From Antedon mediterranea (taxonomy: Eukaryota; Echinodermata; Crinoidea; Comatulida; Antedonidae): 64,000 nt of DNA. A program made the translations under genes and the position numbers. Every line of letters starts with the position of its first letter. Position 1 is the first letter of the stretch. This document shows, piece after piece, positions 1 through 64,000 of the stretch. The notes beneath the pieces were generated by a model that saw nothing but the letters and a program-made list of their open reading frames with translations, ran no database searches and had not been told where the DNA came from. The DNA lies in the NCBI RefSeq assembly GCF_964355755.1, contig NC_092672.1, positions 28,206,501 through 28,270,500 on the forward strand. Reading direction: 5' to 3'.

Positions 1-2023
1 TGAAGTATCACCGACATTGGTCCTTGTGTTTGGTGTTGGTTTGCAATTAAAACCGGGGACGTACTTGTGTGGGGATACGATGAGAACCGATTGTCTACTA
101 AACCGTTCTTTGATTGCACAGCTGGTGTTTGAAGAGATGAGTTTGGACTACCAAGCGACGACGATGGCGAACCAAGCGATGATGGTGTTAACATTTGTGT
201 ATTTTGAGCATAAACTGGAATAAAATGGCTTGGTATTTGTCCGTTTGTAACTGCTTGTGGAGGTAGAACAACGGTGATTTCACCAGTTGGGAGTCCAATT
301 GGAATTCCAGAAACAACTCGAGCGACATTTGAATCTGTTACAACGTTGTTGTTTAAAAGTGTTTTACTATGATTAACAGTAACTGTTTGAACGTTGGTGG
401 CGCTAGATACTTGTTGCGTCGTTAACTGGACTTGTACTGGATGCTGTGGGCTTACACTTCTGGTGGATATGGGTGCAGTGGTTTGCACAGTGTTCATATT
501 CTGCGTAGCGGTTGCGAAAGTGGTTGATTGGCTGGAGGGAGAACGACATGTAGATGCTAAGTGTCCTATTAGTCTGGTTTGAACGTCTGAATTTAATTCG
601 GCAGAGTTCAGGAACCTGGAGACCTCACCCATGCATTCGTTGTACCCAGCACGGTACCTACCCAGTAAAGTAGGATCTGTTGCTAAGGCACCTATAAACG
701 AAAATAACAACATTAGTAATCGAACTTCCTCGAAAAATGATCAAACATGATGACTACTTTTTTAATTCAATTATTATAATACTGTAATAGCAAGACGAGT
801 TGGTAATGTAATAATATCTTAAATCCATTTTTCAATTACAGTCAAGTTTTATTTTGACCATAAAAGAATGTCTGTACTCCTGTGGCCGTATTTGAAAATC
901 ACACTTAGGCTAAGTGAAATACTAAATATCTCACTTAAGTTTGATTAGTGGATAATATGATTGGCCACTGTGAGTTAAACTACTTGGGTACTGTAGGTAG
1001 GTTGTTTTTTTTTTAAAGAACAGAGTGTTACAAAACAAGCGCCAAGAAACCATACTATCCAATTAAAATTTAAGCGGCAAACTTACTTGCTATTTGGTGC
1101 CTTTGCATGTTCCTCAAGTACTTGACAGTCATCTCAAGAATATCTGCTTTTTCGAGTTTAGAATGGCGGGAACTCTGTAAAAACAAACAGACGAGTGATT
1201 AGTCATCAGATATTTGTAATCAAAGTATCTAAGCAGTTACAATCGTTTGAGTGCATCACAAGAAGAGGTAAACGTTGTAATCCTTAGTAAGAGGTTATGT
1301 GTTAATTGGAAACCCCTAGCGATTTGATTAATTAACAGGACAAACACCTTAACAAACTAACACAATAGTATTACGTAACACGTATGGAGCGCAAGAGTGC
1401 TCGCCAACATTTGAACTGGGTTTATAAAAGAGAATTACGAGGGAAAACTAGAGATTGTGAATTCGAAAAAAAAAATACAAGTATGGAATTACTACTTTAA
1501 AATTAAGTATTAATTAATGATTGAAATATGATCTAAAATTTACATTGAAGCTTACAAATTTGCTTGTGTACAACAAACATACAAAAAATCTTGTTTAGTA
1601 AAAGCTGAAATTATTAAAACCATTCATTAATTATTTGATTTTTATTATAAACTTACATCTTTGTTTGTAGCTTCCAATATTAGAGTTTTTAGTTGACCAA
1701 GACTATCATTGATTCTAGCTCTTCGTCTTTTTTCCATCAATGGCTTGGAAGACTGCAAAAATAAAACAACTAATTAATAATTAATTATAAATAAAACAAA
1801 TTAATGAATAAAAAATAATTATAAGTTGCAAAGAATTGAGAAAAAATAATTGAAAAATAATACGAAGAAAAAAAAATAAAGAAAACTTGTAATAAATAAC
1901 AACTCCTTCTTTTGCTGGTATTACTATTATAAAATGATGATTAAACTTGTTTTAAAAAAGAAATAGAAAAAAAAGTACCTTTCTTCCTTCTGATGTTTTG
2001 GTTTTGGTATTATCCACAGGCAT
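1..2023 (-). CDS. hes1-like: Hes-family bHLH-Orange transcriptional repressor (Hes1-like), 3' end outside window
   Basis: Hes proteins are nuclear bHLH repressors, usually direct Notch targets. I read four coding exons on the minus strand: 1979-2023 ([15 protein letters not shown]), 1657-1752, 1087-1174 and 1-691, all with GT-AG borders and compatible phases 0, 0 and 1. Exon 2 gives the basic region and helix 1 ([20 protein letters not shown]), including the proline in the basic region typical of Hes proteins. Exon 3 gives helix 2 ([20 protein letters not shown]). Exon 4 gives the Orange domain ([20 protein letters not shown]) followed by a Ser/Thr/Gln-rich tail. The intron layout matches the classical Hes1 gene. 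The C-terminal WRPW Groucho-binding motif is not in the window because the coding sequence is still open at base 1. The family assignment is secure; the exact orthology (Hes1 or Hes4) is inference. Confidence 0.95.
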
Positions 2024-2249
2024 AATGATAAAAAAAAATATGCAACAAGTCGGAAAAGTTCGATACTTAAAAATGAAATCCACAACGATAATACAATACT
2101 AGTGTATCGGAATGAGAAGCAGACGACGTACGACCAGAGCGCGTACAGGTGTTTACGCGGTGAAACCCTATTCAACAATGATCCTGTAAGGGAATGTGCC
2201 GAGGTAACTTTTTGGCCCTTTTCAGCAGGTTAACATGTTGTGCGAGTGC

Positions 2250-2545
2250 CTGGCTCGTGTGAACGATATAACTTCAGGTTTCTCACGCTCGTTGGTATGC
2301 ATTCCAATGCTCATGGCCAATAAGCTTGTCGTTATTAGGGGCTTATCTGTTCACTCGTCATCGAGTATTATCAAACTCTCACGCACGACTCTCATTGGAC
2401 ACTCATCAGAAGTCACCGTTCGTACGCACTCGCTGATTGGTTAAATGTTTTCGTTGACGTACGAACACCTAGGTAATCAATGTTGACAGTTGACTTTGTA
2501 AAGGCATACAGCTACTCACGGCAGACTATAACGTGTCAGAACCAC
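2250..2545 (-). promoter_or_regulatory. Putative Notch/Hes promoter motifs upstream of the Hes gene
   Basis: About 230-520 bases upstream of the Hes start codon are an N-box (CACGAG on the minus strand, 2254-2259), a CSL/Su(H) match (CGTGAGAA on the minus strand, 2280-2287), a CCAAT box (ATTGG on plus, near 2437) and a CACGTG E-box near 2542. N-boxes and CSL sites are the known inputs for Hes autorepression and Notch activation. Individual motifs this short can occur by chance; their clustering at this position is what supports the call. Confidence 0.45.
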
Positions 2546-2689
2546 GTGCCAGGCTTTGTTAGTACGGTGTCCATTGAAATCCTAAGCATGGGAAAACTCC
2601 GCCCACTTTTTGGTAAACTTAATCTATTACAGTCAACCGTATGTAAACAATCAGAGGTATTCTGGTTCCCGAAGGGACATTATTCTTAA

Positions 2690-4410
2690 ATCTACTAATC
2701 AAAGGCGCCATAATAATAATATTAACAGGTACTCATATAATAACATTACTATTCATCGGTCTTATGGTTTTAAACAAACCTTTTCTAACAGCAATATATT
2801 GACATTAGAACATTTTATCCATTGTTATTATGAACGTAGACATTTTGGTTACCTTAAAACACCTGTATATAGCCTTCACATGCTGTGATCTCCCACAAAT
2901 ATAGAACAAATTAAAGACATTGGGGTTGGGGTAATTGATTTTTGTTACAGAAGAACAATAAAAAAATGATTATGTGTACAAAAATACAGTTTCAGATTTC
3001 ATTTATTTACGTTATTTGTAACAAATAATGTTAACAAGTTGGAACAAACATCAAAGGATAAATAAAGAGTAGAGATGCTGGAAAATCGTATCACCAAACA
3101 GTTAAATATTAAATAACGAAAAAGAAAATTTCATTCGACATAAATAGTAGGCCTATAGAATCTGGACTTTGTTTTTTCATGTCAAGTACTGTTTGTTATT
3201 TTTACTCTTTTTTTTCAATAAAATTAAATAAAGAATGAATGTGAACATGAATGCAAAGAAAGACTTCTGATGAGATGAAAGCAAATTATAGGCCTACTAA
3301 AATTTGGTTTGTACACACATGGGGGGAAATACATTGTCAATAGGCCTACAGATGTTATATCATTTTATTTACTCCACAATATAATGCGTAGGCCTACGTT
3401 GCAGCCATAGTCTAACCAGGGAGTTGTACCCTGGTCTAACGGTCCAAGAAATAACGACGTCATTAAATACTGTACTCTTATAGGCTATAATTACATTTGC
3501 AATATACGACCGGGTATGATATATCAATACAGTTCGGTAATAGAGAGTTTATCATATTTCTGTCCTTCAACAGACTCATGGTGAGCCCAAACTATTGTCT
3601 TGTCACTGTTCACTCCAACAATTTCTCATAGTAAAACAGTACGTAAAAATGAAAAAAATGTAGGCCTACAAAATAATAAAATACAATATTAATAATGATA
3701 ATTATATTGAAATTCGATATATTTAACGGTAACATATTTGGATGAGTGTGGCGGATTATATATGTTCTTTCCTTATTCTGTTGTTAAATTAATGAAACCT
3801 CGTCGGTTCGAACGTTCATAAAAAAAGTTTTATGTAAAACATTTATCGGCCAAATCTTCAATATTTCCCATATGACGTCATCGACCAACTATTGCCAAAA
3901 GATGAAAGGGAGTAATTAGTGATTTGATCCGGTTCATTGACATGTGTTCATTGACTGTCCCATCCTGTGAAGTGGTCATGTTCCGAATAAAAATAATGAT
4001 AACAGCTCAGAAATGCTTTCTGAACTTATAGAGATATCGCCAGATAGGTGAATTTCAATTAACCGATTCTCTGTACTGTAGGTCTGTATACTCATGGACC
4101 TATGAATTGGTCCATGCTATAATAATTTATAGGCAAATCATAGGCAAATTCATTTGCGAAACATGGATCAGAGTAATTTAGGTTACACAGCCTAAGCCTG
4201 TGATAGATACTGTATATGACACTGTATTTCATATTTTGCCTATGAATGATACCGGGATATAAAATTCAGGGAATCTGTGAATTCCAAGTGAAAAGCAGTG
4301 ATTAACTTAAATTAATTATGATTCAATGTAGAATAGATTGTACAGTAGGCTCATGTTACAGTGTTTTAATTAATAACGGAAAACGAGACACAAAATACAA
4401 ACTATTTACT
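2690..4410. other. Gene-free AT-rich stretch upstream of Hes
   Basis: Short open frames occur near 2480-2888 but none has a recognisable domain, good codon texture or splice context. Several TAGGCCTA palindromes are present (near 3150, 3290, 3350, 3390 and 3660). I see no supported gene. Confidence 0.5.
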
Positions 4411-4585
4411 GTATTATAAACACAACAGGCATAGAACATTAACTCCAAACCGCTCGGTGATATACTAAAATTTTAAATGATAAGATGAGGAAATCTGTGA
4501 GAATGAGAAAAAGTTTCCCCAATCGAGATTCGAACCCGGACCTTCTGTTTGATATCAGATGTCCTAACCATTAGACCACTGCAGC
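4411..4585 (-). mobile_element. tRNA-derived SINE, family A, copy 1
   Basis: On the minus strand the head carries a Pol III A box (TGGTCTAATGG) and B box (GGTTCGAATCT) in tRNA-like spacing. A body follows that contains TTTTTCTCATTCTCACAGAT. The same body and tail (a run around ACCGGGTGGTTT, then TTAATGTTC and TGTGTTTATA) recurs on the plus strand at 62199-62366, which shows this is a dispersed family and not a tRNA gene. The acceptor arms do not pair, so a functional tRNA is unlikely. Confidence 0.8.
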
Positions 4586-6150
4586 TTTCATTGTATAGTT
4601 CAAACCCGATTGGATAGCGACTTTAGATATGCCTCGAAATACATTAAAGAACACCTATATAGAATTGCGCATAGAACTCTCTAAAAAGCACGTATATTTA
4701 TTAGCAATTCAAATATGCATTATTCGGTATCCATCGTTTACTGAATGGAAGAGATTATTTAGAGGTTTATGTTCAGTTTATATAGGAGTTAGGTTGATTA
4801 TTTAGGGGTTATGATGATTATTGAGGTGTTAGGTTGATCGTGGATATCTGGGTTGATATATTTGACGATTTAATACTTGAAGAATGATATTTTAATCTTA
4901 CTCTTTCCAGATTATAATTCAATCAATTTAAACAAATATTTATTCAATCACCGAAAAAAGATAAACACAATTAATACAATTATACTTTTTAAATACAGAT
5001 TAAGCTTAATGACCCGGATGATGCGCATGCGTAATTAGAAGTGGAAATATCATGACCTCAAACAATATTGAAAAAGAAACAAAAAAGCAAGTAGGCCTAA
5101 AAACATTTCCAGGTAATATTTATTAATTATAATTTATAATCAAGTCTACCCTTAAAAAACACGTTAATTTTCTATAAGTATACTTTTAAAGTTTGAAGAA
5201 TTAAGAATTTGTAAAATATCGAAACATAAAAGAAAATAATTATATCTAACAATGTTTAGGAAGATATTTTATCATGATCTTTAATTTGTTTCACTTTAAT
5301 ATAAGTATTATGCTGTTTTAAAAGAAATTTATTTATGTAGTGCCAAGGAAAAGCCCAATTTCCAATTAATAAAGGAGAAATTAATACTCTTGAACTTATA
5401 ACAACTAAAACCATCACCTTGTGGTTTGTAGCTTTATTTACAATGTTTAAAAATACAAAATCTTCTCCATTGGTTATTCACTTTGACCAAATAGGAATAT
5501 GGAAGCCTCAATAAAATACAAAAAATAGCCTGTTTAAATGTTTTGATTTTATTCATCTTAATATCTTATCCATAAAATACTACTGGTTTTGCCTTGCCAA
5601 AATAAATTAAAATTTCCAATTACTGGACCAATTATTAAGAATATTGAATCTTCATCAAGATACGCTACTGAAAGAAAATCATCAGGTGTGTAAGCTCAAT
5701 TGAAAATTCAATTATTGACATGGGTAACGTTGCATTCACACGACGGTTTTGAACCAGGGACGCTTTCCTGGTTAAACAATGGAAAATCATAATGGACGGC
5801 CCCGGCTTCCGTTCCGAGAAAACGGATCGTGTGAATGTGGTTTTATTTTTTATTTTTGTTTTTTTTATATTTTTTCTTTATTAAGTATAAATATGCAAAA
5901 GAAAAACAAAACCGACACAGCGGTGACATGAGGCAAAAACAAAATAAATTAAATTCTCAAAAGGCAAAAGCAAACAATGTAAAAGGTATATCTTCTTAGT
6001 TCTCCATTTACCCAAGACAATAAATTTCGTCTTGGTTTATCAAAATAAAATCTTATAAAATCAGAAGTTTAACAAGTTTCCAGTCCTCATTAAATAACTC
6101 TATATTGTCGTTTATCAAATGTAAGTACTCTTCTATTTTTAGTTTAGTTT

Positions 6151-6538
6151 AGACTCTATAGTTCACTATGTCGGTCGATCAGTCGGTCGGTCGGTCTGTC
6201 TGTCTGTCGGTCCCGTATCACTATGCGTTTTATCGCTTTCTGACCTTATCTTGATATCAGTTTAATCTAGCTAAGTCAATTTTTCACAGTATATTCCTTA
6301 TGGCCAGGAATCGATGTGGTTATGTTTTCACGGTGCGCAATAAAAAATTACGCGGTGTACGCACGATTTAACGAAATCACGTTTGTAATCATATCTTCAC
6401 AACCATGAATCACAATTAAATAAAATTTGGTACTCATCAATTTCCGGGCATAAATCATCATATGGCAATACAATTACGTGCGTAGCGCATGTAACGCATG
6501 CGTACGCGCGCTTAACATTTTCAAAATTTATTTTCGAT
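6151..6538 (+). repeat. Dispersed repeat R1 with GGTC-rich end, copy 1
   Basis: This stretch starts with CTATAGTTCACTATGTCGG and a (GGTC/TGTC)n run and ends near GCATGCGTACGCGCG. It matches almost base for base, in inverted orientation, the block at 21862-22254. Shorter pieces of the same family lie at 21545-21606 and 43658-43716. No coding potential or transposase was seen, so it is probably a non-autonomous element. Confidence 0.8.
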
Positions 6539-7589
6539 GAAATTGTTCAAATTCTATTGTTTTTGTTAAAATTCTATTGTTGTTGTTAAAATTCTATTCT
6601 ATCAAATGTGGCTTTATTGACAGGGTTGTTGCAAGGAGTAGTTATTTAAATAATTAATTCATGGTTGTTGTACTCAACATAACATTATTGTCAAGACGAT
6701 ACTGTCCTAGTATCCAGCAAATAATTTTTTTTTCTGTTTTCCAGACATTTAACAAAACTTCCTCTGCTATAGTTTCATCCTAAAAAAAAATGAAAATAAA
6801 TATTGCTGAAGAAACGATTTTATTATTATTATTATATAATTATCATTAAATGTGTAGCGATGATAAAACAATGTAAAAAATGTTTTATTCAGAAAATGAA
6901 AATCGTCGTATTGTATCGGTAAATTTGTTAACATCACCACTATCTTTATTAATAGAGATATCTTAGTATATAGTTTCAAACTAAGGTACTGTATCTTTAT
7001 TTCCAAATAAATGACAGCTTGGCGCGCAAAACACCACACATAAACAAAAACGTAAGAATATATTACGATAATTTACATTTTATTTCAAAATGGATTGCTC
7101 TAAAAATAGTTATAAGTACTTCATTTTAAGATCATGTACACTACTAAAATTTAAACAATTTATATAAACGTAACTGTATTTATATCACGTCAAACAAATG
7201 CAGTAATTACTGTATATCTAAAAATCAAAAACAGTTTATTTTCTTAGAAGCTTAAGTAGCCTCTCTATGACCTTTCGACGTTTTTATTGTCCTGGGTGAT
7301 TCAAATTTAATTAATCCCTTATTGTGCCGTTGTATCTTTCTTTGACAGGAAAATTTATTGTTTTATTGTAACAGAAAATGGGTACGTGCTTGTTTTTCGT
7401 TCCCATTAGAGCAAATCAGACAGACTATGCAACGAGTGTAGCCATTTTCTATTTATCGCTGGTCCTTCGTAGTTAAATAAAGTTGATGTTCTATCGAGAA
7501 AAAAACGCACAATTGGTTATATACCGTACGTAATACAGTATTATGTTCGGTATAATTGAAAAAAAAAATTCTTTTATCCTCACTCTCTC

Positions 7590-7830
7590 AAGAAACATCT
7601 GATCGTGAGATCGATTTTCGAATCCAACTCTCGCCGTATATATTGTATCCTTAGACAAGATACTTTACTTACGTTTTCCTCTCTTCGCCCGGTTAGATCA
7701 AAACACAACTTTGCGCATTATGCGAGTATGTTTCCATAAAAAAAATGACAGGGATAATAATGTTCAGCGCTTAGAGGTTTCACAACATTAGGCGTTATAT
7801 AAATTCAGGATATAATTATTATATTATTGT
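7590..7830 (+). mobile_element. tRNA-derived SINE, family B, copy 1 (5'-truncated)
   Basis: A B-box-like TTTTCGAATCC (7615-7625) is followed by a body with TATCCTTAGACAAGATACTT and CTCTCTTCGCCC. The tail resembles AGCGCTTAGAGG and GGCGTTATATAAATTC, followed by TTA-rich sequence. The core and the TATATAAA tail are typical of widespread invertebrate tRNA-SINEs. Related minus-strand copies lie at 52556-52770 and 62405-62612. Confidence 0.7.
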
Positions 7831-7834
7831 TTCT

Positions 7835-10800
7835 GTGATCATGTGTGAACTTTTAATTTGTCCATCAACTGCTTAGCTGAAAATGTGTATTATAAATTTC
7901 TTTGAATATTTGTGATTTGTATTTTTTTAACTGTAGTGCATTGACATTTATGATAAAATTATGTTTATAAGATTAAATCAATTTGTTGAGCCAAGAACAA
8001 GAGTGGTCACCGTTCATCGTTTAAATTTAATATAGTTTTCATTTTTTCCTGAGTTTGTTTGAGCACGTATAACAACCAGCAGATAAGTTTTAAACTACAA
8101 TATTGAGAGATGAAAGAATGATTTTACATTTATTGATAACAGTCTAGGGGGCCTGTCCGGGTGCAACAAATAACTCGATCTTCTGTTGACCTAGAACCTA
8201 AAGTATAGTGTTGGTGAATCAATCATTTCGTGTGTATTGTATTGTCCAATTTTTGCCCACTGTGGTCCAATCGATGAAGCCGTTGTATGTAACCCTGGTG
8301 CTATCTATTAATACTTTAAGGACACACTCAACATCCATCAAATCGTAACAATGCCAAGCTTCATTTCGATTGTTATTCGGATCAATAAGTATTCAGGTTG
8401 GGATATTCGAGTAACGTTTTCCCACGCTTTTCTACCTGCCAAATCGTTACCCGTAGGCCTAACAACGTTTCTAGTTTTGTAATGGTTTCACTTCGCGCCT
8501 AAAAACACTCAACATATAGTTTGAACATTTAGAGGCGAAATTTACATAAGTAGGCATGTACAAATTGAGCATTCCAACTTTAGAAAATTCGAATTTACTT
8601 TGCATGCATGTCATCAGTGTCTAAAAATAGATTTTTATATCCATATCTTATAACAGGCTTGAGAATATTAATAGGCCTACAGTATGTTAATTGTGATTTT
8701 TAACTAAATTAAACAAATAAGCAATACCAGTTAGATTCTGACACATATTAGAAGCGCTTATCAAAATTCACACGCAAATATCAAAATAATATATTTTCTG
8801 GTGAGGACTATCTGGCGAAAATTGTCGTCACGAGTTAGTTTATAACATATTGCAGCAGGCCTAGGCCTGTTGAAAACACTCACTGTGGGCGGAAATCTAT
8901 GATGACGATACAGAAATATTTATTATTTTATTTTATAGATAACCAAAATATGAAGCAATAATTGTGGATTTGTGTCGGGATTTGTGTGGTGTTCAAATTT
9001 AACCTAATTCCGTCGCTATCATAAAATCAAATCGTTTTTACTCGCGTGGTAGGTAACTACACACGACAGGTTGAATTAACAACAATAGGCCTACACGATT
9101 ATTGTTTTATCTTACAACTATAATATGCCTACAATTCAGGGTCGTCACCCGTTTGATATCTTGTGTTTGTTGACTGTATTTGTCAGATTCGTATCACCTT
9201 CAAACTCATGGGAAAAGCAAATAATCACCCAAGACCTGTCACGTGACTCACCTTGCTAATCATCACAGGTGTCCAAAAACGGATATTTTGTTCTCTTTAT
9301 CATTATTATTATTTATTTTAATAATTGGATGTGTGTGGCCAAATAGGAATTGGGGGCTTGGTGTCTATTTGCACTCATCAAAACTATAGTGAAGGTTTTG
9401 ATACTGTACTACATTCGACGTACAGTGCGCGTGCATTCTGCAATGTGTTCATTGGATTCGCGTTCCTGTTATGTACGCGTCAACAAATAACGGGTTCATG
9501 CCCCATGGAAACGCATTTACGTATTGAAAGCGTGTCAGGTCTTTCCAGTCAACAGTTTTTGCAAAATACCAGGCGGTCAGAACTGTGGAATTTATTTCAA
9601 CTCTTGGGATCATATTGGGGTCTAATTTGGGTCTAATAAAATGGTAATGATATTTGACTTAATCTTTATGAGTTTATTCACTCAATTGTTCATTCTACAC
9701 GACCCGAATTACATATGGGTTTACAAGTACTCACTATTTGCATTCCGCCATTGCACATAGTCAAATGAGAGCGTGAATGGTGGATCTAATTAATTGAAAG
9801 AGACTACTTAGTACAGTAAAATATTATATAAAACAACCAGGGTAGGTACTCTAATCAAGTACACATAACAGCGCACACGGGATGAAATTGCAGAAAATTA
9901 AGAAAAAATTGAGTCTGTTAACATATTTTAAATTGATATATGAAATACTATTTTTTATAATCATTTTTAATAAAAAAAAAACAGTTTAGCAAAAAACAGA
10001 TCAAACAAGTACACTGTACTTAAACTTGAGGGCGCTGTCATAAGGTGTGTGCCAGAGCCATTATATAATATATATAATGGCTCTGGTGTGTGCTCCTTTG
10101 CTGAAAATAAATATATGGATATACTGTAATATTTTTAAATTGTTTAACTTTCTATCTAATGTATTCTTGTTCTTTTTTTTTTACTACGTCCATTCAATAC
10201 AAATTACAAGTGTTTTTTTACCTATTTCATGGGATATCATTATTCACAAACGAATGAATTCATTTTCAAAATGAAACAATCAATATTTTAATAGGTGATG
10301 TTGAGAGTGTTATATTGTAGTTATGCTTTACGACTTTCGTTTCACAGTACTTCATCACAGTAGTTTATTTCGAAGAAATGCTCGAGTAAATAGCTTGGGA
10401 CTTTCCTAGCAGACGACCACCTTTGGCGGGAACACAATTTGATTAGCACTTAGGCCACGCGCCAAATCAGTATGGGGCATAAAGTAGAGCAAGAACCTAG
10501 GCCCTATGTTTATTCGCCCAGCATGTTTTAAGGCCAAGACAGGCCTACTACAATCCCATCAAAACAAAATCACAATGAAACGTTTTTTCTAGCTTTCCAA
10601 ACGCGATTTTATTTAGGCTTATACCCAACAACTTTTCCCGCGAAATTGTTTTGTGTTCGTCAGGTTGATTTTAACCGCCTGTTGTGTGCGTGCTGATGAC
10701 GACAGTCCAACAGCAAGCTCCGATAAAAGCCTCATCAGTGATTTAACCCAAATGGCATGCTATATTTTCCGCCTGCCAAGCTTTTGTGGACACATGGGAT

Positions 10801-12270
10801 GTGTTGGATAACCAAAAAGTTATACAATGAGGACTTTCCCACACTCTTCTAGTCGCCCTTCGTCATATTTCATGGCAGCAGAAGCGTGCAGGAATGTGCC
10901 CATTTGAAATCACCTTCATTCTCAAGCATGGTGATACAGAAGCGTTCAGGCGTTCATTTGCGTGCTTTATATGCGTTAAAATTGTGCGCGTAGACCTAAC
11001 TATTGTATTAATTGTTTTATATTATCGTTATACCTTTAATATTCTATCTACTTTATTTGTATTTTTATTTGATCACGTATGCCTATATACATGTTTATTT
11101 ATACCGTAAATTGTGTTTATTTGCAATATCTTACATTTTATAGAAAATTTACTATTTTCTTTCTTTTCCAAAGGTTTGCTTATTAATTGTTCTATAAATA
11201 AAGATTGCAGATAAAGCCGATGCAACGCAAGGACGTAAGCGCAACGCAAGTGATTTGACCAATCACAAGCGATATATTATTCGAACTGTACAACTATCAC
11301 TGTAGATAAATAAAATAAATTGATGAATTTTGTTCAGCAGACGATACCATTTAAATTGACACGACGTCGAAGGTGAAGGAATGTTTTTCGTTTTTTTAAA
11401 CGGACGGTAACTTGTAAAATAATTTGTCTTCCTCTTCAATATTTTAAATCCTACAATTGACAGCTAGCTGTGTGGAACCGAAACGAGACCCCTAAACGAG
11501 CGCGAGCAGTTCCAAAGGGACACAAGGGCGTGAGAACCGAAGAAAATCACTGAACCTCTATCAATCATTTTAAGTGCATAGGTAACCTTCCCATAAAAAA
11601 AGAAACCGACTTTATAGTCACGTGTCGTTTGTAGCGTGCTTGATATATTTTACCGCTGAATGTTTGTAGCGAAGGTTACCTTACCATGGAGGTCTAATGA
11701 GAAGCAGCCTTCATGAAATATTAACGTAAAGTAGTTAAGCGCTATTTATAATGTATACTATAGACGCATTTGTGTTGAGTGCTGCTATGTAGAATGGCTG
11801 TTCACCACCACGCGTTTGTAATTTACATGTCATGCCTATTGTGGTTTTACTTTATTATTCCAACCTATTAGGCCTACAGAAAAACGCTTCATTTCAAATA
11901 TCTTTTTGGTCAAAGTGGATAACTATTGTGACATTAAACTAGCATATTCAAACAACATTTTCAATAATGATTTTTTCAGGGAATGCATCTTTAAATGTTC
12001 CAATTGAGATTGACTGGTACTTGTACACCACTCTACTTGTATTGGTATTTTATTATATGGATTAGAACAATAAAATACGAATTGAATTTAGCTGGTTTCT
12101 GTTACACATATCAAAACTCCTGCCGTAAAAAAATCCCAAATATTATGCGGCAAGTCTACTCTAGGCTTATGCCAACCCGTCATAACAGAAACAGATACAT
12201 TTTCAATTTGAACACTATTAAACCTACTTATGTTGATTGATGATACAGTTGTAAACATTGCGCGGTTACG
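7835..12270. other. Gene-free stretch
   Basis: Open frames at 9325-9636, 10047-10274 and 10894-11109 have no recognisable domain and low-complexity texture. Apart from TAGGCCTA palindromes, a perfect hairpin at 10052-10086 and two CSL-like TTTCCCAC sites (near 8418 and 10835), I see nothing that can be supported as a gene. Confidence 0.5.
10052..10086. repeat. Perfect 16-bp-arm hairpin
   Basis: The arm CCAGAGCCATTATATA is followed by ATA and its exact reverse complement. The AT-rich centre would let it extrude as a cruciform or form an RNA hairpin. It lacks a following T-run and no gene ends here, so it is not a bacterial-type terminator. Confidence 0.85.
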
Positions 12271-12275
12271 TAGTG

Positions 12276-13075
12276 ATAAAATATTTCAAAATAAATACCA
12301 GCATAATTTCCAAAAACATACCCGTATTCTTCATACATTATTTTTTTTAATCAAATAATTATTAACTTTCCAAAAATTGACCGCGAAATCTCGAACATTT
12401 TGTTAAGGGTTATATGAATTTTCCCCTAAGCTGCATTTTGTTTTCATACAAAGGCTTATATAATGAATTTCCCCCACGCTGCATAATTGCATTTAATTTT
12501 TCCCCAGGCTCTGAAAGATCACCGTATGTTTTTACCGGGTTTTTTTCAGGCTCAAAAATCGTTCTTATTCCTTTATTTGATATATCACAACATTTTGGTA
12601 CGACGGCGAGTCCACTGGCTGAAATTAGAGGTGATCCCCAGGAGCAAAAACAAACCAGGCTAAAATTGGCTCAAAAACTCATTTTGGGATTTGCAAACAA
12701 TGTAGGCCTACTTATTTACTACTACTAGCGATTTGTTTTTCTTCTGGTTGCCCAGGAGCTTGGCCCATCCCATGTTCATATCATGAATACAATAAATAAG
12801 ATTTATTTTATTTCTTATTTCATATGAAATAAGACGGTTTAATGACTAGGCCTACTTGCTTCCATTTTAGAAAAAAAGTTTTCTTAAAGTATGCCATTAT
12901 ATTCCATTTCCAATCAATAGAAATATAATTATCTTGATGTTATTAAGTTTATATACTTGGCATAGTAAAATATGTCAAAATATACCAGCACAATTTCGCG
13001 AAACATGCCAATGCTCGTTGTCAAGTTGTCTGCAACCAATAATTATTAACTTTACAAAAATTTGCCGCGTAAAAC
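12276..13075 (+). repeat. Diverged direct repeat pair (about 110 bp each)
   Basis: The blocks 12276-12395 and 12966-13075 share an ordered series of words (ATACCAGCA, AATTTC, AATAATTATTAACTTT, AAAAATT, CCGCG) with scattered substitutions. A smaller local duplication around ATGAATTTTCCCC and ATGAATTTCCCCC (12415-12480) lies between them. No coding role was seen. Confidence 0.5.
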
Positions 13076-13708
13076 ACATTCTTCAGAAAAATTCTACAAA
13101 ATAAAAAATGAAATATAAAATCACATGTTTGTAAGCCAAAGGCAACATGACATTCCATGGTTTTAACGCCAATGCCAGTCGTCATCATGCAGTCTAGAAA
13201 ATATTTTGACTTACATGGCGTAGTATTAAAACTTTGATCTAGAAAAATATGCTAGCGCTACGTAGTCGCTCGCTACGGAACTAGGCCTAGCCATCATCCA
13301 ACACGTAAGCAAACATGGCCCTGTCCCTCGTGAAACGGAAATTACCGCATCAAATAGACTATCACTTCCTCTTTGTTTGCTGTTAATATGACACATACAA
13401 TTGTCTCTGTACCGTAATTTCCGATAATGTGGTTACTAGGCCTACTCATAGTTTAACTTTTATTGCCGACGCCCTTCGCGCATATGCCTACTACTATCCG
13501 CTGATGACAAGGCTTAGTTACCCAGTTACGTTTCTTCCATCAAAGAAACAGTTATCAATAACTCAGGTGGATGTAATAATGGTCAAATTACTCTACGAAA
13601 TGTCCATGCAGTAGTTATGTGTAGGCCTACTAATTGCGGTATTGTAAGGGAAAAAGCAAGGTGTACGCTGTCACGCATGCGTGAAAAATGGGCAACACAA
13701 CATTAAAG

Positions 13709-13773
13709 CATGGAGAAATCAGTTAGGAAGGAGCATGGAGAAATCAGTTAGGATCCTAACTGATTTCTCCATG
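13709..13773. repeat. Direct copy plus perfect 40-bp palindrome
   Basis: The word CATGGAGAAATCAGTTAGGA (13709-13728) is repeated at 13734-13753 and is immediately followed by its exact reverse complement at 13754-13773, giving an uninterrupted 40-bp palindrome centred on GGATCC. A perfect palindrome with no spacer next to a direct copy is uncommon and could mark a recent fold-back repair event. Confidence 0.9.
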
Positions 13774-15859
13774 ATTAAAGGTACCGTACATCGGTCTTTA
13801 TGGTTGAAGATACAGTAGGTGTTGGTGTTTGTCGTTTAATGAAATAGTTGGTGCTGGTGGTGGATGAAGTAGATATTGAAGGAAAGTTTGTAGTAACAAC
13901 AACTCCAGAGGGCGTCAGCATGGTAAACATCGACCCTGCTTAAATGTAGGTTATGTCACTGTTTTAATAATAGGCCAGCTATTTAGTAGGCCTACTACTG
14001 TAGTAGTAAAGTTAACAAAGCGATTTTATTATGGTAATATTTATTTGTTGTGAAATAACGTTCTTGGGTACATTGCACTTTTTGAATTTTAACATTATAG
14101 ATCTGCGCCGAATTTTAAGAATAGGCTATGTTCAGAAATTCGTTTGTTTCGTTTTCATATACTACTATTACTACCGTGGCCTCCTACCAAAATAAATATC
14201 ATTAGGCTACTGGATATGTCTATAGATTTATTTATTTTAAGCCAATATGCAGTAGCCTACAGTACATCCATATATCTACACCATCACCAATAAATCGTTA
14301 TCAACGCATTCACAACAGGCATTACACTATTCCAACGCGTTTACACATGACGCAAATGAAACGCTTGATATTAACCGTTCCAACATAGTTTAAGGTGTCT
14401 TTTTAATTACAACTAGGTTTTTATATTATTAGCAACCGTTTTAAACTACTGTACATGGTTTCTATTTAATACGGTAATCCTTTACCCTGGAGGTCTAATC
14501 CAAAACAAACCCGACAAAAGCACGTTGTATTATTATTATTTTTCTTGTCGGCACATTGAAGATCTGATTGATAGCGAAGAAAGAGACATTATAGAACTCA
14601 TGCTTTTTGTTGATTTAAATCGAATTGCCACCTAGGTATAAGAAAGCCTTGTTTTCATTGATATAATCAATCACACCATCTTTATCAAAAACTGTATACA
14701 ATTATATTATATAATCATTGTATAGAAATTATTACACCGACCTGTTTGTCGAATGTTAATTCTGGGCGTAATTGGATATTTAAATTAATTTAGACTTTCT
14801 GAACGGATCGTGCGGCGAGAGGTATATTACTCCTTAAAATAAATAATGATTGAACACGAGATAATACAGCACTTTAGTTTTTGCTTACAAGATTTTTGAC
14901 CTTATAAGAAACATATGAGCATGTTAGTAGAAGTTACTTTTAGATTTAATAAACTAGCTGCATACCATAGTCACTATTTGTCAGTGGACGTAACGATGAG
15001 GTGTCACCCAGTATTTTGTACTGATTGGTATTTGTGGCGTCGCCGTTTAAAAAAAAATTTTTTTATAAAACTGATGTTGAAATTTTGGATTAAAAATTGT
15101 AATAATGGATGGAGGAAAACAGAATATGACTTTCTCAATTGAGAACAAAAAGTAACTGAAAAATATATATTGTTGGTTTCTTTTAAAGAGGAGTTAGCCT
15201 GAGTGCAGAACAGTTAATATACACATTTGCGGGAAAAAAGTATAGGAAAATTTTTTTTTCTGATAGAGTATACCATATAGAATGTCAGAAAAAAATCCCC
15301 ATCCCAGGATCTTGGGGAAAATTGTATTATCATATAGTTTTACATTTCGAACATAATATTGCTTTAATTAAGTAAGAAAACTTACGAATTAATGTCATAG
15401 GTAACAATTAGTAAACAGAGAATGCCTTAGCAGATGTGTCAAACCGTACAGGTATGTGGCACGCTCGTACGCGTGTATTTATTTTCCCCTTATCGTATAA
15501 ATGACCCACAATAGGTAGGCTTGTCCTCGCCTTGTGTGCATTTCCCACGACCTCAGCTCCGTTGACAGACAGAGTACAGTTTTTTGTAAATAAGCCACTA
15601 GAAATACAACCGCTATTTATTATATCTCTTGACTATTCATACCTTACATGATAAACGAGTTAATGCTTTCGTAAAGTAAATACTTGATCGACACCTTTGA
15701 TAATTTCTGTATACAATGGCTTTAGATCATAAGCTATCTCTCAGTCTCAGAACAATTGATTGTCTAGAGACACGTATATTGGAATATACGAAAGCTGGAT
15801 TATCTATCGAAACTTTTGAGATCTCATGACGTTTAAGAAACACGAGGACCATTTTTTCT

Positions 15860-16140
15860 ATAATATAGGGGTCGAAATATAAGAGAGATCTGAGGTCTAT
15901 GTGTTTCTATAAGGGTCGAAACTGAAACCCGAGCCTTGTTCTACAGGGGCCAAAACAGAGACCCGAGGTCCCTGTGTTTCTATAGGGGTCGAATCTGAGA
16001 TCCGAGCCTTGTTCTACAGGGACCAAACAAAGACATGAGGCCCCTTTTTGCTATAGGACGTCCCTGTGTGTTCTATGGGTGGTCGAAACTGAGACCCGAA
16101 GTCCTACAGTATAGGATTCGAAAATAAAAAGACCCGAGTG
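15860..16140 (+). repeat. Degenerate tandem repeat (GGTCGAAACTGAGACCCGAG type)
   Basis: Several imperfect units combine CTATAGGGGTCGAA, GAGACCCGAG and TTGTTCTACAGGG, spaced roughly 50-60 bases apart. The right end runs into the 536-bp direct repeat. The same words (TTCGAAACTAGAGACCCGAG on the minus strand) appear at the right end of the minisatellite at 30809-31430, so the two arrays appear related. Confidence 0.65.
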
Positions 16141-16562
16141 ATCAGACTCGGCGAGGCATCTACACAAGCAAACTTTTGTTTGAAAACTTACTGAGCAAAC
16201 TACGAATTTTAATTGCACATAGAAATTTTAAAATGTGTGTACTATTATGCTCTATAAAAGTTAAAGGAATTGAAACCAAACCAAAGTAAGGAACTTTCGA
16301 ATTAGGCCTAAACACTCTGCTGTATACACTGCTTGTATATCATCAACTTAATCTATTTGGATTGCTCTTGTTTGTATGTGGTGTTGGTCATTGCCAGCAG
16401 TAGTAGGCCTGCTGCCGTTAGACAAGTTTTCACAAGAGGGTATTGACAAACTGCAAGCCATGGAGTCAACGGCCCACGTGACCATGTTAATTGCAATTCA
16501 AGCGAGTCAGTACGAAGTGTAACTGCACTATTGTACCAAAAGTGCGAGGCACCATAAAACAT
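16027..16562 (+). repeat. 536-bp direct repeat, left copy
   Basis: It starts at AACAAAGACATGAGGCCCC and ends at GGCACCATAAAACAT. It is almost identical to 16832-17368, with only about one obvious substitution by eye (GAAGTCC versus GAGGTCC). It contains no recognised gene; a 69-codon minus-strand frame is copied in both and has no known domain. Confidence 0.9.
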
Positions 16563-16571
16563 ATTAAATAG

Positions 16572-16834
16572 ATGGCATACTCGCTAGTTATCTTTCAGAT
16601 GATTTGGGCTATAAAGAACTTTGGGAACTATACTGCTACCTTGAAAATGAAGACGGAAAAAAACCAATAGTTATAAATTCAGAAGATTTGCTCAACAATC
16701 CCAAAGAAGTTTTAGAAAAATATTGCAGAGCTGTTGGATTTGAGTATAACGATGATTTACTAAGCTGGGGCAGCACACCCAAGGTAGAATGGGACGTGCC
16801 CCAGACTCGGGCGCCTTTAGAGCTTAAATATAAC
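16572..16834 (+). pseudogene. Sulfotransferase gene fragment (copy 3)
   Basis: This is an internal fragment of the sulfotransferase gene, corresponding to 19965-20210 in copy 1 and to roughly residues 137-220 of the intact protein at 27481-28290. It lacks the PAPS-binding N-terminus. It shares copy 1-specific bases (GATGGCATACTCGCTAGT) but keeps the segment CTCAACAATCCCAAAG that copy 1 has lost, so it was copied before copy 1 suffered that deletion. Both borders have short microhomologies (TAGATGGC on the left, AAATATAA on the right). Confidence 0.9.
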
Positions 16835-17368
16835 AAAGACATGAGGCCCCTTTTTGCTATAGGACGTCCCTGTGTGTTCTATGGGTGGTCGAAACTGAGA
16901 CCCGAGGTCCTACAGTATAGGATTCGAAAATAAAAAGACCCGAGTGATCAGACTCGGCGAGGCATCTACACAAGCAAACTTTTGTTTGAAAACTTACTGA
17001 GCAAACTACGAATTTTAATTGCACATAGAAATTTTAAAATGTGTGTACTATTATGCTCTATAAAAGTTAAAGGAATTGAAACCAAACCAAAGTAAGGAAC
17101 TTTCGAATTAGGCCTAAACACTCTGCTGTATACACTGCTTGTATATCATCAACTTAATCTATTTGGATTGCTCTTGTTTGTATGTGGTGTTGGTCATTGC
17201 CAGCAGTAGTAGGCCTGCTGCCGTTAGACAAGTTTTCACAAGAGGGTATTGACAAACTGCAAGCCATGGAGTCAACGGCCCACGTGACCATGTTAATTGC
17301 AATTCAAGCGAGTCAGTACGAAGTGTAACTGCACTATTGTACCAAAAGTGCGAGGCACCATAAAACAT
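16832..17368 (+). repeat. 536-bp direct repeat, right copy
   Basis: This is the second copy of the block at 16027-16562, directly abutting the end of the sulfotransferase fragment. The arrangement is repeat-fragment-repeat with a period near 805 bases, as expected from a recent partial tandem duplication; an assembly artefact is the alternative. Confidence 0.9.
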
Positions 17369-17459
17369 TTAATATAAATTAGTATGTTCATATGAAACAT
17401 TAGAGAGGAGTAATAATAAAATAAAATCATTATTTATGTTATGTTGTTCTAAAGATACC

Positions 17460-17484
17460 CTACTACTACTACTACTACTACTAA
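17460..17484 (+). repeat. (CTA)n microsatellite
   Basis: About eight CTA triplets in a row. No gene context was seen. Confidence 0.9.
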
Positions 17485-18510
17485 AATAAAGTCAAGCCTG
17501 CCTGCTGCTCCCTTCTTGTTGGTCTCGCTTGTAGTTGTTATTTTCAAAATGTCCCCCGGCCCGCCGGCCACATACAGCGAATACCCGTCTCTACTCCGGC
17601 GGGCGGGCTACAGTAAACTATAGGGCCTAGGCTAGCTAGCTAGGTTCTTAGACGGTGACCAGGCACCACCTAAAATTAACTGTAAACATCGAAGTCGCAT
17701 CTGGATATTCGAAATTGTTAACATAATTACATTAACGGTAGGTGATTCATAAATGTTTATGAATTGTACACAAATATTAACGAAGGCTTTTTATTCGAAG
17801 GCTCGCACTTGTTGGTATTTTTCCCGTTGAATTACCGTCGTGGATTGCATGCATTGCGTGCATTGCGTGCCTCGTTGACTCGCACTATGGCAACAATCTT
17901 CACAAGAGTCATGTATGGGGTGTAGTCATCCTACCAAAACCATCATTTGCAAAGTTATCTGGTGGTGCTACTTGCGATCTTGATTCGTTGGAAAAGGTGC
18001 TTCTTTAGAAGATGCACTTAAATCGTTTCCAATTTATGGTAAAAATAAAATTATAAGTACATGCTGTTACAGCGACTTAATTCTGTAGTTAAAATGATTG
18101 TGATGGAGGATACGGACAATGTATACAGATGCCATCATCTATAATGGCATTCCCTCTGGTATTTCGAGTCAAGTAGGAAAGAGTTTCAAAGGTGGCAGTC
18201 CCATACCGGTATAGCTGACACTTCTAAAACAAATCTAGCCGAATTATCAGAGGTTCTGCGAGAACCACCATAATTGATTGTGTTGCTGTCGGCGAAGAAC
18301 CAGATGACTGGATCAGTGAAGGACTGATTTGTTGCGTTGTACGCGTCTCGCGTGGTCTTCTATGCGTTTCCTGAGCTTGTATTTGTCGATATTTTCTGTT
18401 TCGCCACAAATGATCTAGCATGTCTATCACTGCATAATGCATAAATGTCGGTTCATGTCATACTTTATCAACCATATTTATGTTGAACATTTGCTTGATT
18501 TTAAATTTAT

Positions 18511-18835
18511 TGTCCCCCTGAAAAAATAATTATTGAATTTTGTTGTTGTTGAATAATATGTCATTTTAATGTCACATACGGTAATAGTTATCCACTTTGA
18601 CCAAAAATTTGTTTGAAAAAAATGTATTTACATGAAAAAACTGTAATTTAAAGCAACAAACAATAGTCAAATTGGTTGCTAGCCAATGGATTTTGTTGTT
18701 GAATTTAATCACTTCTTTTGTCATTTTATATTCTGAAAACGTTTTTTTTTTCTACGAAAGTGGTTAACTTTATTAAAACTACAAAATAACCTTAAAGTCT
18801 GATTTAATTAATCTTCATATATCATGTTTTTTTTT
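18511..18835 (+). repeat. Dispersed repeat R2, copy 1
   Basis: It starts at TTGTCCCCCTGAA and passes through TTATCCACTTTGACCAAAAA, AATAGTCAAATTG, GCTAGCCAATGG and ACAAAATAACCT. It ends at TCATGTTTTTTTTTTT followed by a G-run. It is collinear with 32549-32915 on the same strand and with 56560-56800 on the opposite strand; a weaker piece lies near 26160-26260. There is no coding potential, so it is likely a non-autonomous element. Confidence 0.75.
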
Positions 18836-19571
18836 TTGGGGGGGGGGGGGGAGGAAATACATCTTTAATAGTGATTATGAAACAGAAATGAAATTAAGAA
18901 AAATTAAAAGTAAGTTTCTTTACAAAATTGGCGTAGGCCTACTATTATAGTATAATATCGACTATTAGGCCTACTGTAGTCCATGGAATTTAGCCAAAAA
19001 ATGCACTTTTTTAACGGTGTAATACATACTTTTTATTGTATTTTATTCCGAACTATTTATCTACTATACTGTAGGCCTACATTGTATTTTATTTCAACGG
19101 TTCAGTGCTGCAGTGCAAAAGAAAAACATTGAAAGACAAGAAAGAATTCACCTTAATCTCATGCTATTTGGTAGGCATATCATTGTATGTATAGGCCTAC
19201 TGCGTATTAGTAGAAATTTGGCGGTTCTTCCCGTGGTGAGTTATCCTATTTTCTAGTATCAAGGATCTTCTTTTCCAGGCTTAAACGATTTTATTTGTTG
19301 TATATAGGTATTTGTTGTAGGCCTATGTGTTAGTAATGATTTATTCATGTGGCTTGCATACTATACAGCGAATTCATTTTTTGTATTTCACAAGACAAAT
19401 ACATTCAAGCTAGGCCTAGCCTATTTTCTTTGTGACCCGGTTATAGTTTGTTATTCCGGCTATTTCAGTGTATGGTTAGTGAGGCTAGGGAAAGGTGGCG
19501 GACTACAATAATGAAGACATTTAATAAAATGTATTATTGACGTATAATATATTTTTGTAACACACAGTACC

Positions 19572-20316
19572 ATGACGTCATCAAAAAATGCGCACGTTTT
19601 CTTATGGGCAATTCCAAGATCCCTATCAACCGCTTTTGTCAGGAGCATGGAGAGTATTAATAATGTAGCTATATTTTATGAACCATATGCTTCTTCAGAA
19701 CACTACGGCCCCAAAGGACGCTATATGTATAAGGAAGGCTTTTCGCCTGAAATGAAGTACACGTTCGATGGAGTGAAAGCAATTCTTGAAGATAGTTCAC
19801 TAGCCAATAGGTATGTCTTTGTAAAAGATTTCGGAGACGCCGTCCACAACCGGTATGATAAAATCGCTAAAGGCTACACACATTCATTTCTTATACGACA
19901 TCCAATCAAATCATTTTTGTCTTTTTACAATGGGATTGCTTCTGCCGGTGAAGAGGACGTAGATGGCATACTCGCTAGTTATCTTTCAGATGATTTGGGC
20001 TATAAAGAACTTTGGGAACTATACTGCTACCTTGAAAATGAAGACGGCAAAAAACCAATAGTTATAAATTCAGAAGATTTGCTCTATAAAAATATTGCAG
20101 AGCTGTTGGATTTGAGTATAACGATGATTTACTAAGCTGGGGCACAGCACACCCAAGGTAGAATGGGACGTGCCCCAGACTCGGGCGCCTTTAGAGCTTA
20201 AATATAATTGGGCTGTAAACAGTACAATACCCGGTGGAAACAGCTATCGAAACCTATTCCCTCGATTGAGGAGTTACCAAAAATTTTATGAAAAGCTCAA
20301 TGCCCTTTGTCAGTGA
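19572..20316 (+). pseudogene. Sulfotransferase paralogue broken by deletions (copy 1)
   Basis: It starts like the intact gene (MTSSKNAHVFLWAIPRSLST), with the PAPS-binding P-loop PRSLST and the RHPIKSFLSFY motif kept. After residue ~170 a deletion of about 22 bases removes the segment that encodes NNPKRVLE in the intact copy and shifts the frame, stopping at codon 188. Further indels follow near 20130 and in the C-terminal part (20240-20290). The start-side splits IPRS versus LPRS and other substitutions show real divergence, not a sequencing copy. A truncated 187-residue product is conceivable but would lack the C-terminal part of the fold. Confidence 0.85.
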
Positions 20317-20436
20317 AATCTGGCTACCATTACAATAATTATTCAACACACATTTGGTGTTTTTAGTGATTTAGTTTGTTATTATGTTTAGTGAATAACT
20401 TGTATAAAGTATACGTGGTTGTATTATAAAAAAACT

Positions 20437-20683
20437 GTGAGCTTTCGCATCGGGACGGTTAACGAAAGCGAACGGTAATTGAAAGATTAAACTACGCATG
20501 CGTATAAAAGCACAGTACTGTACAATCCGTTCCGTTGAATATCGTGACTGTGTTTGGTCGATTTAACGTTCGGTTTAAGAAAAGACAAAGTAGGCATTTT
20601 GAAACTTTTCAACAACCAAAATATTGCATATATCGAATGCATACACGTGATAGACGGTATACCGCCCCGATGCAAAAGCTCAC
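20437..20683. mobile_element. MITE with terminal inverted repeats, copy in duplicated unit 1
   Basis: The ends are GTGAGCTTTCGCATCGGG and, inverted, GTGAGCTTTTGCATCGGG, bordering about 247 bases with no open frame. The same element lies at the same position in the second duplicated unit (28436-28667), so insertion predates the duplication. Confidence 0.7.
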
Positions 20684-21544
20684 TAAAAGGATCCCTTTTG
20701 GTTAACTAATTCCAACAATCTAAACTCATTATGTGCAACATAGACATTTATGTAGTTAAACAGTATCATTATTAATATATATTTAAATACTTTTATGACA
20801 CCAAATCTGTGTCAGATTTACAAAGGCCTATGACGTGATATCTGAATTCAGTTGTTGTAGAGATGTAACCCAATGCACCGGGAACCAAAATAGCAGGTTT
20901 AGTGACAGTGTTATCGTGTATTTGTATTTAATACAACCAGACTCGTTTCTAGATGACTTGCGATAGTCAACAAGACTCTATCGAGTGACAGCATCAGAAT
21001 CGGGTGACTTTCTCGACGTTTCAAGCAATATGCTTCAGACAGAGGACGATCGAAGAATATTGATCAAAACGTTTATAGAACTATAAACATGGTGTACCGC
21101 AATCACCATAACATCATCATAATCATCTTCATCATTAATTTTCTTTTTAAATTTTACTGTCTGTTTTAGTTTTTCTTCTTTTTTGATTTAAGATATAAAT
21201 AAAGATATTATGGTTAGAACAAAATGATTTTACAAAAACTGATAAAAGGTTAAAGGCCAGGTGCGGGTAAAACATTTCTATTGATCATACATTCCACTAT
21301 TAATCATACATTCAAATAATTATCTATCTATAGTTTCTCTTATGATTCATAATTTTTGGGATTATTTGTGTTACACGAGCTTGTTGAAAATAAGCACTTT
21401 CTTATCAGTGGAGAGATAGTTAAATTACCCAGCAAAATCAGTAGTTATGGTACACAAATGTTGTAAATAGAGAGGCATTTTTAAAAAACTATGAAAAATA
21501 AACGGTGTGGTTAACAAGGCCAACAGCTTAAGTCGCGTGCTACA

Positions 21545-21606
21545 ATGCATAGTGATACCAGACCGACAGACAGACAGACCGATCGACCGACATAGTGAAC
21601 TATACT
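21545..21606 (-). repeat. R1 repeat fragment
   Basis: It has CATAGTGATACCAGACCGAC, a GACA/GACC run and ACATAGTGAACTAT, matching the GGTC-rich end of R1. It lies only about 250 bases from the full inverted copy. Confidence 0.7.
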
Positions 21607-21861
21607 GACCGAAATTACTGAACATGTTTAAAAATGTTGAAATGTTTAAAAACATTTTATATTTTTTTAATTTACACGTGCGTAGCCAGTCACTTTTGAC
21701 GTGCTCGTATAACGTAATTTCGAGTTGAAAAGTAAGTCAAGAAAACAGAAATCGGGCAAAAAGAGTGCGCAATAACATTTAACGCGCAGTGCGCATGCAA
21801 AAATATGCGCACTCATGGCAATTTTGTAAACGCTTAAAATTGCCTGAAACGTACTCTTCAT

Positions 21862-22254
21862 AGAAAATAAATTTTGAAAATGTTAAGCACGCGTACGCAT
21901 GCGTTACATGCGCTACGCACGTAATTGTATTGCCATATGATGATTTATGCCCTGAAATTTATGAGTACCAAATTTTATTTAATTGTGATTCATGGTTGTG
22001 AAGATATGATTACAAACGTGATTTCGTTAAATCGTGCGTAGACCGCGTAATTTTTTATTGCGCACCGTGAAAACATAACCACATCGATTCCTGGCCATAA
22101 GGAATATACTGTGAAAAATTGACCTAGCTAGATTAAACTGATATCAAGATAAGGTCAGAAAGCGATAAAACGCATAGTGATACCGGACCGACAGACCGAC
22201 AGACCGACCGACCGACCGACATAGTGAACTATAGAGTCGCTTCCACGCGACTAA
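21862..22254 (-). repeat. Dispersed repeat R1, copy 2 (inverted)
   Basis: This is the reverse complement of 6151-6538 over nearly its full length, including the CGCATGCG-rich end, the TTATGGCCAGGAATCGATGT stretch and the GGTC run. It ends with GAGTCGC and CGCGAC half-sites that can form a small stem. Confidence 0.85.
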
Positions 22255-22359
22255 AAATATTATCAGATGACTAAATATATAGGTAATATATAATTTGAAT
22301 TTTACGATTCTGGTATTTTTATTCAACTTCAGAGTTTTATTTTCATGATATAGCAAAAA

Positions 22360-22610
22360 TTCTAGAAAACTCAGATCTAGAAAACTCAGATATCTGACTT
22401 TTCTAGATCTAGAAAACTCGAGTTTTCTAGTTCCAGAATAGAACTAGAAAACCCAAATGAAATGGATCGTTCCATATTAATCAGAGGTAGCTTGTTTGAA
22501 ATACTACAGTATTATACGTTTTCTTACTAATAATAATAATTATTGTAACTTGTAGTTAGCGGCCTACGACTTGAATCATCATCATTTTCTAGATCTAGAA
22601 AACTCAGATA
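22360..22610. repeat. Palindromic TCTAGAAAACTC cluster beside LINE 3' end
   Basis: Copies of CTAGAAAACTCAGAT occur in both orientations at 22360-22435, once more at 22588-22607, and again in inverted form at 25418-25437 on the other side of the LINE. The LINE therefore appears to sit inside a pre-existing cluster of this word. Confidence 0.65.
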
Positions 22611-25440
22611 TATTTTATTTTTATTTTTATTTTAACAATATTTTATGAGGGTGGTCCATCCAGCATCAGCTGATCATTAGGGACCCTCAAACAAACAGAA
22701 AATACAAAATAAACTATAAAAACACAAAATTAACAAAGATATAAAAAATAAATATATATATATATATAAATAAAAATATACAGAATGCCAACAAAGAAAG
22801 AAGGAAAAAAAGAAAAAAAATCAGAGAGAGAGAAACAGGTGTTTTTTCAAAAGAGATTTAAAGGAGGAGAAATTGTATGAGTTACGAATGCTTAAAGGTA
22901 GAGAATTAAAGAAAGAAAGAAAGTTTAAAGATTTCAAGGTAAGGACGAGGGATAAGAAGATCTCCTTTAGTAATTTGCCTAGTGTTCATACGGCCGTTGG
23001 AAGTTACTTTAGTTAAAAGCTGACAGATAGTAAGAGGAGCAGTGTGATGTAGAGCTTTGAAAGATAGACATGCAAGCTGAAAGAGGTATCGTTCATGGAA
23101 GGGGAGAGTCTTAGCACTGGAAAAGTGATGAGGAGAGAGATGTGTAGTGGGAGATAGATCGAGTAGTAGACGGATAGCTTTATTCTGGATTTTTTTAAGT
23201 TTAGTGGTAGAAGAAGGTTTAGAACCCCAGACAGAGCAGCAGTAGTCAAGTCTAGAAAGGAAAAGTGAATTGTACAGAAGATGAAGAGAAGATTTGTTTG
23301 TAAATTTAGAGGTACGTTTGAGTAAGTAGATAATAGAATTGAGTTTTTTACAGAGGGAAGATATGTGAGATTTCCAGGTTAGAGTATTATCAATTATGAT
23401 TCCAAGGTGTTTATGAGAAGTAACAGATTGAATTGGAGAATCATTAAGAGTAAGGGTGAATGAGCATAGATTTAGTTTTTGAGATATTGAGTGTTAGTCT
23501 GTTAGATTTTAGCCAGGTAGAGAGATGAATTAGAGCATTATTAAGATTCTGTTCAATAAGTTTAGAAGAGGAGTTAGAATAGTGGATGATGGTATCGTCA
23601 GCATGTCAACATGTAGATTAGAGTTATGAGAGATTAGAGAAGATGAAGGTCGTTAATGTAAATGGAAAAGAGAAGAAGACCAAGAGTGGAGCCTTGAGGA
23701 ACTCCAATAGAAAGAAAACCAGAGGAAGAAAGAGTTTTTTCAAAAAGAACTTGTTGAGAGCGATTAGAAAGATAAGATCGGAGCCAAGAGATAGTTGAAG
23801 GAGAAAATCCATAGTAGGGTAATTTAGCAAGAAGAATATTATGGTCAATAGTGTCGAAAGCTTTTTTGAGATCGATAAAGATAGTGCCAGTAAGTTTCTT
23901 ATTATTGATATTGTGAAGCCAGTTATCATATGTGTTGGTAAGAGCAGTAAGGGTAGAATGTCGGGGACGAAATCCAGATTGAGAAGTAGATATTAAGTTA
24001 TTAGAGTCAAGGTAAGAATAGATTTGTTGGGAAATAGATTTTTCAATAATTTCGGAGCAAAGAGAAAGGATAGAGATAGGCCGGTAGTTGTTAAGGTCTT
24101 TTCTTTTGCCTGATTTAAAGATAGGAAAAACTTTAGATGTTTTCCAGGCAGAGGGAAGGCAATTAGAATTGATAGAAAGATTAAAGATAAAGGTAAGATG
24201 AGGAGCAATAATAGCAGAAGCATCTTTAAGAAATTTACCATCAATTAAATCAGGTCCGGTAGAAGTATTGGGATTGAAGGATGTTAATTCAGTTTGGACA
24301 AAGTCTTCATCGATGCAGCTCAGAGAAAAGAAAGAGTTGCAAATAGACAGATAAGAAGACGGGTCAGGACAATTAGAGGCGTCAATGAGAGAAGAAAGCT
24401 TAACAGCATTGTTAGTGAAGAAAGAGTTGAAAGAGTCGGCAATAATTAAATGATCAGAGATGTCTGAGCCATTAATTGAAAAAGACGGAGGGAAGGTATT
24501 AGATTTAGAAGGAAGAAGATCTTTCAGGCCATTCCAGATTGTTTTAGTATTACCTTTGTTGTTATTTAAGAAAGACTTATAGTACATTGCTCTAGCATCT
24601 CGACATAGTTTAGTTACAGAATTTCTAATTTTACGGTAGTTTTTAAAGTCAATATTGTTTTTGGTTTTATAAGCTTTGACTTTTAAAGCATCTCTTTGGT
24701 GAAACATATCAAAAATGTCATGTCTATTATTGAGCCATTTCGGCAATGTCCTTTTAAAACGTCCAGTGACATAAGGGGCAAACTTGTCGCAAATATGTGA
24801 GAATTTGGAGGTCCAAAACGTGAGTGCAGCATCGACATTCGTTAAGTTGTAGAGATCTTGCCAATTCTGGTGTTGAAGCTCATTTAAAAAATTGATTTCG
24901 TTGAAGTTCTTGAAAGATCTAAACGTTTTAGTGTAGTGATTCATCTTTGGTGTTTTTGATGATAAGCAGGTGTATACATATTCATGATCACTAAAGCCAC
25001 AAGGAAAGACAGAAGTGTGAAGATGTAAATACTCACAGTTTGTTAAAATAAGATCAATTGTTGATTCAGAAGTTTCAGTGATCCTTGTAGGAGTTAAAAT
25101 TAACTGTTTAAGACCAAAAATATTCATAATATCATTAAGATGGTTATGGTTAGTTGATCGAGTTTGAGTGTTAATGTTAAAGTCACCAATTGCAATTAAA
25201 TTACTTGATTTGTCTGACCAGAGATGAAGACAGGACTCTAGGTCCGTAAAAAACTCAACTGGAGCACTAGGTGGTCTATAGATAGTGGTTAAGAGAATGG
25301 AACTGCCAGATGGAGGTTTGATTAATATAGCAACTGACTCGATGCTAGCATTTTCAGGTTGACTGATCTCTTCAAAAACAATTGAATCTAGAAGATACAT
25401 TGCCACACCACCACTGAGTTTTCTAGATATGAGTTTTCCA
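22606..25440 (-). mobile_element. 5'-truncated L2/CR1-type LINE
   Basis: The element runs on the minus strand from mid-endonuclease to a 3' end of TTTTA-type repeats (AAAATA repeats on the minus strand). Domains in order are the C-terminal half of an APE endonuclease (GDFNIN, then a GFSDHEYV box) and a reverse transcriptase (NYRPIS, FIDLKKAFDT, IGVPQGSTLG). A C-terminal tail near 22850-23000 resembles SIRNSYNFSSFKSLLKKHLF. The 3' UTR carries GAGGGTCCCTAATGATCAGC and ends with GGACCACCCTCAT, able to form a stem. The word ATCTAGAAAA flanks both ends and could be a target-site duplication. It is 5'-truncated, as usual for LINE copies. Confidence 0.9.
23634..25435 (-). pseudogene. LINE ORF2 fragment: endonuclease C-terminus and reverse transcriptase, disrupted
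   Basis: About 600 codons are open from the endonuclease fragment through reverse transcriptase motif B. The frame stops at 23634 shortly after YINDL, before the catalytic DD box. The downstream frame continues after indels and reads HADDTIIHYSN, where the usual tyrosine of YADD is histidine. With the lost N-terminal endonuclease, the broken frame and this change, the copy is almost certainly inactive. The open frame extends to 25496 on the upstream side, but bases beyond about 25440 look like flanking DNA. Confidence 0.85.
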
Positions 25441-25499
25441 GACACCCAAATATATATTTGGGTGTACGTGGGGTGTACGTGTCTATATATACCCACCGT

Positions 25500-27000
25500 A
25501 ACTACTGAAAAAAGTCTTCCTGGTTTTTATAGCAGAATTTTGCCAAATTTTTTATTTGACCATTTTAAAGGAAATAAAAGTTTTTTCGTCTTGATTTATA
25601 TTACAAATATTTGATTTATGTACAATAAACCAGATATTATGTTTAAAATTCATGCCTCTACCTGAGCTTTAAATGCATTATCTACAGCTAGAAAGGAGGG
25701 CGCCTAATGGAAGGTATTTACGAATTTTGAAAAGTAAAGTGATTAGATTAGATTAGATTACATGATTATATTTAACAATTCATAAAAACATGCAATAATT
25801 TGTTTGCGATACAAAATATTTAGGCCTATCTACAATTTTAATCATGTTATTCACATTAATTTTACTTCTTTAGTTCCAAAAGTGATATAGACATATCTAG
25901 TAAGTCTTAAAAAGAAAGTTTATTGCACCTAAAATCCATTTTATCAAATTGGGTTTAGTAAACACAAATTTGTCATGTGGAAATTTCCCGAATGATGGAA
26001 ATCAAACGCTACTGGGTTTGGTCTACTTAGCGTTCCTGCTCCCAAAAGTTATCCATTCATACTATAAGCACTGATGAAGAAAGTCTATCCGTGGTGACTA
26101 ATAGAGAGAAGAGAAGATTGAAATGTTTTGTTAGATATCGAGAATATGACATTTTTTATTGAAAATAATTGTTGTTGTTCAATTTAAGCCATTTTTTGGC
26201 ACACAATAAATATTATTGACTTTGAAAATTGGATCGAAAAAGAAATGACCTACTAAAAGAAAAAAATGTTCCACCAGTAAACCATAATATTGTCAAGTCA
26301 ATGGAGTTTTTGTATGCTGTTTAAACTGTATCTAGATATATCATAGGAAAATAATTATTATGTCTTCTAGAATAATCATAATAATCATAACCTAACATAT
26401 TGCCTTACCTGATACATACGTCACATGTGATACACATGAGATGCTGTATTTCGAAATATTCCTATGATGAATAATAATCGTGGAGATACAGCACTGGGAA
26501 TCAGGTATTTGTACTGAGAAAAGAAACTTTATAAAACATAATTTTTATTGTTGAAGTATTTTATTCTGAACTAAGTGATCAAAACGGTACGGTATGATCA
26601 ACTAGCGTTCGTGTTCCCACCTAATCATCAATAGAATGAACCCGAGACCTGGCTATCTTGACTTTTAAATAATAGAAAGTTTAGAAAATTTGTGTTAGGC
26701 TAGAAATGTACGTTGTATGATGTTGCCTATGTTTATTGAAAAAATGGTATTTTTCTAAATTAATTTGTACAAGTTGCGATGATGACGTGTACATAAAGTA
26801 AAATAGAAATAAAATAATAACAATCGTTAGTAAAATTGTCTTAATAGTAAAGATATAAAGAAGAAAAGCAAAGAGATTATGGAGCGGCTTTACCAGAATC
26901 AAGGTTAAAATACTAAAAAATTAAGCGATCTTGTCAAAGGTAAAGCGCCAAAGGTCAAGCGACTTCAGTCTGCCACGTTTCGATATTCAATCTACTAACC
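25500..27000. other. Gene-free spacer between LINE and intact sulfotransferase unit
   Basis: It contains a short (GATTA)n run at 25740-25761 and a weak R2-like piece near 26160-26260. No open frame here has recognisable protein texture. Confidence 0.5.
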
Positions 27001-27480
27001 GTATATTGTATTTTATTGTATTCAACGGTTCAGTGCAGTGCAAAAGAAAAATGTTGAAAGAAATAAACCGTTAAAGAATCGAATCCTCTTTAATCCATTT
27101 GCTATTTGGTACTTGGTAGGCCCACAATTTTATTAGTAGGAATTCGGTTAGCTATTTGGTGAGTTATCCTATTTTCTAGGATCAAGGATCTTATTTCCAG
27201 GCTGAAACGATTTCATTTGTTGTATATAGGTACTTTTTGTAGTGATTTTAGTGATGATTTATTCATTTGGTTTGCATACATTCAGCGAATTCATTTCTTG
27301 TATTTCACAAGACAAATATTCAAGCTAGGTCTAGCCTATTTTCGTTGTGACCATGTTTTAGTTTGTTATTTCGGCTATTCCAGTGTATGCTTAGTGAGGC
27401 TAGGGAAAGGTGGCGGACTACATTGAAGACATTGAATAAAATGCATTATTAACGTATATATTTTTCTAACACACAGTACC

Positions 27481-28290
27481 ATGACGTCATCAAAACATGC
27501 GCATGTTTTCCTATGGTCACTTCCAAGATCCCTATCAACCGCTTTTGTCAGGAGCATGGAGAGTATTGATAATGTAGCTATATTTTATGAACCATATTGC
27601 TCTGCAGACCACTACGGCCCGGAAGGAGGACGCCGCTGTATCATGAAAAAGGAGGGTTTTCCGTATGAAATGAAGTACACGTTCGATGGAGTGAAAGCAA
27701 TTCTTGAAGATAGTTCACTAGCCAATAAGTGTGTCTTTGTAAAAGATTTCGGAGACGCCGTCCACAACCGGTATGACAAAATCGCTAAAGGCTACACACA
27801 CTCATTTCTTATACGACATCCAATCAAATCATTTTTGTCTTTTTACAATGGGATTGCCTCTTCTGGTGAAGAGGACGTAGATGGCGTATTCGCTAGTTTT
27901 CTTCCAGAGGATTTTGGCTATAAAGAGCTTTGGGAACTATACTGCTACCTTGAAAATGGAGACGGCAAAAAACCAATAGTTATAAATTCAGAAGATTTGC
28001 TCAACAATCCCAAAAGAGTTCTAGAAAAATATTGCAAAGCTGTTGGATTTGAGTATAACGATGGTTTACTAAGCTGGGGCAGGACACCCAAGGTAGAATG
28101 GGACGTGGCCCAGACTCGGGCGCCTTTAGACCTTAAATATAATTGGTCTGTAAACAGTAAAATACCCGGTGGTTTTAGGAAACGGCTATCAAAACCTATT
28201 CCCTCGATTGAGGAATTACCCAAAAAAGTACAAGAATGCGTAGTGAAATCAATGCCATTTTATGAAAAGCTCAATGCACTTTGTCAGTGA
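27481..28290 (+). CDS. Cytosolic sulfotransferase-like protein, intronless, 269 residues
   Basis: Sulfotransferases move a sulfuryl group from PAPS to an acceptor. The N-terminus has the 5'-phosphosulfate loop FLWSLPRSLSTAF (residues ~10-22). RHPIKSFLSFYNG (residues ~110-122) fits the 3'-phosphate-binding Arg/Ser motif, and VFVKDFGD precedes it. There is no signal peptide or transmembrane segment, so a soluble enzyme is expected. It resembles the invertebrate group often mislabelled as branched-chain aminotransferase-like; the acceptor cannot be predicted. The whole coding region is one exon. CACACAG just before the ATG could be a 3' splice site for a 5' UTR intron. It is the only intact member of a three-copy local family (see 16572 and 19572). 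Confidence 0.88.
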   Translation: MTSSKHAHVFLWSLPRSLSTAFVRSMESIDNVAIFYEPYCSADHYGPEGGRRCIMKKEGFPYEMKYTFDGVKAILEDSSLANKCVFVKDFGDAVHNRYDKIAKGYTHSFLIRHPIKSFLSFYNGIASSGEEDVDGVFASFLPEDFGYKELWELYCYLENGDGKKPIVINSEDLLNNPKRVLEKYCKAVGFEYNDGLLSWGRTPKVEWDVAQTRAPLDLKYNWSVNSKIPGGFRKRLSKPIPSIEELPKKVQECVVKSMPFYEKLNALCQ

Positions 28291-28435
28291 ATCTGGGTAC
28301 TATTAGAATTATTATTTAACAGACATTTGGTGTTCTTTTGTTAATGTGATTTAGTTTGTTATTAAGTTTAAAGAATAACTTCTATACAGTACCGGTATAC
28401 GTGGTTGTATTATAGATAGAAAATAGTGAGCTTTC

Positions 28436-28667
28436 GCATCGGGGCGGTTAACAAAAGCGGACGGTAATTAAAAGATTAAACTGCTCATGCGTATAAAAGC
28501 ACAGTACAATCCGTTCCGTTGAATATCGTGACTGTTTTTGGTCGATTTAACGTTCGGTTTAAGAAAAGACGAAGTAGGCATTTTGAAACTTTTCAACAAC
28601 CAAAATATTGCATATATCGAATGCATACACGTGATAGACGGTATACCGTCCCGATGTGAAAGCTCAC
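28436..28667. mobile_element. MITE with terminal inverted repeats, copy in duplicated unit 2
   Basis: Ends GTGAGCTTTCGCATCGGGG and its imperfect inverse (CCCGATGTGAAAGCTCAC) enclose about 232 bases. Orthologous in position to the element at 20437-20683. Confidence 0.7.
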
Positions 28668-29908
28668 TAAAAGGTAGCCCTTTTGGTTAACTAATTCCAA
28701 CAATCTAAACTCATTATGTGCAACATAGACATTTATGTAGTTAAACAGTATCATTATTAATATATATTTAAATACTTTTATGACACCAAATCTGTGTCAG
28801 ATTTACAACAGAAGGCCTATAACGTGATATCTGAATTCAGTTGTTGTAGACTGAGATGTAACCCCATGCACCGGGAACCAAAATAGCAGGTTTAGTGACA
28901 GTGTTATCGTGTATTTAAAGTATTTAATACAACCAGACTCGTTTCTAGATGACTTGCGATAGTCAACAAGACTCTATCTAGTGACAGCACCAGAATCGGG
29001 TGACTTTCTCGACGTTTCAAGCAATATGCTTCAGACAGAGGACGATCGAAGCATATTGATGAAAACGTTTATATAACTATAAACATGGTGTACCGCAATC
29101 ACCATATAACATCATCATAATCATCTTCATCATTAGTTTTCTTTTTAAATTTTACTATCTGTTTTTGTGTTCTTCTTTTTTGATTTAAGGTATGATGTTT
29201 GTTTTATTTGATTAAATAAATATGTATACAGTTTATTTAAGTGTTTGGTCTTGCTTTCCTCTTAGTTTATGATTTTAAAAATGTCAATATATGAAATTTT
29301 GTTGCTGAAACAGCGAATTTTAAATATTTAGACAACTTTAAGCTAGCTACATGCATATTTTCAGATTTGACAATTTTGTTAAATGAATGAAAATCAAAAA
29401 TGTGAATCCTTGAATGTAAATGGCTATAGATATAAATAATACAAAGTCAAAAATATATATGTACATTTAGCCTACGATAAAAGGATCGAAGTGAAAACTA
29501 GGGGGCCTAGACATGATGCAGTATAAGATACCATTGATTTGTCAATTAACAACTCCCAAAAACTTTAAATATTTTGTTATAGATTGTAGATATAGGCCTA
29601 CATCTGCATTTTGTACTTCTCTTAGTTCTAAAAATTATATACTTAGTGAAAGTTGATTGTCCTAAAAGCCTTTTATCAACTTTGATAGGTTCGGAGTTAA
29701 CAATAGCAAATTGGGTATTGTAAAAACAAATTTTATGATCAGCAAATAAAATCATGAATTAGTTTATGATAAATAATAGTGGTCTAAGTTTACTGGTTTG
29801 GGGTTCTGTATTTGATTCGATTAATGAATGAAACTACAATTTGATAAACATTTTTTTTATGTACCGGTATTACAGTTGTTCTCATCATAGCCTCTGATGG
29901 ATATAGGG

Positions 29909-29909
<1 letters not shown>

Positions 29910-29987
<78 letters not shown>

Positions 29988-29990
29988 ATG
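29910..29990. repeat. (TA)n then (TG)n microsatellite
   Basis: About 65 bases of uninterrupted TA are followed by a short TG run. Likely length-polymorphic. Confidence 0.97.
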
Positions 29991-30808
29991 TTTTTATGAA
30001 TTCATAGGCAAATTACTGGAAAATTACAATGATGTGGGTTCACTGGATCTCAATGAAGATACAAATAAAATAAGCAAAAACCTAATTCAAAACGATAACA
30101 TTAAAACAGCCAGAAATAAATTGTAGAGCCTTCGAGCAACACAATAGCCATTCTTCTTTTTGATGGGTAGGAGGAGAGTTTGCAGGCTTATGTAGCCTAC
30201 ACAGCGTTAAAAGCTTCACAACATATATAAATAAATCCAGGCTACTGTATTACTCAATATTTTTTTACATCAAGTTTCTTCTTTAATATGATTTGTGAAA
30301 ATATGTTTTCAATCAATACAATGAATCAATGTACACTTATGTGGATAATGAAACAATGTAAAATTATAATTTTAATGGTAATGATATAATGATGATATAG
30401 TAATGAGAGAATAAATACTTTCACCCGAACCATAAAAAATCCATCCTGGCTACGGGCCTGAATTGGCTGTCGGACATAACATAGTTTAAACTTGATTGCG
30501 CTCTAAAAAAAGAACTGAATATATTAAAAAACGATATTCAATACATAAAAAAACCTCATATGCTCAAACTATAAGTAAGCTCGCAACCTATTCTCATAAA
30601 TTCAAAATTCTCATTCTGATAAAATACGCAAAATTCATGAAACGTTGCGCAACTGTAAACAGCATCATGGTAATATTTTGTTTGTAAGTTTTTGTGAAAA
30701 GCGATACACCAAAATGGCAGAAACCGTTCTGACAATAACGCCACGAGCAGATAACCAGAAAGTTAAACAAAAACAGTAAATTGACGTATTTAAGTTATCG
30801 AACATTTA

Positions 30809-31430
30809 AGTCTCCCTTTTCGTATATTTGGGTCTCCCTTTTCGTATAAAAGAGTTTCCCTTTTCGTATATTTGGGTCTCCCTTTTCGTATATTTGGGTC
30901 TCCCTTTTCGTATATTTGGGTCTCACTTTTTGTATATTTGGGTCTCCCTTTTCGTATATTTGTGTCTCCCTTTTCGTATATTTGGATTTCCTTTTTCGTA
31001 TATTTGGGTCTCCCTTTTCGTATATTTGGGTCTCCCTTTTCGTATATTTGAGGTCTCCCTTTTCGTATAGTGGGGTCTCTCTTTTCGTATAGTGGGGTCT
31101 CCCTTTTCGTATAGTGGGGTCTCCCTTTTCGTATAGTGGGGTCTCCCTTTTTGTATAGTGGGGTCTCCCTTTTCGTATAGTGGGGTCTCCCTTTTCGTAT
31201 ATTTGAGGTCTCCTTTTTCGTATAGTGGGGTCTCCCTTTTCGTATAGTGGGGTCTCCCTTTTCGTATAGTGGGGTCTCCCTTTTCGTATAGTGGGGTCTC
31301 CCTTTTCGTATAGTGGGGTCTCCCTTTTCGTATATTTGAGGTCTCCCTTTTCGTATAGTGGGGTCTCCCTTTTCGTATAGTGGGGTCTCCCTTTTCGTAT
31401 TGGGTCTCGGGTCTCTGGTCTCGGGTCTCT
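30809..31430. repeat. 22-bp minisatellite with 23-bp punctuating units
   Basis: About 28 units share the core GGTCTCCCTTTTCGTATA. The left third ends units in TTTG and the right two-thirds mostly in GTGG. A 23-bp variant (TTTGAGGTCTCC) starts near 31050, 31205 and 31338; the spacings of 155 and 133 equal 7x22+1 and 6x22+1. Because 22 is not a multiple of three but the unit has no stops, long open frames exist on both strands (219 codons on minus, KRETPLYEKGDP-like). These are repeat artefacts, not evidence for a protein. Confidence 0.95.
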
Positions 31431-31439
31431 AGTTTCGAA

Positions 31440-32540
31440 ACACCCTGCAGGCATAGTTAAAAATAAAAACCGTAAATACCTGTATACTGGAACTTAAAAT
31501 AAATAAAAATTATCACAGAATAAACATTCTGTAGATTATTCATTTTATTGTAGGCCTATTACCTCCGTTCCATTTCACACTTGACATCTAATCCTGCTTT
31601 TAATACAAATCCCCTTTCCTCATTAAATTGCATTAAAACCCCCTTCATTAAATTGCATTAAATAGGCCTACGTTTGATCTATTTAAACAATGAATAGGTC
31701 TAGAGATTGCGTCTGCGCAGCTGAAAAGGAAATCGTCCGATGCCCAGTTGGCGATTTTTTTTAAACAATTTTTTTTTTACATAGAATAATAATAGAAAAA
31801 GTTAATCTCTGTTCTTAAATATTAATACACCTCTGCTGGTACAATCGGTGAGAAAGATGGGCTTAGGGTTTTCCCAGTGCATTCCTGTACTTACGGTTTA
31901 GATAACAATATCACCATAACAATGCAAACCACGGTATTGTTCGTTGGGTTCCGCCGCCCTGTGTCGATACGCTAAAATTCGAAGAGATACATCGAACCTG
32001 ATTGGCTGCTTGAATCTCTAAACGTCAATCAAGCGAAGGTAATTATTACTGTCAGGTGACCTGCCTTTGATCTTTACTTACCTGTGCTTGTATTGTTAGT
32101 AGACACACGTGCCGATGCAACGGACCATTCCAATGGCCCGAGTCAAAACGTGGAACGTGGGAAAACCACGCCTACTAAGTCTATTGGTTGGCCCCTGTAA
32201 ACATTGTGGTAAACCAAAGGATTCCTGAAACATGAAAACAATGCCGATATCTCTCAAAGTTCAATTGTGTGATAAATAAAAATACCAGACCAAATAAATT
32301 AAATTATCGTTTCTTCAGATTGTTTCTTCTCACAGCTTTTTACCGAAGACGTAACGAGACAATTTTATCTCCAACCAAATTAAATATAAATATCTATAAT
32401 ATAGATATATCAGTTAGAGAAAAAATGGCAAAAATCAGCACTATGGTCATGTTATAAGAGTTGTCAAAACAATATAGATTATCTGATAAAAATAATTTTT
32501 TCCATTTTTCCCCTGACAATATTTTTTAAAATGATGTTAA
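31440..32540. other. Gene-free stretch after minisatellite
   Basis: It includes a short local duplication of CATTAAATTGCATTAAA near 31620-31665 and a CSL-like CGTGGGAA near 32154. No supported gene. Confidence 0.5.
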
Positions 32541-32548
32541 AGATGTAT

Positions 32549-32915
32549 TGTCCCCCTGAATTAGTTCTAAACAATTATTTTTAAATATGCCATTTTGATG
32601 TCACGTAATTTATCCACTTTGACTAAAAATCAAAATTGGATCGAAAAACAAATTATTTACCTGAAAAAACTTTTAAAATAAATAGTCAAATTGACTGCCA
32701 GCCAATGGGTTTTTGGTTGAATCATGGACCTATAAATTAATATAGGTCCATGGTTGAATTTAACTATTTATTTTGTCATTTCATAAGTGAAAACACTATT
32801 TCTTGTAGTTTTTTTTTCCTACGGAAGTGATTAATAGGCCTAACTTTATTAAAATTACAAAATAACCTATTCAAAGTCTGATTTAATTAATCTTAATTTT
32901 TCATGTTTTTTGGAG
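32549..32915 (+). repeat. Dispersed repeat R2, copy 2
   Basis: Collinear with 18511-18835. It carries an extra palindromic insert around 32725-32753 (CATGGACCTATAA and its inverse), a word also seen near 4093-4118. Confidence 0.75.
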
Positions 32916-32935
32916 ACAATACCGAAAATCTTCTA

Positions 32936-33250
32936 TTTCTAATAGTAACCCACACTCTAATATTAACCCCACTTCTAATAATAACCCACCTTATAAGTCA
33001 ATCTGTAATAATAACCCACTAACCCATTTGGATTACTACTAAAGTTCAACCAAATTTTTTTATTCGTACTGTTTTATTATTTTGCTATGAGTACCTGACC
33101 GGAAAAGTTGGGTGTGGGTTACTATTTTCAGGTACCTAATTTGAGATTAGTAATACTAATAGTAACCCACTACTCTAATAGTAACCCCACCCCCTTCTAA
33201 TAGTAACCCACCCTAAAATACAATACAAGAATAATAACCCAGGGTTACAA
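32936..33250. repeat. Degenerate TCTAATAGTAACCCAC array
   Basis: At least eight imperfect copies of CTAATA(G/A)TAACCCAC occur on the plus strand, with one inverted copy (GTGGGTTACTATTTT near 33114). No coding role was seen. Confidence 0.75.
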
Positions 33251-33259
33251 TTAGAAGAT

Positions 33260-35880
33260 TTACGATCAATCTTTAAATATTTTTGTTGTCATTGTTAATA
33301 GTAGGATAGGATGGATCGGAAAAAAAAGTAGTTACCTGAAAAAAAAATGGAACTCGCTCTGGTAAAATTTTAAAGTTTATTTTGGTCAGCCCCTTTATTG
33401 AATTGTATAATGTTGTATATAATAATATCACATAATGTTAAATGATTACTAAAATATATAATTAATATTTTCATGAGTTGAATGGAATAGTCAAATCGTC
33501 CTTCTTGAATCAGACAAGCCATGTCAAAATGCTGTGCTCAGAGTTTATCCGCGAAGTGATATGAAGCAACTTGAATGCTTCTCTACATGTTGCCGTTCGG
33601 CCTATCGAGTAGAACACAATTGTTAAAATATTTACAAAAAAGCTGGCCGTTGATTAATATCATTACTTAATGGAACGAAATAAACCAATAAAATATCAAT
33701 CAATATTATGCTTAGATGTATGTGGAGGACTGATTATGAATTTAAAACTAATAAAAGAATGAGGAAGCTAGCCTGGTTTATGAGAAAATCAGTGGGCCTA
33801 GTTAAGTTACACAGCTTATCCGCCTTTGAAACATATTGACTTACATCACAGCCTACTTATCATTTTAATTACCATATTGCCGACGAATAAAACAAGAATA
33901 TATTCGTGAGCTTCAGAAAAAAGGAGAATTAGGTAAGATTAAAACGAAAATAATAAATTATAAAGATATTTGTTGTGAAAGTCGTCGAGTGATCTTAGCA
34001 TACCATTCCCATGTGAAATATGTCGAAAATGCATCAGGTTTCGGTAGCACAAAACAGGTGAAGTACAAACATTAGCATGCTACATTAAACAGCATACACG
34101 TGCGCCTATCGTATCGCACGCGTACATCGGAATTTTCAAAGTATCACGCAGTTGTTTTCAACCAATTGCATTAGTCACGGTGCAGTCAGCTACACTCGTT
34201 ATTCGAAGGTTTATATCAAATCTCTCTATTGTATTTTAGTTGTGAATAGCATTCCAGTGTATTTCATTTCATTCTGTCTAAATTGAAGCCGCATACGACC
34301 GGAACAATACCGTTATACGTAATATGTAGACGTTGAGGTATTGCCAAGTGGCGTGAGAAAATGATTAAAAAACAGCGCATTTCAAAGACCGGACGATGAA
34401 CAAAAAGTGATTAAAGTCAAGTGAACAACACACTTGATTCTAAGCGATTAAAGTTTCTGGCTGGGGACACGAAGTTGCATTTCTTAGTTCAGAATTAGTT
34501 TCAATCCGTACAATACTATACAATTATTTATTAGAATTAATCAAATCCCATCACTCTAGTTAACTATGGAGAATTATAGCCGCGTTTGTCACGTAAGCGC
34601 TCACATCCACGTACATAGACGGATCAAAGATAGCCTACCCTTCTATGCCACCTACATTTAGAAAATTGTTATGCAAAAGATAGGATATTAAGTATGTTCA
34701 GCACTTCAACTCCTTTTGAAAATACTGGACCCGCCACTGAGCACGCATGTTACTATCTGACGTCATTTCCGCATGCGACTTAATATCCCCTAACCAAAAG
34801 TTAAAACGCGGAACAAATTCAACCGCCTACTTAAGTTGCGTTCACACAAACTCAATACAGTAAACAAACAATAAGCTACATTCCAATAATTCTATAGTAA
34901 TAACTTATTATTATTTCCCATGAAAAGTTGTTTGTTTTTATTTCGCATTGTCACCGTCTACGCCTAATTCTATTTGCGCGAACGTACATTCTATTAATTC
35001 ATTGGTTCATCACACAAGTTTGGGTAAATAATACGGTCACAAATAGAAATGTATATAAAATCACAATGGTCTTTTTATTTGTACTCCAAATAAAGTATTG
35101 TTGAATTGTTCACTATTTTAACTTATTGAATGACGTAACATTCCCCGCTGTTATTTCGATCGAACAATGTCTTGTATATACGGGATAATACCTGCTTACT
35201 GAGTAACCTATTTGTTTTTCTTTTCAATGATATTATTATAGCTTGTGTTAAATTTCAACAATTTTCAAAAAGCGAATTAGCGAAATAGGTCTCCTATACT
35301 GAAAAACTAACACTCAATATAACAAATTTTTCCACATTTCATTTATTTCAAAATAAATTTTACACTCAAGTTTTCGTATGTTTCTGTAGGAGATTATTAA
35401 TGTCGACATTTTCTTTTTTTCTGAAGTCAAATTTACGTCGTTGTTTTTGAAAATCAATCGTTTTAATACAAAAGTGATGATAAACGTGTAAATAGTATAA
35501 ACGAAAACAAGGAAGAGTAAAAGTACCTGAAGTAAATGAGTAACGTAGGCCTGTCATGAATTTCTGTAGGCCTCTATGTTTTTTTTTCATTTATACGGAA
35601 ATAACATTTTCTTGAATATTGAAGTTGTTAAAACATGTCTGTAACATAATTTAAAAATTATATTTGTTGAAGTGCCAAGTGTGTTAATTTTAGATGATCA
35701 TATACTATTTCTGGCAACCACTTCGGTCCGAAGACAATTTGTTCTTCTTTTGTCGAAGAATGTGTTTAATTGAAAGGCCATACTATAAGCCTATCTATAT
35801 TATGTCCAATTCAAATGTTCATTGAGTTAGGAAAAAGAAAATACGATGACAAAACAAAACAAAATAGGAAAGTTTTCATT
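33260..35880. other. Gene-free stretch
   Basis: Only short, domain-free open frames. No splice-flanked coding segment was recognised. Confidence 0.45.
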
Positions 35881-35887
35881 CTAGAAC

Positions 35888-36368
35888 TATCGTTAGGAAC
35901 TGTCTTTAAGAAGATATTTGTTTTCTTTACATAAAACAAAAGCAACTAGAAAATATTTCTTCTTAGAGAACTATACGGTAACCATTTACACTAGGATGAA
36001 ACGATCGACGGATAGAGGCATTTTCCTACATAAAACAAAAAATAAATCTATAACAGTTAACCATGAACTACCGTACCATATATAACCATATATGCTGCTT
36101 TTGAAGAAAATATTATTTTAAAAATCCAACCAAACGACGTCATTTGATTGTATTTTAAAAAGATTTTTTTCTTCAAAGCATCATAGATGGCTATCCATAG
36201 TTTTTTTGTTTTATGTAGGAAAATGCATATTTACCTATTTTTCGTCGATTGTTATCACCCTAGTGTAAATGGTTACCGTATAGGTCTCTATAAACATTTT
36301 CTAATTGCTTTTGTTTTATGTAAAGAAAAAAATATATGTTTATCTCGTCGTTCGTTATCGTTCGTAGT
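35888..36368. repeat. Foldback element with long imperfect inverted arms
   Basis: The left arm (about 35888-36040) and right arm (about 36190-36368) are inverted copies. They share TTTACATAAAACAAAAGCAA, TACGGTAACCATTTACACTA and ATTTTCCTACATAAAACAAA in inverse order, separated by about 150 bases. No transposase is present. Confidence 0.75.
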
Positions 36369-37547
36369 ATAAAGGACCCTAAAAGTGCATGTGATATCTA
36401 TCATATTATTATTAGTCATCATGTGTGAATATGTGCTTAGATTTTTGTTTTTAAAAAGCATTTCCTCGTCCAACAATCCACTTTCGTTCACAACGTGAAT
36501 TTCTCGATTCGTTGTCATTGTATCTTGGGTGTTCATTAAATCTATGTTATGTTGCAGAAAAGTAATATAAATTATGGAATCGATTTCACAGTTATCAATC
36601 CTAGTATGATATAAAAACAACAAAGACAATTGCATGACAGATAGAGGAACACATACTGGGTATGGTGTTCTACCGAAGTGGAAACCTGCTGATTACGTAA
36701 TTGACTTTTCTGAGATCAAAGCTCTCATCGGAGAAGTTTTTCAAATCATCAAAATAATACAGTGTCCAAGTCTCAGTGGTTACAGAAAGTAACAACCCGC
36801 TACGCCACCGCGTTTCTTGGACTTATGGCGTTTAAAGCACACAGCTTGCCCGTTGATATTCGACTGGTCCATGCGTCTCGTCCCCATGGCCAGGCCTGTA
36901 GATTCGATACTAATCACAGGGACGTAATTATAAACTATCCCGGGCGTTATGCCTTGATAGATGGCCTACGAATACAATAACATATCAAGGATTTATATGG
37001 TTTGCGAAATTAATTGTAGCGGCTGGGTTCGTCATATTTGCGATTAGTATGTTGATCCGATAAAATGTATTTTGATGTATATGAGAGCAGGAGGTGAGGA
37101 TCGGAACGTTATATCACCGTATGGGGCTCTCCAGAACACGAATTACACTCAGATTAATTGATCGGATTGGCACGACTTTTATTTTTATGTCTAAACGTTG
37201 TGTGAGACACTACGACCTTAGAAACAGACGCTTAGGCTATATCTTACACCAAGGACAACATAACTATACTATTATTAAACAATCTATTTAATTTATCTGT
37301 CATTGTACGTTCGTCGGTTATCCAACACAACTAGTACTACTATTTATTGCATGATTTATGGGAGTTACAGTCTATTGGTTACCGGTTACTCATTGCTAAT
37401 TGCTACTAATATTGTCCTTCATTCTCAGATGTTCAATTTATCATCATAATAATAATATATCATAAATATTAAAAACCGCTCAGATATTTTATAATTCAGT
37501 TGATTACTACTAGTCTGATGTTCATTCAATTCAGTATAACAGTATGC

Positions 37548-37790
37548 ATTGAATTGAATTTCTATGAATGAAAAGCAAAAGTTATATAGCATTACTAAAT
37601 ACTAACTTTCTTTCTTACTAATAGCATGCATTCAATAGCAGTTCCATAGTTTGCAGGTTCCTTATAGCATTGAATAGCTAATTACGCAATATGGCATTAC
37701 TAACAATCTATAGTTGTAAAATAGCATTGGATAGCGCAGTAGCTTGAAGTTGGAGCATTGAATAGCAGGAATATGACATTAGTTCTAAAA
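37548..37790. repeat. Degenerate TAGCATTGAATAGC array
   Basis: Imperfect words TAGCATT, GCATTGAATAGC and ATTCAATAGC recur irregularly. It looks like a decayed minisatellite. Confidence 0.5.
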
Positions 37791-38689
37791 ATAACAATGA
37801 AGAACTAAGTTTAGCCTGGTGATATATACTAATAATTATTGCCTACTCGCCGTGAGTGTCCTAAATTCCGGGCCACACATTAACACATTTTCAAAATGTT
37901 TCAATTTATATTTTGGCCTACTGGTTCTTTTTCTGCATTTCCTTTCTTCTTCTTTATAATGTGTTGTGAAAGTTTTTCTATAAAGAGCAGGTCTGTTTAA
38001 GATTGAAATGTCACTAAATTATAAATGGAGTATGGGAAATATAACTTGGATACAGTAATTGCTCGTTCTATGCCTACTTTAAATTTGCTGTAATTTTATT
38101 GTCTATGCCATATACCATCAGATATCCGATAGGGTAGAAACAGCTTAACCGCTATCAACTAATTCAAGAGTTATTGCAACTCAAAAGGATTTGTTTGTTA
38201 CCGACACCACTTTCCGAAACAATTTTACGTAATTAACCCTCGTAATCTGGACATTTTGTAGAGAAACAATTTGCCGGATCAAACACCTTTGACCTTAAAT
38301 ATTAATGTTGTAAATGCGACTAGTTGCTCTGTGTGTCTAGTCTAGTTAATGTTTCTTTTACGTAGCACCACCAAGTGGGCATTTAGATTTTTTTTACTGA
38401 GCTTGAAGGTAAACTGAAACACAAGAGTCAGCCATTCTTTGGCCTTTATAGATACTGTCGGTAGAGATCGACATTCAGAATATAATGATGGAAAATGTGG
38501 CACACACGGGGGTGGGGCATTTAAAATTACCAGATAGAAAGTACAACATCATTATTTACAATATTAGTAACACTATTATTAAACAGCAATTAAAATCATA
38601 ATGTAGGCGTATCAAACAAACAACGTAAACTAATCTTTAGTTAGTTTCTCGAGTTAATGTAGATACTGTACAGTGATCAATTCAAATCA

Positions 38690-39000
38690 ATTTAGTTGTC
38701 TTTATTTCTTTCTCTCCGCCCCCACCGGGGCCCCCACTTACTGAATTTACTGATATGCCGCTCCTACCATCTCTAGATAGCATTGCGTGGGTGGGAGGGG
38801 CTTTCCGCCCTTAGTAACCCAAAAATGTTTGCACTTCTTGCTTGAAGGCGTTGATTGATATTGCACTCTTTTCGGAAGTTACAGTTTTCGATAACTCGTT
38901 TACTGAATTTAAATTTTCGAACATTTACCCTCATGTTTTCTCGTAGTTTGATTAGGTGTCCTCTTGATTTTTTTGTTATCAGATATTTTTAACATATCTG
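38690..39000 (-). mobile_element. LINE 3'-end fragment
   Basis: On the minus strand the translation gives RGHLIKLREN and VRKFKFSKRVIENCN. After an indel comes SINAFKQEVQTFL, the usual C-terminal tail of CR1/L2-like reverse transcriptases. The upstream RT domain is missing, so this is a heavily 5'-truncated copy, ending in GGGGGCGGAGAGAAAGAAAT. Confidence 0.6.
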
Positions 39001-40223
39001 GAAAAGGTAATTTGTACTGTGATCATTGTTTACTTTAGGCACCGTATACCAAACGGCCCACTAACAATAATAAGTTCGATTATACAAAATAATATAATGC
39101 ATGTTTATGAATTGTGAGAATATTTCATTCGTTGAAAGATTGGCTGCTCATCATTCAACGAATACAGAACATTCATTAATTTGTTTATAACACACCTACT
39201 GACTGTTTTCAAATAAACTTTTATTCAGTTAATGCATCTTGAATCGGGTGAATAATTGTATAAAGGCAGGCAAGCTACTTGTCTGTAGACGCGTCATCCA
39301 AAGGCGGTTGGGCGCAGAGTAGACACATTCTAGAGGTTAGTTTTCGAACGCGGATCATCTTTCAACAACCTTTTTTACACTGAAGCAGTGAAACCCTATT
39401 TTATGATGTGTACCTATACAATTTGATTTGCTGAATAAAGTATGTAGGCCTATCGCTGGCTTTGAATTGAACAGTGGCAAAACATTTAAACGCAATTGAC
39501 ACAATCAAAGATAGTTACGGGTAGTAGAATTCGTGGTATCATTTCAATAGAGGGCGACATTCATAAAATAAGATTGCATTTTTCGGTGTTTGCGTATTTT
39601 CATATGTTGAGAGTAGTAGGCTACATACATACAGTAATGTTATTAGAATGCCATTGAATTTAGAATCTTGTAAATACACATTTTATATTAAACTTGACTA
39701 CCTATAAATATATATATACAGGTCACACAATGGAAATATAATAACTATATTTTATTGCACATTCCCTATTTCAACTAGAAAAACTAGAGTTGTAAAAATT
39801 ATATTATTTCTCTCATTTTGGCATAAATGTACCGGTAAATTGATCACTTTGGCTTTCCAACATACATAGAGGGCGCTTACACATTTTGAGTATTCTTCAT
39901 AGTGTCGCAATACTCTGCAATTCAACTCCACCCTGTAACAAATCTTTGGTAGTGGACAAATCTTTAGTATGGACATAAGGTCGAACCCACGACCATAAGG
40001 CTGACGGAGTACCGACCTACAACTCCAAATTTCTAATGAATTTTTTTGTTCGTCTACTATATAGAATGTTTACTGACTTTCCATATTATAATTATATAAG
40101 TTAAATCTTTAAAAGATAATCAAAAACGATTCAGTAATACATTTACAGCATTTAGGCACTTACGGCATTAATGGCGTCACTTAATGATTTCACTATTCAT
40201 CATCGAATTATAATTCTATTTAA

Positions 40224-40229
40224 TTTATT
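40224..40229 (-). terminator. Candidate poly(A) signal of DCX-EMAP
   Basis: AATAAA on the minus strand, about 215 bases beyond the stop codon. It is the first canonical hexamer found at a usual distance. Confidence 0.5.
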
Positions 40230-40442
40230 TCAGGTACAAACATATTAATAATTTGAATTGTTTAAATGCTCTTCGGCCGGAGGATTCGGATTCTAAATAC
40301 CCGATTGCACCGCCAAAAATCTGTTGTGATACCTTCTGCAATGACCAACTCAATTTCCGAACGCTTTCACGCTCTACAAATTCATTGCTCTTTTTGATCA
40401 GACCGTCTCTTGGATTCATTTAAATGAAATTCACTAATTTGT

Positions 40443-43400
40443 TCAAATACTATCATAATGAGCCCGTCCCTTCTTGTCGACCAATCGCCATTGCAGTAGT
40501 ACAGCATCAACTCCTCCTGATGAAATGACTACTTGGTCGTTGAATAGAAATTTGGTTCCTGTCACATGAGAGCTATGGTGTTTAGATTCGTGAGATTCAG
40601 CCTAGAAAGAAAAAAATACAGTGCTTTGTGTAAACGTAAACGTTTGTTAAAAATCAGTTGCGACGAGGTGGCCTAAGATTTTCAGCTGCGGTTAATTTGT
40701 CTCTCCACACAATTTTTTGGTGAAGGAGTACAAAATTCCTGTCGAGTAATCTCATATACAGTACTGTTGCGAGGTGTGGTACCCTTATCGCATATGTCAA
40801 ATTCAAATGATTGAGCAAACCCAGAGACCCAAACCCGGTTGATCTTACATCAACGTCGTCAGGAACAATCATATGAGGGGAGACTAGACACTCTTGATAT
40901 CCCATCCACAATCGCTATTAGAGATTGTTATACTGTTCTATTTGTTTGCAATGTTTTACTTTATCATCAAAGATCTATTATTTATAATTTACTCATAGTT
41001 AATAATCGTCATGATACTCTCACTTTCAAGCATCTTCGCTCCAGTAATGATATGTCAAAATTTTGCATCCCGACCAGATTCACTAGAACTTGGAATTCCA
41101 TACCCAATGAGATTCGCGATATTTTTGTTAATGGTTCATTTATTAATTTTAAATTATCTCTAAAGCTATATTTTAAATGTCAGAGAGAAACTTTTTAACT
41201 TTTGAAATGAAATGATATGTCTATGTTATTTTAGTATATAATCTTGTTATTTGTAATTTTTGTGTTGGAGAGACACACCTTACCGGTGACAGCGTTTTGT
41301 TTAATGCTTTTGTCTCTCCTCGGCTTCGTGTCTTGTATTTCATATATATATATATATATTTCTATGTTTTTTTGTGGTTTTTTTTGTTGTAATTATTATT
41401 TTATGTTTATTGCCGAAATGAATAAAATAAAAAAATAAAATAAATGTGTCGCACTGCCCGCGTTGCCTTGTTATGAAAGCTCGCTTTTTGGACGCAACTC
41501 AGCGACGTAGGCTAAGTTGTCCAATCACAAGCGACAGTTCGGATGATTCATCGCTTCGGGATTGGTTAAAGTAATTGTTTGCGGCGCGCTTACGCTCTTC
41601 TACGTTGCGTCCAAGCAAAACCAAGCTTAGTGGTTCCGTTTTAAAAACCACCGCGCGAAGTTGCATGACTGAGTTACCTGCCTAAAATTAATAGGCACAC
41701 AGATACTGTGCTGATGTAATATGTGTACACATCCGTTAATATAAACGGCGTCCCATAATATACACAACTTTTCATTTAAATTTTATATTTACCTTAAATG
41801 ATGTACAAGGATATCGGAATAGTGAGAGGAATCCATAATTATCGCCTGCTACTAATATCTGATGATTGTTTGAACGTCCGACAGTATTGATGTCCGTTCC
41901 TCGATCTCTTGATGGCCATATACCTGAAATATGACGTCATAAATCTACGTTAAACCAAGGTAGGCCATACTCGTTCATGCGAGCTTGTTGAGGAGCGAGC
42001 TTGTTTTTAGGCATATTCTAGGGCTAATTTGGAGTGGAGTTGTGGCTTGGTGGTTATGATGCTTGGCTACCACTCCAAGGGTCCTGGGTTCAAGTCCCGT
42101 CACATGTCAGGATTTTTTCTAAGGACAAAATTACAACTCCACTCCCAAAGACTTGTAATAAGACTTTGTTTATGTAGAGCATCTTGTGTATATGTTTGTC
42201 TTGTGAACCTCTGAGGGTCCCTAATGATCAGCAATAGCTGGATGGATCACCCTCATTAAATGTGGTTTAAAAAAAAATCTCTTGAATGGAGACCGCGATC
42301 TTCTTAGACCTATTTTGCTGAAAATGTATTAACTGTAGGCCTACACCAACACCACATTGTGTTATATGTATCATGTTTATTTATCATAAAAACTCACAAA
42401 CTTACCCATTACGTTATATCCCAGAATGCAGTTGTTTGTTTCCCATTTAATTCCACGGATCTTTTGTTTGTTTCCCTCTTGTTTCATTTCTTGAAGATCC
42501 CCTAAAAGCACATTAATATTAAAACCCCTATTATCGAAATCATGGATCTACAGTAAACATATAGGTTATGGACGATGTTGTTAAAAACGACTGGACCAAA
42601 TCCAAAGCCTGGCGGAGAGTCTAACGTTCAAATCATTACAGGGGCAATGAAGCGTATAATAAACATTGTCTAATTTACATTATGCTGCTACTTACAGTAC
42701 AACAAGTCGTAGTTTCCAGAAACACTTCGTAGAAACATGTTGTCAACCGACCAATCAATGTGAGTCAAGAAATTACCATGACCCTAAAAAAAGATTTATA
42801 TAAACCATGTCTTACTTATGCGATGATTTATTTATTAAATTCTTATTTTATGTTTCCAGCTTTCTATTTTTGTAATGTAAAGAACAAATATTATGTATCA
42901 TGCTTACGTCACTTGTAAACGTACGTACCTGCAATGCAATGACCTTCCGGTAAACCTGTCCGTCGTCCATGACAGCAAATATGTAAATCTTATGATCATG
43001 TGACCCCATAACAAGCATCGAGCCGTCTATAGTTTTGAAAATAGTAAAGAATTCCAATTGTGTTATTATTTTTGTTAATGAAAATCCGATGTACGTATTT
43101 TTTTTAGTTTGCAAACCCTAGGCTCCGCAAAATGTCTTGTTTTGGTATAAAGATAATACCCAGTGGTCGTTTGCTATGCGGTAGTTGTATTGAAACATAT
43201 TACCTGGTGAAAATCGGATAGCATCTAATTTATCGGATCCAATTTGCACAGAAGTTACATGCATCCCGTTAGCAGCGTGTAAAATGACAAATCTTCCAAC
43301 AGTCGTTCCAACAGCAATAATGGCGCCAGTTGGATCAAAGCAGCACGATAAACATGGCTTCTCAACATTCACCTTCCAAACCAGCTTATTATTTTCTGCA

Positions 43401-46400
43401 GACCATAACATTACGAAGCAATCGTATCCAGCCGTTACGAAGAATGAATCCGTTGGATGAGTTTCCAGTGCCCATAACTCTTCACTATGCCCCTGCAGAA
43501 TGTAGTTAAATTTCGTTCGCAAAGAGCCTATCATGATGCTGTTCTTTGTTGTTCCCAAAACCACGACGCCATCTGCACCACCCATGTTGACTGGTGCAAT
43601 AGCCCGTATTCCCCCTGCGCTTTCTGGAAACTAAATATAGAAAAGAAAGAATTACTTTTTAGTCGCGTGCAACGCGACTCTATAGCTCACTATAGTCGGT
43701 CGGTTGGTCGGTCGGTAAAACACTAACTCAAATTGAGCACATGACTGCAGCCTCGATATGGCCTTGATAAATTATAGTAGTATTACAAGTATTACGTTTC
43801 AGCCACTGGAGCCGTGACACACGTAAGATACTTTTTAAAGAATTCGTCGAAAGGAATTACCACCTACCAGTCTTTCAACTTTGACTGAAGCGTAGTCTCT
43901 CATCGAGTCCCATGCTAATAGACGCCTGTCCAAACCTCCTCCAGACAATAGTGTGCCATCTTCCAACATACACAGCGAATATACACTGCGCTCATGCGCA
44001 TGTTGGATTTTATGACGTATACAGAAAACTTCTGTTTCAGAATCTGAAAGGACATAATTCATTGAGCTTAGTATCTTCACAGAAACAAGCAAATGATTGG
44101 TAGCATAATCCTACAGTAAAACTAGAGAACGTTCATGTCTCTTGATGAAAAGAGAGTAGGCCTAAGAAGACGTGACCATATAGATTGTAAGCAAGTGGAT
44201 TCGGCTTCGTATGAACACAGTTCCATTTGACATAATTTTAATCAGGAGTCCATATTGTTGACAACCTGTCTTGTCGTTCTAATCAACCAGAGGCAACATC
44301 TAGTACTGAAGTAATTTCTTCTTTACAGAAAGTAATTACCTTTTCCCCAGATTGTAATAGTTCCGGTCGCATCGCCAACGATAACCTCTCCCACTTGTGA
44401 AAATGCAAGACACGTTATGTACTTCGGATTGTCTCCCTTAAAAAGACATTTTAGAGTTATAAGAAGTCACCATTCCATAATATGGTCTACATGTCTATTC
44501 CTGAGACGCCTAGCCTAGCCTGGGCTGAAGCCCATCAGGTTGTAAAGTTAACATTTAAACTTGTTAAAGAAATTTGTATGAGTTTTTTTGGTATGATAAT
44601 TGTGCCATTGCGTGTGTAACAGAAGATGTTTTAGAAAGACAAGAATAGTTCTCCATCTTTTAAAATAACGAAGTCTAGTCCACGGTGCTCAGTTTTTTTT
44701 TACGAGGAGCAGATTGCACTATCATAGGCCTAGGTTAGTTTGTCAACACTATTGACAGTCATCTAAAAGTCTGTTCATATCTACGTATTGACAGCTGCAG
44801 AATCGGGTGTTTTCACCGAAATCATGTAATGCGAAATCAACCATACTTTGAACCACATACCTCAAATATTCCACTTCGTCTGTCTCTCACAATGCGGTTA
44901 TTATCTAGAGTCCAGAAATATAAATGCTGTTTTCCAGCACTTACTATCAAAGAGTCGATCTGCGGATGGAAATCGGCAACTACAACCATGTCATTTTGAG
45001 ATTGCTGAAATACAAATATTAGTAAAAGACGTGTAACGTTTGTCATTGTGTACGAAGAAAATATAATCAGTAATTACCAGGACTTTCTTTTATTAATATA
45101 GTAATAGTAGAAATATTTAAGAATTTATATTTTGCTTTTAACCTAATTTTAAGAAGGTGCAAAGTACACTGCAATATAAAAGGATAAAACGCATTGATTG
45201 ATGGGTTGATCGGACAGGTCAACCAGCCAATCAGATCAATCAATCAATTGAATACATTTTATTATTTATCTAGAAGTTTTATAAGAGTGCGCCACGTCAA
45301 ACGTAAACCTAGGTCTACCTGTATTTCATGCGTTGGATCAATTAGTAATTCATACTCCTGAAGGAAAATTGTTTAAACAAAAAACTTAGAATCAGTGAGT
45401 CCAGAACTAGAATCGGCAAGTCCAGTACTGGAATCGGTAAGTCCAATACTGGAATCGGTAAGTGCAGTACTGGAATCGGTAATTCCAGTACTAGAATCAG
45501 TAAATCCAGTACTGGAATCGGTAAGTGCAGAACTGGAATCGGTAAGTCCAGTACTGGAATCGGTAAGTCCAGTACTGTAATCAGTAAGTCCAGTACTGAA
45601 ATCGGTAAGTTCATTAGTAGAATCGGTAAGTCTAGTACTGGAATTAACAAGTCCAGTACTGTAATTGGCAAGTCCTGTGTCGGAATCGGCAAGTCCAGTG
45701 CTCGAACCGGCAAGTCCAGTACTGGAATCGGTAAGTCCAGTACTGGAATCGGCAAGTTCAGTACTGGAATCAGTAAGTCCAGTACTGGAATCGGTATGTC
45801 CCGTACTGGAATCGGTAAGTCCAGTACTGGAATCAGTAAGTCCAGTACTAGAATTGATAAGTCTAGTACTGGAATCGGCAAATCCAGTGCTAGGATCAGT
45901 AAATCCAGTGCTAGAATCGGTAAGTCCAGTGCTGGAATCGGTAAGTCCAGTACTGGAATCGGTAAGTCCAGTACTGGAATCGGTAAGTCCAGTACTGGAA
46001 TCGGCAAGTTCAGTACTGGAATCAGTAAGTCCAGTACTGGAATCAGTAAGTCCAGTACTGGAATCGGTAAGTCCAGTACTGGAATCGGTAAGTCCAGTAC
46101 TGGAATTGATAAGTCCAGTACTGGAATCGGCAAATCCAGTGCTAGGATCAGTAAATCCAGTGCTAGAATCGGTAAGTCCAGTGCTGGAATCGGTAAGTCC
46201 AGTGCTATAATCGGTAAATCCAGTGCTGGAATCGGTAAGTTCAATGCTATTTTGGGTAAATTCAATTGGAATCAGTAAGTATTGTATCTTTTGATTTTTC
46301 TATTCGTTCTAATTTGTTACCTCATTCTGCGCCAGCAGTAAATCCTCGTTCCAGTCCCAAACACTTAGGATGTGATTCTTGCTGTTGTCTACTATCAAAA

Positions 46401-49400
46401 GCCATTTACCTTCATTCTGAAAACGGATATTTACGCGTAGAATTAAGTTATGGTAGTTGCCTGTATTATCTATCTTAAATACAGAAAAATAGAGAGCACC
46501 ATACGTGCTCTTTCTTAACAATGTTATGTAGCCTAGAAGTTAAAATATGTTCATGCTCAGTTCGGCCATTAATGCTTATCTCTTATGGTAAAAGTCTTCC
46601 ATAACGCATAACAACGCTGCAACTACGTCACGAAATCGAGAGGAGCGCTTTACACGTATTACTAATTGGTTGGTTTTGTCCACGTGACTTAGGCCTACCT
46701 CATTTGAGAAGCTGAGAGCAGATATTCCGACTTGGAAGCAATCAAGACCGATGATTGCGTGCGTACACAATGAACTAACTTGCCAGACTCGTACATGTGC
46801 CTGATGACAAATATAAACAATCCATTAATTAATGTAAAAAAGCTCTTTATTTTCGTAGCCCAGAAATAGGAATTTAGTTTAGTTTAATTAGATTAAATTG
46901 AACAAGCAGTTTTATAACCAATCATCATTATTTGCTTTTTAACCAAAGTTTGCCCTGTGAATATAGGTGACTTTTGTGGTCAAACATATCTAATCATTTT
47001 TGCAAGTTTGGTTCAAATAAGATAAATAGTGAAAAGAAGCAGAATTGTTAGAAATAAACAGCAAGAAAAAAAGTTAATTAATCCATTTTGTCTAAAAAGA
47101 ATTTTGTTTGACGAAACATGTATTACTGGGGGTTTGCCAACCTGGTTCAGTTTTATCTGTTACTTTAGCCATATTTGTACACAACAATAGCCAGAAACAG
47201 AAAAAACACAACGAATATAGCAAAAGAAATAAGATCGAAAAGGTATTTTTCCTAAAAATACTTACTGAATGAGAAATAACTACATCTGGTGGCTGTTGAA
47301 ATGAATATAGAATGAAATTAAATACACCTACGAAACAATTAACACATGACTACCTCAATGTACAAACTTTGGAACAATTTGTTGGCAAAAAAAAAACATG
47401 AAAATGGAAAAAAAATTAAGAGAAAACAATAGGTGTATTTTGCACATGCTAGTAATAAGCAAGAAATGTGTTGTTTTAAAATTTACTCAAAAAGATTCCA
47501 TAGTTTTAGGCAAGAAATAAAAAACATTATTCAGAAAAGATAGCTTTATTTTATGAAATGCATATAAACAAGCTCGCAAACAAGGAGATTATTTCATCTA
47601 TGTAGACAATCAGCAAAAAATGTATTGTTTAATACCCAACTATCCTTCACTATTACCCAACCTTTTTAACTCTTGCCTATTACAAAAAGTATGAAAACCT
47701 ATCTGTGTCACTTATCGACATAACGTTTCGAAATTTCTAAATTAAACGTGGAAATTCGGATTCGTGTTTCGAATAGTAATCTCCCAGATTAATTCGATAT
47801 ATTTTCCGAATAGGAATTAGAGAAAAGGTGCAGTAGTGCAGCGATCTGATAGTGAAAATAAAATAGAAACATTCTCTTTGGTGTAAAAAAAAGGTAAATA
47901 TTTACAGTAGAGTCTGGAAGATATCCTTCTTTCTGACCTGTTGCTATGTATGTACCGGATGGATGGAGTGCCATGCTAAAATGAACCAAAAATAACATCG
48001 AAAGATTTTATTGTAAATTCTTTGAAAATAAATGAAATTGTTCAGCAAGGGCCGCACTGCAGATTTTAAGTAACTGCACACGTTCGTTCAAAATAGGACA
48101 GAAAATGGTTAAATGAGAATCTTTTGATTTGAACATACACAAATGCCGACTGAAACTAAATGACGTCATATTTTATTATTTGCGCATGTGCCAAGTCGAC
48201 TGACACTTAAACTATCAAATATGAGCACGTCGAGTTTAGTTGCTTTTTACGTATGACGTCATAACACTGCGGAAGTTGATTAAATTAAGAATGTCGATAA
48301 GTAGACAGTAGAAGTTCCAATGCCTTTTTATTCTCTCATAGAAATTAAATCTCTCATCTTTACAACTCACCACTGAATGTCTTCGTTATGGCCGACATAG
48401 TGACGTTGTGTATGTGCCTTTCTGTCATACAGAACTACAACTGCACCGACGTAATACGCGAGTTCTGATGACGATAACACAAATAAATTATTACCGCAAT
48501 CAAATCCCCTGTAACCATATCTAAGACCAAGTTAAAGAAATATAAACAAGCAATAAATTTGCATGATTTGTTCGTCACACCTGTATGTAAGTGATTGCAC
48601 CCACCTGATATTGTTTATGTTTTAACTATACTACTACACAACTAGCTTACTAAACTAAAGCAATTTATAAAATAGAAAGAGTAGGTAAAAGAAAAGTTGA
48701 AAGAAACATTAACACAGTAACCTAAACGCTAATATGTATACATAATAGTAATACTTTGAAAGGATACACCCAGTCGAGTTTTAACTTTTTCTTTGGTGCT
48801 GCGCTGGGATTTGCATGGCCTGTCATGACGTCATCAGTAGGATAAAACTCTCTCATTTGACCGTGGATTGACAAGCGTGCTGGGCTGTAGTAAGTTTTTG
48901 GTGCCAGATGTTTAAATCTTTTAGCATATTTTTCTTGAAAGTAACCGAAGTCACTCGGAAGATCACTGTCAGACTGCACATGTTCAGGTGATGGCACGTT
49001 CAATAACTGTGTCACACGTGAAGGCTTCGCTTCTTTTTTCTCGCGTGGAGTATGATTATTGTCGTCTGTTTCTTCCATGGGAACCTCATCAGGTTGTGTT
49101 TGGAATTCTTTTGGAAGAACTGGAAACTCCGCTTGACTGGTTGAGATCTTGAAAGTGGATCTCCGTAGCATCTGACGATGGGGATGGCGTGACCGCGTAG
49201 AAACGTCTTCGGTCGATCTAGTAAAAGCATGTTTTGGTTTGATTGGAGGTAGGGTATCTTCTGATGAAGAGTCACGTGGCGATTCCTCATAGCTTCTTCT
49301 TTGCCGTTGGTAAGCTGTTGAAAATAATTACCGTATAAAGTTAAACTTGACGATAAGGCGGGCTTCCAATGTCTTGTCTTCTCAATATAAATGATGTATC

Positions 49401-52400
49401 TTGTTTGAATAAAGTGGAATGTTAGCAAGTGAGCTATGACGACATTTTAATTTGTTTTTTTTGTAATACTTTGTTTTATTAAGGTTGAAATGTTTTGTTA
49501 TTTTGAAAGACTAAATAAAAATGGATGGAATCAGTAACTGGTCAGTTTGGTTTGAAGAAATAGAAGGCATTTTATTACTTAAATTGTATTATTTTTCGAT
49601 AAACCAAATGGAATAGTACGTCTGTATCTTCAAAGAAAATAATACGGTGTTACATTTTGAGAACTTTTTACAGCGTGAAGATCTTCTAAAATTATCCTCA
49701 CCTTCGTAAGTTTCCTCTGGATCACTACGTTTAAGTTTCTTGGCAGGCCTTTTCCTTTGGAGACTCTGGTGAGATTGGTTGTACTTGGGTCCCTGGTGAG
49801 GCGGTGGCATGCCGTTGTCGTGCCCATTAGTATATCCATTATCTCTGTCTGTATCGGATTCCTCAAGACTTGAATCGCTTGGAATCTGCACCCTTCGAAG
49901 TGGTTCTAATCCACAGGCAATAAACACATCATGGTCTTGAAACTCATGGAAAAGCTGAGAGAAACTATGAACCTAGGATGCATAATTAATAGATGTTATT
50001 TAAGCATGGAACTAAAAGAAAAATATATAATGAAGTCAATAAAGCATGTGACTTTAGAAAAAGCAGACGGTTAATACAAAAAAATAGCAAAGATGAATTC
50101 TTTCTGTTCCTATTTATTTTGAGCGTAACCTACATTTACGCATGCTCACATTGTAATATGATAATGCGTAATGATATATAATGACATAACTTTTGGTCAC
50201 GCGGATACTATTACGGCGCTGATTGGTTTAAGTTCTTAAGGTCTTAGGCCTTACCGCGATCAATTAAATATTAGGTAACAATGAATATGATGTCGATAAT
50301 ACTAATAATACACAATTTTGACGGTAAAAAACAATAAATAAGTTTACTTTCACTTACCTTCTCTTCTGTTTTCCACGTGTATAGCTGTTTAACTGGTGGA
50401 TTGTGTAGCATCACGGCCTGGGACATGTCCCTCAGTACGTGTTCAAAACTTTGAGAAGTCCTTGGGTTCAGAAGTATCTTAGCCCTGCTGTCACGATTCG
50501 TATTGCTAACTACAATGATAGCCCTAGGCTTGGCCCAGCTTCTTTGTTGCATATCTGTTGTGGGTCCGTTGGAGTAATATTGACTTGCCGCGGCCGCTTC
50601 TTGTTGTTGTTTATCGTGGTCTCTTTTAAATAACAGTTTGTCGGTTTTCCGTAATGGTCCTGCACTTGGTTTACGGTTATTCCAGTGTTTTTCCGAGTTT
50701 TTAACTCTTCCATACGATATGCGGGAAATAAATTGTCCACTGGCGCAGACATATCCTCGCCCATCGTCTAATTCGCCGATATCGTGGATTGGATCACCGT
50801 TTAACGTATACACGTGTCGTACCCCGTATGGTAAAGAGATTTTGTCTCCCAGATACATCAGAAGCGTCTCCCATGTTGAGTAGTTTTTATAATTTACCGG
50901 AATCGTCAGTCCTTTGAAATGTTTATCACCATTCCGATAAAACGTCACCAGCCTCGTTTTGAACTTACTCTTATTATGAACTGCATGGTTTGGCCCGTAT
51001 GCGAACATACTTTCATCGTCGACTATGTCGTCGTCGTCTTCGTCTACAGATACTTCAGGTGAAAATCGATCAAAACCTTCGTCACTGTCGTCAAATATAT
51101 TCGTTCTCTGCATTCGGTACGACTTCTCGGGAACCACATCATCGAACTGTTCGTCGGTCATACAATCCTGAAATAGCAACAGTATTCGTCTAGTAATTAA
51201 AATCAGAGACGAAATATCAAAATTATTGAGAGCAATTTCCATCATTCCATTCCTTTACCGAAATGTTATACCAAAGAAACAAAGAAACCCACTACTCTTC
51301 CGAAAGATGCATTGAGGTTTTAAGTGGACACGAATGTGAGGAAAATCATTAGACCTTATTATTACCATAATGTAATCGAATTCCGAGTCATATGGCCGAG
51401 CGATTAAGGCAGGGGCGCCGTTTATCGTACCTAAAGAGCCAACAACAACATCGGCAAGGGTTCGAGGCCGACTCGCTCCTAGTTCTGGTGGTGGAACAAG
51501 TCTTCTCGGATAAGGACTATAAACCGTAGGTCCAGTGTACACAGTTATAACCTGTGTGTACTTTAAAGAACCCAGTTCATTATTCGAAAAAAGAGTAGGG
51601 GGTTACCCCGGTGAACTGGTTCACACAATAGCCTCTGTATCAGGGAGATTACCACCTATCTGATAGGACAGTGATTAATTCACTATTGGTAATCCTTGGC
51701 CACATTGCCTAAAAACATAAAATAAATAAATAAAATAAAATAACCAAATTACATACAAATTATTACATTATGAATGTTCTTATATAGTACCGCATAGCAT
51801 CAATAGTAGTATTATTTATCACGGGCCGATTTTTTATTTTTAATAATTATGTATGTAGGTAGGCCTAGGGCCTAGTGCACTTTATTCAAATACGGTACTG
51901 AATGCATGATTAACCAATATAATAATAAGACAGATATGTATTATTATTTAAATTGATTTATTATTATTCACTTATTTCTTATAAATTTATAATATCTTTG
52001 GGTTAGGGTATCCACAGCACCCACACCTACCCCCAACATCATAAATTTGTTTTTACCATAATGTAATCGGGATTCGATCAACATTGCACACAATTTATTC
52101 AATTTTAAATGTTCATAACTAAAGTATTATTTATAGGTCTACATAGCCCCATTCCTACCAACCTTATGTGTGTGAAAGTTCTAGATCTAGTTCTAGACTC
52201 CGTTGTACCATAAAATACAAATAACATCCACCTATAGACACTTGTTGATGTACCGTAATTAATTTCAATTCAAGCAATTACAATAACATTTGCGTTTATT
52301 GGTATTGATTTTACACGTCACAAGAGCCGCCGTAATTACAATATGAAAATTGGCTCAAATTACATAACTTAATTGTGATGGTTATATTAGATAATAAATT

Positions 52401-55400
52401 AGATTTTATGAAAAGCAAAATTGCCAATTTAATATACGATACAGTACTTTTGAAATTGACGGAAAAGTATAGAAATACAGCTTAATAACGAGGATAAGTC
52501 AAAATAGAGGGAGGGGGAAGACTTTAATATGTTGAACTTAATGTCTTTATCTCTTTATATTATAATAATAGTTCATTCTTATATAGGCAAGCATATAAGC
52601 AAGCTCTCAATGCGCTGCACAATTACCCCGGTCATTTTTTGGATCATGCACGTGTGGAAACATTATTCCCTAATATAATAATAATTGTATTGTAATCAGC
52701 AAGTGTCTTGCCTAAGCATACATTCAAGCAATGTGGCGAGAGTAAGATTCGAACCACGATCAGTAATCCAACGTCCAACAAACACACGGCCTCACGCCGA
52801 AATTAAGAGGGCAGTCGGTTCCCCCTCCCCCTTCTCGGTTCCGCCGCCTTGTATTGATAAGGTGGGATAGCACAACTAGATCAAGCGTGAAGGTAAGGTG
52901 AGGAGGGGAGTTAATCCGTTACCACCCCGTCTCCCTCACCACCACCACCACCACCACAACCACCGTCAATTAGACCGAACTTTTACAGGTGCCGGCCGCT
53001 CTACATTATTTCGTATTATTTACTCTTTCTTACACAAACAATGACGTATGTACAGATCGTGAACTCTTCGACAAATTGTACAAGTTTTGCATACAAAAGT
53101 CTGAATGTGTAGGCTGTTTCTTTACAGTGTCTCCTTGAAAACGAACATTGGAAATACTGATCCTAACTAACCGATAAGTGAGTTCAGTGTTACATTTTGA
53201 TGAGACATTTGAACGAAAAGAACAAATCTCTACTATGCATCAAATTCAAAAATTCCTATTCTAAATACAGTAGGCCTAAATGGCTATAACCAAACTGTTC
53301 TGGTTTTCGTTGAAAGTCGATTATACTTTAGGCTTATGTCGTATTAAGCTAAATCCTATAATAGCTTGCATTAAGAATTATGAAATGACAGAAATCCCCA
53401 GTGTCCCCGGAATATGAATTGGTTGTGGTGTTTAAACATATTGTCCCTTGTTCGTTTCACGGACAAGTCTCCCTTCGTTCGATATGGGTGTCTAAAACGA
53501 GGGGTTTTGGTTCTGTAACGCAATTCATCACATAGGCTTACACTTTTTCTTTGAAAAATTAGTTCAACTATTTAACATTAACATGAAAAATGTAGGCCTA
53601 TTTATTACATATAGAGCCATCATCATGCAATGTACTATATTAATCAATTTATATAAAGCATATTGATTATTATTTATAAACACATGATGAAAACATAATT
53701 ATTGAACACGAATAATAATATAAAATTTTAAAAAAAATCCACAAACACAAAATAATCCTAAATCGTCTTTGGTACATTTAGGTCTTATAACACCCACGTC
53801 GTCGGTGGGGCTGGGATGGTCATACATGGGCTAAGGTGGTCAGAATGTGATGAGGTGGTCAGAATGGGAGGAGGTGGTCAGATATGGGCTGAGGTGGTCA
53901 TACATGGGCTGAGGTGGGCATGGGCTCTGGTTAGAATAAGCTGAGGTGGTCATGCATGAGCTGAAGTGGTCATACATGGGCTGATGTGGTCAGCATGGGC
54001 TGAGGTGTTCATACATGGGCTGGTCGGCATCTATCATCACCCACCACCCCCCCCCCCCCCCACCTAGGCTACCACATGTCTTGATCAATTCAACCACATT
54101 GTGGTAACTCTTAATTCTACCGAATACTTCGTACACATTTGAACATCGATTGCTCTAAAGTCATGCTATAATGGAACATCGAATTTTGTACATACATTAG
54201 TAACCGGTACTTAAACTAATAATATTAATCTTTGTAGGCCTAATGCTTATGACACTAACCTGACGTCATTTCCTGGTACAGTTTCTAGTAAATTTAATGA
54301 AGATTGAAGATTATAACAAAAGCCAACCTGCCTCTCGTATATGACAACTTCTTATTATTGGCTTGTTATGTTGTTCAAGTTGTTGCTTTTGAATTTAGAT
54401 AATGGAGCGCGCATATCACAATGCTATAGTATCGAATATCCTAAATACACACAGACGTGCATTCCCCAAGGTTCGTTGTAACATCGCTATGGAAACTCTT
54501 GTTGAAATTAGGTAATGCATAAGAAATATTTTAATTGTAATATTGTATAATACATATTGTTGTCATGGTGATACGACCTAATTTGAATCGATACAGATAT
54601 CTTGATTGATTGACTTTATCAAACGTACTGTAGTGGTATTTAGAATATGGCAAAATCGACGTAGGCCTAATTATGATCATATAATTTATATTACCATACT
54701 CTTCAATTTAAAACAGAACCACATAAAATAAAGCGTGTACCAGAAATCAATAATATATTACCGTTAGGACATATAAAAGTAAGCCTACATGAAATTTCGT
54801 TGTCAGAAATTAAGCATCGATACTGTAGTAGAGTTCTGTGGGTGGTGACACCGAGGCATATTCGCGGGGAAAAACAATAACATATAACTGGTTCTGAAAT
54901 AATGAAAGGAGCGACGGCGCGTTCTCCATATGAGTTTCCTGCTTAAGTAATTCTCACCAATTTTAGAGGTTTGTCATTGGTAGGCTAATTGAGGACCATC
55001 CAAAAAAAAAAATGTGTGGTGTTGGAAAATCTGCGCCGGTGCACAAACCCCCATCTTTTGCAATTATTACGATGCGCTTTTATTCCAAACATTAATTACC
55101 GTACAAAATTATTACAAGCAACATAATAATTGTGTAAACATACATCTATTTGTTGTTGTTGTTGCTTCTATACATTATTATTTGCCATAATAAAATAAAA
55201 GGTTTCAGTAAGTTATATTCACAGAGTAGGCCTATAAGCCAAATTCTTGTTTTATGTGTTACGTGCGTCCGATAGCAATGTAGAAATTTGTGGGTATACG
55301 CACAAAAAACATGTGAGACCAGTGGTGGTGCCAACGCGGATGGAGAGGACAGTGATGTCCCCGTCCCCTCTCCGGCGGATCATGTTGGCGGGGGAAATTC

Positions 55401-55665
55401 ATATTATAGAGATTCAAGATCAAGAGCCCTTTTTGTGTCTCTTTATCGGAGAACTCTGGTGCCACTTCTGTCTGGCACCTGCTGGCAAAAATTGGACGGT
55501 GAACGTCCTATTTAGATCTCTGTTTACTTGTTTACGTTATTTAGCCTAATATAGTGCAAGTTAAGTCCGACCAGTAGTGAGGTAAAATAGAAAAGAATAA
55601 AACGATGAAATCGAAAGAAAAAGATGGCTTACCTCAAAAACATCATCGTCGACCGGGCTTGACAT
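40443..55665 (-). CDS. DCX-EMAP: DCX-EMAP: doublecortin-EMAP fusion protein, 18 coding exons, about 1177 residues
   Basis: A microtubule-binding protein; the Drosophila namesake acts in mechanosensory cilia. Exons: 55633-55665, 50358-51167, 49702-49972, 48768-49314, 48371-48520, 47906-47975, 46699-46800, 46321-46416, 45319-45357, 44861-45004, 44340-44436, 43868-44043, 43204-43630, 42929-43026, 42696-42783, 42406-42501, 41793-41923, 40443-40601. All have GT-AG borders, matched phases and no internal stop. DCX1 is near residues 80-166 ([11 protein letters not shown]); DCX2 near 225-308 crosses exons 2-3 (DVFIACG). A charged linker follows. The HELP motif [16 protein letters not shown] starts near 549, then EML-type WD repeats ([32 protein letters not shown]) end at [11 protein letters not shown]. 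Start: [11 protein letters not shown] with consensus donor GTAAGC. The 13-codon exon 45319-45357 and exon 1 are the least certain. Confidence 0.92.
40839..41446 (+). mobile_element. LINE 3'-end fragment inside DCX-EMAP last intron
   Basis: A plus-strand frame ends with [20 protein letters not shown] and a Ser/Phe-rich tail, typical of the C-terminus of non-LTR reverse transcriptases. It is followed by a 3' UTR and an A-rich end (GCCGAAATGAATAAAATAAA). It lies antisense to DCX-EMAP, in the intron between 40602 and 41792. The 5' limit is uncertain. Confidence 0.65.
41478..41628. repeat. Short foldback repeat
   Basis: TTTGGACGCAAC on the left and GTTGCGTCCAAG on the right flank a core with CCAATCACAAGCGA and GGGATTGG. 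Related words (CAACGCAAG, GACCAATCACAAGCGA) occur near 11225-11275, so it seems dispersed. Confidence 0.55.
42031..42277 (+). mobile_element. tRNA-derived SINE, family C, with LINE-like 3' tail
   Basis: The head has an A box (TGGCTTGGTGG, 42043-42053) and B box (GGTTCAAGTCC, 42087-42097). The 3' part (TGAGGGTCCCTAATGATCAG, then GCTGGATGGATCACCCTCAT, then GTGGTTTAAAAAAAA) matches the minus-strand 3' end of the LINE at 22606-25440 over about 60 bases. It lies in the DCX-EMAP intron between 41924 and 42405, antisense to the gene. Confidence 0.88.
43658..43716 (+). repeat. R1 repeat end fragment
   Basis: The perfect small stem GTCGCGT-GCA-ACGCGAC is followed by TATAGCTCACTATAGTCGG and GGTC repeats, matching the GGTC-rich end of R1. 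It sits in the DCX-EMAP intron 43631-43867. Confidence 0.75.
45390..46280. repeat. 21-bp minisatellite filling a DCX-EMAP intron
   Basis: About 42 units of GGAATCGGTAAGTCCAGTAC(T). Variant units recur as blocks: TAGGATCAGT at 45891 and again at 46143, exactly 252 bases (12 units) apart, which is a higher-order repeat. The intron 45358-46320 is therefore over 90% minisatellite. The unit is seven codons long and lacks stops in several frames, so long frames appear on both strands (LPIPVLD on minus, SPVLESV on plus). In gene frame, intron retention meets a stop after three codons, so this is not coding. Confidence 0.97.
46802..48370. other. DCX-EMAP introns with no further elements seen
   Basis: Apart from the short exon 47906-47975, this stretch is AT-rich intron. 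No repeat family or nested gene was recognised. Confidence 0.5.
51385..51745 (+). mobile_element. tRNA-derived SINE, family D, antisense in DCX-EMAP intron 1
   Basis: An A box like tRNA-Leu/Ser (TGGCCGAGCGATTAAGGC) starts near 51393 and a B box (GGTTCGAGGCC) near 51459. The core TCTTCTCGGATAAGGAC, TAGGTCCAGTGTA and TTTAAAGAACCCAG is typical of widespread marine invertebrate SINEs, and the tail is A-rich (AAAATAAATAAATAAAAT). The word TACCATAATGTAATCG occurs just before the element (near 51364) and again near 52055, a possible longer target duplication. The antisense strand carries a splice-flanked 62-codon frame that mimics an exon. Confidence 0.8.
52556..52770 (-). mobile_element. tRNA-derived SINE, family B, copy 2
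   Basis: On the minus strand: GGTTCGAATCTTACTCTCGC, GCTTAGGCAAGACACTTGC, then GCAGCGCATTGAGAG and CTATATAAGAATGAAC. Same order as the copy at 7590-7830. Confidence 0.75.
53810..54030 (+). repeat. Degenerate GCTGAGGTGGTCATACATGG minisatellite
   Basis: About ten imperfect units of roughly 20-22 bases (CATGGGCTGAGGTGGTCA and variants), in DCX-EMAP intron 1. A poly-C run follows at about 54047-54061. Confidence 0.85.
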
Positions 55666-55784
55666 GATCAATTTTTGGTGCAAAGCAAATTGAAGATATT
55701 GATTTCTATATTTGCTTTGATTGTCCCGCGTTCCTTATCTCTTTAGGCCCATCATTTCTTTTGACTACGTGACTAGACTATACC
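55666..55784. promoter_or_regulatory. Short head-to-head spacer between DCX-EMAP and small ORF
   Basis: Only 119 bases separate the DCX-EMAP start codon (minus) from the ATG of the 64-codon frame (plus). If the latter is real this is a bidirectional promoter. No TATA box or CpG island is obvious. Confidence 0.3.
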
Positions 55785-55979
55785 ATGAGTACCTGCAATG
55801 TGCAAAGGTTGCTCGGAGAACCGTGCGAAGTACACTCTTCTACAATTATTAACAATCTTCTCAGAAAATCTAGATTAGCAGAACTCACTTCGTCTATTCA
55901 AAATATTCAAATAGCATTGAAATTGAAATTAAATTTAATAAAGGAGAAGTCTATTGGGAACATGCAACTATTGTTGTAA
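55785..55979 (+). CDS. Hypothetical 64-residue protein, divergent from DCX-EMAP
   Basis: I do not recognise it. It begins MSTCNVQRLLGEPCEVHSST and continues as a Leu/Ile/Lys-rich, probably helical, sequence. It has an ordinary amino-acid mix unlike the low-complexity frames around it, and starts just beyond the DCX-EMAP first exon. No signal peptide, metal site or known motif is visible. It could be a real small gene, the first exon of a spliced gene, or chance. Confidence 0.3.
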   Translation: MSTCNVQRLLGEPCEVHSSTIINNLLRKSRLAELTSSIQNIQIALKLKLNLIKEKSIGNMQLLL

Positions 55980-56145
55980 CTGTATCAATTATGTTATGCA
56001 TCAATGAAGATATCGTTTGGAAATTATTATTCATATTTTTTATGAGTGTTTAGGGAGTGTTCTGGTGTGTATCGGTAAATAATTGAACAATCAAATATCG
56101 ATCGGCAACAATATTGTCATTGTACTCTGTTATTGATAAGTAAAA

Positions 56146-56390
56146 ATGTCACTCACTGTTTGGAGTGAAACTGTTCTCACACTCTAAAAGAGGTGCAAGT
56201 TTTCACTCTTTAAGAGTGGTTGTAATAATGTAACCGATTGGAATAGTTCACTCTTGTGATTAGTGAAATTGTTGACTAGAGTCAATGTCTCTCCTTTAAA
56301 GCATTATCATTCAAAATCCACTATTTTGGAGTGAGTGGCCACTCAAACGTCTCACTCTAAACGAGTGGATTGTCGCTCTTTTATATATTA
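56146..56390. repeat. CACTC/GAGTG-rich inverted-motif cluster
   Basis: Many CACTC and GAGTG words occur in both orientations (TCACACTCTAAAAG, TTAAGAGTGG, GGAGTGAGTGGCCACTC, AAACGAGTGG), so the strand could form several small hairpins. Function unknown. Confidence 0.6.
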
Positions 56391-56559
56391 ATAAATACAT
56401 TTATTTTAATTTGACTTAATTTTCTGTATACAAAAATTCTAGTTCAAATTAATTCAATTTAAAGATGTAGGCCTATAGGCCTCCTGTGTATTGTTCTCCA
56501 CGGTGAAAAATAAAAATTGATAAATCTAGTATAATAAAGTTACTCACTTAGGCCTAATG

Positions 56560-56800
56560 TTTTTATTTATAAAAATGCAAAATAAACGGTTAAATTCAAC
56601 CAAAAAACCCCTTTCTGACAGAAAATTAGATTTTTGTTTTAAATTACAGCTTTTTTCAGGTAAATATTTTCTTTTTCAATCTATATTTTGGTGACATTAA
56701 CATGGCATTTTCAACAACAAAAATGAGAGTCAACAACGTTTGTAAAACAAAAGCATCTGAGTTCAAAATAATTCTTTAAAAACAATAATGTATTGTCAAC
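56560..56800 (-). repeat. Dispersed repeat R2, copy 3 (inverted)
   Basis: On the minus strand: TGTCACCAAAATATAGATTG, TTTACCTGAAAAAAGC, GTTGAATTTAACCG; same order as 18511-18835 but more diverged. Confidence 0.6.
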
Positions 56801-57249
56801 CTCCCTCCTTACAAATTATGATGTAAACATGAATACTTACAATTATAGTTAATAGAGATCTATTGATTGCTAACATATCCATCCAAAAACAATGTTAGAA
56901 CCAATGCATAACTGTTCACATGGCCGAATCTCGATCAACTAAACTAACAGTAGGCCTATAGTATAAGCTACATGATATACACCTTGTAAATGTTTATTAA
57001 TTAATGGTGTCTTTACTCATAATAGTGATGTGTGAAATGTATGTTTTTCTTTCACTTGTTATTAGTGAACGGTGTAAAATTGTATAGTTTTTGTTCAAAG
57101 GTCCTCAATAATTGTTTAGCCTATGTCTCAGGCTGGTTAATTAAGAACTATACGTTGTAAGTCAATATTGTTACATCAATAAAATATTGATATTATAACA
57201 ACTGCGTATTGTTGCATAACGGTGGTTGCTAAGAATAGTAAATAAATAA

Positions 57250-57263
57250 TTACCTAGGCAACG
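57250..57263. promoter_or_regulatory. X-box (RFX) like motif
   Basis: ATTACCTAGGCAAC fits the RFX consensus GTNRCCNNRGYAAC at every position but the first. RFX factors drive ciliary genes, and this site lies about 1.6 kb upstream of DCX-EMAP. The distance is large, so the call is tentative. Confidence 0.35.
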
Positions 57264-57779
57264 GTTTTTTTTCTAGTTGTAACCATTTATGCCCTCAACT
57301 GCATAATTAAATATAGGATGATGATCATTAGACAATGAGGTTTAATTGTTGATTAATTGTAACCTAGTCATAAATGAAATACAATGCACAGACTAAATGA
57401 ATACTGTAATAATGATTTTGACATATTCCTTGTCAATTCATTGTCCTCCTCAGTGTAACGCGCGGCGTGTCAATTATTTAAAATACAACTTTCTTCTTTG
57501 AATAATAATTATTATAAACAAAAGATATATGTCGCCCTCTAGAGTTCAATTTATGTTACTTTTTTCTGCTGATGATGACAAATTGTGTATACAAAATCCA
57601 GGGACCACACCGGCCACCCACCCGAACCAAACATGCAAAGTATAAAAAAGTAGCATTCTCACTAATTAGAACAAATTTGAAGGTTTCCAGTAAAGCATTT
57701 GAAGTTTCCAGTTAGGGCAAGATAGTGAGCGATATATTTACATGGTAGGCCAGTTCTAGCTACCTATCTATCTAATCCG

Positions 57780-57990
57780 CAAGGCTAGGCTAGTGTAGTG
57801 GGTGTATAGGCCTAGGCCTATGTACTATGTAGGCCTAAGTATAATGTATCCTATGTCAATGACCTAGGCCTAGGCCTAGGTTAGGTAGGCTAGAGAGACC
57901 TAGCCTATGCCTAGAGAGAGGCCCCAGCACAACACAGACTACCTAGGCCTAGGCTAGTAGTAGTAGGCTAGTACCACCTTTAGAGTAAGC
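57780..57990. repeat. Dense TAGGCCTA palindrome cluster
   Basis: Overlapping (CCTAGG)n/(GGCCTA)n words such as CCTAGGCCTAGGCCTAGG are packed together, the densest instance of a word found all over the window. Confidence 0.85.
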
Positions 57991-58644
57991 CCTAGCTAGC
58001 TATAAAGGATGCATGCTTGATAATGACATTAATGAATGTGGAAATAGTAGGCCTAGATTCAGAGATTTAATATAAATGAGTTAAATTTCTGAAGTATAAA
58101 TGTTTTATGGGCTGTATCATGTTGTAGGTCTACTATACTATACTATTACTATATGCAGACATGTAATTACCTAGCTAGATGCCTAGAAAAATAAATGTAG
58201 CTGAAAAGATAAGGTCAATTAAGATTATTGCATTTCAAACCTCATTCTCTACATCCATGCATAATTACAGAAGAGTTAGAAACAATGTTTTTTTTTTAAA
58301 TTCTATATTTACTTGGGGCCTGTTTCTGCTGCATCAAAAGTAACCGGTTAAAATCGGTGTGAATAAATTAAAATCGGTGTGAATAAATTAACTCCATTTT
58401 CTTGGCAGCAGAAACAGGACAAATTTGTGGTAACCGGTTAAAAGGCAGCGCAAAATAACCGGTTAAAAACACCAATTTAAATCGGTGTTAGAACGCCGTT
58501 TAACCGGTTATCGCTGAGCAATTCTTAGCTGCAACACGAAATAACGGTTATTTGATTGACAGTTGTGACCCCGGGTCAGATACCGTCGCATACGATGTGT
58601 GTTTTCCTCGTGGTTTTGACAGTCGAACGAAGAAGTGAACATGT

Positions 58645-58877
58645 ATGTGGATGAATGAAATCACAAGATATGTTATTCAGTTGTGGGGGGAGAGAAAGTA
58701 CGGGGAAGGATGGCAGGCAATAGAAAAGAATCACAGATAATAAATAAGAGCATTTTTGCGAAAGTAAAAGAGGAGTTTGGGGTGGAGTTCCGGGGACTAC
58801 CCAAAGCTAAGCAATTTGAGGCGTTTAGTACACGCTCGCGAAGGGTATGGATGGTCCTATATAAACACCAAAACTGA
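58645..58877 (+). pseudogene. Possible Myb/SANT-like remnant in the transposon
   Basis: One frame reads ITRYVIQLWGERKYGEGWQA and, after a shift, another reads NKSIFAKVKEEFGVEFRGLP. The aromatic/charged pattern resembles Myb/SANT-like proteins that Harbinger elements encode beside the transposase. Evidence is weak: two frames and no complete domain. Confidence 0.3.
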
Positions 58878-59480
58878 AACAAAAAAGGGACTCAGAATGT
58901 TGCAAATACCTACCAAACGATAGTAGATAATGGTTAATTAATTATGAAAACTCAAATTTTATAGCAAAAATCATCCGAATTTATGTTATAAACGATGAAT
59001 TTAGCAACAAAAACTTAATCCAAACGAGCGTATTTATGGCACGCCCTTAGTGCCTTTAATAGGAGAACAATGAACATTCTTACTTTGATCGTTTTACATA
59101 ATATAATTTTTTAGAAAAACATCACATCGACCGAAAACAAAGGTAATCAGAGCCTTTGATAATATATTAAATATGATTTTATTAAGCATAGAAATGTGTT
59201 ATTATTTATGTTAGTACATAAATATACGAAATAATGTTCAATACTCATTACTTTATTAAAGGCACTATGTGCGTGCGATATTCTATGTAGTATGACTTGG
59301 ATACTCTCGTTTTATTTAAATTTTTGTGGCTAAACTCATCGTTTTTAACATAAATTCGGACGATTTTTGCTATAAAAGTTGGGTTTTCATAATTAATTAA
59401 CAATTATCTACTCTCGTTTGGTAGATATTGCAACATTCTGAGTCTCGTTTTTTTTTCCGTTTGGTGTTTTGTAGGACCGC
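58840..59480. repeat. Large imperfect inverted repeat inside transposon
   Basis: The left arm (to about 59072) and right arm (from about 59258) share, inverted, GACTCAGAATGTTGCAA, GTTAATTAATTATGAAAAC, ATAGCAAAAATC and GTGCCTTTAATA, with many small differences. The arms could fold into a stem of about 200 base pairs. Confidence 0.8.
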
Positions 59481-60026
59481 GCTCGCAAAAGACAACAGTC
59501 GTTCACGTGTGGGAAGGGCCGTATTTCATCGCCTTTGTTGAGGATAAAAATTATCCTAGGCGATCGGGCGCTGCACGACCCTCCCCATCATGTTATTGAA
59601 GGCGCCATGAGAATTAATTTTATTAGCGATGTAAGTAGGCTTTACAAAAAACAAAACTTGTAGACCTGGAGACAACATTTTATTTTTTTAACATGTTTGA
59701 GTGAGATGTTCGGCGATATAGGCACACGTGTGTACTCACGACGTCGATGTAAACAAACAGCCAACTTACTACTTCCGTCTGAGTGTATTGCATTTTGGGT
59801 AATGATGACGTTTTGCTCGACGACCACCCATAGATTTAACCGGTTATTTCGGAGCACAAATTGAGCAGAAACGCGGTCTTGTTATTGTTATCTATTTTTA
59901 ATCTATTTAAAAATAACCGGTTAAATTGCGTTATGCAGCAGAAACAGACCCTTGGACTGTGTAGTAGATCCCTGGAATTTTGACATCACAATTAATTATG
60001 TGTCAAAATCTTTTTTTTTTTCAGGT

Positions 60027-63000
60027 ATGTTCTGTAATAGATGTCTTCGTCATAGGACCTGTGTGTCTCAGGTCAGAGTTATGTACTCCTCTCAAAGTCA
60101 AAAGCTACAATTGATCTCCAGGCTACGAACACAAGCAACAAATGTCAGAACCCAGCTTTTTTCCTTAAGGATGGGCTGCCAACGAAGGAGAACTAATCCG
60201 ATCTTTTTACAATTTTCATCATCTTCTTCTTCCGTTAGTTCTAAGGTTCGACTGACTGCGGATATGTATCCGGGTTTGAAGCGTGGTCCGTACGCTGCTC
60301 TGTCGGATGCCGATGCAACATTTTTTGAGGATCTTCTTCCTGGAAGAGTGATAACATGTCCGAGTGAGCTGTTAGGTCACAATACTGATTGGATGAATAT
60401 ATGTAGAGGTATAATAATGTATTTATATAGCAAAACTTGCACTGATAAGGGGCTAGTGTTGCCCGAAAGCTCTGCTAACTTTTCTGGCTATTTGGTTATC
60501 CGCAACGAAGTTGCAGGATAACCTCTTGTGATTGTACGAAATCATCATCATCATCATCATCTTTTTCTTAATCTTCTTTCTTTCTGTATGATTTTTGTGT
60601 AACGCTTTTCTCTAAAACTTGCAAACATAACATTTTGTTAACTATGTTAACATTTTGACATTTATGTAACGTCGTCAAGCGAAGCTTTTCATGATGTTTA
60701 CAATTGTGCAACATGACGTACGCGCGATTTTCTCGTATTTAACATATGTCGAAAACCAAATAACATTTTAAAGTGAAACTTTGCAAAAGTTTAATTTATA
60801 TCATGCGCTTACTTTATGTTGAAAAGAAATTGGGTGTTTTACATAAAGTTACGCGTGCACGCGCATTTAAAATTTCAAAATGCGCAAAATTAATTTATAA
60901 TCAACTTTCTACGCGTTTCATGTCGTTTTAAGCATGTCAAAAATTCCCACGCGTGCGCACATTTTTAAGTGTGCGGTGCGCACGTAGCATTGAAAACGTA
61001 TTTTTTTCGCGTGATTTATGTTTTTCCAGCCTTTTCTAGTGATTTGACCAAATTTTAAACAATTTCGACTTAAAGATACGTCATACGAGCACGTCGAATT
61101 GGACAATTTGCGCGCGTTTTTTATGAAAAGGTTAAAAAATTCGTTTAAAATATGCCTTTTTTTAAACAGTCGTAATTTCTAAACTAGACGGTCAACTTTT
61201 TGTGGATGACATATTCTGGAAGTAGATGAGTTGTAGATATCGGATCAGGTATTAATATGGCTAACCGGACATTGTGACGTCATCGTATGGCCACGCGAAT
61301 ATAAAATTTAGGATTTTTGTATCTTTCGTCATAGCTCATCACATTGAAAAGAGCGCATCTCCACTTATTCGTTTTCCATTTTCATCCCGATTTTGAAATT
61401 GTCTAGGTCAATCAACTATCTTTCGCATGAGTTAAAAATATTTTAATTTTTTTGACGTCATCATGCCTAAAAATTTAAATCACGTGTGGCATCAATTTCA
61501 TCTTTACAGTAAATTTTAATCTGTTATAGCTCGTAAGAATAAAATGTGATAATCACGATTAAAACTTTTTCTGGAAGCTATTGGATTGTAGATACGAAAT
61601 TATGTAAAAACGTTGCCAATCGGATGTTGTGACGTCATCATATGGCCAGTTAAATAAAAAAGGTCGTATTTTCATCTTTTGCGTCATAATTCATTACATT
61701 TAAACGAGCGCGCATCAATATTTCACGTATTCAAATTTCTTCTACACGTTAATACGTTGTTGCTGAGATAATTTCCTTTCGGAATTGCTACCTTCGCGTT
61801 TCATTTTAAAACCGTCAGACATGTTAAAAATTGCAATAAATAGCGGGTCCCGTAATTTCACCTATTCTACACTGTATGTGATATGGATACAGATTATACT
61901 GTGTATACTATATATGAATTTAAATAATAAAATTCAGCAATAACAACATATCATATTCTTCAGTTCAGGTCATAATGCCAACGTGAACACTTCCTTTTGT
62001 CCTCAACCTATCCCCTTAATGTTAATGTTGGACCACTTGCGCGGCGGATAACCAAACTCGTCAAAGTGACGAGTTACATGTCTAGTTACTTTATCGTTTT
62101 GATTTAGCTTTTCGCTTTTTTTTTTGTATCTCCATTGATATCCAGCCACTGATACCCACAGCATTGTCATTTTTTTCAGTAATTTGCCTTTGGATTTATA
62201 TATCAAGCAGACGGTCCGAGTTCGAGTCTCGGTTGAGGCGACTTTTTCTCATTCTCACAGATTTCCTCATCTTTATCGTTTCAAATTAATTAATTAAAAT
62301 TCAGTATACCACCGGGTGGTTTAGAATTAATGTTCTTTGCCTGCTGTGTTTATATATATAAAAGTATCTCTTCGGAGATCCCGCCTCGTAAATAAAAATA
62401 CTGAAAGATGAGGGCGTATCAATTTGATCTCTGTTGCGCATGCGTACAACTGAGGACTAGTGCTGTTTCGCCATACCACGCCGAGAATGTTAAAGAGTCG
62501 CTATTCAATCGAGTAGCCATTTGTACACCTGATGCTAAAGTAATTGTCTTGCCTAAAGACACAGGCAATGCGACAAGCATGCATTTGATACTCCCGATCT
62601 CGCAATCAATCAAACTTCCAACACACTACACCATACACTAAGAGTCTTTACAGCACCCGACATGACATTCCCAGACGCTCTCCCATCTATAACACAACCA
62701 GGCCCAACATTGCTTAACTTCGGTGATCTGACGGGAACCAGTTTTCCAATGCAGTATTATAACCAATTAATTAATTTCTTTAATGCTATCATAGGCAAAT
62801 CAAGGAGGAGAGTGCTAAGGCCGCCTCTCCCAACCCCAACCCCAACCCCATAATTGACCGGTAACTACTATCTATCTATTTTTCACAGACTATTAATATT
62901 ATATGCTTACCAGCACTTCCCCACCCCACCCCCCCCCCCCCAAATCTTTTTAAATTTTTAGAGAATTGGAAAATCTGTTTATAATATTTTCTGCATTTTC

Positions 63001-63208
63001 TTTTATTTAGGTTCAAGCCAAATTATGTTGAAACCAAAGACAACCAACGAAGTATCTAAAATTCTTGCATACTGTAATGAACGCAGACTTGCTGTGGTAC
63101 CACAAGGAGGTAACACAGGTCTTGTGGGGGGCAGTGTGCCTGTATTTGATGAAATCATTCTATCAACTGCCTTAATGAATAATATTATTAGCCTGGATAA
63201 AAACTCAG
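60027..63208 (+). CDS. D2hgdh: D-2-hydroxyglutarate dehydrogenase, first two coding exons (3' end outside window)
   Basis: This mitochondrial FAD enzyme oxidises D-2-hydroxyglutarate to 2-oxoglutarate. Exon 60027-60408 encodes an Arg/Ser-rich leader of about 75 residues, fitting a mitochondrial presequence, then [20 protein letters not shown] and the DW dipeptide of the N-terminal domain. Exon 63011-63208 encodes [33 protein letters not shown] and [17 protein letters not shown], the FAD-binding core ([12 protein letters not shown]). Donor GTATAA at 60409, acceptor TTTAG at 63010 and donor GTTTGT at 63209 keep phase 1. The 60027 ATG is the first ATG of the frame, but the frame stays open upstream to about 59950, so a 5' extension is possible. 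Later exons lie to the right. Confidence 0.93.
60640..61140. repeat. CGCG-rich repeat block in D2HGDH intron
   Basis: Words such as CACGCGTGCGCAC, GTGCGGTGCGCACGTAG and CATACGAGCACGTCGAATTG stand out from the AT-rich surroundings and resemble sequence near 21680-21800 (GACGTGCTCGTATAACG). It appears to be the start of a dispersed repeat. Confidence 0.5.
61180..61760 (+). repeat. Two diverged tandem modules around TGTGACGTCATC
   Basis: Module 1 (about 61180-61400) and module 2 (about 61515-61730) share in order: TTCTGGAAG, TTGTAGATA, CGGA(C/T)(A/G)TTGTGACGTCATC, ATATGGCCA or GTATGGCCA, GCGTCATAATTCATTACATT or its variant, and a GAGCGC motif. Each keeps a full CRE palindrome TGACGTCA. Confidence 0.7.
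62199..62366 (+). mobile_element. tRNA-derived SINE, family A, copy 2 (5'-truncated)
   Basis: B-box remnant GAGTTCGAGTCTC, then ACTTTTTCTCATTCTCACAG, CACCGGGTGGTTT, TTAATGTTCTTTGC and TGCTGTGTTTATA, the same body as 4411-4585. It lies in the D2HGDH intron in the sense orientation. Confidence 0.85.
62405..62612 (-). mobile_element. tRNA-derived SINE, family B, copy 3
   Basis: On the minus strand: CATTGCCTGTGTCTTTAGGC, AAGACAATTACTTTAGC, CAGGTGTACAAATGGCTAC. This is the LINE-dependent core typical of this SINE type. A 77-codon plus-strand frame here is a shadow. Confidence 0.6.
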
Positions 63209-63303
63209 GTTTGTAATGCTTAACATTCATATAGAACAGTGTTAAATATTTCAGGCTGCTCTACTTAAACTGTCTGCCTTATTGTTATTACGCTTTCATT
63301 TTC

Positions 63304-63434
63304 TTGTGTTTTTAGAAATAAAATAAACTTTTTTATATAATCTTTATAATGTCGCTGTTCTTTCAAAACCTTGTATCTCTACTTATTGTGTTTTTAGAAA
63401 TAAAATAAACTTGTTTATATAATCTTTATAATGT
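63304..63434 (+). repeat. Local direct duplication (about 49 bp, offset 82)
   Basis: GTGTTTTTAGAAATAAAATA plus TTTATATAATCTTTATAATG occurs twice, at about 63306 and 63388, in the intron after the second D2HGDH coding exon. Nearly identical, so recent. Confidence 0.85.
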
Positions 63435-64000
63435 ACCCAATTTGTCAGGAGTATAATTGCGACATTTTTAGAGAAACAGCCAATCAGAATACAGTGAGTG
63501 TTTTGCATGTTTTAGATGCTCATAAACACTTTTAAATGGTACATATCATTTTTAAACCAAACAGTAAATTTCTAGAAGAAGTCACCAAAATAATGGCAAA
63601 AACTGTAATTTTAAAATGTGAAATAACTCAAAATACCCTATATCCTCATCTATAATCCCACTTTGGGTCAAATCCCACCCCCTACCTTATGTCTGATTTC
63701 ACAAACAGGCATATTCCCGGGTATGGTCCCAGTATTGACTTTGGATCTGGTTGTACACCTCTTTCTAGCCAGTTCCATTTTTCCATATCTATAATTATTT
63801 ATTTATTGGAATATGTGACATTTTCCAATTTATTACACATTTACATTACAAGCACAAAATACAACAAAAAAATTCCTGTAAAATTATGTTTTGTAGAGAT
63901 TCAAGGTTCTGAAAAAATAGGAGCAAATCAATATACTGTATATACAAATGTGCTGATAAAGAATACAAGTATTGACTGTGTTGAGGGGTCAAAGGTTAAG

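Follow-up and report, generated by a model that had tools for sequence, protein, structure and literature searches.

In the eel, the protein of the LINE UnaL2 can use the tail of UnaSINE1, which is reported to require the stem-loop together with one unpaired C and a U-U mismatch (PMC5135761). In the carp, the HAmo SINE is a young tRNA SINE whose tail hairpin is described as nearly identical to that of HAmoL2 (PMC2653535). The zebrafish elements ZfL2-1 and ZfL2-2 are stringent L2 LINEs; the region between endonuclease and reverse transcriptase (RT) is reported to bind the 3′ stem-loop, with general binding of the stem and specific binding of the loop (PMC4176376). In addition, SINE/LINE pairs are widespread, and CR1 and RTE pairs predominate (PMC3747384). 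Few cases have shown in detail how LINE proteins choose their RNA, or how SINEs go on moving once the donor LINE has decayed.

Here we analysed a 64-kb stretch of DNA (the window), which is part of contig C3 of a 354-Mb genome in 18 contigs. It holds a tRNA-type SINE and a broken LINE, here called LINE-A, whose coordinates are given in Table 1. Judged from sequence, the SINE very probably borrows the copying enzyme of larger elements that end in a similar hairpin. Tail sharing itself is already known, and this set of one SINE and several LINEs appears to be a fresh case of it. Furthermore, tail sharing of the eel UnaSINE/UnaL2 kind, as proposed in a preliminary description of the window, is well supported, because only the 3′ hairpin and tail are common to the two elements and the common block is present in both family consensuses.

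Table 1. Features of the SINE and of the LINE-A copy in the window (positions count from the first base of the window)
Feature	Position	Strand	Basis
tRNA-type SINE, whole copy	42031..42277	+	best 40 of 2626 first-look candidates scored, 96-100% identical
13-bp inverted repeat closing the tRNA-like head, 5′ arm	42031..42043	+	13/13 against reverse complement of 42133-42145
13-bp inverted repeat, 3′ arm	42133..42145	+	partner of the 42031-42043 arm
A-box-like Pol III promoter element TGGCTTGGTGG	42043..42053	+	sequence; one mismatch to consensus
B-box-like Pol III promoter element GGTTCAAGTCC	42087..42097	+	sequence against consensus
Internal T6 run, possible early Pol III terminator	42113..42118	+	in SINE consensus
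LINE-derived 3′ hairpin of SINE, tetraloop AATA	42213..42254	+	homology, fold, covariance model
SINE tail: ATTAAATGTGGTTT, then A run	42255..42277	+	sequence, copy alignment
LINE-A copy, 5′-truncated, frame-broken	22606..25412	-	sequence and relatives; 5′ limit inferred
Endonuclease part, Pfam Exo_endo_phos_2	24972..25295	-	E 1.5e-9, residues 49-156
Reverse transcriptase part, Pfam RVT_1	23667..24101	-	E 2.5e-19, residues 447-591
LINE-A 3′ hairpin, tetraloop TGAT	22647..22688	-	homology, fold, covariance model
LINE-A tail: ATAAAATATTGTT, then AAAAT-like repeats	22606..22646	-	sequence, copy alignment

The head of the SINE is closed by a perfect inverted repeat; longer imperfect arms were also seen, and both arms are paired in the minimum-energy fold. 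Three bases of the 3′ arm are missing in 11 of 28 SINE copies, and four are missing in two. The A-box-like and B-box-like elements are presumed to be such by comparison with the Pol III consensus, and ARAGORN called no tRNA in the 64-kb window. The T6 run lies 15 bases past the B box and could halt Pol III early. It was kept in 22 of 30 chromosome-1 SINE copies (those in which the anchor matched), and our guess at its origin is the terminator of an old tRNA gene that was carried along. The hairpin consensus of the SINE is GAGGGTCCCTAATGATCAGC, a tetraloop and GCTGGATGGATCACCCTC. One copy (L113) has the tetraloop TGTT and a tail of GAAT repeats in place of the A run. Four other copies (L107, L108, L109 and L110, at 10.2-10.8 Mb of contig C1) have identical flanks; thus, they probably originated by local DNA duplication and not by retroposition.

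As to the LINE, the preliminary description had placed it on the minus strand at 22606-25440. The strand is right, but the first ~28 bases of this interval look like flank because relatives align from residue 8, and the body probably starts near 25412. LINE-A carries an APE-type endonuclease domain and an RT domain, and from this domain content and general features of the family we take it to be a putative L2/CR1 element. The best 40 of 1183 candidates scored in a search with its 3′ end were 80-100% identical. In addition, a short repeat of the TCTAGAAAACTC type flanks the LINE-A insertion on both sides (22365-22389, 22585-22605 and 25413-25440).

The last 66 bases of the SINE match the 3′ end of LINE-A without gaps at 56 positions (E 1e-17 pairwise, and E 3e-16 when the whole window was searched), and all remaining matches between the two elements had E values of 1 or worse. 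This agrees with the match of about 60 bases in the preliminary description, and the three strings quoted there were found in both elements. To place the block within the families, 28 SINEs and 20 LINE-A 3′ ends were aligned; these copies were not filtered for perfect stems, and the SINEs were among the closest to the window copy. In each consensus the block lies at the extreme 3′ end. Allowing three substitutions, it was found in all 28 SINEs and in 18 of the 20 LINE-A 3′ ends, the two exceptions (L020 and L022) having deletions inside it. Stems and internal loops were exact in 22 of the 28 SINEs. The other six (L004, L032, L037, L039, L044 and L048) have changes there, and that of L039 is in the outer stem. 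In the 80 nt upstream of the hairpin, the SINE consensus gave no alignment with the consensus of LINE-A or of LINE-B, a second family described below. Thus, the homology of the SINE to a LINE of its own genome is confined to the 3′ hairpin and tail. Because the block is present in both consensuses, at the 3′ end of both families, neither of the two outcomes that the preliminary description had set against its own proposal was found, namely consensus 3′ ends that differ and an unrelated inserted repeat.

A pattern of 35 places in the hairpin, with at most two mismatches, occurred 1009 times in the genome, and the reversed control pattern occurred 0 times. Within the 64-kb window, a covariance model found 42213-42254 on the plus strand and 22647-22688 on the minus strand (E about 1e-15), both copies being among its training sequences; it also matched the mirror strand of the SINE hairpin with E 1.3. 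Behind the hairpin, the SINE tails mostly open with an A run, many of them after GGTT, and the LINE tails are AAATAAAAT-like; both are A-rich.

The window LINE is not alone in having these stems. A search for hairpins without the preceding C, which drops typical SINEs, turned up 134 places, about 100 of which were listed; the reversed control gave none. This set holds LINE-A, the family LINE-B (tetraloop TTCG and variants; UUCG in RNA) and further SINEs. A narrower pattern (GGATC plus a LINE-type tail) gave nine places: seven with TTAT, one with TGAT (L020) and one AATT SINE (L060). We call the seven places with the TTAT tetraloop (UUAU in RNA) subfamily A2. A2 agrees with the SINE throughout the stems and internal loops (38 of 38 positions), and LINE-A and LINE-B each do so at 37 of 38; LINE-A reads GGACC where the SINE consensus has GGATC. 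However, none of the three agrees with the SINE at any of the four tetraloop positions, the apical loops being AATA in the SINE, TGAT in LINE-A, TTAT in A2 and TTCG in LINE-B. Upstream, LINE-A and LINE-B are alike at 56 of 67 aligned positions, a score that was matched by 18 of 300 shuffles.

As a sample of unselected elements, we took every perfect-stem hairpin of contig C1 (49 in total), the perfect stems being a product of the filter. There were 34 SINEs, 7 LINE-A, 7 LINE-B and one TTAT copy without an upstream match. The tetraloops of the SINEs were AATA (20), AATT (11), AACA (1), ATTA (1) and TGTT (1), those of LINE-A were TGAT (6) and TCAT (1), and those of LINE-B were TTCG (5), TTCA (1) and TGCA (1), so that no tetraloop was common to SINE and LINE among these 49 hairpins. 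The perfect-stem sample and the unfiltered alignment of 28 SINEs and 20 LINE-A gave the same consensus.

The window LINE-A had been considered as the sole partner of the SINE, and this was dropped once LINE-B and A2 surfaced with the same stems. Since A2 resembles the SINE more than the window LINE does and LINE-B fits too, we regard the window LINE as closely related to the donor and not as a uniquely named partner. The hairpin core is common to several families and its tip differs; therefore no single partner can be named, and the statement in the preliminary description that the match names a specific one is not supported. The tetraloop of the SINE was found in no LINE read, and no intact copy of A, A2 or B was seen among the best candidates scored.

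When the hairpins of the SINE, LINE-A, A2 and LINE-B were folded separately, all showed one plan: an outer stem followed by a single unpaired C and a short middle stem, then a six-base internal loop on the 5′ side, an apical stem that carries the tetraloop and, on the 3′ side, a bulge of 3 nt. A U lies opposite a U beside the middle stem in the predicted fold, and the GAGGGT/ACCCTC stem that had been pointed out before is present in the minimum-energy folds of both the SINE and the window LINE. The stability is modest, with shuffle z-scores of -1.65 (SINE), -1.79 (A), -1.79 (A2) and -0.88 (B). For the other types folded, which are introduced below, the scores were better in C (-3.33), D (-2.43) and F (-2.16), and slight or negligible in J (-0.57) and E (-0.06). 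Free minimum-energy folding recovers the complete plan in 8 of 13 rows (SINE, A, A2, B, C, E, I and J) and part of its pairs in F and G (13/14 each), K (10/14), H (9/14) and D (4/13). All Rfam matches in the stretches searched stayed under the gathering threshold of their family. For the SINE, A, A2, B and C we regard the plan as firm; it is likely for type D and plausible for types E to K.

Types C to K come from the 3′ parts of 20 related LINE loci, of which 18 have a hairpin that can be written in the plan; they fall into nine types. The two loci outside the 18 are L084 and L071 (44% identity), and in L071 the homology to LINE-C stops before the 3′ end. The search patterns for C to K were drawn up after inspection of the 3′ UTRs, and those for C and E matched nothing, so exact strings were used instead. 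The outer stems of the types were GAGGG/CCCUC, UAGGG/CCCUA, CAGGG/CCCUG, GAGGA/UCCUC, CUGAA/UUCAG, CUGGA/UCCAG and UAGGA/UCCUA, with one A-G mismatch in type G. Because MAFFT failed on the 3′ half of distant hairpins, the SINE and 12 LINE (sub)families or types were aligned by hand to fit the plan. In this 13-row alignment, which favours the plan by its making and follows the elements' own folds only in part (G, H, I and K were unfolded at that time, and the fold of D differs), 167 of 168 pair cells are standard. For the SINE and types C to K alone (ten rows), 134 of 135 cells hold a standard pair within a type, versus 758 of 1028 if the 5′ side of one row is matched with the 3′ side of another. 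On this sequence comparison, compensatory changes across the LINE families support a specific stem-loop. The preliminary description had named such a stem-loop as the recognition element: the stem-loop with its paired changes stands, and its role in recognition is putative.

Two further tests depend less on manual fitting. In the first, a second covariance model was trained on the SINE, A, A2, B and C, with the structure supplied by the analyst, and was run on 45 kb of 18 other loci. It gave 11 matches, the six best of which are the 3′ ends of type D at six of six loci (E about 0.04). The weaker ones were type E (E 1.2), L071 (E 2.7, unrelated), type F (E 3.6) and two more unrelated places, the three unrelated matches being taken as chance. 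Types G, H, I, J and K had no match at E up to 10. Furthermore, the mirror strand of the hairpin scored 11.5 bits against 11.1 bits for type E; thus, E and F stand on their place and motif and not on the model. A covariation set made with MAFFT had 14 sequences (A to E and the SINE, 13 distinct), with the type E row visibly out of register. In it, 87.0% of the cells pair versus 83.4% in shuffles, and the covariation score was 0.105 versus 0.044; neither value was reached in 500 shuffles, a result to be read with the tool's own warning that kinship of the sequences alone can beat shuffles without any structure. Three pairs changed on both sides, which 56 of 500 shuffles reached, and there were three further pair types against a shuffle mean of 3.3, reached by 400 of 500.

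With regard to age, the median divergence from the majority consensus was 2.7% for 31 SINEs, 4.4% for 25 LINE-A/A2 pieces and 5.1% for 8 LINE-B pieces. These values give a rough order only, because the samples were drawn differently and the LINE-A set leans to the best matches. The near-identical copies L108-L110 were left out (34 SINEs becoming 31), as were 5 of 30 LINE-A/A2 loci and 3 of 11 LINE-B loci that were too short in the alignment. Beyond the window copy, a protein search with LINE-A found only fragments at three loci (75-89% identity), and the best 40 of 1907 candidates of a LINE-B nucleotide search were 3′ parts only, the query itself aside. Among the best candidates scored (LINE-A by protein, A2 and B by nucleotide), we saw no A, A2 or B copy whose frame is intact; intact copies may exist beyond these. 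The closest family seen with long open frames is LINE-C, which is 42% identical to LINE-A and has frames of 1130 and 1142 aa. In the LINE-C copies at L135 (1-2523, minus strand) and L136 (1005-3599, plus strand), the reading frame holds a 2A-like ribosome-skipping motif, CGDIELNPGP (in L135 near residues 122-131, counted from its first ATG). Such motifs are reported in non-LTR retrotransposons of various species (PMC4981915).

The end of the 5′ flank was also compared with the 3′ flank. Repeats of at least 5 nt were found in 36 of 58 SINEs versus 33.6% of shuffled pairings (p about 9e-6), and in 33 of 55 (p 5e-5) without the three duplicate copies L108-L110.

Taken together, we hold with good confidence that the SINE is a non-autonomous element which took its 3′ hairpin and tail from the LINE-A/A2/B group, and whose RNA is reverse transcribed through a hairpin-binding LINE protein. 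In this reading, the SINE combines a Pol III head of tRNA-like type and an unrelated middle part with a 3′ hairpin and an A-rich tail from this CR1/L2-like group, the donor probably being an A2-like LINE or an unsampled close relative. We infer that a protein of the same group, one that binds the hairpin, reverse transcribes the SINE RNA. The constant parts would be three short helices, the unpaired C and the asymmetric internal loop, constant in sequence in the closest elements and in structure as predicted, and the apical tetraloop varies in the sample. As to the protein that moves the SINE at present, the A, A2 and B copies seen are not intact, and LINE-C is the nearest family seen with long open frames.

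What the protein recognises is a separate matter. One proposal, which we offer tentatively and with less than even expectation, is that the recognised part is the stems, the unpaired C and the asymmetric internal loop, the apical loop being free to drift. One protein would then read several LINE tails as well as the SINE, and the SINE would be a generalist parasite that outlives its donor family. If recognition were loop-specific here, no LINE read would fit the SINE. Free variation of the apical loop seems the simpler reading of the sequences, because loops differ within the SINE and within LINE-B.

The opposite proposal is that the SINE is really paired with a LINE that escaped detection and carries the tetraloop AATA or AATT, and that recognition is loop-specific, as is reported for ZfL2-1 and ZfL2-2 (PMC4176376). 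It would account for the tetraloops that SINE and LINE never share in the chromosome-1 sample. However, when a LINE with the SINE's tetraloop was sought, all 15 AATT places among those listed from the 134 turned out to be SINEs. So did all 8 AAT-loop places that were found with the upstream letters of LINE-A or LINE-B and at most two mismatches, the two sets overlapping. The same variation of tetraloops within the SINE and within LINE-B also speaks against it, and we consider such a partner unlikely.

Less probable still, and in our view quite improbable, is that a relaxed LINE which recognises poly(A) moves the SINE and that the hairpin is a mere relic of its origin. The A run after GGTT in many SINE copies, unlike the LINE tails, and the SINE tetraloop matched in no LINE read would suit it. 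Nevertheless, the exact stems and internal loops in 22 of 28 SINEs, albeit copies among the closest to the window one, speak against it. SINEs moved by L1 have long flanking repeats, whereas 32 of the 36 flanking repeats found here are of 5-6 nt. Finally, a common block that arose by chance or as an unrelated repeat inserted in both elements is ruled out for practical purposes by its terminal 3′ position in each consensus, the E value of 1e-17 and the empty reversed control.

The preferred reading thus remains a SINE that uses the hairpin-binding protein of its donor's LINE group. In this one genome, a young SINE occurs together with about a dozen LINE (sub)families or 3′-end types of similar hairpin plan, and the closest of these elements, with a constant core and a variable tip, form a natural set for separating the recognition of stem, internal loop and apical loop. 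Six hairpin strings had no match in the literature text searched, and the family may stand catalogued in Repbase or SINEBase.

Compared with the known systems, the SINE resembles UnaSINE1 and UnaSINE2 with UnaL2 of the eel, being a tRNA-type SINE that has a short 3′ stem-loop and tail in common with a LINE of its own genome. As is described for UnaL2 (PMC5135761), the predicted fold here contains a single unpaired C as well as a U that faces another U. Unlike UnaL2, which has the loop GGAUA and the tail (TGTAA)n, the elements here have AATA, TGAT, TTAT or TTCG apical loops and A-rich tails. In HAmo SINE and HAmoL2, one tail nucleotide is reported to differ and the partner is named, whereas here 4 of 4 tetraloop positions differ and several LINEs fit. 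In ZfL2, the loop is reported to confer the specificity; in contrast, A, A2, B and the SINE have their stems and internal loop in common but not the apical loop. Among invertebrates, parallels by description are SURF1, SINE2-x_SP and Nve-Nin-DC-SINE of sea urchin and sea anemone, tRNA SINEs with CR1/L2-like tails (PMC3747384).
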